NCBI GenBank assembly: GCA_903850335.1
Contig: CAINLJ010000132.1
Span: forward strand, 1-44,924
Direction of reading: 5' to 3'
Source of the DNA: an uncultured Bacteroidia bacterium
GTDB lineage: Bacteria; Bacteroidota; Bacteroidia; Bacteroidales; Prolixibacteraceae
DNA length: 44,924 bases
Shown here piece by piece: positions 1-44,924 of the stretch. Below the pieces are notes generated by a model. That model had not been told where the DNA came from, did no database searches, and saw only the letters and a list, made by a program, of their open reading frames with translations. A program made the position numbers and the translations under genes. Positions within the stretch are counted from its first letter, which is position 1. Each line of letters starts with the position of its first letter.

Positions 1-3
1 CAA

Positions 4-204
4 ATATTCAAACACCTGCGGGCATGAAAGTAGATCACATTTGTTGATATGCGCTGACTTGAAAAGTCAGGATTTTCATAACCGCATGGTCAACGACCTG
101 CGGAGAAACATAAACGAACAAACATCTGCCTGAATTGAAAATCGACGTAGTCAAAGGCAGGACAATAATCTAAATACGAGTTACACGCGACTTTTATACC
201 GCGT
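4..204. repeat. Hairpin-rich tandem repeat, copy 1
   Basis: First of two direct copies, spaced 249 bp from the second. Bases 13-163 match 262-412 with a single difference (A117 versus G366). Several inverted repeats lie inside: 54-60 with 64-70 (7 bp, 3-nt loop), 82-86 plus 88-90 with 96-103 (8 bp with one bulged base, 5-nt loop), and 126-131 with 155-160. GCGG at 18-21 can also pair with CCGC at 82-85, extended by 24-29 with 74-79, so two mutually exclusive folds exist. The 3' end (164-204) is diverged from copy 2 but keeps a small dyad (185-189 with 200-204). No open reading frame of note. The window edge prevents saying whether more copies lie upstream. Transcribed strand and function are unknown. 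Confidence 0.75.
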
Positions 205-252
205 AGGCCTGATTATCTGAAAAATCTCTTGCGTAATGCACTTCATGGCCTC

Positions 253-453
253 ATATTCATTCACCTGCGGGCATGAAAGTAGATCACATTTGTTGATATG
301 CGCTGACTTGAAAAGTCAGGATTTTCATAACCGCATGGTCAACGACCTGCGGAGAAACATAAACGGACAAACATCTGCCTGAATTGAAAATCGACGTAGT
401 CAAAGGCAGGACTAAAACATAAAGATGAGTTATACACGACTTTTATAACTCAT
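253..453. repeat. Hairpin-rich tandem repeat, copy 2
   Basis: Second copy of the 249-bp-spaced repeat, lying just past the 3' end of the superoxide dismutase gene. It keeps every hairpin of copy 1. Its last 40 bases are diverged in sequence but form a stronger dyad, 425-434 with 444-453 (10 perfect base pairs, 9-nt loop). The linker between the copies (205-252) is not repeated. Preservation of the fold-forming segments with only one substitution suggests either a recent duplication or selection on an RNA or DNA structure. It may also act as the 3' end of the sod transcript, but there is no clear T-tract. Confidence 0.75.
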
Positions 454-479
454 TGTTTAATAGTCCTTACCTGCTTAAT

Positions 480-1271
480 TTATGCCTGTTTTATTGCTAA
501 TATAGCTTCTTCATAACGTCGGCTTACCTCTTTCCAGTTTACAATTTTCCAAAAGGAATCTACATAATCCGGACGACGGTTTTGATATTGCAGATAATAC
601 GCATGTTCCCAAACATCGAGAGCAAGAACGGGAATCCCTTTTACTTCGGTTGTGCTCATTAATGGATTATCCTGATTCGGTGTTGAACTCACGACCAATT
701 TACCCTGTTCGTTGACTGATAGCCATGCCCATCCGCTTCCAAATTGCTTCTTACCTGCAATGCTGAATGTTTCCTTGAATTTTGCAACGGTTCCAAATGA
801 ATCGTTTATCGCGTTTAAAAGCGTTCCTTCAGGTTCCTGTCCGTTACTGTGACCCATAATAGTCCAGAATAACAAATGATTATAAAATCCTCCGGCATTA
901 TTCTTTAAAAACACTGGGTACTTCTCAATTTCAGAAAACAGTTGGAAGAGTGGTTTGGATGCGAAATCAGAAGTTGCTGATGCCTCGTTCATGTTCTTAG
1001 TGTAAGCGGCATGGTGTTTCGAGAAATGTATCTCCATTGTTTTTGCGTCAATGTAGGGCTCCAGATCTGTATATCCGTATTGCAACGGATTCTGCTTTGA
1101 TTGTGCAGTAAGTTGATATTCAGATAATTTAGTAATCGCCTGTTTCAATGACGAATTTGCTTGCTCAGAGGGTTTGGCTCCGAATGAGAACCTTGATGTT
1201 ACAAAAATCGCGAGTCCTGAAAGTGAAGCTTTCCTAAAGAAATCACGACGGGAATTTGAATTGTCCGACAT
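480..1271 (-). CDS. sod: Tat-exported Fe/Mn superoxide dismutase
   Basis: Converts superoxide to oxygen and hydrogen peroxide. The 263-residue product begins with a twin-arginine signal (SRRDFFRKASLSGLAIF, residues 7-23), so it is probably folded with its metal in the cytoplasm and exported to the periplasm or envelope. The Fe/Mn-SOD fold follows. Likely metal ligands are the His in 'MEIHFSKHHAAY' (about residues 79-90), the His in 'GGFYNHLLFW' (about 126-135), and Asp and His in 'LDVWEHAYYLQYQNRRPDY' near the C-terminus. The length is about 60 residues longer than a cytosolic SOD, accounted for by the signal and linker. Metal preference cannot be settled from sequence alone. The gene is monocistronic, divergent from kbl, and ends next to the tandem repeats. 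Confidence 0.93.
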   Translation of the reverse strand: MSDNSNSRRDFFRKASLSGLAIFVTSRFSFGAKPSEQANSSLKQAITKLSEYQLTAQSKQNPLQYGYTDLEPYIDAKTMEIHFSKHHAAYTKNMNEASATSDFASKPLFQLFSEIEKYPVFLKNNAGGFYNHLLFWTIMGHSNGQEPEGTLLNAINDSFGTVAKFKETFSIAGKKQFGSGWAWLSVNEQGKLVVSSTPNQDNPLMSTTEVKGIPVLALDVWEHAYYLQYQNRRPDYVDSFWKIVNWKEVSRRYEEAILAIKQA

Positions 1272-1449
1272 AGTTGTAATTTATTTTATTGCTGTTAATT
1301 GTTTATGACTACTATTGATAATCAAACAATCAGAATCTGGAAAAGTTTAATTAATCGCTGATAAACATCATGCAATAAGTCCTTGTTTGTACCCACTCTT
1401 TTCGATAATTTTATTCGCTAAATAATTTGATCATCAATCAAGAGTCAAT

Positions 1450-2640
1450 ATGTACGGAAAATTAAGGGAACATCTCCAAAATGAGCTTTCTCAGATCAGG
1501 GAAGCAGGTCTTTACAAGAATGAAAGGGTAATTATTTCTTCACAGGATGCGGTCATAAGGCTTGAATCCGGTGTCACCGTTTTAAACTTTTGTGCTAATA
1601 ATTATCTCGGGCTCTCAAATCATCCTGATCTAATAGATGCTGCTAAATCAGCCCTTGATTCGCATGGATTTGGTATGTCTTCGGTTCGGTTTATTTGTGG
1701 AACCAGTGATCTTCATAAGGAGCTGGAAAGAAAAATAGCCGAATTTTTTGGGACAGAGGATACAATTTTGTACGCCGCTTGTTTTGATGCAAATGGAGGT
1801 GTTTTTGAACCACTTTTTTCGGAGGCAGATGCCATAATCTCGGATTCCCTGAATCACGCTTCCATTATTGATGGTGTTCGCCTAAGCAAAGCCAGTCGGT
1901 TCCGGTATAATAATGCAGATATGAACGATCTGGAGCTTCAGCTCCGGAAAGCGGAGGATGCGCGATTCAGGATTATTGTAACAGATGGCGTATTTTCGAT
2001 GGACGGTAATGTAGCACCCTTAGATGAAATTATACGGTTAGCTAATAAGTATGATGCTTTGGTTATGGTTGATGAGTGTCACTCCGCCGGAGTTGTGGGA
2101 GCTACCGGAAGGGGAGTTACGGAGAAATTTAATGTCAGGGGTGAGGTTGATATTATTACCGGTACTCTTGGTAAGGCTTTTGGAGGAGCGATTGGAGGCT
2201 TTACTACCGGTAGAAAGGAGATTATAGAGTTGTTACGTCAGCGTTCGAGACCTTATTTATTTTCAAATGCCATTCCCCCCTCCGTTGCCGGCGCTGGAAT
2301 CCGCATGTTTGAAATGATGGCGGAGACTTCAGAACTTCAGACAAGGTTACATCAAAATACTGAATATTTTGTAAGTAGAATTAGGGAAGCAGGTTTTGAT
2401 ATTAAGCCAACTAAATCGGCAATTTGTGCTGTTATGCTTTATGATGCAAAATTGTCTCAGGAATTTGCTTCAAAACTTCTTGAAGAGGGCATTTATGTTA
2501 CTGGTTTTTACTATCCTGTTGTTCCACAGGGTCAGGCGCGGATACGAGTTCAGTTGTCTGCTGCACATAAGACTGAACATTTGGATACTGCAATAGCCGC
2601 ATTTATAAAAACAGGAAAGGAACTTGGTGTTTTGAAATGA
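1450..2640 (+). CDS. kbl: Glycine C-acetyltransferase (2-amino-3-ketobutyrate CoA ligase)
   Basis: PLP-dependent alpha-oxoamine synthase that cleaves 2-amino-3-ketobutyrate with CoA to glycine and acetyl-CoA, the second step of threonine degradation through threonine dehydrogenase. The 396-residue length is typical. Family features include 'CANNYLGLSNHPDL', the substrate segment 'SLNHASIIDG', the PLP-ring Asp/His block 'MVDECHSAGVVG', and the Schiff-base lysine K242 in 'GTLGKAFGGAIGG'. No threonine dehydrogenase gene lies beside it. The stop is one base away from the stop of the convergent ATP-grasp gene, so the two transcripts probably overlap. A distant paralogue of the same superfamily, serine palmitoyltransferase, lies at 30483-31694. 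Confidence 0.93.
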   Translation: MYGKLREHLQNELSQIREAGLYKNERVIISSQDAVIRLESGVTVLNFCANNYLGLSNHPDLIDAAKSALDSHGFGMSSVRFICGTSDLHKELERKIAEFFGTEDTILYAACFDANGGVFEPLFSEADAIISDSLNHASIIDGVRLSKASRFRYNNADMNDLELQLRKAEDARFRIIVTDGVFSMDGNVAPLDEIIRLANKYDALVMVDECHSAGVVGATGRGVTEKFNVRGEVDIITGTLGKAFGGAIGGFTTGRKEIIELLRQRSRPYLFSNAIPPSVAGAGIRMFEMMAETSELQTRLHQNTEYFVSRIREAGFDIKPTKSAICAVMLYDAKLSQEFASKLLEEGIYVTGFYYPVVPQGQARIRVQLSAAHKTEHLDTAIAAFIKTGKELGVLK

Positions 2641-2641
2641 T

Positions 2642-3568
2642 TTAGTTATTCATCATTAGCCACTTAGCTATACTTGACGAAATATCTTTTGCATTCATAT
2701 CTTCGATCCACTGGTATTGTCCCATTGGATTTAATGCATCAAACAGCCACTCTCCTTTGTCTGTAACGATAAAATCAAAAACACCAAAGGAAAGGTTAAG
2801 TTCAGTAAGGATTTGAATTGCCTTTGCCTTAATTGAAGCTGGTGGGTGAATTTCAGAGTAAGCTGTTGTATTGGTCTGAATAAGCTGACCCTTTTCATTA
2901 ATCTTCCCTTTTATCCTTCCAACAAAATACTCTTTACCTACAACGCTGCATCTGACCTGAATGGTTCCGTTTTTTGATGGGCAATAGCTATCCTTATTTT
3001 CGCCAGATGAAGGAGAACCCATCATTTCACTGCATTTCACGGTACAAACTTCGCTCGTATTTGTATAACATCCCTGATCCATTAACTTCAGGATGTGGTC
3101 TTTCTTAGTTTTAAAAAGTGTATTGAGATAATTAATGTCATTAGAACAAATGGATGAAGGCCACTTTAAACCGATATTCCTGACAGGTGAGTCGTGACTG
3201 AGCTCTCTTCCATTATAGAAATCCTCATACAGGTTCAACCACTTGGTCGATTCGAGTGAAGAGTAAAGTCCTTCGAGAGTCTTATTCCAGTCTTCTTTGC
3301 CCGTCAGAAAATTGGATAGATTGTTTGACCTGTCCCCAACAAACTGGTCTATTCGCACACTTCTGTTCCAAACTGCTTCAATCTGGCTTGTGGAAAAACT
3401 GCAATTTGGTGCTTCAATCCTAAATGAATTGTTTTCAATCAGAACATGTGTTGATTTAACTGAATCAACATCAAGATTCAGCCTTGAATATTCGGCAGAA
3501 TTTTTTTTCAATATTAACTCTACCCGATCAGCGTGCTGATCACTTTTATCCGATAATATTAATATCAT
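2642..3568 (-). CDS. Graspetide-type ATP-grasp peptide ligase (MvdC/MvdD/GwsG-like)
   Basis: ATP-grasp enzymes of this type activate Asp/Glu side chains of a ribosomal peptide by phosphorylation and join them to Thr, Ser or Lys side chains (omega-ester or omega-amide macrocycles). The 308-residue protein has the N-terminal 'MILILSDKSDQHADRV' strand and the 'IEAVWNRSVRID' block that corresponds to VWYRR in the family. It ends with 'LNPMGQYQWIE', matching NPxGQWxWIE. Oddities: the Mg-binding Glu two residues before the Asn is Ala278, with Asp277 beside it, and residues 167-207 hold five Cys, including CTVKC at 175-179. It is the third gene of a probable PCAT-HlyD-ligase operon that diverges from the precursor at 7569. 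No SPASM partner or second ligase is present in the window. Confidence 0.8.
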   Translation of the reverse strand: MILILSDKSDQHADRVELILKKNSAEYSRLNLDVDSVKSTHVLIENNSFRIEAPNCSFSTSQIEAVWNRSVRIDQFVGDRSNNLSNFLTGKEDWNKTLEGLYSSLESTKWLNLYEDFYNGRELSHDSPVRNIGLKWPSSICSNDINYLNTLFKTKKDHILKLMDQGCYTNTSEVCTVKCSEMMGSPSSGENKDSYCPSKNGTIQVRCSVVGKEYFVGRIKGKINEKGQLIQTNTTAYSEIHPPASIKAKAIQILTELNLSFGVFDFIVTDKGEWLFDALNPMGQYQWIEDMNAKDISSSIAKWLMMNN

Positions 3569-3669
3569 TCAGGTAATTTGGAAATTCAACTATTTTGTCA
3601 TGATTCTTTTACAGAGCCATGAACTATATAGGGAAGAATTGCAAATTGTTACCCTGAAACCTGAATGTT

Positions 3670-4971
3670 TTATTTACCGTTATCAAAAAATGCTTTAAGT
3701 GGATTTATTAACCTTGTAATTAAGCGCATTTCTTTAGTTATAATCTCTGCTGTACCATCCATTTGCTGAATAAACTTCAAATTTTCACGGTGGTACGATG
3801 AAGACATACCCTCTGACAACTCAATTTCTGCGATATATCCTCTCGAGTCAGGAACAAGTGAAATTGAATGTATCTTCCCTTTTAACATCCCGAATTCCAT
3901 GTATGGGAATCCGCTTAATTTTATATTTACCCTTTGACCTACCTCCACCTTGCCGAACCCTGAAGGAGGAATGACCGCTTTCGCGATGATGGCAGATGGT
4001 TCGACTGGAATAACCGTTGCAATGAGTTCCCCGGTTTTTACTTCCTGATTAATGCTCCATATTGACGTAAAGGTTAACTTACCTGCTATTGGACTGGCAA
4101 CAAGATATTTTTCTTCCCATTGATGAATGGCATTCTCAAGGTTTTGCTTCGACTCGTCAAGTAAAAGGCGGAAATCAGATAGTTCTTTCTCATGTTGCAT
4201 CTCCAATTCGACTCTGCTTGACTGTAATTGCAATATAGTAGACTCAGTTTCCCTTAAGACAGCCTCGAACCCGACAAAGGCCGATTTCTTGGAAAGGAAA
4301 AGCTGACGTGACTTCTCATATTCGGCCTCACTTGTAGTCCGCTTCTGATAAAGTGACGAGTCACGCGTAAAGCTTTTCTCTGATAAAATAAGATCATTCC
4401 TTTGTATCTCAATCTGCCTCTTTAGCGTCTGATAATACTCCTCATGTTTTACAATCTGTTTATCGATAAGGGCAATCTTTTGTGGAAGAAAATTTTGAGT
4501 CAGATATTGTTTAAAGTTGTTACGGTTTTTCAGAAACGGGCCATATGTCACTTGTAATTCCCCAAGAGTAAGATGTTCAGATAAATCAACTTCAAATATC
4601 TGTCTGTCCCAATCCGAAATGCGAAAGCAGGCGGCCAGTTCTCTTTTAAGAATTGTGTAATGAGAGAAATCAGTTGGGTTATTGATAAGGGCGATATTGC
4701 TCTTTTCCCGGATATTCTGTCCGTCGGAAGCAAACAAACGATCGATTTTTCCGGTAGACTTACTGAGCAGCGCTACAGGAGGGTTTTTTGTTGTAAGAAC
4801 CATTGGGGCTCTTATGATCTCGGGCGATTTGAAATAATAACTTCCTATCCCAAGCAGGGCAAATACTCCAAAAAGTACTGTTAAACCCCAGCGGATAACC
4901 TGGTTTGGGATAAATGACATAATGTCCTGTACCTCCTCGCTATGATCTGGCAAATTTGAATTTTCCGGCAT
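3670..4971 (-). CDS. HlyD-family membrane fusion protein of peptide exporter
   Basis: Periplasmic adaptor that links the inner-membrane ABC exporter at 5036-7252 to an outer-membrane channel. The 433-residue product has a cytoplasmic N-terminus, one transmembrane segment (about residues 26-46, 'VIRWGLTVLFGVFALLGIGSYYF'), and a barrel-sandwich half starting near 'STGKIDRLFASDGQNI'. A long Gln/Glu/Lys-rich coiled coil spans about residues 155-290. The second lipoyl half follows near 'VASPIAGKLTFTSIWSINQEVKTG', then a beta-barrel. This is the bacteriocin/NHLM-type HlyD architecture. It lies 64 bp downstream of the C39 exporter and 101 bp upstream of the ATP-grasp gene, on the same strand. No TolC-type channel gene is present in the window. 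Confidence 0.88.
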   Translation of the reverse strand: MPENSNLPDHSEEVQDIMSFIPNQVIRWGLTVLFGVFALLGIGSYYFKSPEIIRAPMVLTTKNPPVALLSKSTGKIDRLFASDGQNIREKSNIALINNPTDFSHYTILKRELAACFRISDWDRQIFEVDLSEHLTLGELQVTYGPFLKNRNNFKQYLTQNFLPQKIALIDKQIVKHEEYYQTLKRQIEIQRNDLILSEKSFTRDSSLYQKRTTSEAEYEKSRQLFLSKKSAFVGFEAVLRETESTILQLQSSRVELEMQHEKELSDFRLLLDESKQNLENAIHQWEEKYLVASPIAGKLTFTSIWSINQEVKTGELIATVIPVEPSAIIAKAVIPPSGFGKVEVGQRVNIKLSGFPYMEFGMLKGKIHSISLVPDSRGYIAEIELSEGMSSSYHRENLKFIQQMDGTAEIITKEMRLITRLINPLKAFFDNGK

Positions 4972-5035
4972 ATTCGCTTTATTCTAATTCCATTGGTTAT
5001 TTTCAACAAAGATCTCATTAATCAAAATTACACAA

Positions 5036-7252
5036 TTAGTTCCCCAGCTCAAGCTGATCTTTTATCAGATTGAAATAGAAGCCTTTTTTAGTGGTCAGCT
5101 CAGTATGTGTCCCTTTCTCGACGATTTTGCCTTCCTCCAGTACGATGATCTGATCGGCATTTTTTACTGTACTTAATCTGTGAGCGACAATTACAACTGT
5201 CCTGTTTTTAAAAAAGTGGTTTAAGTTTTGCATAATTACGAGCTCATTTTTTGCATCGAGTGCATTTGTTGCCTCATCGAAGAAGATATAATCCGGATTC
5301 TTATAGACAGATCTTGCTATGAGGATCCTTTGCTTCTGACCCGTACTTAATCCATGTCCCTCGCTGCCGATCCGCGTGGAATATCCAAGAGGCAAAGCCT
5401 CAATAAAAGACTGAATGTTTGCTGCATTTACGGCGTGTTCAATCTTTATGGGATCAGGAAGTTCGTCTCCAATTCCAATATTCCCTACGATAGAATCTGA
5501 GAAAATAAACCCGTCCTGTAAGACTGCACCGCATTTTTTCCTCCAGTGGTGCTGGCTATAACGATCAAGCGATAAACCGCCAAGTGTGATGTCTCCTTCC
5601 GTGGGTTTGTAAAATCCAAGGATTAGTTTTATAAGTGTGCTCTTACCGCTTCCACTCGATCCGACAATAGCAGTAATTTTGTTTGCCTGAATCTCCATAT
5701 TTATGTCTTTCAATACTTTAGGAGAACCTGGGCCTTCATATTGAAATGTAATATTCCTCAGAAGGATATCCTTTGCAGAAGGGACTTCATAAATTTTCGA
5801 CTCTAATTGACTCTCCTCATCCTCTTTTTCGTTTACCTCACCCAATCTTTCCAATGAAATTTTCGCATCCTGAGCAGATTGCACAAAACCTATAAACAAT
5901 TGTATAGGGGCATTTAGCTGTCCTATTATATATTGAACTGCCATCATCATACCCAGGGTCATATCACCTGTGACTACTGCTCTGGCGGTCATAAATGAGA
6001 TTATAATATCTTTTATCTGATTGATAAATGTTCCACCAACAAGCTGATTCTGATTAAGGAGGAGACCTCTGATGTTTACTTTATATAGCTTTGCCTGAAT
6101 ACGTTCCCATTCCCAGCGTTTTTGTTTTTCGCAATTATTAAGCTTTACATCCTGCATTCCGGTGATCAGCTGAACGATATTGCTTTGATTTGCGGAGGCT
6201 TGCTGGAAACGTTTAAAATCCAGGACTCTTCGTTTCTTTAAAAATAACAGCACCCACGTGATATAAAACATGCTGCCTATGAAGAATACGAGCAATATAG
6301 CCGGTTGATATAAGGCCATAATCAGTGTGTATATCACAAGAGTAATAAAGGCAAAAAGTATGTTGACGAGCGATGTGGTCAGAAAGGTTTGTATTCTGCT
6401 GTGATCACCTATTCGTTGCATAATATCGCCTATCATCCTGGAATCGAAGAATGAAATGGGCAGTCGCATCAGTTTGATCAGAAAATCTGAAATCAGGGAA
6501 ATGCTTACTCTCGTAGTCACATGCAACATAATCCAGCTTCTGATAAGCTCATTGGCTGTCTGACCAAAAGTAAGTACCAGCTGGGCAATTAAAACCATCC
6601 AGATAAAATTCAGATCACTATTTCCTATACCATAATCAACAATTGATTGTGTTAAAAAAGGGAATATCATGCTCACCAAACTTCCGGTCACCATACCCAA
6701 AAGAAGCTGAATCATAAATTTTCGGTACGGACGAAGGTAGTTTAATAGGTAACCAAATCTTCGTGTGGCTTGAAATTCAGGTTCTTCCACATAAAAATCA
6801 GCAGTAGGCTCAATTAATAATGCAATACCCTCGTTTCCTTGTACTGCCCAGAATTTTAAAAATTCAGATTTATCATATTCCAGTAGTCCATGTGCCGGAT
6901 CGGCAATCTGAACAGATTCGTCTTTTTTATGAGCTTTTTTAAAGATAGAAAAACGGCTTTTTCGCTTTATGGATGTCAAAACGACAAAGTGATTCTGATT
7001 CCAGTGAAGGATACATGGTAATTGTACTTCATCCCTGAGTTGATTCCACGAAATACGAACACCTCTGGTTCTAAAGCCTAGTTTTTCGGCTGCATCGCTA
7101 AGGCTCAGCATCGAGACCCCTTCGCGTGTTGCATGAGAAAGATTCCTCAGTTGCTGCAATGAGTAGGTACGGCCAAAGTATTTCGCAATCATTCTGAGGC
7201 ACGAAGGACCACAGTCCATTGCATCGAGTTGTTTAAAGAAAGGAAATTGCAT
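5036..7252 (-). CDS. Peptidase-containing ABC transporter (C39 PCAT)
   Basis: Bifunctional exporter that cuts a precursor peptide after its double-glycine leader and pumps the core out. The C39 protease is residues 1-125, with the oxyanion-hole Gln8, catalytic Cys14 ('DCGPSC'), His88 ('NQNHFVVL') and Asp118 ('IADPA') all present. The transmembrane domain covers about 165-450. The nucleotide-binding domain has Walker A 'GSSGSGKST', signature 'LSTGQKQR', Walker B 'YIFFDEATNALD' and the H-loop 'VAHRLST'. The 738-residue length is usual for the family. It is the first gene of the minus-strand operon with the HlyD and ATP-grasp genes. The substrate is probably the divergent precursor at 7569-7805, whose leader ends in GG. 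Confidence 0.93.
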   Translation of the reverse strand: MQFPFFKQLDAMDCGPSCLRMIAKYFGRTYSLQQLRNLSHATREGVSMLSLSDAAEKLGFRTRGVRISWNQLRDEVQLPCILHWNQNHFVVLTSIKRKSRFSIFKKAHKKDESVQIADPAHGLLEYDKSEFLKFWAVQGNEGIALLIEPTADFYVEEPEFQATRRFGYLLNYLRPYRKFMIQLLLGMVTGSLVSMIFPFLTQSIVDYGIGNSDLNFIWMVLIAQLVLTFGQTANELIRSWIMLHVTTRVSISLISDFLIKLMRLPISFFDSRMIGDIMQRIGDHSRIQTFLTTSLVNILFAFITLVIYTLIMALYQPAILLVFFIGSMFYITWVLLFLKKRRVLDFKRFQQASANQSNIVQLITGMQDVKLNNCEKQKRWEWERIQAKLYKVNIRGLLLNQNQLVGGTFINQIKDIIISFMTARAVVTGDMTLGMMMAVQYIIGQLNAPIQLFIGFVQSAQDAKISLERLGEVNEKEDEESQLESKIYEVPSAKDILLRNITFQYEGPGSPKVLKDINMEIQANKITAIVGSSGSGKSTLIKLILGFYKPTEGDITLGGLSLDRYSQHHWRKKCGAVLQDGFIFSDSIVGNIGIGDELPDPIKIEHAVNAANIQSFIEALPLGYSTRIGSEGHGLSTGQKQRILIARSVYKNPDYIFFDEATNALDAKNELVIMQNLNHFFKNRTVVIVAHRLSTVKNADQIIVLEEGKIVEKGTHTELTTKKGFYFNLIKDQLELGN

Positions 7253-7568
7253 ACTTTACCTTATGAAATATATTATGTGGAAATTACATATTACAAATGA
7301 TTCAAATTTTCGCTTAATCAATTTTTATGAATGATTCGCAAAATGTAAAGGTAATTGAAAAATAGTTTCATAAATTGAACCATGATCCGGACAAATTTAA
7401 AATATGTTCTAAATAATATGTGTTACGGCTTGTTATTCAGTAGAATAAATTTCTTTTTCATCGTTTTTTATTTTATCTTTGCCTCTTACGCTTAATTTTT
7501 TCAATTTTGGGTAACAATTTAAAATCAATTCCTATTAATAGATATTTTCAATCTAACGGTTATTTATA
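7253..7568. other. Divergent intergenic control region of peptide locus
   Basis: This 316-bp AT-rich gap separates the exporter operon (minus) from the precursor gene (plus) and must contain both promoters. The plus-strand promoter is clear (see 7474-7481). On the minus strand the best -7 candidate is 7347-7339, reading TACATTTTG, one base longer than the Bacteroidota TAnnTTTG consensus and without an obvious -33 partner. No extra precursor-like small reading frame with a GG leader was found on either strand. Confidence 0.5.
7474..7481 (+). promoter_or_regulatory. -7 box of precursor-peptide promoter
   Basis: TATCTTTG is a full match to the Bacteroidota -7 element TAnnTTTG. The region about 20 bp upstream is T-rich (7451-7459) but has no exact TTTG -33 box. 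A start site near 7488 would give an untranslated leader of about 80 nt before the precursor ATG at 7569. Confidence 0.6.
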
Positions 7569-7805
7569 ATGAAAAGCAAGAATTCTGTTCCCTCAAAAAA
7601 CAATGGCTTTGTAGGTCAGTTTACGAGTCTAAATAGTGATGAAATGAATAATCTTAGAGGTGGTGCAAAACCTGTTCCACCTGTTCCACCTTCACCTGGT
7701 GAAGATTTTCCGATCATTCTTTCTACAGTCACAACAATTACAAATATACCTCTGCCTGTATTGGTTGTTCCGGCAACTACTACACCTACGTTGGTGGTAA
7801 TTTAA
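7569..7805 (+). CDS. Double-glycine-leader RiPP precursor peptide
   Basis: A 78-residue peptide with a two-part layout. The leader is residues 1-32, ending 'LNSDEMNNLRGG', the GG-type Bacteroidota natural-product leader cut by C39 exporters. The predicted core is residues 33-78. It starts with a proline run (P35, P37, P38, P40, P41, P43) and contains only two acidic residues, E45 and D46. It is then rich in hydroxyl residues: S52, T53, T55, T56, T58 and a second cluster T70-T72, T74, separated by Pro and Val/Ile/Leu. There is no Cys, which excludes lanthionine, thioether and disulfide chemistry. The neighbouring ATP-grasp ligase would be expected to link E45/D46 to Thr or Ser side chains. Product and activity are unknown. 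Confidence 0.82.
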   Translation: MKSKNSVPSKNNGFVGQFTSLNSDEMNNLRGGAKPVPPVPPSPGEDFPIILSTVTTITNIPLPVLVVPATTTPTLVVI

Positions 7806-7828
7806 TTGGATTTGTTTCCAGTTTTCAG

Positions 7829-7863
7829 TAAAGGCTGTATCTTGGTAAAAGATACAGCCTTTA
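7829..7863 (+). terminator. Strong hairpin after precursor gene
   Basis: A 15-bp perfect stem (7829-7843 with 7849-7863) and a 5-nt loop, beginning 24 nt after the precursor stop. No T-tract follows directly; T runs appear only about 20 nt later. It could be an imperfect terminator or an mRNA 3'-end stabiliser that raises precursor yield relative to the downstream CHAT gene. Confidence 0.65.
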
Positions 7864-8015
7864 CCAGCTGATGTAAACAGCGGTTTTTTTATCTTTTTAT
7901 GCTTTGCATATCAGAGATTAAAGGATAAAATAAGGTAAGGCAAAAAAATATCCCCTGTCAAATATTAAAGTTTTCTTCAAATCACTATCTTTCCGGAGTA
8001 AAACTTACTCTGGCA

Positions 8016-10808
8016 ATGTCGACTTTGAAGTTGTATTATTTATTATTTTTTTGTTTTCTGACACTTGTTTTAACTGCTCAGAAATCCAATAAAATAGTTC
8101 TGTCAGCTTTAGCAACATCAAACTCACTCGTCAAATCCGGGCACATCCTGGAAGCAGCAACAGGATTATCACAATTATTAAAGTCAGGCGATCAATTCAC
8201 CCCCATAGAAAAACTGGCGATAAATAATAATCTGGGAATTCTCCATAAGAACATGGGACAATACGATATTTCCCTTGAATATTATGACATTGCAGAATCC
8301 ATTTATATAAACAATAACCTTCCGGACAAGACTCTACTTATAAATATTTATGGCAACAAGGCTAATATTTATTCTGATCAGGGAGACTATCCTAAGGCAC
8401 TGGAATATTGTGAGAAGGCTATCCGAACTTTTTCAGAAGGATTGGGACAGGATTTGAGGATGCAGCAACCTGCCTCTTCATTATACCTGAATGCCGGAAT
8501 AATTTACACCCAGTTGGGTCGATTTAGTGAGGCTATTTCGTCATTAGATAAGTGTATATTGCTCAAAAAGAAATATAATTTTCAAGGTATCGACATGGCT
8601 TACTTTAACCTGGCAAAGGTTTACAGCAAGACAGGAAACATAAAACTGGCAGATGAGTATTATAATCAAAGTATCCGTAAATCCATAGAGAGTGGGACAA
8701 ATTCATCTGTTAATCTGGCACAGATCTATCTTGAATACGGTAATTTTTTAATATCTCAAAACGAAAAAACAAAGGCTTTTGCCCTGATTATTAAGGCCAT
8801 AAATTTCAACCTGAGCAGCTTTGGAGAGAAGAATCAGCTTACATCCAATTGTTTCCAGCTCATGGGTGATTATTACAGGAATATTTACGACCTGCCTAAT
8901 GCCCTTGCTTATTACCAAAAGGCATTAATTTCCGGATCAAAGGATTTTAACAACCAGGACTTTGCCACTAATCCCTCTTTACCCGAAATTACGGCTAATT
9001 TGTGGCAACTCCGGGTATTACAATTAAAGGCTGATGTACTTGTTAATTTAGCGGATAAAGAGAATGATAAAGTTAAAAAAATCAACTTTCTGAACTTAAG
9101 TCTGAATACAATTAACCTGGCAATTGAAATGACAAATAAAATCCGTCTGGATTATCAGGACGGTGAAACAAGGTTAATTTTTACTGAAAAGCAAAAAAAT
9201 GTTTTTGCTGAATCAATAGATACTGCTATAAAACTTTATAATCTCACCTCTGAAAAACGATTTCTGGACCTTGCTTATCAAAATTGCCAGCAGTCAAAGG
9301 CAAATGAACTTAAGTACGAAATTGCGCGGAACAAATCGTTTTCAAATAAAGAAGTTCCTGACTCACTGCGAAAAAAAGAAAGGGAGATCCAGAATGGACT
9401 TAGAGTTTTTACGGCTCTTATCAAAGCTGAGTCAGAATTATCAAATCCAGACACTACTAAACTAACCTACTGGAAAGATCAGCAGTTTAACTTAAAACGG
9501 GCTTTGGAAAAGAATCTGGAAACAATAGAGAAGGAGTTTCCCAGATTTATTGATGTACTTAAACGTGGAAATATTGTTGATTTACAAACTGTTCAGGCTA
9601 ATTTGGAACCGGATTTTAGTTTGATTGATTATTTATTTTCTGAAGCTGATGAAAAGGGAGACCGCAAGCTTTACGAATTTGTAGTTACTCCCAAGAATTT
9701 GGTATGCCATATCGAGCTTGTAGACCATACATTAACGACTGAACTTTCAGGACTGAAAGATCAATTGGTGAATCAGGCTGGTGATAGTAGTGGCATTGAC
9801 GGTTATAATACAATCAATCAACGGCTTTACAAAGCCTATGCTTTTCTCATTCAACCTCTTGAAAAATATTTTGTCGGTAAGCAACTTGTCATTATCCCGG
9901 ATGAGGATCTGTCTTATCTTCCGTTTGACGCATTTTTAACCAAATGGACCCCTAAGAAGGAAATTAATTATGCCGAACTGGATTATTTAATAAGTGATTA
10001 TTCTATTTCTTATGGGTATTCGACAAATACGCAATGGAATAATCAGGTTCAGGCTGATTACTGGCCCAATGTTATTGGTTTTGCACCTGATTATTCGAAT
10101 GCTGAACTGTTTGGTGGCTTAGGCTACAATTCAATAAAGAGAAATGACACGGAGATCAGAAGTATCATGGATAATTTTAGTGGTTCTTTTTTAAGGGGAA
10201 CACAGGCATCCATTGACAATTTTACCAGACACCTGGATATAGGCGCTATAATTCACCTGGCTATGCATGCTGAAATGGATATTAAGGTTGCAGGCTCTTC
10301 AAATTTGGTATTTTCTCCGGACAAAAAGGTAAAGGATAATTTTCGGTTACCTAATTATGAAATCGGACAAATGAGTATTAAATCACCTATGGTCGTTTTG
10401 AGTGCGTGCAACTCCGGGAACGGCAAATTATATAACGGTGAAGGGTTGATGAGCCTTGCACGCAGCTTTATTTTGGCAGGTGTTCCATCGGTAGTAGAGA
10501 CATTGTGGCCTGTTGAAGATATACCGGGATCGAAAATAATGGGAAGTTTTTACAGATACCTTTCTCAGGGAAAACCTAAAAATACAGCGATGAGACTGGC
10601 GAAAATGGATTATATCAACTCTACTTCACCGTCGTTTGTGGATCCCAGATTCTGGTCGGCCTACAGTGTTATGGGAGATGTTTCTCCGGTTAAAAGAATC
10701 TGGTGGAAAGAGCCTCCTTCGATCCTTGTCCTTGCGATAGTTATTTCTGTTATTTTTCTTATTGGTGTATTAGGATATTATTTGTTCAGGGTTTTAAGAA
10801 TCAGCTGA
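8016..10808 (+). CDS. TPR-CHAT protein (caspase-like protease domain)
   Basis: 930 residues. An N-terminal signal sequence (about 1-21, 'LYYLLFFCFLTLVLTAQ') is followed by tetratricopeptide repeats (about 25-330), a helical linker, a C-terminal CHAT domain (about 560-895) and a final transmembrane helix ('SILVLAIVISVIFLIGVLGYYLF'). The CHAT catalytic dyad is visible: His751 in 'HLAMHAE' and Cys798 in 'LSACNSG'. CHAT domains are caspase/separase-like peptidases. The topology puts TPR and CHAT in the periplasm, anchored at the C-terminus. The gene lies 210 bp after the precursor peptide and its last 31 bp overlap the 3' end of the oppositely oriented anti-sigma gene. A role in processing or sensing is inference only. 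Confidence 0.88.
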   Translation: MSTLKLYYLLFFCFLTLVLTAQKSNKIVLSALATSNSLVKSGHILEAATGLSQLLKSGDQFTPIEKLAINNNLGILHKNMGQYDISLEYYDIAESIYINNNLPDKTLLINIYGNKANIYSDQGDYPKALEYCEKAIRTFSEGLGQDLRMQQPASSLYLNAGIIYTQLGRFSEAISSLDKCILLKKKYNFQGIDMAYFNLAKVYSKTGNIKLADEYYNQSIRKSIESGTNSSVNLAQIYLEYGNFLISQNEKTKAFALIIKAINFNLSSFGEKNQLTSNCFQLMGDYYRNIYDLPNALAYYQKALISGSKDFNNQDFATNPSLPEITANLWQLRVLQLKADVLVNLADKENDKVKKINFLNLSLNTINLAIEMTNKIRLDYQDGETRLIFTEKQKNVFAESIDTAIKLYNLTSEKRFLDLAYQNCQQSKANELKYEIARNKSFSNKEVPDSLRKKEREIQNGLRVFTALIKAESELSNPDTTKLTYWKDQQFNLKRALEKNLETIEKEFPRFIDVLKRGNIVDLQTVQANLEPDFSLIDYLFSEADEKGDRKLYEFVVTPKNLVCHIELVDHTLTTELSGLKDQLVNQAGDSSGIDGYNTINQRLYKAYAFLIQPLEKYFVGKQLVIIPDEDLSYLPFDAFLTKWTPKKEINYAELDYLISDYSISYGYSTNTQWNNQVQADYWPNVIGFAPDYSNAELFGGLGYNSIKRNDTEIRSIMDNFSGSFLRGTQASIDNFTRHLDIGAIIHLAMHAEMDIKVAGSSNLVFSPDKKVKDNFRLPNYEIGQMSIKSPMVVLSACNSGNGKLYNGEGLMSLARSFILAGVPSVVETLWPVEDIPGSKIMGSFYRYLSQGKPKNTAMRLAKMDYINSTSPSFVDPRFWSAYSVMGDVSPVKRIWWKEPPSILVLAIVISVIFLIGVLGYYLFRVLRIS

Positions 10809-11791
10809 GCCTTATTCTTATAAATACCTTTGGTTTCAGATAATGTAAGAAGTAAATCCTTTGCTTTCGAAATTTCGCCTGTTTTAATATAACAAAGTCC
10901 AAGGTACCATCTTGCCTCCGGTACAAACTTAACCCCATGAGAAAGCAGATCATTAAACGTTAAAACTGCACCCTTAAAATTCTTTAATCCCATTTGGTTT
11001 AAGCCGGTAAAAAGAAGAACTTCAGGTTTTGTTATGCTTGATTTATATAAGTCTGCAAAGGCAACCTCTGCTTTGAGGTATTCACCCGACAAGTATAAAT
11101 CAACCCCTTCCTGAAGTTTCGGGTTAATCTCCAGCGAATTTCCCCTTTGTTGAAAGGAGCTGGCTTCCAGTGGCTCGTAAAATTTATTGTAAACCGAATC
11201 ACCCGAATAACTTGGCGTCAAGACTTTAAATATTAATAACGAAAGTACTAACACAGCAGCTGCCAACTGGAACACTACCCTGCGGTTAAATGTCCGGCTT
11301 GGCGCGACTGTATGAATCACTGCTTCTTTGAACGCATCAGAATTACTGATAAATTCAAGTATTTTCTTGGAATCCTGGTTGTTATGTAATTGTGGTTTCC
11401 GTTTTTCAAAGTCTCTTACCCAATTTTCTGATATATCATCAATACCTGACAATACCATCTCAACCTCGGCTTTGGCAATTCGTTTGCGGATTTCTACTTC
11501 TGTTTCAATCTCAAAACCATTGTTAACCTTGATCCGGGCATTAAATTCGCTTTTATTATTGTAATCCCGAATATCCTGTTGAGCCAGGATTTCAGCTTTT
11601 ATCAGATTCGGATCATTTTCAAAACCTTCAAGGAATAAGGACTCCTTCATTACTTTGTCGAGAATTTCCTGAAAATTAAATTCTTTTCTTAATTCAGCAT
11701 TAAGTGAAAAATCCTTTTTAAAATTCTCGCGGTCAGTAATACTCATTTCACCAGATTGGTATTTAAGAATAAGGTCACTATACTTATTCAT
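10778..11791 (-). CDS. Anti-sigma-like membrane protein with periplasmic TPRs
   Basis: 337 residues. The N-terminus ('MNKYSDLILKYQSGEMSITDRENFKKDFSLNAELRKEF') resembles the cytoplasmic part of membrane-bound anti-sigma factors. A single transmembrane helix follows at about 172-192 ('VVFQLAAAVLVLSLLIFKVL'), and the C-terminal half (about 215-337) is made of TPR-like helical repeats that would face the periplasm. No zinc-binding HxxxCxxC motif is seen. Its start overlaps the end of the ECF sigma gene by 8 bp, which suggests translational coupling. The natural reading is that it holds the sigma factor until an envelope signal is sensed, perhaps via TPR contacts with the CHAT protein. That link is inference. 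Confidence 0.7.
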   Translation of the reverse strand: MNKYSDLILKYQSGEMSITDRENFKKDFSLNAELRKEFNFQEILDKVMKESLFLEGFENDPNLIKAEILAQQDIRDYNNKSEFNARIKVNNGFEIETEVEIRKRIAKAEVEMVLSGIDDISENWVRDFEKRKPQLHNNQDSKKILEFISNSDAFKEAVIHTVAPSRTFNRRVVFQLAAAVLVLSLLIFKVLTPSYSGDSVYNKFYEPLEASSFQQRGNSLEINPKLQEGVDLYLSGEYLKAEVAFADLYKSSITKPEVLLFTGLNQMGLKNFKGAVLTFNDLLSHGVKFVPEARWYLGLCYIKTGEISKAKDLLLTLSETKGIYKNKAQLILKTLNK

Positions 11792-12386
11792 AGTATTTAT
11801 TAATTGGTTGTTTAATATTCAGGTTTCGTTCTAACTCTTTAAAATCCCTGTGACTAATGATACGGTTTTTTAATTCTTTCATACACTCACTCTTCTTCTT
11901 ACGCACATATCCATACGTGTAACCTAATTTTTTTGCAATTTCTGCAGGAGAAATCTCCATCCAGTACATTTTTAGAATCTTTTGTGACACATCGTCCATT
12001 TCATTGAAACACTGTCTGAAAATGTTTTCATAAAACGTTCGGTCTGCAGATTCAGTAAAATCATTTTCTGAAAGACTGACCGTACGGCGTAACTCATAAT
12101 TCTTGGCAGCTTTTTGCTTATCAAGAGCCATCAGCCACAGGTTTTTACAAATCGCAAACAAATAGGTCGATAACGTACCATGAAGAACTAAATCATTGGA
12201 ATAGATTTTTTCAATTATTATATATAACGCATCCTGAAAAATATCTTTAGCATCCTCACTGTTACCATTATTCTTTGATATATAATGCCTGATCACAGGA
12301 AGAAAATCCTTGACCAAAAATCGAACGGCAAAAGACTCGCCTGATTTTAATCCCTGAATGATTTCCTGATCGGTATATTTTTTCAT
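11784..12386 (-). CDS. ECF-type RNA polymerase sigma factor
   Basis: Region 2 includes 'DAKDIFQDALYIIIEKI' and 'LSTYLFAICKNLWL'. Region 4 includes 'QKILKMYWMEISPAEIAKKLGYTYGYVRKKKSECMKEL', a helix-turn-helix for the -35 element. I place the start at the ATG at 12386 (200 residues, 'MKKYTDQEII'). The longer frame begins with TTG at 12416, and a near-consensus -7 box (12410-12402, minus strand) sits between the two. The gene overlaps the anti-sigma-like gene and is probably autoregulated. Its targets are unknown; the adjacent CHAT and peptide genes are candidates. Confidence 0.85.
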   Translation of the reverse strand: MKKYTDQEIIQGLKSGESFAVRFLVKDFLPVIRHYISKNNGNSEDAKDIFQDALYIIIEKIYSNDLVLHGTLSTYLFAICKNLWLMALDKQKAAKNYELRRTVSLSENDFTESADRTFYENIFRQCFNEMDDVSQKILKMYWMEISPAEIAKKLGYTYGYVRKKKSECMKELKNRIISHRDFKELERNLNIKQPINKYYE

Positions 12387-12880
12387 TATCAACGCAATAT
12401 TCAAAGTGTAACACAACTAACCTCTGACATAGATTATCTTTTAACCCAAATCGAATGATCTGTTTAGAAGAATTTTGCTGTCAAATATTTCGTAAATATA
12501 TGTAAAACTTTAAAATATGGTTGCAAAAAGCCGGATAAGAAAATGCTACATAATGATAAATCATGACGTTAACTATTATTAAATAATAATGTTTTCCGGC
12601 GCATCTGAAATTTGACTTATGTATCAAAGAACTTCAGCAAGGAAATAATAAATGAACCGGGCCACACATGTAAAAGGTCTATCAACCTCCCGAATAGCGG
12701 GTTTAGATGGTTCATTTTAAACCTTACTGTCTCTTAGTTAATATAAAGTCAAAATTGTTACCTGATTTCCGGAGTTTTTTCAAAAAAAAGTCAAATTTTT
12801 AAGACATACAATTATTTTTGTTTGTGTTATTGTGTGTTTGATATTTTTTGTTTTCCTTTGCGACTGTTAATTTTGGTACT
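12387..12880. other. Intergenic region between sigma gene and trp leader
   Basis: This stretch of about 490 bp contains the start region of the sigma gene, a compact structured element (12650-12717) and the trp promoter region. TTTG motifs cluster upstream of the leader peptide, at 12817-12820, 12821-12824, 12837-12840, 12847-12850 and 12857-12860. The best pairing is a -33 box at 12817-12824 with a -7-like box at 12842-12850, which has three bases instead of two between TA and TTTG. No other gene was seen. Confidence 0.45.
12650..12717. other. Compact inverted-repeat element with two inner hairpins
   Basis: A closing stem of 9 perfect base pairs (12650-12658 with 12709-12717) encloses two small hairpins: 12675-12678 with 12685-12688, and 12689-12692 with 12698-12701. 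The result is a three-way-junction-like fold of 68 nt. On the plus strand it coincides with a 22-codon frame (12652-12720, ATG to TAA). It may be a small RNA, a REP-type palindromic repeat, or a remnant of a mobile element. No T-tract follows, so it is not a typical terminator. Confidence 0.45.
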
Positions 12881-12934
12881 ATGAAGATATTTAAATCAAT
12901 ATGGCTTTGGTGGGGCAACACTTTCCTCTGTTAG
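12881..12934 (+). CDS. trpL1: trp leader peptide 1
   Basis: A 17-codon frame, MKIFKSIWLWWGNTFLC, with Trp at positions 8, 10 and 11. The Trp codons (12902-12913) begin within the 5' arm of a perfect 12-bp stem (12897-12908 with 12939-12950) and run just past it, as expected for a ribosome-controlled attenuator. A ribosome stalled at these codons would block this stem and free the distal arm for the antiterminator. It is too short for ordinary gene finding. Its placement before trpE, Trp content and fit to the pairing scheme make the call strong, though translation is not proven. Confidence 0.88.
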   Translation: MKIFKSIWLWWGNTFLC

Positions 12935-13001
12935 AGGTAAAGCCATATTGTATTTTTTAAACATACAACCGGCTTACCTGTAACAGGTAAGCCGGTTTTT
13001 T
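12897..13001 (+). promoter_or_regulatory. trp attenuator 1
   Basis: Segments of a classical amino-acid attenuator. Segment 1 is 12897-12908, over the first Trp codons. Segment 2 is 12935-12950. Segment 3 is 12968-12980. Segment 4 is 12984-12996. Pairing 1:2 is 12 bp perfect. Pairing 2:3 is AGGTAAAGCC (12935-12944) with GGCTTACCT (12971-12979), with one bulged A, giving an antiterminator. Pairing 3:4 is 13 bp perfect with a TAA loop, followed by T12996-T13001, giving an intrinsic terminator. Low charged tRNA-Trp stalls the ribosome on 1, 2:3 forms and transcription continues. Confidence 0.9.
12968..13001 (+). terminator. Intrinsic terminator of trp attenuator 1
   Basis: Perfect 13-bp stem (12968-12980 with 12984-12996), a 3-nt loop and a run of six T. 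It lies between leader peptide 1 and leader peptide 2, so full-length trp mRNA must read through it. Confidence 0.93.
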
Positions 13002-13049
13002 AATTATTATTATTCTGAAATAAATTAATTATTCAAAAAACATCTGGCT

Positions 13050-13112
13050 ATGAAACAACTCAATCTAAATAGAAATTCCTGGCGGTGGCAGGATGACTCT
13101 TTACAATCGTGA
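13050..13112 (+). CDS. trpL2: trp leader peptide 2
   Basis: A second short frame, 20 codons, MKQLNLNRNSWRWQDDSLQS, with Trp codons at 13080-13082 and 13086-13088 on either side of an Arg codon. It starts 49 nt after the T-run of the first terminator and is itself followed by a terminator (13146-13185) before trpE. Sequence similarity to leader 1 is low beyond the Trp motif, so it is not a simple recent duplication. Trp is otherwise rare, and finding W-R-W in a 20-residue frame exactly here argues for a regulatory leader. Translation is not proven. Confidence 0.8.
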   Translation: MKQLNLNRNSWRWQDDSLQS

Positions 13113-13185
13113 ATGGATAACCCTTTCTGTTTATTTATGCAGAGAAAAACGGTTTATCGGATCACGGTGAACCGTTTTTATTTTT
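13071..13185 (+). promoter_or_regulatory. trp attenuator 2
   Basis: A second attenuator in series. The terminator stem is 13146-13156 with 13168-13178 (11 bp including one G-T pair, 11-nt loop) and the T-rich tail runs 13175-13185. An antiterminator can form between GATAACC (13116-13122) and GGTTTATC (13151-13158), with one bulged T. That opens the terminator stem. A protector pairing is less clear: 13071-13075 with 13124-13128 plus 13077-13079 with 13115-13117, or the local 13077-13081/13089-13093 hairpin over the Trp codons. Confidence 0.75.
13146..13185 (+). terminator. Intrinsic terminator of trp attenuator 2
   Basis: Stem 13146-13156 with 13168-13178 followed by a T-rich tail (13175-13185, one A). 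It ends 25 nt before the trpE start codon. Confidence 0.85.
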
Positions 13186-13210
13186 ACAAAATTAAATATA
13201 ATGCAAAGTC

Positions 13211-14620
13211 ATGAAAAAGTACAATTTTAAAACAAATGTAAGAGAGATCCTTGCAGATACTGTCACCCCTGTGAGTGTTTACCTTAAAATGCGTGACATC
13301 TTTCCAAATGCATTGCTGCTCGAAAGCTCTGATCATCATAGCCTCGAAAACAGCTATTCTTTTATTTGCCTTAAACCTAAAGCATCAATAGAAGTGGCAC
13401 AATTTAAGACAACACGGAAATATCCTGATGGACAAACCGAGACTGGCAGAATATCGAAGGCCGGACAGCTTGCTGAAGAAATGGAAGCTTTTTTTGATTG
13501 TTTCAATCCAGAAAATGAAGTTCCTGAATTGCCGGCAAATGGATTTTTCGGATATGTCAGTTATGACGGAGTCCAATACTTTGAGACCATAAAATTCAAC
13601 CACGCAATTAAACCTGAATACCAGATACCTGAGGTCCATTACTCATTTTACCACTACATAATCGCAATAAATCACTTTCAGAACAGAATACAACTCATTG
13701 AAAACCTCTTTGAAGGTGAGACTTCTTCTTTGAATATTATCGAGGACTTTCTTACAAGCCGCAATTTTGCTACTTTCTCATTCGATACCATTGAGGGTGA
13801 AAATTCAAATATTACTGACGAGGAGTACAAAGCTATGGTAACCAAGGGTAAAGAGCATTGTTTCAGAGGCGATGTTTTTCAGATTGTTTTATCCCGACAA
13901 TATGCACAAAAGTTTCTTGGTGATGATTTCAATGTATACAGGGCATTGCGTTCTATAAATCCATCGCCTTATTTATTTTATTTCGATTACGGTAATTATA
14001 AAATATTCGGTTCCTCACCTGAGGCGCAACTTCAGATAAACCAGAGAAAAGTCTCAATAAATCCCATAGCAGGCACATTCCGTAGAACTGGAAATGATGA
14101 ACAGGACCGCCGCCTTGCGGAGAAACTTTCCAAAGATCCTAAGGAGAACGCCGAACACGTAATGCTTGTAGATCTGGCGCGTAATGATTTAAGCCGAAAT
14201 GCGACAGATGTTAAGGTTGAGCTTTTTCGTGAAGTACAGTTTTATTCGCATGTGATACACCTGGTATCCAAAGTTACCGGAACTCTTCCGGAAGGAGCAA
14301 ATCCTGTTCGTGTGATGGGTGATTCATTCCCGGCAGGGACACTTTCAGGAGCGCCTAAGTTTAAAGCAATGGAACTTATTGACAAATACGAAAATCAGAA
14401 CCGTGGTTATTATGGTGGTTGCATAGGTTTCATTGGATTTGACAACTCATTTAATCATGCGATAATGATCCGTTCTTTTCTTAGCAAAAACAATACTCTG
14501 TTTTATCAGGCCGGTGCTGGTATTGTGGCAGCATCTGACGAGGAAAATGAGTTACAAGAAGTTGTAAATAAGCTTGCAGCCCTGAAAAAAGCTATCGTAA
14601 TGGCTACAGGAATAAAATAA
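13211..14620 (+). CDS. trpE: Anthranilate synthase component I
   Basis: Converts chorismate and ammonia (from glutamine via TrpG) to anthranilate, the committed step of tryptophan synthesis. At 469 residues it is the usual length. The N-terminal 'LLESSD' block (about residues 36-41) is the tryptophan feedback site. The C-terminal chorismate-binding domain has 'GDVFQIVLSRQY', 'FGSSPEAQL', 'PIAGTFRRTGNDEQDRRLAEKL', 'MLVDLARNDLSR' and 'GTLSGAPKFKAMELID'. It is the first gene of the trp operon, just after two attenuators, so both enzyme activity and transcription appear to answer to tryptophan. The start ATG at 13211 follows the second terminator by 25 nt. Confidence 0.96.
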   Translation: MKKYNFKTNVREILADTVTPVSVYLKMRDIFPNALLLESSDHHSLENSYSFICLKPKASIEVAQFKTTRKYPDGQTETGRISKAGQLAEEMEAFFDCFNPENEVPELPANGFFGYVSYDGVQYFETIKFNHAIKPEYQIPEVHYSFYHYIIAINHFQNRIQLIENLFEGETSSLNIIEDFLTSRNFATFSFDTIEGENSNITDEEYKAMVTKGKEHCFRGDVFQIVLSRQYAQKFLGDDFNVYRALRSINPSPYLFYFDYGNYKIFGSSPEAQLQINQRKVSINPIAGTFRRTGNDEQDRRLAEKLSKDPKENAEHVMLVDLARNDLSRNATDVKVELFREVQFYSHVIHLVSKVTGTLPEGANPVRVMGDSFPAGTLSGAPKFKAMELIDKYENQNRGYYGGCIGFIGFDNSFNHAIMIRSFLSKNNTLFYQAGAGIVAASDEENELQEVVNKLAALKKAIVMATGIK

Positions 14621-14663
14621 TTTGTAAAGGAATATTTGGAAATCCAATTAAATCACAGTTAAA

Positions 14664-15230
14664 ATGAAAATATTAGTTATAGACAATTACGACTCCTTTA
14701 CCTATAATCTTGTACATGCCCTGAGAAAGTTCGAAGGGGTAAGCGTCGATGTCAGGAGGAATGATGAGGTTTCGTCAGATGAGCCAGACTTGTACGACAA
14801 AATCGTTTTTTCTCCGGGTCCGGGACTTCCTGCCGAAGCGGGATTAATGCCTTCAATAATCAGTAAATATGCAGGGAAGAAATCTATGCTGGGAGTCTGT
14901 CTGGGTCATCAGGCAATTGGAGAATCTTTTGGAGGTACCCTGGAGAATATGAATGATGTCCTCCATGGAATTGCTACACCTATTACCGTAGTAGCAAAAT
15001 CCTATCTTTTCGATCAGATGCCCGATACATTCGATGCCGGGCGTTACCATTCCTGGATCGTCAGGAAAGATTCACTTCCTTTTGTTCTAGAGATAACCAG
15101 CCTGGACCAGGAAGGAAGAATCATGTCGTTCCAACACAGGGATTATGATATTCAAGGTGTCCAGTTTCATCCTGAATCCATACTGACGCCTACAGGGGAA
15201 AAAATACTCGAAAACTGGGTCAGACATTGA
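14664..15230 (+). CDS. trpG: Anthranilate synthase glutamine amidotransferase
   Basis: Class I glutamine amidotransferase subunit that supplies ammonia to TrpE. The 188-residue protein has the oxyanion strand 'VFSPGPGLP', nucleophile Cys79 in 'GVCLGHQAIGESFGG', and the His/Glu pair in 'VQFHPESILTPTG'. It starts 43 bp after trpE. It is a free-standing subunit, not fused to TrpD as in enteric bacteria. In some species this subunit is shared with folate synthesis (pabA), which cannot be excluded here. Confidence 0.95.
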   Translation: MKILVIDNYDSFTYNLVHALRKFEGVSVDVRRNDEVSSDEPDLYDKIVFSPGPGLPAEAGLMPSIISKYAGKKSMLGVCLGHQAIGESFGGTLENMNDVLHGIATPITVVAKSYLFDQMPDTFDAGRYHSWIVRKDSLPFVLEITSLDQEGRIMSFQHRDYDIQGVQFHPESILTPTGEKILENWVRH

Positions 15231-15285
15231 AAGTCATGGTTCATAATTATTTAAATCGAATTTTCAAATTTCAATAATTCACAAA

Positions 15286-16278
15286 ATGAGAGAGATTTTA
15301 AACTATCTTTTTGAATTTAAAAGATTAAATATACTTGAGGCTGAGGAAATTCTTACTGAAATCGCAAGCGGAAAACATTCTGATGCTGAGATATCGGCGT
15401 TTATCACAGTTTTTAATATGCGGACAATTAGTATTGATGAACTTGCTGGTTTTCGGAATGCACTGCTGAAATCATGCATACCCATTGATTTATCCAATTA
15501 CAATACGATCGATTTGTGTGGTACTGGCGGTGATGGCAAAGACACTTTTAATATTTCAACACTTTCGGCATTTGTTGTCGCCGGTGCCGGAGGTATAGTG
15601 GCAAAACATGGCAATTATGCAGCCTCCTCGGGTTGTGGATCTTCGAATGTTATGGAGTTTCTGGGATATAAATTCTCTAATGAACACGACAGACTCCGAA
15701 ATGAACTCGATGAATGCGGAATAACTTTCCTTCATGCACCACTATTTAATCCCGCAATGAAAAATGTGGCTCCGGTAAGGAGAGCACTTCGGTTAAAAAC
15801 TTTTTTTAATATGCTTGGTCCACTTGTTAACCCTGGCAGACCCCAAAATCAGATCGTTGGCGTTTACAGCCTCGAACTGGCCAGAATGTATAACTACCTC
15901 TATCAGAAGAGCTCTATCAATTATGCAATTATTCATAGCCTTGATGGATATGATGAGATATCTCTTACCGGTGATTTTAAGATGCTTACAAATAAATCAG
16001 ACCGAATTCTTTCTCCTTCATTACTCGGTATGAAATTAGTTCAACCAGAGGAGTTGGCAGGAACGGGAGATGTTCCGGGCACTGCCAGGATATTTAAAGA
16101 AGTACTGGAGGGACGAGGGACCGAATCGCAAAATGCAGTAGTAGTTTCTAATGCAGCTATGGCATTGGCGACTTATTTCCCGGGTAAAGAGCTGGAAGAA
16201 TGTCTGGAGGATGCTAAATCATCTCTGCTTAGCGGCAAGGCACTTAAAGTGTTAACAAAATTACTATCCCTGCAATGA
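15286..16278 (+). CDS. trpD: Anthranilate phosphoribosyltransferase
   Basis: Transfers phosphoribose from PRPP to anthranilate. 330 residues. The glycine-rich PRPP loop 'DLCGTGGDGKDTFNIST' and the anthranilate-site block 'AKHGNYAASSGCGSSNVMEFLG' are clear; the latter differs from the enteric KHGNRxxSS but keeps KHGN and the double Ser. 'FFNMLGPLVNPGRP' is also typical. Its stop overlaps the start of trpC (ATGA at 16275-16278), indicating translational coupling. Confidence 0.95.
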   Translation: MREILNYLFEFKRLNILEAEEILTEIASGKHSDAEISAFITVFNMRTISIDELAGFRNALLKSCIPIDLSNYNTIDLCGTGGDGKDTFNISTLSAFVVAGAGGIVAKHGNYAASSGCGSSNVMEFLGYKFSNEHDRLRNELDECGITFLHAPLFNPAMKNVAPVRRALRLKTFFNMLGPLVNPGRPQNQIVGVYSLELARMYNYLYQKSSINYAIIHSLDGYDEISLTGDFKMLTNKSDRILSPSLLGMKLVQPEELAGTGDVPGTARIFKEVLEGRGTESQNAVVVSNAAMALATYFPGKELEECLEDAKSSLLSGKALKVLTKLLSLQ

Positions 16279-17069
16279 GCACTATACTAGATAAGATCAT
16301 TGCTAACCGGAAGGAAGAAGTCTCAAGACAAAAACAACTTGTTCCGCTGACAGATGTGAGATCTAAAATCGACTTAAACTCCCCGCGAAATTCACTTTCA
16401 TCACAATTACTATTAAAAGGAACAAGTGGAATCATTGCAGAATTTAAGAGAAGATCGCCATCAAAAGGGATTATAAATGATCGTGTCGAACCTGCAAATA
16501 TCACTAAAGGATATGCTGAAGGTGGAGCTTCAGGATTGTCTGTATTAACAGATAATCAATATTTTGGAGGAAGTACGACCGATTTTACAAACGCAAGGAA
16601 TTCGAATCCGACTACTCCCTTACTAAGGAAAGACTTCATTGTTGATGAATACCAGTTATTCGAATCCAGACTTTTGAATGCAGATGTTATCTTATTGATT
16701 GCAGCAGTGTTGACAAAGTCTGAAATCTCGCGATATACGACAATTGCCCATGAACTTGGGATGGAGGTATTACTTGAATTGCACGCCGAAAATGAACTTG
16801 AAAAAATTGACCTTTTTGTGGATATGATAGGTATCAATAATCGCAATCTGAAAGATTTTAAAGTGGATATGGATCGTTCGCTCCGGTTATTGCATCAGCT
16901 TCCTTCTGAGGCTGTTAAGATATCGGAGAGTGGACTTAATGACCCTAAGACAGTAGATTTTTTACGTGAACAGGGATTTCATGGTTTCTTAATGGGCGAA
17001 AATTTTATGAAGACTGAAGATCCTGCTGCGACATGTGCTAATTTTATCTCACAATTGAAAATCCAATAA
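16275..17069 (+). CDS. trpC: Indole-3-glycerol phosphate synthase
   Basis: Decarboxylates and closes CdRP to indole-3-glycerol phosphate. 264 residues on a TIM barrel. Catalytic and phosphate-binding blocks include 'IIAEFKRRSPSKGIIN' (Glu and Lys), 'LLRKDFIVDEYQL', 'EVLLELHAENEL', 'IGINNRNLKDF' and 'KISESGL'. It is mono-functional, with TrpF encoded separately downstream. It overlaps trpD by 4 bp. Confidence 0.96.
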   Translation: MSTILDKIIANRKEEVSRQKQLVPLTDVRSKIDLNSPRNSLSSQLLLKGTSGIIAEFKRRSPSKGIINDRVEPANITKGYAEGGASGLSVLTDNQYFGGSTTDFTNARNSNPTTPLLRKDFIVDEYQLFESRLLNADVILLIAAVLTKSEISRYTTIAHELGMEVLLELHAENELEKIDLFVDMIGINNRNLKDFKVDMDRSLRLLHQLPSEAVKISESGLNDPKTVDFLREQGFHGFLMGENFMKTEDPAATCANFISQLKIQ

Positions 17070-17081
17070 TTCTGAGATCCG

Positions 17082-17723
17082 ATGACACTGAAGGTAAAAG
17101 TCTGCGGAATGCTTAACGCTTACAACGTGACGGAACTTGTAAAACTCAACCCTGACTATATTGGCTTTATCTTTTATCCGGGATCGAAGAGATTTATCGG
17201 ACCGGTGGTTCCGAAAGAGATCATGAATTCGATACCTGGTTCGACAAGGAAAACCGGGGTCTTCGTAGATGAGCCAATCTTAAGTTTGATTGAGAATTTC
17301 AGGATTAATAATCTGGATCTTGTACAGCTGCATGGGAATGAGCTTCCTGAATATTGCGAAAATCTTCAGCGTCTAGGTATCCCCGTAATTAAGGCTTTTA
17401 GCATTTCCCCTCATTTTGATTTCCAAAGTATCGGGATTTATGAACAGTTTTGTGAGTATTTTCTATTCGATACTGCAAGTATTTTAAGAGGTGGAAGTGG
17501 ATTAAAATTTGATTGGGAGATACTTTCGGATTATCACGGTAATACTCCTTTTTTTCTAAGCGGAGGCATTCAACCGGGTGACTCTGCAAAAATAATAAGT
17601 TTGAATCATCCTAAATTGATTGCGGTTGACGTAAACAGCGGCTTTGAAGTTGAACCAGGGAGCAAAGATATTTCGAGGCTTAAGACTTTTATTGAGGACT
17701 TAAGGTCCATAGATGCCATATAG
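17082..17723 (+). CDS. trpF: Phosphoribosylanthranilate isomerase
   Basis: Amadori rearrangement of phosphoribosylanthranilate to CdRP. 213 residues. The catalytic Cys lies in 'VKVCGM' at the N-terminus and the catalytic Asp in 'LFDTASILRGGSGLKFDW'. Other family blocks are 'GFIFYPGSKRF', 'LVQLHGNE', 'FFLSGGIQPGD' and 'AVDVNSGFEVEPGSKD'. It begins 12 bp after trpC. Confidence 0.95.
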   Translation: MTLKVKVCGMLNAYNVTELVKLNPDYIGFIFYPGSKRFIGPVVPKEIMNSIPGSTRKTGVFVDEPILSLIENFRINNLDLVQLHGNELPEYCENLQRLGIPVIKAFSISPHFDFQSIGIYEQFCEYFLFDTASILRGGSGLKFDWEILSDYHGNTPFFLSGGIQPGDSAKIISLNHPKLIAVDVNSGFEVEPGSKDISRLKTFIEDLRSIDAI

Positions 17724-17797
17724 ATTTTGGAAAGAATGGATTTTTTTCAGATTTTAAAGAAAAATGAAATGTAATAGAGAAAATAAAAAATTACAGA

Positions 17798-18985
17798 ATG
17801 AATTATCAAATAGACGATAAAGGTTATTATGGCATATTTGGGGGAGCTTTTATTCCGGAGATGATGTTTCATAATATTAATGAATTACAGAAGAATTACC
17901 TGGGTATTATTGAGAGTGAATCGTTCAGGAAGGAGTTTAGGCAGTTACTTGAAGATTATGCAGGAAGGCCATCTCCGCTTTATTACTCTGATCGCTTGTC
18001 CGAACACTACAGTGCTCATATCTATCTTAAACGGGAAGATCTGAATCATACAGGATCTCATAAAATAAATAATACAATCGGGCAAATTCTACTTGCAAAA
18101 CGCATTGGAAAAACCCGCATAATTGCTGAGACCGGCGCTGGTCAGCATGGTGTTGCAACTGCTACTGTATGTGCCAGAGCGGGTTTAGAATGTGTTGTTT
18201 ACATGGGAGCTGTGGATGTGGCCCGTCAATCACCCAATGTTGAGAAAATGAAAATGCTGGGGGCTGAGGTTCGGCCTGTTGAAAGTGGCAGTAAAACACT
18301 TAAGGATGCCACAAACGAAGCTATTCGCGATTGGATCAATAACCCTGTCGACACACATTATATAATCGGATCGGTTGTCGGACCTCATCCATATCCCGAT
18401 ATGGTGGCAAGGTTTCAATCGGTTATCAGCGAGGAGATAAGACAACAGCTTAAAGTTAAGACAGGGCGGGAGATCCCTGATTATGTTATTGCCTGTGTTG
18501 GAGGGGGAAGTAATGCCGCCGGGGCCTTTTATCATTTTCTGAATGAACCTCAGGTTCAATTAATCGCTGTAGAAGCAGCCGGAAAGGGTGTCGATTCAGG
18601 AGAATCAGCGGCTACAACTCAGCTTGGACGCCCGGGTGTATTGCATGGAAGTCGTAGCTTGCTTATGCAAACAGCAGATGGACAGGTTATTGAGCCCTAT
18701 TCAATCTCGGCCGGACTTGATTACCCAGGTATAGGTCCTATGCATGCCAATCTATTTGTTACCCAAAGAGCCCGGTTTTTAAGTGCAACCGATGAACAGG
18801 CTTTAAAGGCTGCACTTTACCTTTCGCAGAAGGAGGGAATAATTCCGGCACTGGAGTCTGCTCATGCACTGGCCGCTTTGGAGATGATAACCTTTAAACC
18901 GGATGATATTGTGGTCGTAAACGTTTCTGGAAGGGGAGACAAGGATATGGATGCTTACCTCAAATATTTCCAGTCTCAGAAGTAA
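17798..18985 (+). CDS. trpB: Tryptophan synthase beta chain
   Basis: PLP enzyme that joins indole and serine to make tryptophan, in complex with TrpA. 395 residues, normal for TrpB1. The PLP lysine is in '[17 protein letters not shown]', the phosphate-binding loop is '[10 protein letters not shown]', and the catalytic Glu lies in '[14 protein letters not shown]'. The C-terminus has '[13 protein letters not shown]'. It sits between trpF and trpA, in contrast to the Bacteroides-type order in which trpB leads the operon. The 74-bp gap before it is the longest inside the operon. Confidence 0.97.
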
Positions 18986-19021
18986 ACAGACCATCTTAAC
19001 CCCCGTTAAAATTTAATCGCA

Positions 19022-19795
19022 ATGGAAAATAGAATAACTTCGCTACTTAAAAAGAAGAAAGAAAATATACTATCTATTTATTTCACAGCTGGATATCCTG
19101 CATTGGACGACACAGTATCTATCATTACTGAACTGGAAAATTGCGGAGCAGACCTGATTGAAATTGGAATCCCCTTCTCGGATCCTGTTGCCGACGGTCC
19201 CGTAATTCAAAGAAGCTCAGAAATTGCACTAAGGAACGGGATGTCAATTCAGTTGTTGTTTGAACAGCTTAAGGAGATTAGAAACCACGTTTCGATTCCA
19301 TTAATCCTGATGGGATATATAAATCCGGTGATGCAATTTGGGATTGAGGATTTTTGTCTTAGGTGCAGGGAAACTGGCATTGATGGTACAATCATTCCTG
19401 ATTTGCCGCTTGAAGTATATGAGGAAGAATATAAGGAGGTATTTGAGAGAAATTCTCTGTGCAACATCTTTTTGATTACACCACAAACAATCGACGAACG
19501 TATCAGAAAAATTGATGCGCTCTCAAACGGTTTTATCTATATGGTATCATCGTCATCAACAACAGGTGCCAAGGGATCCGTTGATCAGGAACAAATTGCT
19601 TATTTCGCACGTATTCAAGACTTAAATTTAAGGTCACCACGTCTGATAGGTTTTGGAATTTCGGACAAGGCAACTTTTGGACGGGCATCATCCTATGCAA
19701 ATGGAGCAATCATTGGCAGTGCTTTTATTTCTGCCTTAAAGGGAGCAGAACCTGTGAAGTCTAAAGTTAAGCTCTTTATGGATGAGTTTCATTAA
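19022..19795 (+). CDS. trpA: Tryptophan synthase alpha chain
   Basis: Cleaves indole-3-glycerol phosphate to indole and glyceraldehyde 3-phosphate. 257 residues. The catalytic Glu is in 'LIEIGIPFSDPVADGPVIQ' and the catalytic Asp in 'GTIIPDLPLEVYEEE'. Phosphate-binding loops near 'SSSSTTGAKGS' and 'GFGISDKATF' are present. It is the last gene of the operon. No clear terminator follows, and the next gene has its own -7 box. Confidence 0.96.
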   Translation: MENRITSLLKKKKENILSIYFTAGYPALDDTVSIITELENCGADLIEIGIPFSDPVADGPVIQRSSEIALRNGMSIQLLFEQLKEIRNHVSIPLILMGYINPVMQFGIEDFCLRCRETGIDGTIIPDLPLEVYEEEYKEVFERNSLCNIFLITPQTIDERIRKIDALSNGFIYMVSSSSTTGAKGSVDQEQIAYFARIQDLNLRSPRLIGFGISDKATFGRASSYANGAIIGSAFISALKGAEPVKSKVKLFMDEFH

Positions 19796-19843
19796 AACAT
19801 GTTAATATGAGTCTTTGCCGTTACGGAATTTTATAAATAAGGT

Positions 19844-19851
19844 TACATTTG
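19844..19851 (+). promoter_or_regulatory. -7 box upstream of S46 peptidase gene
   Basis: TACATTTG matches TAnnTTTG fully and lies 17 bp upstream of the ATG at 19869. A TTTG is present at 19814-19817, further upstream than usual. Its position supports the ATG at 19869 over the upstream TTG at 19815. Confidence 0.5.
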
Positions 19852-19868
19852 CGGCAAATTTGAATTCA

Positions 19869-22019
19869 ATGAAAAACAGTTTCTTAGCCTTTCTTGTTTT
19901 TGCTCTTCTATTAAATTTTAATGTCAAAGCTGATGAGGGTATGTGGCTGCCTTCTCTTGTAGGAAAGCTGAATATTCAGAAGATGACAGCCTTGGGATGC
20001 CGGCTTACCGCTGAACAAATTTACGACATCAATCATTCGAGTCTTAAGGATGCTGTAGTTGCCCTTGACAGAGGCTCTTGTACAGGCGAGATAGTTTCTG
20101 CAGATGGACTGCTCCTAACAAATCATCATTGTGGCTTTGGTGAAATTCAGGCACATAGTTCTGTTGAGCACGATTATCTCAGAGATGGTTTTTGGGCAAT
20201 GAAACGTGAGGACGAGCTCGCAAATCCCGGTAAGACTGTGACGTTTCTTGTCCGTATGGAAGATGTTACAGACAAGGTCTTAAAGAATGTGACTGACGAC
20301 ATGGATGATATGACACGTTCGGCAAAGGTCCATGAGGCAACTTCAAAAATAGAAAGGGAGGCTAAAGGTGATGAAGGTTATGAAGTGAGAGTTAGAAGTT
20401 TATTTGAATCGAACAAATATTTTCTCTTTGTTTCACAGACGTTTAGAGATATCAGACTGGTAGGAACGCCTCCACAGTCAATCGGTAAATTCGGAGGCGA
20501 ATCGGATAACTGGATGTGGCCAAGACATACCGGAGATTTTTCCATGTTTCGTGTTTACTGTTCTCCCAATGGAAAACCAGCGGAGTATTCAAAACAAAAT
20601 GTTCCCTACCATTCAAAGCACTTCTTGCCTGTTTCGTTAAACGGGATAACAAAAAATGATTTTACTCTGGTGATGGGTTACCCCGGAACCACCACCCGTT
20701 ACAAGACCTCCAGTGAAGTGAGGTTTATAATGGAGGTAATTAATGAGGTAAGGATCGCTGCCAGAGAGGCAAAACTAGCTATTATAAAGGATTTTATGGC
20801 TACAAGTCAAAAGGCCAGAATCCAGTATGCCTCAAAATTTGCCAGGAGCTCCAACTATTATAAATATTCAATCGGACAAAATAAAGGACTGGCGTCACTT
20901 AATGTAATTTCGAAAAAACAGGCAATGGAAAGGGATTTCACAAATTGGGTAAACCAGTCTCCTGAAAGAATCGCTAAATATGGCGGTGCCCTTGATACCA
21001 TTAATTCTGCATTTACAAGCAGGGATGATAAGATTGCAATGGAGTATTCGCGCGAGGCATTACTCAGAGGAGGGGAGATTTTCATTTTTGCAGTTAAGGC
21101 AACCTCTATAAAACAGTTGCTGAATGGTGGAGACAAAGAAAAAATAAACAATGCTGCAAGTGATCTGAGGAATTCTCTTGATGAATATTTTAAGGATTAT
21201 GATGCGGATACAGATCAGAAAGTTGTTGCAGCATTATTAAAGCTTTACGCACAAAAGGTAGATAAAAAATATATTCCCGGATTTTTCAGTGAAATTCAGT
21301 CGAAGTATCATGGTGATTTCGAGGCCTACTCAAAAAAGATGTTCTCCAGGACTATTTTTGCTGACAAGGAGAAAATGATATCCTTCCTTAATAATCCAAG
21401 TGCCAAAGTTTTGGATAAAGATATGGTCTTTAATGCTATGCGCTCTATTTTTGATATCATGAGCGTAATTTCATCCGATGTTAGAAAATCAACAGGAAGA
21501 CTCGACAGGGCACACAGGATTTTTGTAGCTGGATTAAATGAGATGAATCAGGACAAATCGACTTACCCCGATGCCAATTCTACTATGCGGTTAACGTATG
21601 GTATTGTGGATGGGTACGTTCCACGTGATGCAATGTATTATGATTATTTTACTACGCTGAAAGGTTATACTGAGAAAGGCATTCCGGGCGATGTGGATTT
21701 TGATATTCCTCAGCGGCTTGTTGACCTTTATCAGGCGCAGGATTTCGGTCAATATGCTGATAAGGATGGTTCTTTACATACTTGTTTTACGTCGAATAAT
21801 GATATTACCGGTGGAAATTCCGGTAGCCCCGTTATCAACGGTAATGGTGAGCTTGTAGGTATTGCTTTTGATGGAAACTGGGAAGCGATGAGTGGCGATA
21901 TAGCTTATGAGCCGGAATTGCAGAAATGTATTAATGTGGATATACGGTTTGTCTTGTGGACAATCGACAAGTTTGCCGGTGCCAGTCATTTGGTAAACGA
22001 AATGAAACTTGTTCGGTAG
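19869..22019 (+). CDS. S46 family dipeptidyl-peptidase (DPP7/DPP11-like)
   Basis: Periplasmic serine exopeptidase that removes dipeptides from oligopeptides, a core step of amino-acid feeding in asaccharolytic Bacteroidota. From the ATG at 19869 it has 716 residues with a Sec signal (about 1-21, 'FLAFLVFALLLNFNVKA'). The triad is visible: His87 in 'TNHHCGF', Asp223 in 'RHTGDFSMFR' and Ser651 in 'GGNSGSPV'. The position 18 residues after the nucleophile, which is Arg in Asp/Glu-specific DPP11 and Gly in DPP7, is Gly669 ('AFDGNWEAM'). That points to DPP7-like preference for hydrophobic P1 residues. The longer frame starting with TTG at 19815 is unlikely because it would place residues before the signal peptide. 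Confidence 0.93.
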   Translation: MKNSFLAFLVFALLLNFNVKADEGMWLPSLVGKLNIQKMTALGCRLTAEQIYDINHSSLKDAVVALDRGSCTGEIVSADGLLLTNHHCGFGEIQAHSSVEHDYLRDGFWAMKREDELANPGKTVTFLVRMEDVTDKVLKNVTDDMDDMTRSAKVHEATSKIEREAKGDEGYEVRVRSLFESNKYFLFVSQTFRDIRLVGTPPQSIGKFGGESDNWMWPRHTGDFSMFRVYCSPNGKPAEYSKQNVPYHSKHFLPVSLNGITKNDFTLVMGYPGTTTRYKTSSEVRFIMEVINEVRIAAREAKLAIIKDFMATSQKARIQYASKFARSSNYYKYSIGQNKGLASLNVISKKQAMERDFTNWVNQSPERIAKYGGALDTINSAFTSRDDKIAMEYSREALLRGGEIFIFAVKATSIKQLLNGGDKEKINNAASDLRNSLDEYFKDYDADTDQKVVAALLKLYAQKVDKKYIPGFFSEIQSKYHGDFEAYSKKMFSRTIFADKEKMISFLNNPSAKVLDKDMVFNAMRSIFDIMSVISSDVRKSTGRLDRAHRIFVAGLNEMNQDKSTYPDANSTMRLTYGIVDGYVPRDAMYYDYFTTLKGYTEKGIPGDVDFDIPQRLVDLYQAQDFGQYADKDGSLHTCFTSNNDITGGNSGSPVINGNGELVGIAFDGNWEAMSGDIAYEPELQKCINVDIRFVLWTIDKFAGASHLVNEMKLVR

Positions 22020-22044
22020 ACAGAATTCATAATCTAATCAGATC

Positions 22045-22070
22045 GAAGACCGGTTCCTTCGCCGGTCTTC
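22045..22070 (+). terminator. Hairpin between S46 peptidase gene and rnhA
   Basis: A 9-bp GC-rich perfect stem (22045-22053 with 22062-22070) with an 8-nt loop, 26 nt after the peptidase stop and 16 nt before rnhA. Only ATTT follows, so it is a weak terminator or a processing site. Confidence 0.6.
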
Positions 22071-22086
22071 CGGATTTAATAAAGCT

Positions 22087-22557
22087 ATGGAACAGGATAT
22101 TCCCGGAATCATTATGTACACGGATGGGGCAGCACGGGGAAATCCGGGCCCAGGTGGATATGGTGTTGTCCTTTTATCCGGCACACATCGAAAAGAACTC
22201 TCAGAGGGATACCGGTTAACGACGAATAACCGGATGGAGTTGATGGCTGTAATCGTCGGTCTTGAGGCTCTCAGGATATTTCCCTGTCAGGTTACAATTT
22301 ACACCGATTCAAAATATGTTGCTGACTCTGTTGTCAAAGGCTGGGTATTTAATTGGGTCAAAATCCGATTTAAAGGAAAAAAGAACAGTGATCTTTGGAT
22401 GCGGTTTCTGGAAGTCTATAAAAAACATCAGGTTCGCTTCATCTGGGTAAAGGGACATGCAAGTATTCCGGAAAATGAGCGTTGCGATCAGCTTGCTGTG
22501 GCCGCCTCCTGGGAGCCTATTCTGGCTGAAGATGCTGGATATAAGCCTGATAAATAA
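22087..22557 (+). CDS. rnhA: Ribonuclease HI
   Basis: Degrades RNA in RNA-DNA hybrids. 156 residues, matching the enteric enzyme. Catalytic carboxylates are Asp13 ('MYTDGAARGNPG'), Glu51 ('NRMELMA'), Asp74 ('IYTDSKYV') and Asp134 ('NERCDQLA'), with His124 in 'VKGHAS'. The basic handle 'VFNWVKIRFKGKKNSDLW' is present. A second RNase H, type HII, is encoded at 31877-32476. Confidence 0.95.
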   Translation: MEQDIPGIIMYTDGAARGNPGPGGYGVVLLSGTHRKELSEGYRLTTNNRMELMAVIVGLEALRIFPCQVTIYTDSKYVADSVVKGWVFNWVKIRFKGKKNSDLWMRFLEVYKKHQVRFIWVKGHASIPENERCDQLAVAASWEPILAEDAGYKPDK

Positions 22558-22593
22558 ATAAGAATGCCGTTTTATTTATTTCATGAAATGAAA

Positions 22594-22601
22594 TACATTT
22601 G
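22594..22601 (+). promoter_or_regulatory. -7 box upstream of waaA
   Basis: TACATTTG, a full TAnnTTTG match, ends 20 bp before the waaA ATG. A perfect small dyad (ATTTCAT/ATGAAAT, 22578-22594) lies directly upstream. The -33 region is T-rich without an exact TTTG. Confidence 0.45.
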
Positions 22602-22621
22602 TCTGGCTAAATCGTTGGATA

Positions 22622-23854
22622 ATGAGGTGGATCTATAACTTAGGAATATTTGGATATTACCTTTTGGTTAGGATCGTTTCGGTGCGAAACGAAAAAGCGC
22701 GAAAATGGCTTGAAGGCAGGAAAGATATCTTCAAACGATTGAGCGACACTATTATTCCGGGTGATCAGATCTTGTGGTTTCATGCATCTTCGTTAGGCGA
22801 ATTTGAACAAGGCAGGCCTGTTATTGAGGCGATCCGGAAGCTCTGGCCGGAATACAAAATTCTTCTGACTTTTTTTTCCCCGTCTGGTTACGAATTAAGG
22901 AAAAATTATCCTTATGCTGATTATATCTTTTATCTGCCTCTGGATACAAAACGCAACGCTTCCCGGTTTATAAAAATCGTTCGCCCCAAAAAAGTTTTTT
23001 TTATCAAATATGAGTTCTGGTATAATTTTCTTACTCAGTTAAAGGAAGAAAATATACCTACCTATATTTTTTCAGCGTTGTTTCGCCCTTCACAGGTCTT
23101 TTTTAAACCGTGGGGGAAATGGTATCTGAAAGCAATTGCTTCCTACGAACATATATTTGTTCAAAATCAGGAATCTTATGATTTGCTTCATAAGTATGGT
23201 TTTAGGAATGTTTCCTTGTCTGGTGATACAAGGCTCGATCGGGTAGGGCAGATTGCCGATGCCGCTCCAAGACTTGAAAAACTTGAATTTTTCTGTGGAG
23301 ATCAGCGGGCAATAATCGCGGGAAGCACCTGGAAAGAGGACGAAGATTTGTTTATCCCTTATGTGAACAAGAGCCCAAACGGTTTGAAATTTGTTATTGC
23401 CCCCCATGAAGTGACACCGCAGACCCTTGAAAGGATAAGTAATTCTGTTGGAAAGTCGTACGTATTTTATTCTACGGCTTCTCAGGACGACCTTGTTAAT
23501 GCCGACGTGCTCATTGCTGATGGATATGGTTACCTGAACTCAATCTACAGATATGGGATGCTCGCCTACGTCGGAGGTGGTTTTAACTCAGGTATTCATA
23601 GTATTCTGGAACCCGCAGTTTTTGGCCTGCCTGTGATTTTTGGTCCGGATTATCATAAATTTCAAGAGGCATTCGATATGCTGGACCTTGGAGCTGCTAC
23701 TTGTATTAATGATGGGGCGGAGCTTGAATCTGAAATTGAAACGTTTCGGTTAAACCCGGAAAAGCTTCTCAATGCTTCTCATATTGCCAGAGGTTATGTT
23801 GATAAGAACAGAGGAGCGTCAAATGAAATAGTAAAATATCTTTTTCATACCTGA
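22622..23854 (+). CDS. waaA: 3-deoxy-D-manno-octulosonic acid transferase
   Basis: Adds Kdo from CMP-Kdo to the lipid A precursor on the cytoplasmic face of the inner membrane. 410 residues. An N-terminal hydrophobic anchor ('IYNLGIFGYYLLVRIVSV') precedes a GT-B fold. Family blocks include 'WFHASSLGEFEQGRPVIEAI' (catalytic Glu), 'FFSPSGYEL', 'KYEFWYNFL', 'SGDTRLDRV', 'AGSTWKEDE' and 'YVGGGFNSGIHSILEPAVFGLPVIFGPDYHKF'. It stands alone with its own -7 box. Confidence 0.95.
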   Translation: MRWIYNLGIFGYYLLVRIVSVRNEKARKWLEGRKDIFKRLSDTIIPGDQILWFHASSLGEFEQGRPVIEAIRKLWPEYKILLTFFSPSGYELRKNYPYADYIFYLPLDTKRNASRFIKIVRPKKVFFIKYEFWYNFLTQLKEENIPTYIFSALFRPSQVFFKPWGKWYLKAIASYEHIFVQNQESYDLLHKYGFRNVSLSGDTRLDRVGQIADAAPRLEKLEFFCGDQRAIIAGSTWKEDEDLFIPYVNKSPNGLKFVIAPHEVTPQTLERISNSVGKSYVFYSTASQDDLVNADVLIADGYGYLNSIYRYGMLAYVGGGFNSGIHSILEPAVFGLPVIFGPDYHKFQEAFDMLDLGAATCINDGAELESEIETFRLNPEKLLNASHIARGYVDKNRGASNEIVKYLFHT

Positions 23855-24238
23855 AAAATATTTTATTTTAGTCAAAAAATTATACTTTTAACATTCCCCT
23901 TTGTAGTCACCGTCTCCTTCAAAAGTTATTAACAGGCTACTGATTTTCCCTCCTGGATTTTTTTAATTATAACTTTCCATTTGTAAGCTATATGTTTTAG
24001 AATCTGACTATTCTATAAAACATATAATTTTGAAATTTACATTTTTGTAAACATTTCGAAAAAATAATAATTATAAAAAACAGTTAATCAATAAACTAAC
24101 ACTTAAAAGTTGATAACTTTTTTATTTCTGTAACAAAATTGTAATCTGGAATTGCAATACCTTCTTATATTGCGACTAGAAAGACAGTAATTTTTGAGTG
24201 TTAACAAATATAATTAAATCAACCTAATAATAAAATCA
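23855..24238. other. AT-rich intergenic region before nrdJ
   Basis: 384 bp, very AT-rich, no reading frame of note. A weak AT-rich hairpin with trailing T (24105-24111 with 24115-24121) could end waaA transcripts. A -7-like box TAATTTTTG (24188-24196, one base too long) may belong to nrdJ. I looked for a cobalamin riboswitch, since nrdJ is B12-dependent, and saw no B12-box-like sequence. Confidence 0.45.
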
Positions 24239-26785
24239 ATGGTATTAAAAGAGATCACTACGCAACAAAAAGATGATGTTCCCACAATCTATACTCCGGA
24301 TCAGGCATTCCTGGCTTCTGTAAAATATTTTAAAGGTGACGATTTGGCAGCACGGGTATGGGTTAATAAATATGCATTAAAAGACTCCTATGGGAACATC
24401 TTCGAATTGACACCCGATGATCTTCATCGCCGGCTTGCCAAAGAGATTGCCCGAATCGAAAAATTTTATCCGGATCCTCTTTCAGAAGATGAGTTGTTTG
24501 AACTTTTCAAGGACTTTAAATATATCGTACCTCAGGGTGGTCCAATGACTGGCATAGGGAATGATTTTCAGGTAGGCTCCCTGTCCAACTGTTTTGTGGT
24601 TGGAAATGGTGCTGATTCCTATGGAGGTATTATTATGATTGATCAGGAACAGGTTCAGCTGATGAAAAGACGGGGAGGTGTGGGCCATGATTTATCACAT
24701 ATACGGCCTAAAGGTTCACCGGTTAAAAATTCGGCCTTAACCTCAACAGGGATAGTTCCGTTCATGGAGCGATTTTCAAATTCAACCCGTGAGGTTGCTC
24801 AGGATGGACGTCGTGGAGCCCTGATGTTATCCGTTTCTGTTAAACATCCGGATTCTGAAGATTTTATCGATGCTAAAATGGATGAAGGGAAAGTAACTGG
24901 TGCAAATGTATCTGTGAAGATTGATGATGAGTTTATGCAGGCCGTACGCGACAAAACAACCTATCATCAGAAATACCCGATCGAAAGCAATGAACCTAGT
25001 TATACGAAAGATATTGATGCTGCCGGATTATGGGACAAGATTGTCTTTAATGCCTGGAAGTCGGCTGAACCAGGGATTCTTTTCTGGGATACAATCATCC
25101 GGGAATCTGTCCCCGACTGTTATGCCGACCTGGGTTATAAAACAGTTTCCACAAATCCCTGCGGGGAGATTCCCCTCTGTCCGTATGATAGTTGCAGGTT
25201 AATCGCATTGAATTTATATTCTTATGTCGACGAGCCATTTACAGCAAAAGCAAAATTTAATTTTGATCTTTTCCGGAAACATATCTGTCAGACCCAGAAG
25301 ATCATGGATGACATCATTGACCTTGAACTCGAAAAGATCGATGCTATTTATAACAAGATCGTTTCAGATCCTGAGGATGCAGAAATAAAGAGGGTGGAAG
25401 TCACACTTTGGGAAAAGATACGTAAAATGGCTGTTAATGGTCGTCGTACAGGTATCGGGATTACAGCTGAAGGCGATATGCTTGCTGCACTTGGCTTGCG
25501 TTACGGTTCTGAGGAGGCCGTTGAATTCTCGGTTGAGGTACATAAAATGGTTGCACTTGAAGCCTATCGCGGATCTGTTTTGCTGGCAAAAGAACGTGGC
25601 GCCTTCCCAATTTATGACTCAAAACGTGAGAAAAATAATCCTTTCATTCAACGTTTGGCACAGGCAGATCCTGAACTTTATAAAGACATGACAAAGTTTG
25701 GGCGCCGTAATATTGCACTTCTGACTATTGCACCAACAGGTACTACAAGCCTTATGACTCAGACTACCTCTGGTATTGAACCGGTTTTTATGCCCGTTTA
25801 TAAAAGACGCAGGAAAGTGAATCCAAATGATAAGGATTCACGGATTGATTTTGTAGACGAAATGGGTGATAGCTGGGAAGAATATATGGTTTTTCACCAT
25901 AAATTTAAAACCTGGATGGAAGTGAATGGCTTTGAACTTAAACGGAATTACTCGAATGATGAGCTGGATGCCCTGATTGCAAAATCACCTTATGCCAAAG
26001 CCTCATCAAACGACATTGATTGGTTATCGAAAGTTCGGATGCAGGGGCAGATTCAGAAATGGGTTGATCATTCTATCTCTGTTACAATAAATCTGCCGGA
26101 AGAAGCTACAGAAGACCTGGTAAATAAATTGTATTTCGCTGCATGGGAAAGTGGCTGCAAAGGAGTTACAGTCTATCGTGAAGGTTCCCGTTCCGGCGTT
26201 CTGATTTCTACAAAGGATAAGACAAAGGAGGGGATATTCCCAACCAAAAGGCCGGAGATACTCGAAGCGGATATCGTCAGACTTCAAAATAATAAAGAAA
26301 AATGGATTGCCTTTATTGGTTTGATTGATGGTAAACCCTACGAGATTTTCACGGGTCTCGCCGATGATGAAGATGGTATCCTTCTGCCCCGTTCGGTCAC
26401 CCAGGGTTGGATTATAAAGAGTCGGGATGATTCAGGTGCCTCCAGATACGATTTTCAGTATCGTAACTCCCGTGGTTATAAAACTACTATCGAAGGGCTA
26501 TCATTCAAATTCAATCCTATTTTCTGGAATTATGCAAAACTTATATCCAGTGTTTTACGCCACAGTATGCCAATCCAGAAGGTTGTTGAACTGGTTACAA
26601 GCCTTCAGTTTGATGTCGAGTCGATAAATACCTGGAAAAATGGAGTAGCCCGGGCCTTAAAGAAATATATTCCAAATGGTACTGCGGCAGAGGATGCCAA
26701 ATGCGAAGGTTGTGGTTCAGCGAATGTAATTTATCAGGAGGGGTGTCTGATTTGTCAGGATTGCGGTTCTTCGAAGTGCGGATGA
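24239..26785 (+). CDS. nrdJ: Adenosylcobalamin-dependent (class II) ribonucleotide reductase
   Basis: Reduces ribonucleotides to deoxyribonucleotides with an adenosylcobalamin-generated thiyl radical, with or without oxygen. 848 residues. Redox and radical cysteines fit the class II pattern: Cys118 ('LSNCFVVG'), Cys308 ('NPCGEIPL', thiyl) and Cys319 ('DSCRLIALNL', 11 residues later). The C-terminus carries a Cys-rich tail ('CEGCGSANVIYQEGCLICQ' to the final 'SSKCG') that combines a zinc-ribbon-like segment with the swinging reductant Cys pair. It stands alone, with no class I or III reductase genes in the window. It implies cobalamin uptake or synthesis elsewhere in the genome. Confidence 0.95.
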   Translation: MVLKEITTQQKDDVPTIYTPDQAFLASVKYFKGDDLAARVWVNKYALKDSYGNIFELTPDDLHRRLAKEIARIEKFYPDPLSEDELFELFKDFKYIVPQGGPMTGIGNDFQVGSLSNCFVVGNGADSYGGIIMIDQEQVQLMKRRGGVGHDLSHIRPKGSPVKNSALTSTGIVPFMERFSNSTREVAQDGRRGALMLSVSVKHPDSEDFIDAKMDEGKVTGANVSVKIDDEFMQAVRDKTTYHQKYPIESNEPSYTKDIDAAGLWDKIVFNAWKSAEPGILFWDTIIRESVPDCYADLGYKTVSTNPCGEIPLCPYDSCRLIALNLYSYVDEPFTAKAKFNFDLFRKHICQTQKIMDDIIDLELEKIDAIYNKIVSDPEDAEIKRVEVTLWEKIRKMAVNGRRTGIGITAEGDMLAALGLRYGSEEAVEFSVEVHKMVALEAYRGSVLLAKERGAFPIYDSKREKNNPFIQRLAQADPELYKDMTKFGRRNIALLTIAPTGTTSLMTQTTSGIEPVFMPVYKRRRKVNPNDKDSRIDFVDEMGDSWEEYMVFHHKFKTWMEVNGFELKRNYSNDELDALIAKSPYAKASSNDIDWLSKVRMQGQIQKWVDHSISVTINLPEEATEDLVNKLYFAAWESGCKGVTVYREGSRSGVLISTKDKTKEGIFPTKRPEILEADIVRLQNNKEKWIAFIGLIDGKPYEIFTGLADDEDGILLPRSVTQGWIIKSRDDSGASRYDFQYRNSRGYKTTIEGLSFKFNPIFWNYAKLISSVLRHSMPIQKVVELVTSLQFDVESINTWKNGVARALKKYIPNGTAAEDAKCEGCGSANVIYQEGCLICQDCGSSKCG

Positions 26786-26813
26786 TTTTTTTATCAACAC
26801 TATATATTTTCAG

Positions 26814-26838
26814 AGAGGCCCGGTGACGGGCCTCTTTT
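26814..26838 (+). terminator. Terminator of nrdJ
   Basis: Perfect 9-bp stem AGAGGCCCG / CGGGCCTCT with a GTGA loop followed by TTT, 28 nt after the nrdJ stop. Confidence 0.9.
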
Positions 26839-26846
26839 AATGATTA

Positions 26847-26879
26847 AGCCCTGACGGGGTTTTAAACCCTTTCAGGGCT
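26847..26879. repeat. Palindromic CCCTGAC repeat, copy A (imperfect)
   Basis: Imperfect palindrome: 8-bp outer arms (26847-26854 with 26872-26879) and a GGGTTT/AAACCC core. It ends one base before the stop of the SNF2 gene, so it probably terminates that minus-strand transcript. It shares the core CCCTGAC-GGGTTTTAAACCC with the repeat at 29607-29643, on the other side of the same gene. Confidence 0.75.
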
Positions 26880-26880
26880 C

Positions 26881-29529
26881 TCAGAATGTAGGAAGTTTGA
26901 ACCTCATGACCACTTCTCCGGTCGATTTATCAATTTCAATTGTTTGATTCTCCAGACCAAGGTCTTTACCGGTTGACATCTTAAAAAGACCGGCTAAAAA
27001 CTGCATGCCGTTATTCATAACCTGTTCAATCTCATTCGCTTTTTCATCCTGATGTTTTTCCGCTTCTGCTGTTTCAGGAACAGAAGGTTCAATTGTGGGC
27101 GGCAATTCTTCCAGTTCTTGCAGTATATCGATAGTGTCAGTTTCCCCGATCTTTTCAGTATTTGCCACCTCTTCTGCAAAGTTTAAGGAAGTTTCCAGAA
27201 TTTCGGCATTTTCGGTTTCAGTGATGAATGCTTCAAGTTGCCGGATAAACTGCGAACGACCTTTTGTTGTGAAATCAACAAAATTTGTTCTGCTTCCACT
27301 GTCAAGTACTCCTTCGAATAGGCTTTGTTTCACTAATAATCCCGCTGCGATTTGTTGTTCTACGGAACCTCTTGTAATGAAATTAAAGATGGTGAGTTTA
27401 TTGCTTTTTTGCCCCAGCCTGTCGATGCGGCCAATCCGCTGGTTCTTTTTTGCAGGATTCCACGGAAGTTCAAAATTGATCAAGGTATCTGCTACCTGAA
27501 GGTTAAGGCCCGATCCGCCTGCTTCCGTTGATAAGAATATTTTACAATGTGGATTTGTCTCGAATTTCCGGATCAGCTCGCCTCTAAGTTTAACGGGAAC
27601 TGTCCCGTTTAGTTCGGTAAACCCGATATTATTTTCACGTAAAATATTTCCGATTAGTTTATGCACCTTCACCCATTCGGAAAAAATTATAATCTTACGG
27701 TCAGAATTGATCACGTCAAGTTTTTCAAGCAGTATGTATTTCAGCTCTTCCAGTTTTGGAGACTCGTTGGTTTCCTCATCAATTAAATAGGTAGAATCGC
27801 ACACCATGCGCATACTGGCAAGCAGGAGCTGTAATTTCTGAAGGTCATAAGGTGTAAGGTATTTTTTTGCAATTATACTTGCAATACCTTTTTTATAAGA
27901 GGCGTGATAATCAGCCTGTAACGGAGAAAAATTAACCGGAACGTCGATTTGCTGAACATTTGGCAGCTGCTCAAGTACTTTTCGCTTTTCGCGACGGATT
28001 AAAATGGGATCGAGTCGTTTGTTCAGTTTTTGCAGGTTGTAATAGCCGTTAATTTTATTGTGTTTTTCAGGATCGAACAAGCAGTGCTGATAGGAAAATT
28101 CCCACAACGGGCCGAAGAAATGAGGATTAATTGCGCTTACTATTGAAAAGATATCGATCAGCCTGTTTTCAATTGGGGTGCCTGTAATGATGAGCACGTG
28201 ATTAAATTGTAACCTTCGGATTGATGAAGCCGTTTTGGTCTCAAAATTTTTAATTCTTTGCGCTTCGTCGAGAATCAAAAAATCAAAGCCTGCTGTATTT
28301 AGTGCCAGATGATCGCGTAGAATTGTTTCGTAATTGATAATAAAAAAGAAATGGTGCTTATCAAGGTATTGTCTTTCACGTTCTTCGGGAAGTCCCTGAA
28401 TGATCAATGCCTTTTCGCCGGAGAACTTCTCGATCTCTTTTTTCCACTGGTCTTTAAGCGATGCCGGACAAACCACTAACGTCTTGGTGAAATTGAAGAT
28501 CTCTTTCTTCAGAACGGCTGTCCCAATGGCCTGAATTGTTTTTCCCAATCCCATCTCATCGGCAATGATTGCTGTCTTACGGAATAGAGCAAAGTCAATT
28601 CCCTCTTTTTGATAAGGGAAAAGTGTTCCTTTCATAAAACTGTAATCTGCGTGGTGAGCCGCTTTCAGGTTATCCAGGACCCATTCTTCGAATACCGCTT
28701 CAACCTTTTCCAATACTTCCGGTCGTATGAGAATTCGTGGGTATTCAACTGAATCGTTGATAAAGTCCAGAAAGCCTTTAATTTCAGTGTCCTGGATAAA
28801 TGTTGATTCTTTAAAATAATTTGAGATTAAAAGGCGCTCCTTGTCCTGCATCCTGGAGGGGTAATACCATGAAATTTTATAATCATTGAGTGGATCGCAA
28901 AATATTTCGATAAAGGGAAAGGTTTTACTTAATCTGTCAAACAAGGATTTGTTCTCTTTTAACTGTTTAAAAGCAAACATAATATGTTTAGTGGTACCAA
29001 GCTTGTTTATCCGTGAATCCATGCTATCGCTATAGCCTGTTTCATTTTCGAAATTTCTCAGAAAAACCTTGTATTTTACACCGTTTTCATTTGTAAGAAT
29101 ATGGTCTCCGTGGATATTTGAGGCCCATTTGATCCGGTAGTTTGCTTTGTCCGCTTTTTGCCGGCGTTCGGTCATTACCCGTTTTATCATACCCTCACGC
29201 GAATATTTTTTGTGTTCAGGCGGTTCTTTTGGATCAAGGATATTCATCTCATTTTCAACCTGGAGTAAGCAGGCATAGGAAAAACTGTTCCAACCATTAC
29301 GCTCACCATTTCCAGATGGGATAATATCATCTTCAAGCTGCTCCAGTACATATTCCACCTGCCCCACTTCACTTTGGGTATCAACCATCAGTTCAAACTT
29401 TACTCCCGATTGAGACAAAACCTGACAGCCATTATTGTTGAAAATACTTTCACCAAAATCCTGCTCCGATGGAGTTAAAATAAGGTGTAGCTTTTCGATC
29501 TGCTGTTTGATTAGTGATTTGATATCCAT
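26881..29529 (-). CDS. SNF2-family DEAD/DEAH helicase
   Basis: Double-stranded-DNA translocase of the SWI2/SNF2 superfamily. 882 residues. Residues 1-290 are a divergent N-terminal region with no motif I recognise. The helicase core begins near 300: motif I 'DEMGLGKT' (324-331), motif II 'LDEAQRIKN', motif III 'ITGTPIENRL', motif IV/V 'FLSTEAGGSGLNLQVADTLI' and motif VI 'QRIGRIDRLGQ'. The acidic C-terminal tail (from about 790) is low complexity. Most likely a chromatin-like or RNA-polymerase/DNA remodelling factor. No nuclease, methyltransferase or other defence partner is adjacent. The gene is flanked on both sides by related palindromes. Confidence 0.9.
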   Translation of the reverse strand: MDIKSLIKQQIEKLHLILTPSEQDFGESIFNNNGCQVLSQSGVKFELMVDTQSEVGQVEYVLEQLEDDIIPSGNGERNGWNSFSYACLLQVENEMNILDPKEPPEHKKYSREGMIKRVMTERRQKADKANYRIKWASNIHGDHILTNENGVKYKVFLRNFENETGYSDSMDSRINKLGTTKHIMFAFKQLKENKSLFDRLSKTFPFIEIFCDPLNDYKISWYYPSRMQDKERLLISNYFKESTFIQDTEIKGFLDFINDSVEYPRILIRPEVLEKVEAVFEEWVLDNLKAAHHADYSFMKGTLFPYQKEGIDFALFRKTAIIADEMGLGKTIQAIGTAVLKKEIFNFTKTLVVCPASLKDQWKKEIEKFSGEKALIIQGLPEERERQYLDKHHFFFIINYETILRDHLALNTAGFDFLILDEAQRIKNFETKTASSIRRLQFNHVLIITGTPIENRLIDIFSIVSAINPHFFGPLWEFSYQHCLFDPEKHNKINGYYNLQKLNKRLDPILIRREKRKVLEQLPNVQQIDVPVNFSPLQADYHASYKKGIASIIAKKYLTPYDLQKLQLLLASMRMVCDSTYLIDEETNESPKLEELKYILLEKLDVINSDRKIIIFSEWVKVHKLIGNILRENNIGFTELNGTVPVKLRGELIRKFETNPHCKIFLSTEAGGSGLNLQVADTLINFELPWNPAKKNQRIGRIDRLGQKSNKLTIFNFITRGSVEQQIAAGLLVKQSLFEGVLDSGSRTNFVDFTTKGRSQFIRQLEAFITETENAEILETSLNFAEEVANTEKIGETDTIDILQELEELPPTIEPSVPETAEAEKHQDEKANEIEQVMNNGMQFLAGLFKMSTGKDLGLENQTIEIDKSTGEVVMRFKLPTF

Positions 29530-29606
29530 CTGAAAGTTTAATTTTTCGGTTAAAAAATTAGGAAATTATATATAACATTACCTTTAAAGTTTTCAGTCAG
29601 GATAAG

Positions 29607-29643
29607 ATTGCCCTGACAGGGTTTTAAACCCTGTCAGGGCAAT
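29607..29643 (-). terminator. Palindromic CCCTGAC repeat, copy B; likely SDR terminator
   Basis: Perfect 37-nt palindrome with one central base (left arm 29607-29624, right arm 29626-29643). It begins 4 nt beyond the stop of the SDR gene in its direction of transcription. It is the intact relative of copy A at 26847-26879. Repeats of this kind are likely dispersed intergenic terminators in the genome. Confidence 0.75.
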
Positions 29644-29647
29644 AAAA

Positions 29648-30457
29648 CTATGATTTTATTCCGTAATGGGAGGAGAGGATGGAGGCAAACAACGATCCAG
29701 GTAGGATTCGTTTCAGGACGACAGCAAACTTCTGTTCGGGTGTTGCAATAATATATGAATGACAAGGATTTTTCTTTTCGATAATCTTACCAAGTTTTTT
29801 GGCCAGGTATTCGGGTTTTAACCCCCCCTTTTCGTCTTTTTCAATGATAGACAGGGTCTTTTCAAATTGTTCTTTGTAGGCACTGCCATCATTCGCAATT
29901 ACAGGTTTACGGTTGGCCGTAAAGCTGGTGTAAAAATCACCGGGTTGTAAGACTACAACCTTTATTTTGAATGGTAACAACTCCATCCTCAGTGATTCAC
30001 TAAGACCTTCGATGGCAAATTTACTGGCTGCATAAAATCCCTGATAAGGTAATCCCATCAAACCTCCTATTGAACTTATATTAACAATTGTTCCACCTTT
30101 CTGCTTCCGCAAAGAAGGGAGAACCGCCTGTATCATATTAACATAGCCAATAAAATTTGTACCCATTTGAAGGTTAACGGCTTCGGGTGATGAATCCTCT
30201 ATGGACCCGGAGATGCCCATTCCGGCATTATTAATGAGAATATCTATTCTTCCCTCGTTAGCAAGCAATGTGGAGACACCTTTCTGAACAGAGGCTACAT
30301 CGGTAACATCTGCCTGAAGAATCTTTATTTTTCCTTCTAAATTTTCTACCTGACGCCTGGAGATCCCGTAAACAATATATCCTTTTGCCGATAAATGCTC
30401 TGAAACGGCTTTCCCAAAACCCGATGATACTCCTGTTATTAATACAACTTTTGCCAT
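29648..30457 (-). CDS. Short-chain dehydrogenase/reductase, candidate 3-ketosphinganine reductase
   Basis: 269 residues, classical SDR fold: dinucleotide loop 'ITGVSSGFGKAVSEHL', 'NNAGMGISG', and catalytic Tyr and Lys in 'YAASKFAIEGLSESLRMELLPF'. 'QPGDFYTSF' follows the active site, and a basic residue pair after the first strand ('GISRRQ') suggests NADPH use. It begins 25 bp downstream of serine palmitoyltransferase on the same strand, so the two are probably co-transcribed. The product of that enzyme is 3-ketosphinganine, and the 'YxASKFAxxGLxESLxME' helix resembles eukaryotic ketosphinganine reductase. The specific substrate is therefore an inference from context; the SDR family is certain. 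Confidence 0.85.
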   Translation of the reverse strand: MAKVVLITGVSSGFGKAVSEHLSAKGYIVYGISRRQVENLEGKIKILQADVTDVASVQKGVSTLLANEGRIDILINNAGMGISGSIEDSSPEAVNLQMGTNFIGYVNMIQAVLPSLRKQKGGTIVNISSIGGLMGLPYQGFYAASKFAIEGLSESLRMELLPFKIKVVVLQPGDFYTSFTANRKPVIANDGSAYKEQFEKTLSIIEKDEKGGLKPEYLAKKLGKIIEKKNPCHSYIIATPEQKFAVVLKRILPGSLFASILSSHYGIKS

Positions 30458-30482
30458 TAATTAAAACTAAACAAGGTTAATA

Positions 30483-31694
30483 TTACTTGGTTAACACTGC
30501 CTCGGCGGCTGTCAGCACATCGAGCTCTTTTGCAATTTTGGTGATCTTATGAATGGCTCTGTCTACCTGATCAAATGAATGTGTTGCCATAAGCGAAAAT
30601 CTAATAATACAGTCTTCCTTTGGAACTGCAGGTGAAACAACCGGGTTTATGAACACCCCTTCTTCGAGCAATCGCTGAGCCATCTGAAGTGCTTTGACGT
30701 CATCCCGGATAAAAAGTGGAATAATGGGTGACTGAGACCTTCCGGTGTCGAAGCCCATTTCTCTGAAACTGTTACGGGCATAGGTAGTGAGATCCATGAG
30801 CTTTTGTATACGTTCAGGCTCACTTTCCATAATTTCTATGGCTGCCAGGACACTCGCTGCAGATGAAGGTGTCATACTTGCACTGAACATCAGTGCACGC
30901 GAATTATGCTTTATGAAGTTTATGGCAACCTTATCGGCTGCAATAAATCCTCCAATAGATGCCATGGATTTTGAGAAGGTACCCATTATCAGATCAACCT
31001 TATTGGTGAGCCCGAAATGGGAAGCTGTTCCTGAACCATTTTTCCCTAGCACACCAAGGGCATGAGCGTCGTCGACCATGATCGAGGCACGGTATTTCTC
31101 AGACAGACGAACGATTTCGGGTAAGTTTGTGATATCGCCTTCCATTGAAAAAATACCATCCACAACGATTAGTTTGACTTTATCCGGATCGCAAAGCTTT
31201 AATTTTCGCTCGAGATCCTTCATATTGTTATGCGAAAACTTCAACACCTTGGCGAAAGTAAGCCGGCTGCCATCGATGATGGAAGCATGATCAAGTTCAT
31301 CAAGGATAACATAATCATTGCGACCAGTAACACAAGATATCACACCCTGATTAACCTGAAAACCGGTGCTGTAACATAAGGCTGCTTCTTTGTTGACAAG
31401 CTGCGCAAGTCTTTCTTCGAGAGCAATATGAATATCCAGATTGCCATTTAAAAATCTTGATCCTGCACAACCCGTACCGTATTTATCGATAGCTTTTTTT
31501 GCAGCTTCCTTTACTTTAGGATGACATGTCAAACCGAGATAGCTGTTTGAACCAAACATTAGCACTCTTTTACCATTTATAACGACTTCTGTATCCTGAT
31601 CAGATTCAATAACTCTAAAATAGGGATATAATCCTGCCGATATAAGTTTTTGTGGTAAATGGTAGTGTGCAAGTTTAGTGTGAAGAATTCCCAT
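30483..31694 (-). CDS. spt: Serine palmitoyltransferase
   Basis: PLP-dependent alpha-oxoamine synthase condensing serine with an acyl-CoA to 3-ketosphinganine, the first step of sphingolipid synthesis, which many Bacteroidota carry out. 403 residues. Family features include 'FGSNSYLGLTCHPKV', 'YGTGCAGSRFLNGNLDIH', 'ELDHASIIDGSRL', 'VDDAHALGVLGKNGSG' and the Schiff-base lysine K242 in 'GTFSKSMASIGGFIA'. The GTFSKS-x-ASxGGF motif separates SPT from glycine C-acetyltransferase (compare GTLGKAFGG in kbl at 1450-2640) and from BioF. A full-match -7 box lies 28 bp upstream. It is followed at once by an SDR reductase. Confidence 0.88.
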   Translation of the reverse strand: MGILHTKLAHYHLPQKLISAGLYPYFRVIESDQDTEVVINGKRVLMFGSNSYLGLTCHPKVKEAAKKAIDKYGTGCAGSRFLNGNLDIHIALEERLAQLVNKEAALCYSTGFQVNQGVISCVTGRNDYVILDELDHASIIDGSRLTFAKVLKFSHNNMKDLERKLKLCDPDKVKLIVVDGIFSMEGDITNLPEIVRLSEKYRASIMVDDAHALGVLGKNGSGTASHFGLTNKVDLIMGTFSKSMASIGGFIAADKVAINFIKHNSRALMFSASMTPSSAASVLAAIEIMESEPERIQKLMDLTTYARNSFREMGFDTGRSQSPIIPLFIRDDVKALQMAQRLLEEGVFINPVVSPAVPKEDCIIRFSLMATHSFDQVDRAIHKITKIAKELDVLTAAEAVLTK

Positions 31695-31721
31695 TGGTAA
31701 GATAGTTTATTATAATCGCTT

Positions 31722-31729
31722 CAAAAGTA
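31722..31729 (-). promoter_or_regulatory. -7 box of spt promoter
   Basis: On the minus strand this reads TACTTTTG, a full TAnnTTTG match, 28 bp before the spt start codon. No exact TTTG -33 partner is seen. Confidence 0.5.
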
Positions 31730-31876
31730 ATAAAAAAATTATCTGTGGTACTTTTTCGTTTCAGGAAAGTAGGGCTAAAAATGTTAAAATGCTCATTTGT
31801 TGAATTTAAGCTATGAATAATGTTTGGCATTAATCTGTTTTGAAGTTTTAAACGTCCTGTTTTTCTACGAATAATA

Positions 31877-32476
31877 TCAGAAGCCGAAAGTCAGTTGTGT
31901 TTCGTACAATTTGAAACTTCTTCTGTGATAAGGGGTTATGCCATATTTTTGAATGGCGCTACGATGAAAAGATGTTGGGTAACCTTTGTTCTGTAACCAG
32001 CCAAATTCGGGATGTTTGTTATGTAGCTTAATCATATAATCGTCCCGGTAGGTCTTAGCTAAAACGGAGGCGGCAGCAATGGAGAGATATTTCCCGTCGC
32101 CTTTAATTACAGTCGTATAGGGAGTATCTTTATAACTTCTAAAGCGATTTCCATCAACTATTATATGATCCGGGCGAAGTTTTAGCATATCTAACGCACG
32201 GTGCATTGAAAATATGGAAGCATTCAGAATATTTACTGCATCAATCTCATTATTATCAAAGCTTGCTACCGCCCAGCTTAGGGCAGCACTTTCTATAACC
32301 GGACGTAATTGATACCTTAGCTTTTCGGTGAGTTTTTTAGAATCGTTTAATAATTCTAATCTGAAATCCTCGGGTAAAATAACAGCAGCTGCGAACACAG
32401 GACCTGCAAGACATCCTCTGCCTGCTTCATCACAACCGGCTTCCAGACAATTCTTAACAAAATTATTGAGCAACAT
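31877..32476 (-). CDS. rnhB: Ribonuclease HII
   Basis: Cuts RNA in hybrids and at single ribonucleotides misincorporated in DNA. 199 residues. The signature 'GCDEAGRGCLAGPVFAAAVIL' supplies Asp16 and Glu17. 'IIVDGNRF' and 'SIAAASVLAKTYRDDYM' complete the active site, and 'GYPTSFHRSAIQKYGITPYHRRSF' is the usual C-terminal block. It overlaps the upstream sirtuin gene by 14 bp, so the pair is an operon with coupled translation. Confidence 0.95.
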   Translation of the reverse strand: MLLNNFVKNCLEAGCDEAGRGCLAGPVFAAAVILPEDFRLELLNDSKKLTEKLRYQLRPVIESAALSWAVASFDNNEIDAVNILNASIFSMHRALDMLKLRPDHIIVDGNRFRSYKDTPYTTVIKGDGKYLSIAAASVLAKTYRDDYMIKLHNKHPEFGWLQNKGYPTSFHRSAIQKYGITPYHRRSFKLYETQLTFGF

Positions 32477-33152
32477 CCTTTAATTTTTTAATTAAAAGAG
32501 CAACTCCGATACCTGCTTTTTCGGGTATTACCACGACGTGACGAGGTAAATGTACAGGTGGATTTGGATCTATTAAAAAGACAGGAACAGCCGTCCTGGT
32601 ATAATTCATCAATCCTGCTGCGGGATAGACATTAAGGGAAGTTCCGATAATACACAAGATATCAGCTGACTGAACCAATTTTATTGCATTCTCCATCTCC
32701 GGCACTTCCTCTCCGAACCAAACGATGTGAGGCCTAAGCTGAGATCCTTTTCCGCATAAATCACCAATCTTCATTTCCGGATCTATAAGGGTATAGATCA
32801 ATGAAGGTTCTTTTGTACTTCTTGCCTTTGTGAGTTCGCCATGTAGATGGAGCACATGCGTAGACCCGGCCCTCTCGTGGAGGTTGTCAACATTCTGGGT
32901 GATTATCCTCACATCAAAGTCATGTTCAAGTTCAGCCAGCAGAAGATGTCCCTTGTTGGGTTGACTTAAGATCATCTGCTTTCTCCTGTCATTGTAGAAA
33001 CGAAGTAGCAACTCAGGATTCTTATGCCAGGCCTCAATACTTGCCACTTCCATGACGTCGTATTCCTCCCATAACCCATTCATATCACGAAAAGTTCGGA
33101 TTCCACTCTCGGCAGACATGCCGGCACCGGATAATATGACCAATCGCTTCAT
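32463..33152 (-). CDS. cobB: Sirtuin-type NAD-dependent protein deacylase
   Basis: Removes acyl groups from lysines using NAD. 229 residues. NAD-binding blocks are 'LSGAGMSAESGIRTFRD', 'TQNVDNLHERAG' and 'IIGTSLNVYPAAGL'. The catalytic base is His104 in 'HLHGEL'. Tyr53 and Arg56 ('FYNDRRKQ') correspond to the pair that binds succinyl/malonyl groups in class III sirtuins such as SIRT5, so desuccinylase activity is plausible. The zinc ribbon is not conserved: between residues 104 and 150 only Cys133 remains of the usual four Cys. It overlaps rnhB by 14 bp. Confidence 0.9.
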   Translation of the reverse strand: MKRLVILSGAGMSAESGIRTFRDMNGLWEEYDVMEVASIEAWHKNPELLLRFYNDRRKQMILSQPNKGHLLLAELEHDFDVRIITQNVDNLHERAGSTHVLHLHGELTKARSTKEPSLIYTLIDPEMKIGDLCGKGSQLRPHIVWFGEEVPEMENAIKLVQSADILCIIGTSLNVYPAAGLMNYTRTAVPVFLIDPNPPVHLPRHVVVIPEKAGIGVALLIKKLKDVAQ

Positions 33153-33183
33153 AAAATATACTAAAATACTGTGCTAAGCGAAT

Positions 33184-33528
33184 TTATTTAAGTAATTCCT
33201 TAACTTTCTTCTCAAGCACAGGTAAATAGCGATTTACAATCAACCAAATTACATCATCAGAGACACTGTCGTAACCATGTATTATTCTATTTCTTGTATC
33301 AACTATCTTTCTTGAATCTGTTATTTGAAAACCGGGGTCAGCTTTTAATATTCTATCCATGGCTTCTCCGATTATCTCGAGGTTTCGTTCAACAGCTTTT
33401 CTCGTTTTTATATCTTTTTGAAAGGTGAAAAAATTCCTCTCTTATGCTAAGAACTCATTAATCTCGCTTATTGATTGCTCAATATCATTTAAACATGCCA
33501 AAATAACGGATTGTTTATTTTCTATCAT
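33184..33528 (-). pseudogene. hepT: hepT toxin gene interrupted by an in-frame stop
   Basis: The minus-strand frame from ATG at 33528 to TAA at 33184 spans 115 codons and reads as a complete HepT (HEPN/DUF86) toxin apart from one TAA codon at 33444-33442 (codon 29). Before the stop it reads 'LNDIEQSISEINEFLA'. After it, in the same frame, it reads 'ERNFFTFQKDIKTRKAVERN', then 'LEIIGEAMDRILK'. The HEPN ribonuclease motif RX4HXY is intact in 'RNRIIHGYD'. No frameshift is needed, so a single base change (for example GAA or AAA to TAA) would explain the break. It overlaps the 3' end of the mntA antitoxin gene by 14 bp, the usual order for this pair. Internal restart at the Met in 'EAMDR' would give only a fragment. 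Confidence 0.85.
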
Positions 33529-33817
33529 ACAGAAGGGATTTTGAAACATCTAAATTCTGCCTGAAGTATGGATTGTTAATGGCCTTATTTTCAAGCAAAT
33601 CTATAGGTCGTTTTAAAAGATCTTGTAAGGCAAATTTCAAATTAAAATAACTATCTGCGTAGTCAAATGGATCGTTAGAGTCAATGTCAACAACTAAATC
33701 TATATCACTTTTCTCTGAAAACTGTTCCGTTAAAACCGAGCCAAATACGTACAGAGATTTAACCTTGTTTTGAAGGCATAAAGTATTTATCTCAGTTTTA
33801 TATATATCCAGAAACAT
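33515..33817 (-). CDS. mntA: MntA-type minimal nucleotidyltransferase antitoxin
   Basis: 100 residues. The nucleotidyltransferase signature GSx10DxD is complete: 'FGSVLTEQFSEKSDIDLVVD'. MntA antitoxins neutralise HepT by adding AMP to a Tyr of the HEPN RNase site (the Tyr of RX4HXY). Here the antitoxin frame is open and its motif intact, while the partner toxin downstream carries a stop codon. It may therefore be a relic, or act on a HepT encoded elsewhere. Upstream 33818-34028 holds nothing recognisable. Confidence 0.88.
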   Translation of the reverse strand: MFLDIYKTEINTLCLQNKVKSLYVFGSVLTEQFSEKSDIDLVVDIDSNDPFDYADSYFNLKFALQDLLKRPIDLLENKAINNPYFRQNLDVSKSLLYDRK

Positions 33818-34028
33818 GTTATTTATTTTTAGTCAAATATATTTAATCATCCTGAACTTTCAAAATGTGTTTCGGGAGAAGTCTATTCTTTCCGAACAAG
33901 ATTTGCAATCAATGACAATCATGTGAAAGATAATCAACCTAGTCGGCAGAAGCCAGAAACAATTTGATAACCAGTTAAAAATAAAGTTATTCTGGTACCT
34001 TAGGAGCCAGGAATTGAGCTTAATTCTC

Positions 34029-35750
34029 CTATTCATAATCTCCCAGTAAAATCCCTGAAACATTCCAGGAACTGAAGCTTCCACCTTCCTTTTTGCCCAT
34101 TGGAATGGCAACTGAAAATGTATGTTTGCCGGGTGCTAAAGTTGTGACAGGGAAATATACCGGGTTTGTTGCCGTTCCGGGGCACCAGCCTGATCGGCTT
34201 CCATCGCTTGATGTTATGCCATTCCAGAAATTACCTGATGCTGGATTAAATTTCCGGTAGGTAGCACAATCGCAACGCCACGGTGTATACTGGAACAAAA
34301 TTTTTCCATCCATCAGAATTGTATTCATTCTTTGGTTATATTCATCGCCTCCATCCCAACCACCATGACCTGTTGTGATATAACGGAACCTAATATTTTT
34401 TACTCCTTCAGGAACAGTCACCTGAGAAACAAGTGTGTCGCCTTCGAACATTGTCCCATATTCCTGTCCGGCCATTTCCATGACATTTAAGGTATTAAAA
34501 AGAGGAGCAATCCATTGTTTTTTTGGAGCTATTTTGGATATTTCCCTGCTTCCCGGGTAATACTTTAAGGAAAGAGATACACGGTGTCCTCCTTTATCAT
34601 AATTGCCAATAAAAACTCCAATCCATTGTTCGCCTTCCAGAACTGGAAGAAGTTCAGTAACTTCCTGCTTGTAATAGGTAGAATCTTCCCAGTGTTGCCC
34701 GTAAACAGTAACCTTATCGTTAAACTGTCCAATCCCGAATGGCGTGAAGAAGCGCATAATTTCAATAAGTGGTGAAAATTGTTCAGATGCCGTTACACCC
34801 TGATACGATTTTCCATTTTTTGCCTTAAAAAATGGTAATTTTTCAGATCCGTTTCTCAAACCATCGATAAAGGATTTTTCCTTATCTGTCGGAATTACAA
34901 AAACAGATCCGTTACGGTCGTAGGCATCGCCGTTTGAATGTTGATATAACTCTGCATACAATTGTGTGTCATCTGGTACAACTGGCAATTTTACTTTTTT
35001 AAGGAGAACAGTCCCTGAAGCATACTTAAAAGTCTTTTCTGATGTTGTATCCGCCGGATTTTCAATTTTATTTCCAAAGCTAATTTGCTCGTTTACAAAT
35101 ATAGGGACCGTGGTAATAATGTTTTGTGTAATGCGGTGTTTGTAGAGTGACAGTTCCAGATTATCACCCATTTGAGCTGGAATAACAGGCTCTTGTTCTT
35201 TTAACCTGATTGGTTTTATTTCAGATGCAACCAGTTCAAAGTTGCCGTTACGAACAATTTTAAGGACCAGTCCTTCCGGAATACCATAACCCATCGAAGG
35301 GGTTCCTTTAACTCCGGGGTCTGAGGTGTACCAGATGTCAATTGAGTTGGAACGTAACGTTGTTTTCAGCCTTTTACATGTATAGCCCAGGATCACCGCG
35401 GTCTCGCCGGTCTCTGCAAGGACTGGATAAGTGGAGAAATCTGTGGTTGTATGGATCAGCAATCCGTTATTAAACTGTGCTGCCTGGAAGGTTTTTTTTG
35501 AGGCATAATCTACATAGCTGGTTTCAACGGCTATTGTTGGGATGAGTTTGGACGAATCGCTGGCTGTCCAGGCTTTGGAAGCCGTCGAAGAACAAATTAT
35601 TCTGGTTCTTGCACCATGGTTATTTGGTTTCCCGTTGACGATAGTTTGGTAGGTGATTTCGTAACCGGCTGATGGTTTAACTGCAACAGCAAAATTTGGA
35701 ATTGTGATAAGATTCAGCAAGATGATGATGATTAGTTTACCCGGATTCAT
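34029..35750 (-). CDS. Secreted PNGase F-like peptide-N-glycosidase
   Basis: Likely cleaves N-linked glycans from glycoproteins at the Asn-GlcNAc bond. 573 residues with a Sec signal (about 1-23). The C-terminal half matches the PNGase F two-domain fold: 'YITTGHGGWDGGDEYNQRMN', 'PWRCDCATYRKFNPASGNFW', 'SRSGWCPGTATNPVYFPV' and 'EGGSFSSWNVSGILLG'. The N-terminal half (about 25-210) is an extra domain with a GLPGLI/DUF4412-like look ('AVILGYTCKRLKTTLRSNSIDIWYT'), resembling type II PNGase F enzymes that carry an added N-terminal domain. It lies just downstream of a SusC/SusD pair on the same strand but after a strong terminator. Catalytic acids were not assigned residue by residue. Confidence 0.82.
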   Translation of the reverse strand: MNPGKLIIIILLNLITIPNFAVAVKPSAGYEITYQTIVNGKPNNHGARTRIICSSTASKAWTASDSSKLIPTIAVETSYVDYASKKTFQAAQFNNGLLIHTTTDFSTYPVLAETGETAVILGYTCKRLKTTLRSNSIDIWYTSDPGVKGTPSMGYGIPEGLVLKIVRNGNFELVASEIKPIRLKEQEPVIPAQMGDNLELSLYKHRITQNIITTVPIFVNEQISFGNKIENPADTTSEKTFKYASGTVLLKKVKLPVVPDDTQLYAELYQHSNGDAYDRNGSVFVIPTDKEKSFIDGLRNGSEKLPFFKAKNGKSYQGVTASEQFSPLIEIMRFFTPFGIGQFNDKVTVYGQHWEDSTYYKQEVTELLPVLEGEQWIGVFIGNYDKGGHRVSLSLKYYPGSREISKIAPKKQWIAPLFNTLNVMEMAGQEYGTMFEGDTLVSQVTVPEGVKNIRFRYITTGHGGWDGGDEYNQRMNTILMDGKILFQYTPWRCDCATYRKFNPASGNFWNGITSSDGSRSGWCPGTATNPVYFPVTTLAPGKHTFSVAIPMGKKEGGSFSSWNVSGILLGDYE

Positions 35751-35807
35751 GATGTGATTTTAAGGGAAGGGGTTTATGTTGAGACCATATTTGGTAAAAT
35801 TACAAAA

Positions 35808-35844
35808 AGAAGAGGGTGTCTTCACATTTGAAACACCCTCTTCT
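35808..35844 (-). terminator. Terminator after susD-like gene
   Basis: Perfect 12-bp inverted repeat (35808-35819 with 35833-35844) with a 13-nt loop. Read on the minus strand it follows the susD stop by 18 nt and is trailed by a T-run. It separates susCD from the PNGase F-like gene, so that gene is expressed by read-through or from its own promoter. Confidence 0.9.
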
Positions 35845-35862
35845 GAAATTAAATTTTCTGAA

Positions 35863-37476
35863 TTAGTTTACGTCCCAGAAAATCTTTGTAGTAAAATTAT
35901 CATTAGCGGCTACTGCCTGATAATTAGTTTTATTAAATGTATGTTCGTCAACAGGATAGAGCCATCTGCTTGGAGGTACTTGTTGAACTCCTGTATCATG
36001 AATAAAGTTAAGAACAGGATATTTTGTTCTTCTTACCTCTGCCCAGCACTCTAATGGTTGCAATACGTTGTAATTGATCCATTTTTGAGTACCGATAAGG
36101 CTCCATTTTTGACTTGTGGATGACGCATTTGCCCATGCAATGCCATTCTTTGCAAGGTAGTCGCTAATTTCCGTTGGTCCAAGTGGAGTTAGCGGACCAG
36201 CTGCATTATCATTACTGATTGTTCTTACCCAGTAGTAATATTTAACTGATTCGGTAATACCTGCTTCATATGCCGATTTCGCTGATGCATCATTTCCAGC
36301 TTTTAAATAATATTCGGCCAGCATTAGATTGACTTCTGAAGCATTGATTAACATTCCCGGAAGGAAATTATTTTGTGTCAATGTTGAGCGATTGTATCTG
36401 GCAAGTGTAGCAACATAATCGGTCTGAGTCTGACTTGTGCTTGCCAGTGATGGATCCAAACCTGCATAAGATCCAGCAGGAGTTGCTCCGGTACCTGGTT
36501 CAAATATCGCCCTTAATCTTGGGTCTGAATTAGCGTTCATCAAATCGATCATCACCTTACCACCTACGTTGGCACTACCCCAGCCAATTAATCCGGAGTA
36601 GAAAGAAGAACCAGCTCCGGTTCCTGTTCCATCGTTTACACCTCCGGAAGTATTATTAGTAACAGTTATCTTGATATTATCCGTGTAGGTGCGAATCAGT
36701 GGATAGGAAGATGGATTGCCGAGGATCCCTGCTATTTCGCTTGTCACCCTTGCCTGGAAAGCCGGAACACCTGAAACCCTGGTTAAAAGGCGAAGGCGTA
36801 AGGAGTTACAGTACATTTTCCATTTAGTCAAATCGCCATGGTTTACAAAATCCTGCACTTTAAGAACGGAATTTACCCCGGTAGGAACTGCGATTGTATT
36901 AAGCTCATCAGCAATGGCTTTTAAATCATCCAGCATGCTGGTGTAAATGGTGGATGCTGGATCGTATTTAGCATTAGACGCCTGATAATTACCTCCATTA
37001 GTACTTAGGAGACCTGCCTGGCTGAATGGGATATCCCCAAATACATCTACAACCTTTTGGGTCATATCATAGTAAAAGATAGCGGCAGTAATAATATAGA
37101 TCCTTTTAGAGGTCTGGTCGTTTGCAGACAGTGCCTTATTTAGTTTGAGGATCTCTTTGTACTGTGCCGTAAAACCATAATATGTATTCCACAGATCAGA
37201 TTCTGCCTGAACACCTGGGACAAATCTTCCTGCAGTATTTATTATTGGTGTTACCTGAGTCCAGGGTAAAACTGTATTCTGATAAACCACGAAATATTGC
37301 CAATAGTTATACATTGTATAATTAAGATTGGACGATAAAAAACCTGCATATTGCAGTTCAACCGTGGTGGATGAAACCTTGGACGGGTCGGCATACGCAT
37401 CGGCAAATTGGCTCTTTACACAAGAGGAGAATGCAATGGCCGAGATGATGGCTATAATTGAAACTACTTTTTTCAT
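35863..37476 (-). CDS. SusD/RagB-like outer-membrane lipoprotein
   Basis: Surface lipoprotein that caps a SusC channel and captures the ligand. 537 residues with a lipoprotein signal ending in 'AIAFSSC' (Cys19). The mature part has the helical TPR-like fold of the SusD-like 2 group: 'ADPSKVSSTTVELQYAGFLSSN', 'IFYYDMTQKVVDVFGDIPFSQAG', 'VNLMLAEYYLKAGNDASAKSAYEAGI' and a C-terminal 'RRTKYPVL...PSRWLYPVDE' block. It starts 27 bp after susC, so they form one transcript. Ligand specificity cannot be read from sequence. Confidence 0.92.
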   Translation of the reverse strand: MKKVVSIIAIISAIAFSSCVKSQFADAYADPSKVSSTTVELQYAGFLSSNLNYTMYNYWQYFVVYQNTVLPWTQVTPIINTAGRFVPGVQAESDLWNTYYGFTAQYKEILKLNKALSANDQTSKRIYIITAAIFYYDMTQKVVDVFGDIPFSQAGLLSTNGGNYQASNAKYDPASTIYTSMLDDLKAIADELNTIAVPTGVNSVLKVQDFVNHGDLTKWKMYCNSLRLRLLTRVSGVPAFQARVTSEIAGILGNPSSYPLIRTYTDNIKITVTNNTSGGVNDGTGTGAGSSFYSGLIGWGSANVGGKVMIDLMNANSDPRLRAIFEPGTGATPAGSYAGLDPSLASTSQTQTDYVATLARYNRSTLTQNNFLPGMLINASEVNLMLAEYYLKAGNDASAKSAYEAGITESVKYYYWVRTISNDNAAGPLTPLGPTEISDYLAKNGIAWANASSTSQKWSLIGTQKWINYNVLQPLECWAEVRRTKYPVLNFIHDTGVQQVPPSRWLYPVDEHTFNKTNYQAVAANDNFTTKIFWDVN

Positions 37477-37503
37477 AATAAAATATTTGATATTTATTAG
37501 TAA

Positions 37504-40500
37504 TTAGAAACTTGCCCTTAATGAGAACCCGTATGTGCGTGATGAAGGGTTATTTCCGCCATTTTGTAATTGACTTGCCCATGATGTACCGGCGGTCAAC
37601 TGTTCAGCGTCCATATCCTTAATCGTTCTGTAGATATAGAACAAGTTACGACCGAAGACAGAAAGTGTTACTTTGCTGGATCCAATTTTGGACGAAATGA
37701 ATTTAGGAAGTGTATAGCTTAACGACACCTCTCTCATTTTCCAGTAGGAGTTTTCAATGATATACCTGAAATACTGTGAGTTGCCATATTGAGGGCCACC
37801 CCAGTTCCACATATCCCAATAGTAATAGAACTGTGAGGTAACATATGTATTTGGTGTTCCATCAGCGAATACACCACCCATTTTGATACCGTCGTGGTAG
37901 ACTGTTTGTCCATTAGGTCCTTGTTGACCTGAAGTTTGAATACCTCTGCCCTGATCATCCTTGTAATAAGAAATACCACCATGTGAAGCATCCATTGCAG
38001 TCAAACTTTCTTTTGTCAAACCACGGCTTGTCATCCAGAACAGACCTGAAGGCATTACATAACCACCAATACGGAAGTCAGTTACAAGATCCAAGGTAAA
38101 TCCTTTGTATTTGAATGAATTATAGAAACCACCAACGGCTTTTACTGTAGCATTCCCGTAGCGTTTCATTTCTCCGTTATCAATCGTGTAATTGAATTCA
38201 CCATTGCCATAGTCAGTGATAAGTTTGTTCCCTTTGCTATCTGTTTTGATTGGGTGAGCATAAAAATCACCAGCTGCTCTGCCAACCTGAGAAAGAATTG
38301 AATAGGCGTCTCCATCAGCACCGTTTACCTGATATAATCTGTCTGAATTTGTTGTCAGGCTCAGGATCTTATTGTTGTTAAAACTAAAGTTGACTCCTGT
38401 ATTCCAGTTAAAATCACGTGTAACAACAGGTGAACCACTCAAGGCGATCTCAATACCTGAATTTTGCATAGTTCCAACATTGGTCAAAATACCACTTGCG
38501 CCTGTTGACTGAGCAATACTCAACGGAAGGATCATATCTACAATCTTGGCTTTGTAATAAGTAACATCGAAATTAAGTCGGCTCTGCAAAAATTTCGTTT
38601 CCAACCCAAATTCATATTCATGTTTCTTTTCTGGCCTGATTCCGTCGTTACCGAAAGTTCCTGTAGGGATAGTTGAAGTTAATGTAGAACTTCCTCCACC
38701 CTGGTTACCCAGATTTCCTAAAGAATAGGCTACGTTGGCCTGATATTGAGAAGGGTAGTTACCTACAATACCCCATGAACCGCGGAATTTAGCGTAGTTG
38801 ATGAAGCTTGGTAATTTAAGAGCTTCAGTAAGAATGATTGAACCATTTACTGATGGATACCAGAAAGCATTGTTGTTTGGATTCATCGTTGAAGTCCGGT
38901 CATGTCTGAAGGTACCTTCAGCAAACAAGTAGTTTTTGTAACTTACGTTAGCAGTAGCCAGAAACGCGTCCTTTGTCAAATAGCTTCTTCCTATCCCACT
39001 ATAGTAATTTGGGTTTGCTGATGATGACAAGTCAAACCTGTTTTCTGTCGTTAACCCACCATTTGTGCTCACATTGTCGCGGAAGTTTGATTCCCTGTCT
39101 CCGGTATATCCACCCATTGCCTTAACTTCAAAGTCGTTATTAATTTTCTTTGAATAAGTCAAAAGTAAATCACCATATAAAATGGAATATGCATAGTTTG
39201 ACATTCCGTAACTACCACTAGGACCATATACAAGAGGTTGTGAAGACGAAGATTTGTCTTCTTCACGGTTTGAAGTCCAGTCTGTACCTATCCTGCCACG
39301 TAACTGGAGATTTTTTGTAATATCCCAAAAGTTGGTGACACTGGCAAATAAACGGTTATTGCGCTCATTCGTCCTGTTTTCATTGACATTCCACATGAAA
39401 TCAAGTACATCGGTCCGGTAATTTGGAATTTTTAAATTCTCATTCGGAGTGAGGCTCTGGTTGCCACCTGTTACGTACTTATATCCCAAACTGGTTTTGT
39501 ATTTTGCTTTATACCAACTTCCATTGTCGAAAGAAGGCAACATACCGCCAAAGTTATTGATCAACCGGTCGTCCATGTATGGGCGGTTGAGAACATTCGA
39601 ATAGATTTCATCAACGATAATATTCATGCGGAATTTTTTACCGAAATTTAGTGTTGTATTTAAATTTACAGTAAATTTTTCGTTAGATGAATTAATACTT
39701 AACCCCTGATAATTAGCGTGTGTAACTGAAAGACGAGTGTTCGAATTGTCAGAAACATTTGTAATGGAGATATTCTCAACCTGGTTATTGGATTTTTGAA
39801 ATAAATTAGCCCATCCATTCTTTTGTGCAGAATAAGGCCGAACTACTCCATCCCAACTTAGGATTGGTTGTCCGTCAAATTTTGGTCCGAAGTTCAATGA
39901 ACCTTGTACCAATGCACGATAGTCGGTACCATTCACGTTGAATTTTTTACTGTTAAATCCATTTGCATCTTCACCATAAACATCATATTGTACCGGAGAA
40001 CCAGCACCTCTGACATTTTGCAGACGTGGCAAATAGGCTACTTCATCCTGGAAAAATTGAGTGCTAACATCTACTGAGAACCCCTTTTTACCGTGACCAG
40101 ACTTTGAAGTAATTAAAATAACTCCATTCGTAGCATCTGAACCATAAAGTGCTGCTGCCGATGCACCCTTAAGAATAGTAATGTTGTCAATATCTTCTGG
40201 GTTCAAATCTGTCAGACCATTGCTTCTGATTCTCTGGTCGCCCCAGTAATTGGAGTTGTCGAAACTACCGTTACGGATTGGGATACCATCCATAACAATC
40301 AATGGCTGAGTATTTTGTGTAAGTGAGTTCAGACCACGAATTTGAATTGCCACACCACTGGTCGAACCTCCCGGTGCAGTCGCAATCCGAAGTCCAGGTG
40401 CTTTACCATACAATGCACTGGCGAAATTGGTTGAAGCAGTTTCGACAAGTGTATTTGATTTAATTGTCGTAGTTGCATATCCCAGGGCCTTCGACTCCCT

Positions 40501-40845
40501 GCTGATACCCATACCCGTTACCACAACCTCACCCAACTGTGCAGTAGTTGCCTGAAGTTTAACATTAATAACAGACTGGTTTCCAATTGTGACACTCTTT
40601 GAATTGAATCCAATCATTGAGAAAATAAGAGTGGTTCCGTTGGCAGGAACCGAGATCTTGTAGGCGCCCTGAGCGTCAGTTGCGGTTCCTATTGTAGTTC
40701 CCTGTACAAGAACTGTTGCACCTGGCATGGAAGTGCCATCTTTGTCATCCGTTACTTTACCGGTGATTGTTTTTTGAGCGAGGGCTACCTGCCAGGAGCA
40801 GAATAATCCTATCGTCAAGACAGCCAATAATAAAATTTTACGCAT
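37504..40845 (-). CDS. SusC/RagA TonB-linked outer-membrane transporter
   Basis: TonB-dependent channel importing glycans or peptides with the SusD-like partner. 1113 residues. A signal peptide (1-23) is followed by a carboxypeptidase-regulatory-like beta-sandwich (about 25-105, 'ITGKVTDDKDGTSMPGATVLV'), a TonB-interaction segment ('LGEVVVTGMGI'), the plug (about 115-235, 'IQIRGLNSLTQNTQPLIVMD', 'ITILKGASAAALYGSDATNG') and a 22-strand barrel ending in 'YGFSLRASF'. No FecR-like or STN extension is present, so regulation is not by the anti-sigma-coupled type. An upstream ROK-family regulator and a dyad at 40912-40939 are the likely control elements. Confidence 0.94.
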   Translation of the reverse strand: MRKILLLAVLTIGLFCSWQVALAQKTITGKVTDDKDGTSMPGATVLVQGTTIGTATDAQGAYKISVPANGTTLIFSMIGFNSKSVTIGNQSVINVKLQATTAQLGEVVVTGMGISRESKALGYATTTIKSNTLVETASTNFASALYGKAPGLRIATAPGGSTSGVAIQIRGLNSLTQNTQPLIVMDGIPIRNGSFDNSNYWGDQRIRSNGLTDLNPEDIDNITILKGASAAALYGSDATNGVILITSKSGHGKKGFSVDVSTQFFQDEVAYLPRLQNVRGAGSPVQYDVYGEDANGFNSKKFNVNGTDYRALVQGSLNFGPKFDGQPILSWDGVVRPYSAQKNGWANLFQKSNNQVENISITNVSDNSNTRLSVTHANYQGLSINSSNEKFTVNLNTTLNFGKKFRMNIIVDEIYSNVLNRPYMDDRLINNFGGMLPSFDNGSWYKAKYKTSLGYKYVTGGNQSLTPNENLKIPNYRTDVLDFMWNVNENRTNERNNRLFASVTNFWDITKNLQLRGRIGTDWTSNREEDKSSSSQPLVYGPSGSYGMSNYAYSILYGDLLLTYSKKINNDFEVKAMGGYTGDRESNFRDNVSTNGGLTTENRFDLSSSANPNYYSGIGRSYLTKDAFLATANVSYKNYLFAEGTFRHDRTSTMNPNNNAFWYPSVNGSIILTEALKLPSFINYAKFRGSWGIVGNYPSQYQANVAYSLGNLGNQGGGSSTLTSTIPTGTFGNDGIRPEKKHEYEFGLETKFLQSRLNFDVTYYKAKIVDMILPLSIAQSTGASGILTNVGTMQNSGIEIALSGSPVVTRDFNWNTGVNFSFNNNKILSLTTNSDRLYQVNGADGDAYSILSQVGRAAGDFYAHPIKTDSKGNKLITDYGNGEFNYTIDNGEMKRYGNATVKAVGGFYNSFKYKGFTLDLVTDFRIGGYVMPSGLFWMTSRGLTKESLTAMDASHGGISYYKDDQGRGIQTSGQQGPNGQTVYHDGIKMGGVFADGTPNTYVTSQFYYYWDMWNWGGPQYGNSQYFRYIIENSYWKMREVSLSYTLPKFISSKIGSSKVTLSVFGRNLFYIYRTIKDMDAEQLTAGTSWASQLQNGGNNPSSRTYGFSLRASF

Positions 40846-40911
40846 AGGTTTCTAAATTTTAGTTGAAATTCTGAATTGATAATTGATCTTTTTCCACATC
40901 TTCAATTTTCA

Positions 40912-40939
40912 ACTTTGTATATGTGGATTTGTACAAAGT
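40912..40939 (-). promoter_or_regulatory. Dyad upstream of susC, candidate operator
   Basis: Perfect 8-bp inverted arms ACTTTGTA / TACAAAGT separated by 12 bp, 67 bp upstream of the susC start codon in the gap between the ROK regulator gene and susC. The spacing suits binding of a dimeric repressor to one DNA face. It could instead be an mRNA leader hairpin. Confidence 0.4.
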
Positions 40940-41027
40940 GAGGTTCCTTGTCTTGCTTCAAAACAATGGAATTTGGATTTTTTAGCCGCTTTTTAAGTAG
41001 TTCATAGATGTAATTTGGTTTATTAAT

Positions 41028-42257
41028 TCATAATAAATTCATTTCCGTAAAAACCTTCTGAAAAATCATCTCAGAAGTTCCAAGTAGCGCCGATTGATCT
41101 CCTAAATCTGAAATGATAAGCTGAGTGCTTTCAGAGATCTTTTCAAGGCAAAAGCGATTTAATGACTGTTGTATTGGAGATAGAATGTACTGTTTAGCTT
41201 TTGAAAGGGGACCACTTAGAACAATCACTTCAGGATTCATTAACTGAATGATATAGGATAACCCTTTCCCCATAGCAGTGCCTACCTCATTTAAAATTGA
41301 AATGCAAAACTCATCTCCAAGCCTGGCTGAGTTTATTACATCCTCCGGTGTTACTTTATCCGGATGATCCTGAAACTGGCTGATTAATGAAGAAATCTCT
41401 TTGTCTGCAATACCTTCTCTGACCCGTCTCATAATTGTATTCGAAGAGGCAATGGTTTCAAGACATCCACGCTTACCACAAATACAAAGTTCACCATTTT
41501 CAACAATAGGAATATGAGAAAATTCGCCTGCAAAACCATTTTTCCCACTGCATAGCTGTCCATTAATGAAAATGCCAAGTCCCAGACCCCAGCTCCAGTG
41601 AATGATTATCGCATCTTTATAACCCTTGGCAGATCCGAAATAAAATTCCCCAAAGGCGTGCATCCTTGCATCATTTTCAATGTAAACATGCTTGTTAAAA
41701 CGTTGTCTCAAATCACGACCAATATTCTGACGCTTCTTATCTTTAATCGTATAATTAATCCCAATTTTTGAATTTATTAAGCCAGGCATATCCACCCCCA
41801 AGCCAAAAATCTTCTCGTTGGGAATATTGTGACCTGTTATTAATTGATTGGCAGCTTCATACATTTTATCTACCAAGTGGGGATCGTCAATATGTGTGTC
41901 TATCTCCAAAACCGGAGTTACAAATTTATGGTAGCAATCAACTATTACAATGGTTGCTGAAAAACGGGCTAAATCGCACGAAATAACATAAAAGCCATCC
42001 TCTGGTAAACCGTAAAGATTTGGCTTGCGACCACCACTTGACTCACCTATCCCGAAATTTTTTACATACCCGGAGTTAATCAGATCGTTAAGCAATACGA
42101 TACATGTGGGCAAACTTGTCTTTAACCACTTGCTAAGATCAGGGGCCGATGCAGATCCATGCGTACGCAATAAACTCAACAATTGCTTCTTCTGTCTGAC
42201 CTTGTTCATTTCGGAAGAAGAGACTTTTTTGAAAAGTATATTTGTTTCCTGATGCAT
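41028..42257 (-). CDS. ROK-family transcriptional regulator
   Basis: NagC/XylR-type sugar-sensing regulator. From the ATG at 42257 it has 409 residues; the longer frame starts with TTG at 42309-42311 and is less likely. An N-terminal winged helix-turn-helix (about 15-70, 'LLSLLRTHGSASAPDLSKWL') precedes the ROK domain. The sugar site block is 'VYIENDARMHAFGEFYFG', and the ROK zinc motif 'GELCICGKRGCLETIAS' is complete. The glycine-rich phosphate region 'WSWGLGLGIFINGQ' resembles other ROK repressors. It lies just upstream of susCD on the same strand, so it is the probable regulator of that uptake locus, responding to a sugar or sugar phosphate released from the imported ligand. Confidence 0.9.
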   Translation of the reverse strand: MHQETNILFKKVSSSEMNKVRQKKQLLSLLRTHGSASAPDLSKWLKTSLPTCIVLLNDLINSGYVKNFGIGESSGGRKPNLYGLPEDGFYVISCDLARFSATIVIVDCYHKFVTPVLEIDTHIDDPHLVDKMYEAANQLITGHNIPNEKIFGLGVDMPGLINSKIGINYTIKDKKRQNIGRDLRQRFNKHVYIENDARMHAFGEFYFGSAKGYKDAIIIHWSWGLGLGIFINGQLCSGKNGFAGEFSHIPIVENGELCICGKRGCLETIASSNTIMRRVREGIADKEISSLISQFQDHPDKVTPEDVINSARLGDEFCISILNEVGTAMGKGLSYIIQLMNPEVIVLSGPLSKAKQYILSPIQQSLNRFCLEKISESTQLIISDLGDQSALLGTSEMIFQKVFTEMNLL

Positions 42258-42468
42258 TGTATTAACTAAAGATGAATTTATGGTTAACCAATAGGGTGAA
42301 TTAGGGCGCAAGATAATAAAAATTTTTATAATCTATTTACGGTTTGTTAACATGTTTTTTATTTTTATAAAATATTTTTAAATGTTGAGGGAATTTAGAT
42401 ACAGTTTTTAACTAAAATCATGCAAATCAAATTCCTTCCTGCTATCAAAATGAATCAAAGGAATTTCT

Positions 42469-42476
42469 TACTTTTG
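42469..42476 (+). promoter_or_regulatory. -7 box that decides the start of the epimerase gene
   Basis: TACTTTTG, a full TAnnTTTG match. Transcription would begin near 42483, past the first in-frame ATG at 42478, so the ATG at 42514 is the usable start. Confidence 0.5.
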
Positions 42477-42513
42477 AATGACAGCTGCCAAAAAATTTAA
42501 ATCGTTAAAAAAC

Positions 42514-43449
42514 ATGCAAACAATATTAGGATCCGGAGGATCAGTAAGCCTGGAACTTGCCAAATCACTTAAATACTTCACAGATGAAATCAGATTGGTA
42601 AGTCGTAATCCAAAGAAAGTTAATGAAAATGATGAGTTATTTTCTGCAGATCTCACTGATAGAAATGAGGTTTTTAGGGCTGTAAAAGGCTCTGAAGTTG
42701 TTTATCTCACAGTAGGATTAGAATATACTACGAAGGTATGGCAAGAACTGTGGCCACCTCTGATGCAAAATGTTATTGACGCCTGTATTGAGAATAAGGC
42801 CAAACTCGTCTTTTTTGATAATGTCTACTCAATAGGAGGCGATTTTGTTAACCATATAACAGAAGATTCGCCCATAAGTCCTACAAGTAAGAAGGGTGAA
42901 ATCAGGGCTCAGATAGACCTGATGCTGCTTGACTATATGAATACAGGCAAGATTAAGGCAATAATTGCACGTTCACCAGACTTTTATGGCGGTAATATCG
43001 ATAAGAGTATGGTGATGACTACTGTTTATAAAAATTTCCTGAGCGGGAAAAAAGCCCAGTGGCTGTTTAATGATAAAGTCAAACACTCCTTTATATATGT
43101 ACCCGATGCCGGAAAGGCTACTGCCTTACTTGGGAATACTCCCGATGCATATAACCAAATCTGGAATTTACCTGTGGATCGGAAATCACTCAATGCAAAG
43201 CAATGGATTCATCTCTTTGCAAAGGAGATGAATGTAAATGAAAAATATCAGTTGATTCCTGCCTGGATGGTTCATCTTCTTGGTTTTTTCATTCCTTTCA
43301 TGAAGGAATTCTATGAAATGCGGTATCAGTTCGATCGTGATTACTTTTTTGACAGCACAAAATTCGAGAACTATTTTAAATATAAGCCTACCACCTATGC
43401 CGATGGCGTAAAGGAAATCATAAATGAGCATCAGAAAAATATCAAGTAA
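42514..43449 (+). CDS. NAD-dependent epimerase/dehydratase-like protein
   Basis: Extended short-chain dehydrogenase fold. From the ATG at 42514 it has 311 residues, with the first Rossmann strand and loop at the very N-terminus ('MQTILGSGGSVSLELAKSL'). The nucleotide-binding part continues with 'LVSRNPKKV' and 'FSADLTDRNEVFRAVKGSEVVYL'. The usual YxxxK is not clear: the position falls near 'SPTSKKGEIRAQIDLML', so activity as a classical epimerase is doubtful and an NmrA-like or reductase role is possible. The alternative ATG at 42478 adds 12 Lys-rich residues before the fold and lies upstream of the predicted transcription start. Confidence 0.8.
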   Translation: MQTILGSGGSVSLELAKSLKYFTDEIRLVSRNPKKVNENDELFSADLTDRNEVFRAVKGSEVVYLTVGLEYTTKVWQELWPPLMQNVIDACIENKAKLVFFDNVYSIGGDFVNHITEDSPISPTSKKGEIRAQIDLMLLDYMNTGKIKAIIARSPDFYGGNIDKSMVMTTVYKNFLSGKKAQWLFNDKVKHSFIYVPDAGKATALLGNTPDAYNQIWNLPVDRKSLNAKQWIHLFAKEMNVNEKYQLIPAWMVHLLGFFIPFMKEFYEMRYQFDRDYFFDSTKFENYFKYKPTTYADGVKEIINEHQKNIK

Positions 43450-43486
43450 AAAGTTATCAGTTACTTTCTTTTATAACAAGGCAGAA

Positions 43487-44359
43487 ATGAATTTAAAAGC
43501 TACAAAATTAGTTTTTATTGCGGTTGCACTTTCCGGATCGCTTTTTGGTCAGCCGACAAGTTCAGACCAGTTAACAGCCAATCAGGTCATCGATCTGATA
43601 AAAAAGAATGTCCGGGTTTCATGGTCTGCAGAGACAGTGGATACATTTAAAGCAGGTGATCCACTGGATAAAGTTTCCGGCATTGCCACATGTATGTTTG
43701 CTGATATGAAGGTTTTGCAGGAAGCCGTTGCCGACAACTGCAATCTTATAATCACACATGAACCTGTCTTTTATAATCATCTGGATGAGACCAGCCGGTT
43801 TGATAAAGATCCTGTTTATCAGGCCAAGATAAAATATATAAACGATCACAAACTGATCATCTGGAGGTTTCATGATCATATTCACCGGATGAATCCGGAT
43901 GGAATATATGCCGGAATGGTTGAGAGACTCGGATGGAAAATCAATCAGACCGACAGCACTATGTTACATTATAGTTTTAAACCAAAGAAACTTTCAGGAT
44001 TTGTCAGTCATTTGAAATCAATCTTCCCGGGAAATTCATTCCGGGTAATCGGAGATCCTGAGCTTGTAATAACCGGTGTGGCACTTGCAGTGGGGGCACC
44101 GGGATCCGGCGAACATATCCAATTATTACAGGAATCGCATAACCAATTACTTATCGCGGGGGAGGCACCTGAATGGGAGACCTATCAATATGCTTATGAT
44201 GCACAGCTGGAAGGGAAAAGCAAGGCGGTTATCTTCCTGGGTCATGCTCTTTCAGAAGAGGCCGGTATGAACTATTGCGCAAAGTGGCTAAAAGGATTTC
44301 TTCCAAAAACACTTCCTATTAAATATTTTACAAACGGATCGAGTTTTATAACATATTAG
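43487..44359 (+). CDS. Exported NIF3-like (DUF34) metal protein
   Basis: From the ATG at 43487 the product has 290 residues and begins with a Sec signal ('KLVFIAVALSGSLFGQ', about 7-22). The mature part matches the NIF3/YbgI dinuclear-metal family: 'DKVSGIATCMFADMKVLQEAV', 'NLIITHEPVFYNHLDE' with His91, 'IIWRFHDHIHRMNPDGI' and 'KAVIFLGHALSEEAGMNYCAKWL'. NIF3 proteins are usually cytoplasmic with unsettled function (GTP cyclohydrolase-like or metal-related), so an exported form is unusual. The longer frame from 43424 overlaps the epimerase gene and would bury the signal peptide. The gene follows the epimerase by 37 bp and is probably co-transcribed. Confidence 0.82.
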   Translation: MNLKATKLVFIAVALSGSLFGQPTSSDQLTANQVIDLIKKNVRVSWSAETVDTFKAGDPLDKVSGIATCMFADMKVLQEAVADNCNLIITHEPVFYNHLDETSRFDKDPVYQAKIKYINDHKLIIWRFHDHIHRMNPDGIYAGMVERLGWKINQTDSTMLHYSFKPKKLSGFVSHLKSIFPGNSFRVIGDPELVITGVALAVGAPGSGEHIQLLQESHNQLLIAGEAPEWETYQYAYDAQLEGKSKAVIFLGHALSEEAGMNYCAKWLKGFLPKTLPIKYFTNGSSFITY

Positions 44360-44398
44360 CTTTTTTTGTAAAATTAGATTCCAGTTTGCATACCTGAT

Positions 44399-44924
44399 TC
44401 ATTTAAAATCCATTTCCATACTGGTAATTCCTAGTCTGACTACAAAATCACATTCAAAGTTATGGGAATGATAAAAAATTTCCAGTCCTTTTCTGCGAAG
44501 CTCGAGAAATACAATGTTTTCCTATAGCCGACCTTTTTCCTCAGTAAACATGAAACCTAAACGCTGAATCAACGCATTGTCAATGAAGTAGGTTTTTTTA
44601 GGATTCTGAATTTGTTTTTTTAATGAATAATCAAATAAATGAAGATAATTTGGAGACATTACTTGCGAGATAATTTACCAACCCAAGCAGCTCCCTTTCA
44701 TTTACCAGTCCATTTCTGATTAGTACATCCCGATATAAGATGCATTCATATAATGATTTAAGATAATCGATGTTTCCCTCTTTCAATACTTCGGTAAATT
44801 TTAAGCGGCAATTTTGCCATAATTGAGTAGTTCTTTGACAATTTTTTGATTTTTTGGTGTGTTTGGGTTTATAGCAAACATGCACATAAATCGTTCTGCG
44901 GTAAGTGTTGCATTGAAGTGAAAA
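44399..44924 (-). pseudogene. Decayed AAA ATPase / DUF4143 gene fragment
   Basis: Read on the minus strand from the window edge, the translation contains 'YLKSLYECILYRDVLIRNGL' and 'NYLASNVSKLSSF', typical of the middle of AAA_14/DUF4143 ATP-binding proteins. It then shifts frame at about 44632 to 'FDYSLKKQIQNPKKTYFIDN'. About 40-50 residues normally lie between these blocks, so a deletion with frameshift is likely. A TAG at 44524-44522 then breaks 'FMFTEEKGRL*ENIVFLEL', and the remaining 'GLEIFYHSHNFECDFVV' keeps the C-terminal nuclease-like block. The ATPase part lies outside the window. The frame is clearly non-functional. Confidence 0.8.

Follow-up and report, generated by a model that had tools for sequence, protein, structure and literature searches.

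Two putative tryptophan attenuators arranged in series upstream of a Bacteroidota trp operon

The trp operon trpE-G-D-C-F-B-A of the window (the whole stretch of 44,924 nucleotides that was analysed, from an uncultured Prolixibacteraceae bacterium) is directly preceded by a region, 12881-13185, which raises the question of whether one operon can be placed under two attenuators that answer to the same amino acid. Attenuation is a textbook mechanism. Biosynthetic genes are presented in PMC3641672 as being normally under a single attenuator answering one signal. The region features two units of the same plan, each with a short frame in which Trp codons cluster, alternative RNA pairings and an intrinsic terminator. 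Unit 1 (leader 1, terminator 1) is termed distal and unit 2, which is nearer to trpE, is termed proximal. An earlier note on this DNA had proposed that they are two tryptophan attenuators in series. The features are the following, strands 1 to 4 being numbered within each unit:

12830 to 12860, + strand: putative promoter-like motif (TTG at 12830, CTTTG ending at 12860), recurrent in the genus alignment
12881 to 12934, + strand: leader peptide 1, MKIFKSIWLWWGNTFLC then stop; Trp codons at 12902, 12908 and 12911
12897 to 12950, + strand: protector stem 1:2 of unit 1, 12 bp, perfect, 12897-12908 with 12939-12950
12935 to 12979, + strand: antiterminator of unit 1, 12935-12944 with 12971-12979; covaries across 42 distal units
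12967 to 13001, + strand: terminator 1 and T run, 12967-12980 with 12984-12997, then T to 13001
13050 to 13112, + strand: leader peptide 2, MKQLNLNRNSWRWQDDSLQS then stop; Trp codons at 13080 and 13086
13107 to 13167, + strand: antiterminator of unit 2, 13107-13122 with 13151-13167; covaries across 41 proximal units
13146 to 13185, + strand: terminator 2 and T-rich tail, 13146-13159 with 13165-13178
13211 to 14620, + strand: trpE, first gene of the operon, from Pfam domains; trpG, D, C, F, B and A come next, to 19795

Both leader frames were checked by script, and leaders, terminators and antiterminators lie within a base or two of where the earlier note had placed them. The 12-bp stem of unit 1 is indeed perfect. 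Terminator 1 is correctly positioned, with 14 pairs counted by the scan and not the 13 bp initially proposed. Antiterminator 2 exists and is longer than had been described: in addition to GGATAACC, CGTGA (13108-13112) takes part in it and pairs with TCACG of the terminator 2 loop, and its duplex in the window has an energy of -13.7 kcal/mol. The leader 2 stop codon is inside CGTGA, that is, within the 5' arm of this antiterminator, and the leader 1 stop codon abuts strand 2 of unit 1. The leaders were also remarked to have no Shine-Dalgarno site, which is ordinary in Bacteroidota. Note that the trpE product scores under the NCBIfam trpE cut-offs and owes its name to its domains and operon context.

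Leader frames are short, and frames and hairpins of this kind could in principle be fortuitous or artefactual. The terminator scan found 4 sites on both strands versus 0.4 expected in shuffles; they include terminators 1 and 2, each located between a leader and the gene, and another of the four is terminator 1 read on the opposite strand. For the leader RNA 12862-13210, the fold is 6.85 sd below those of its shuffles. A detector that calls a short Trp-clustered frame followed by a terminator, a description that both leaders of the window fit ahead of their trp gene, found two units in 0/3000 dinucleotide shuffles of this region (430 nt) and one unit in 8/3000. The same exercise on 99 upstream regions, shuffled 20 times each, gave one unit in 2/1980 and two units in 0/1980. 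Together with the conservation and covariation described below, these counts leave the chance reading with practically no credence; it is the conservation that refutes it.

Conservation was assessed among 18 genomes of the genus, that of the window included. A trpE match at E <= 1e-100 is present in 16, and in 14 of these the upstream DNA is readable. Leader 1 and terminator 1 were called in all 14 loci. Leader 2 and its stems, which the earlier note had proposed to look for in relatives, are found there: leader 2 and terminator 2 were called in 13 of the 14 loci and the stems covary. The exception is L017, whose unit 2, read by eye, starts with GTG, contains a single Trp codon and ends in a weak terminator. 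L014, though counted as called, has a small deletion that removed an arm of antiterminator 2. Within the genus, unit 1 has a mean pairwise identity of 0.88 and unit 2 one of 0.63, compared with 0.30 for the spacer, which also varies in length, 0.59 for the 70 nt before leader 1 and 0.47 from terminator 2 to trpE.

The pairings were tested by comparing duplex energies of each species' own strands with those of strands redealt among species, over 42 distal and 41 proximal units. With permutations that leave relatedness among species in place, and with a proximal strand chosen by a simple motif that misplaces it in at least one row (L020), cognate strands pair better in the distal antiterminator (-11.63 versus -9.45 redealt), the distal terminator (-18.16 versus -12.52), the proximal antiterminator (-10.00 versus -9.07) and the proximal terminator (-21.84 versus -17.66), 0/5000 permutations being as good in each case. 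Both the 3:4 pairing of the terminator and the 2:3 pairing of the antiterminator that excludes it covary in both units. When rows were divided, 0 to 3 of 5000 permutations were as good in the 26 rows from outside the genus and 0 to 153 in genus-type rows. The distal 1:2 stem displays no covariation among the 42 distal units (4842/5000 permutations as good) because it hardly varies: it is perfect in the window and its arms are nearly invariant throughout. A proximal 1:2 protector pairing, absent from the earlier note, was also detected (-11.55 versus -10.46, 0/5000, 41 rows). Outside the genus of the window it is mostly a nested hairpin, with the Trp codons in the outer helix and an inner helix that covers the antiterminator arm. 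Within the genus it is replaced by other folds, and the fold preceding terminator 2 in the window itself is different.

The distribution of the two units was defined in 99 distinct trpE upstream regions (36 with two units, 57 with one, 6 with none) and in 34 further distinct regions of the family, where the corresponding counts are 14, 15 and 5; note that some missing units reflect contig ends or a trpE without a leader directly ahead. Of 40 genomes taken from a search of the phylum, all but one from other orders, 38 have one unit, L210 has none and L221 was called with two. The earlier note had found the arrangement unusual, which holds for the pair and not for the single trp attenuator, standard in Bacteroidota as seen in these 38 of 40 genomes. 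The two-unit calls in L221 and in L121 were judged false, their extra frame being long and not a Trp-cluster leader. The core pattern of the distal unit occurs in 89 of 140 family genomes and a reversed control pattern in 2. Further matches to this core were rejected in G007 (L207) and, for one match, in G105 (L208), where they fall within sequence that looks coding; G072, G013 and G014 also have second matches.

In a TrpE tree (FastTree, 122 rows, some labels assigned by hand) the distal unit occurs in only one group within the family, whose node has a support of 88 (drawn open). The group has 67 rows, which are 51 full, 12 decayed, 3 unlabelled and 1 with a single unit (L031). A cultured species, Draconibacterium orientale (L074), is among the relatives with both units. 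Two changes on the tree account for presence and absence of the distal unit, and the remaining genera of the family carry one unit only. Double units are found ahead of trpE outside this main clade in L028 and L128, with WWW-type leaders in both units; the two units of L028, which score 72.4 and 71.4 bits with model R1, are closely alike, as a recent duplication would leave them.

The joint presence of the distal terminator and start codon was examined at all loci with a distal core, no frame being required, leaving out cores more than about 620 nt upstream and the variant distal leaders of L188-L191. Among the 57 loci, terminator 1 is accompanied by an in-frame ATG (<=12 codons) in 45, both are missing in 12, and no locus has one without the other. 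In the 41 of these 45 loci for which the script returned a value, 7 to 10 codons separate the ATG from the first Trp codon. The 12 losses fall at two separate places in the TrpE tree and represent two loss events, not twelve. The two units are not indispensable, as terminator 1 was lost in two clades (12 rows) and L031 has a single one. Conservation, covariation, reading frame and joint loss together bear out the proposal of two trp attenuators in series.

A bare distal 1:2 hairpin is found about 230 nt before trpE in L026 and L198-L204, and in L030, L091, L183 and L193. Its identity in these two clades, which have neither terminator 1 nor the leader 1 ATG, is 0.88 and 0.84, compared to 0.63 and 0.51 upstream. 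Such persistence, and the near invariance of the distal stem, would suit a different reading in which the proximal attenuator alone responds to tryptophan and the distal unit has been retained to do something else, for instance as an RNA-stabilising 5' hairpin or for polymerase pausing. The in-frame ATG found wherever terminator 1 is (45/45 loci) and the covariation of the distal antiterminator and terminator argue against this reading, which we regard as improbable.

The relation between the two units was investigated with a covariance model trained on 35 loci that have one attenuator and fall outside the tandem clade; it was searched over 48 loci. In the window it recognises the proximal unit with 54.9 bits (E 7e-11) and the distal unit with 39.7 bits (E 3e-7). 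The two units therefore look related, and the description of their leader sequences as unrelated is not supported. Distal units score 30.8 to 44.6 bits in 13 loci of the genus and 14.7 to 40.6 bits in the other clade members searched, L171 having no listed match; since reverse-strand matches to the terminator palindrome reach 32.5 bits and overlap the scores of these other members, homology is less firmly supported for them. The proximal unit is the ordinary single trp attenuator of Bacteroidota, Bacteroid-trp-like. The distal unit is probably an old duplicate of such an attenuator, gained once in the clade, a duplication being the simplest origin.

Action in series requires that both units are carried by one transcript. 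The TTG...CTTTG motif recurs just ahead of leader 1 in the genus alignment, and its arrangement resembles the Bacteroidota promoter consensus. A sigma-70 scan and an exact Bacteroidota-style consensus pattern gave no match ahead of leader 1, and the promoter-like call rests on the comparison within the genus. In the same alignment no conserved promoter-like motif was seen in the spacer between the units. Separate transcripts could nevertheless be envisaged, a second promoter between the units giving an RNA that meets the proximal attenuator only: the start site ahead of leader 1 is putative, and two genes sit between the units in L022 and L069. The low identity (0.30) and variable length of the genus spacer and its lack of a conserved promoter-like motif speak against this possibility, which appears very improbable. 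Low spacer identity and a motif found only ahead of leader 1 indicate that both units are most likely on one transcript, from a putative promoter. The intervening genes in L022 (3174-3798, reverse strand) and L069 (292-916) form a nucleotidyltransferase-HepT pair between the distal and proximal trp attenuators, an identity established by a Pfam run on the L022 copy only.

The trp leader is, with high probability, composed of two complete ribosome-mediated attenuators on one transcript, whose combined read-through would approximate the product of two probabilities. Under a shortage of charged tRNA-Trp, a ribosome would stall on the Trp codons and strand 2 would pair with strand 3, so that the terminator would be unable to form. 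With ample tryptophan, the ribosome would reach the stop codon and cover strand 2, and the terminator would form. RNA polymerase would have to clear both checkpoints, hence read-through roughly equal to the product of the two probabilities. Two units in series would be expected to give tighter repression and a steeper response than a single attenuator. Models for TrpR and TRAP detected nothing in 36/36 genomes; in the controls, the TrpR model was positive in E. coli and B. subtilis and the TRAP model in B. subtilis. As no TrpR or TRAP is detectable, leader control may carry most of the trp regulation. The units could also have different set points and yield a two-step response in place of a simple product. 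Their Trp spacing (W-L-W-W versus W-R-W) and duplex energies do differ, which is compatible with this version, yet set points do not follow from static energies; we consider it unlikely, with appreciable weight nonetheless. That two sensors of charged tRNA-Trp multiply termination is most likely. A natural pair of Trp attenuators that a large clade retains and some of its branches have lost offers a direct way to test what a second checkpoint contributes, be it stronger repression, a steeper curve or another threshold.

Matches to the Rfam Bacteroid-trp model (RF01692) led to a second gene, ilvD (TIGR00110 above its cut-off), where Ile/Leu/Val-rich leaders precede terminators. Seven relatives have tandem leaders there: G019 and 6 of 40 further family loci, among which 31 have one unit and 3 none (one of these 3 being a contig end). 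Shuffles gave a call in 0/1000. The loci with two Ile/Leu/Val-rich leaders, each with a terminator, are L250 (reverse strand), L264, L265, L267, L268, L274 and L289. The ilvD of the window's own genome (L257, G000 contig C261) has one branched-chain leader, MKNILSHNLLLVVILILVDAG, with a terminator. G031, G128, G152 and G135, which have two ilvD units or close to it, belong to genera with a decayed distal trp unit. The tandem leaders at ilvD imply that series attenuation recurs among relatives. A wider proposal, put forward tentatively and with some doubt, is that serial leader-peptide attenuation might be a recurrent, selected design in the family. Two translation-based sensors of tRNA charging, carried by one transcript and differing in set point, would have arisen once for trp and on a separate occasion for ilvD, and would give a repressor-like range without a repressor.

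The closest described element is the Bacteroid-trp motif, which according to PMC2864571 and PMC6414381 precedes trp operons in Bacteroidota and is likened to a Trp-rich leader attenuator. The leader of the window is likewise ahead of a trp operon in this phylum; Bacteroid-trp is known as one element, whereas here there are two in series. The RF01692 cut-off (49 bits) was reached by neither unit and in 0/37 genomes, and no curated cut-off was exceeded when the region and 20 loci were scanned with Rfam. In the window's own genome a single match was obtained at E up to 10, on another contig and at neither unit. Matches below the cut-off coincide with distal units in some family genomes (for example G008, G022, G093) and with proximal units in others (for example G027, G034); those in L251, L253, L254 and L256 were dropped for having no recognisable leader of either kind.

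The four-strand logic, the Trp codons in a short leader and the intrinsic terminator are shared with the E. coli trp leader, a single attenuator as described in PMC3641672, with no tandem, compared to two in the window; E. coli also has TrpR, found there as the search control, unlike the 36/36 genomes searched here. Salmonella mgtCBR resembles the window in having two leader frames in series on one transcript and differs in that its leaders answer two signals, ATP and proline (PMC3641672). Both leaders of the window are Trp-rich, and their clustered Trp codons point to one signal and not two. The mgtCBR leader is contrasted in that text with one having two intrinsic terminator sites (PMC3641672); unlike mgtCBR, each leader of the window has its own terminator. 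Sensors are also repeated before one operon in tandem riboswitches (glycine; metE of B. clausii), according to PMC3766115 and PMC3641672. Those riboswitches bind a metabolite, whereas in the window the proposed sensor is translation of a leader peptide. Tandem T boxes precede trp genes in Firmicutes. Searches of an open-access library yielded no description of paired leader-peptide attenuators that share a signal and have one terminator each, and subscription surveys may mention some. Known systems comprise single trp attenuators of Bacteroidota and tandem leaders for two signals; what appears to be new here is a conserved pair of Trp attenuators in series.
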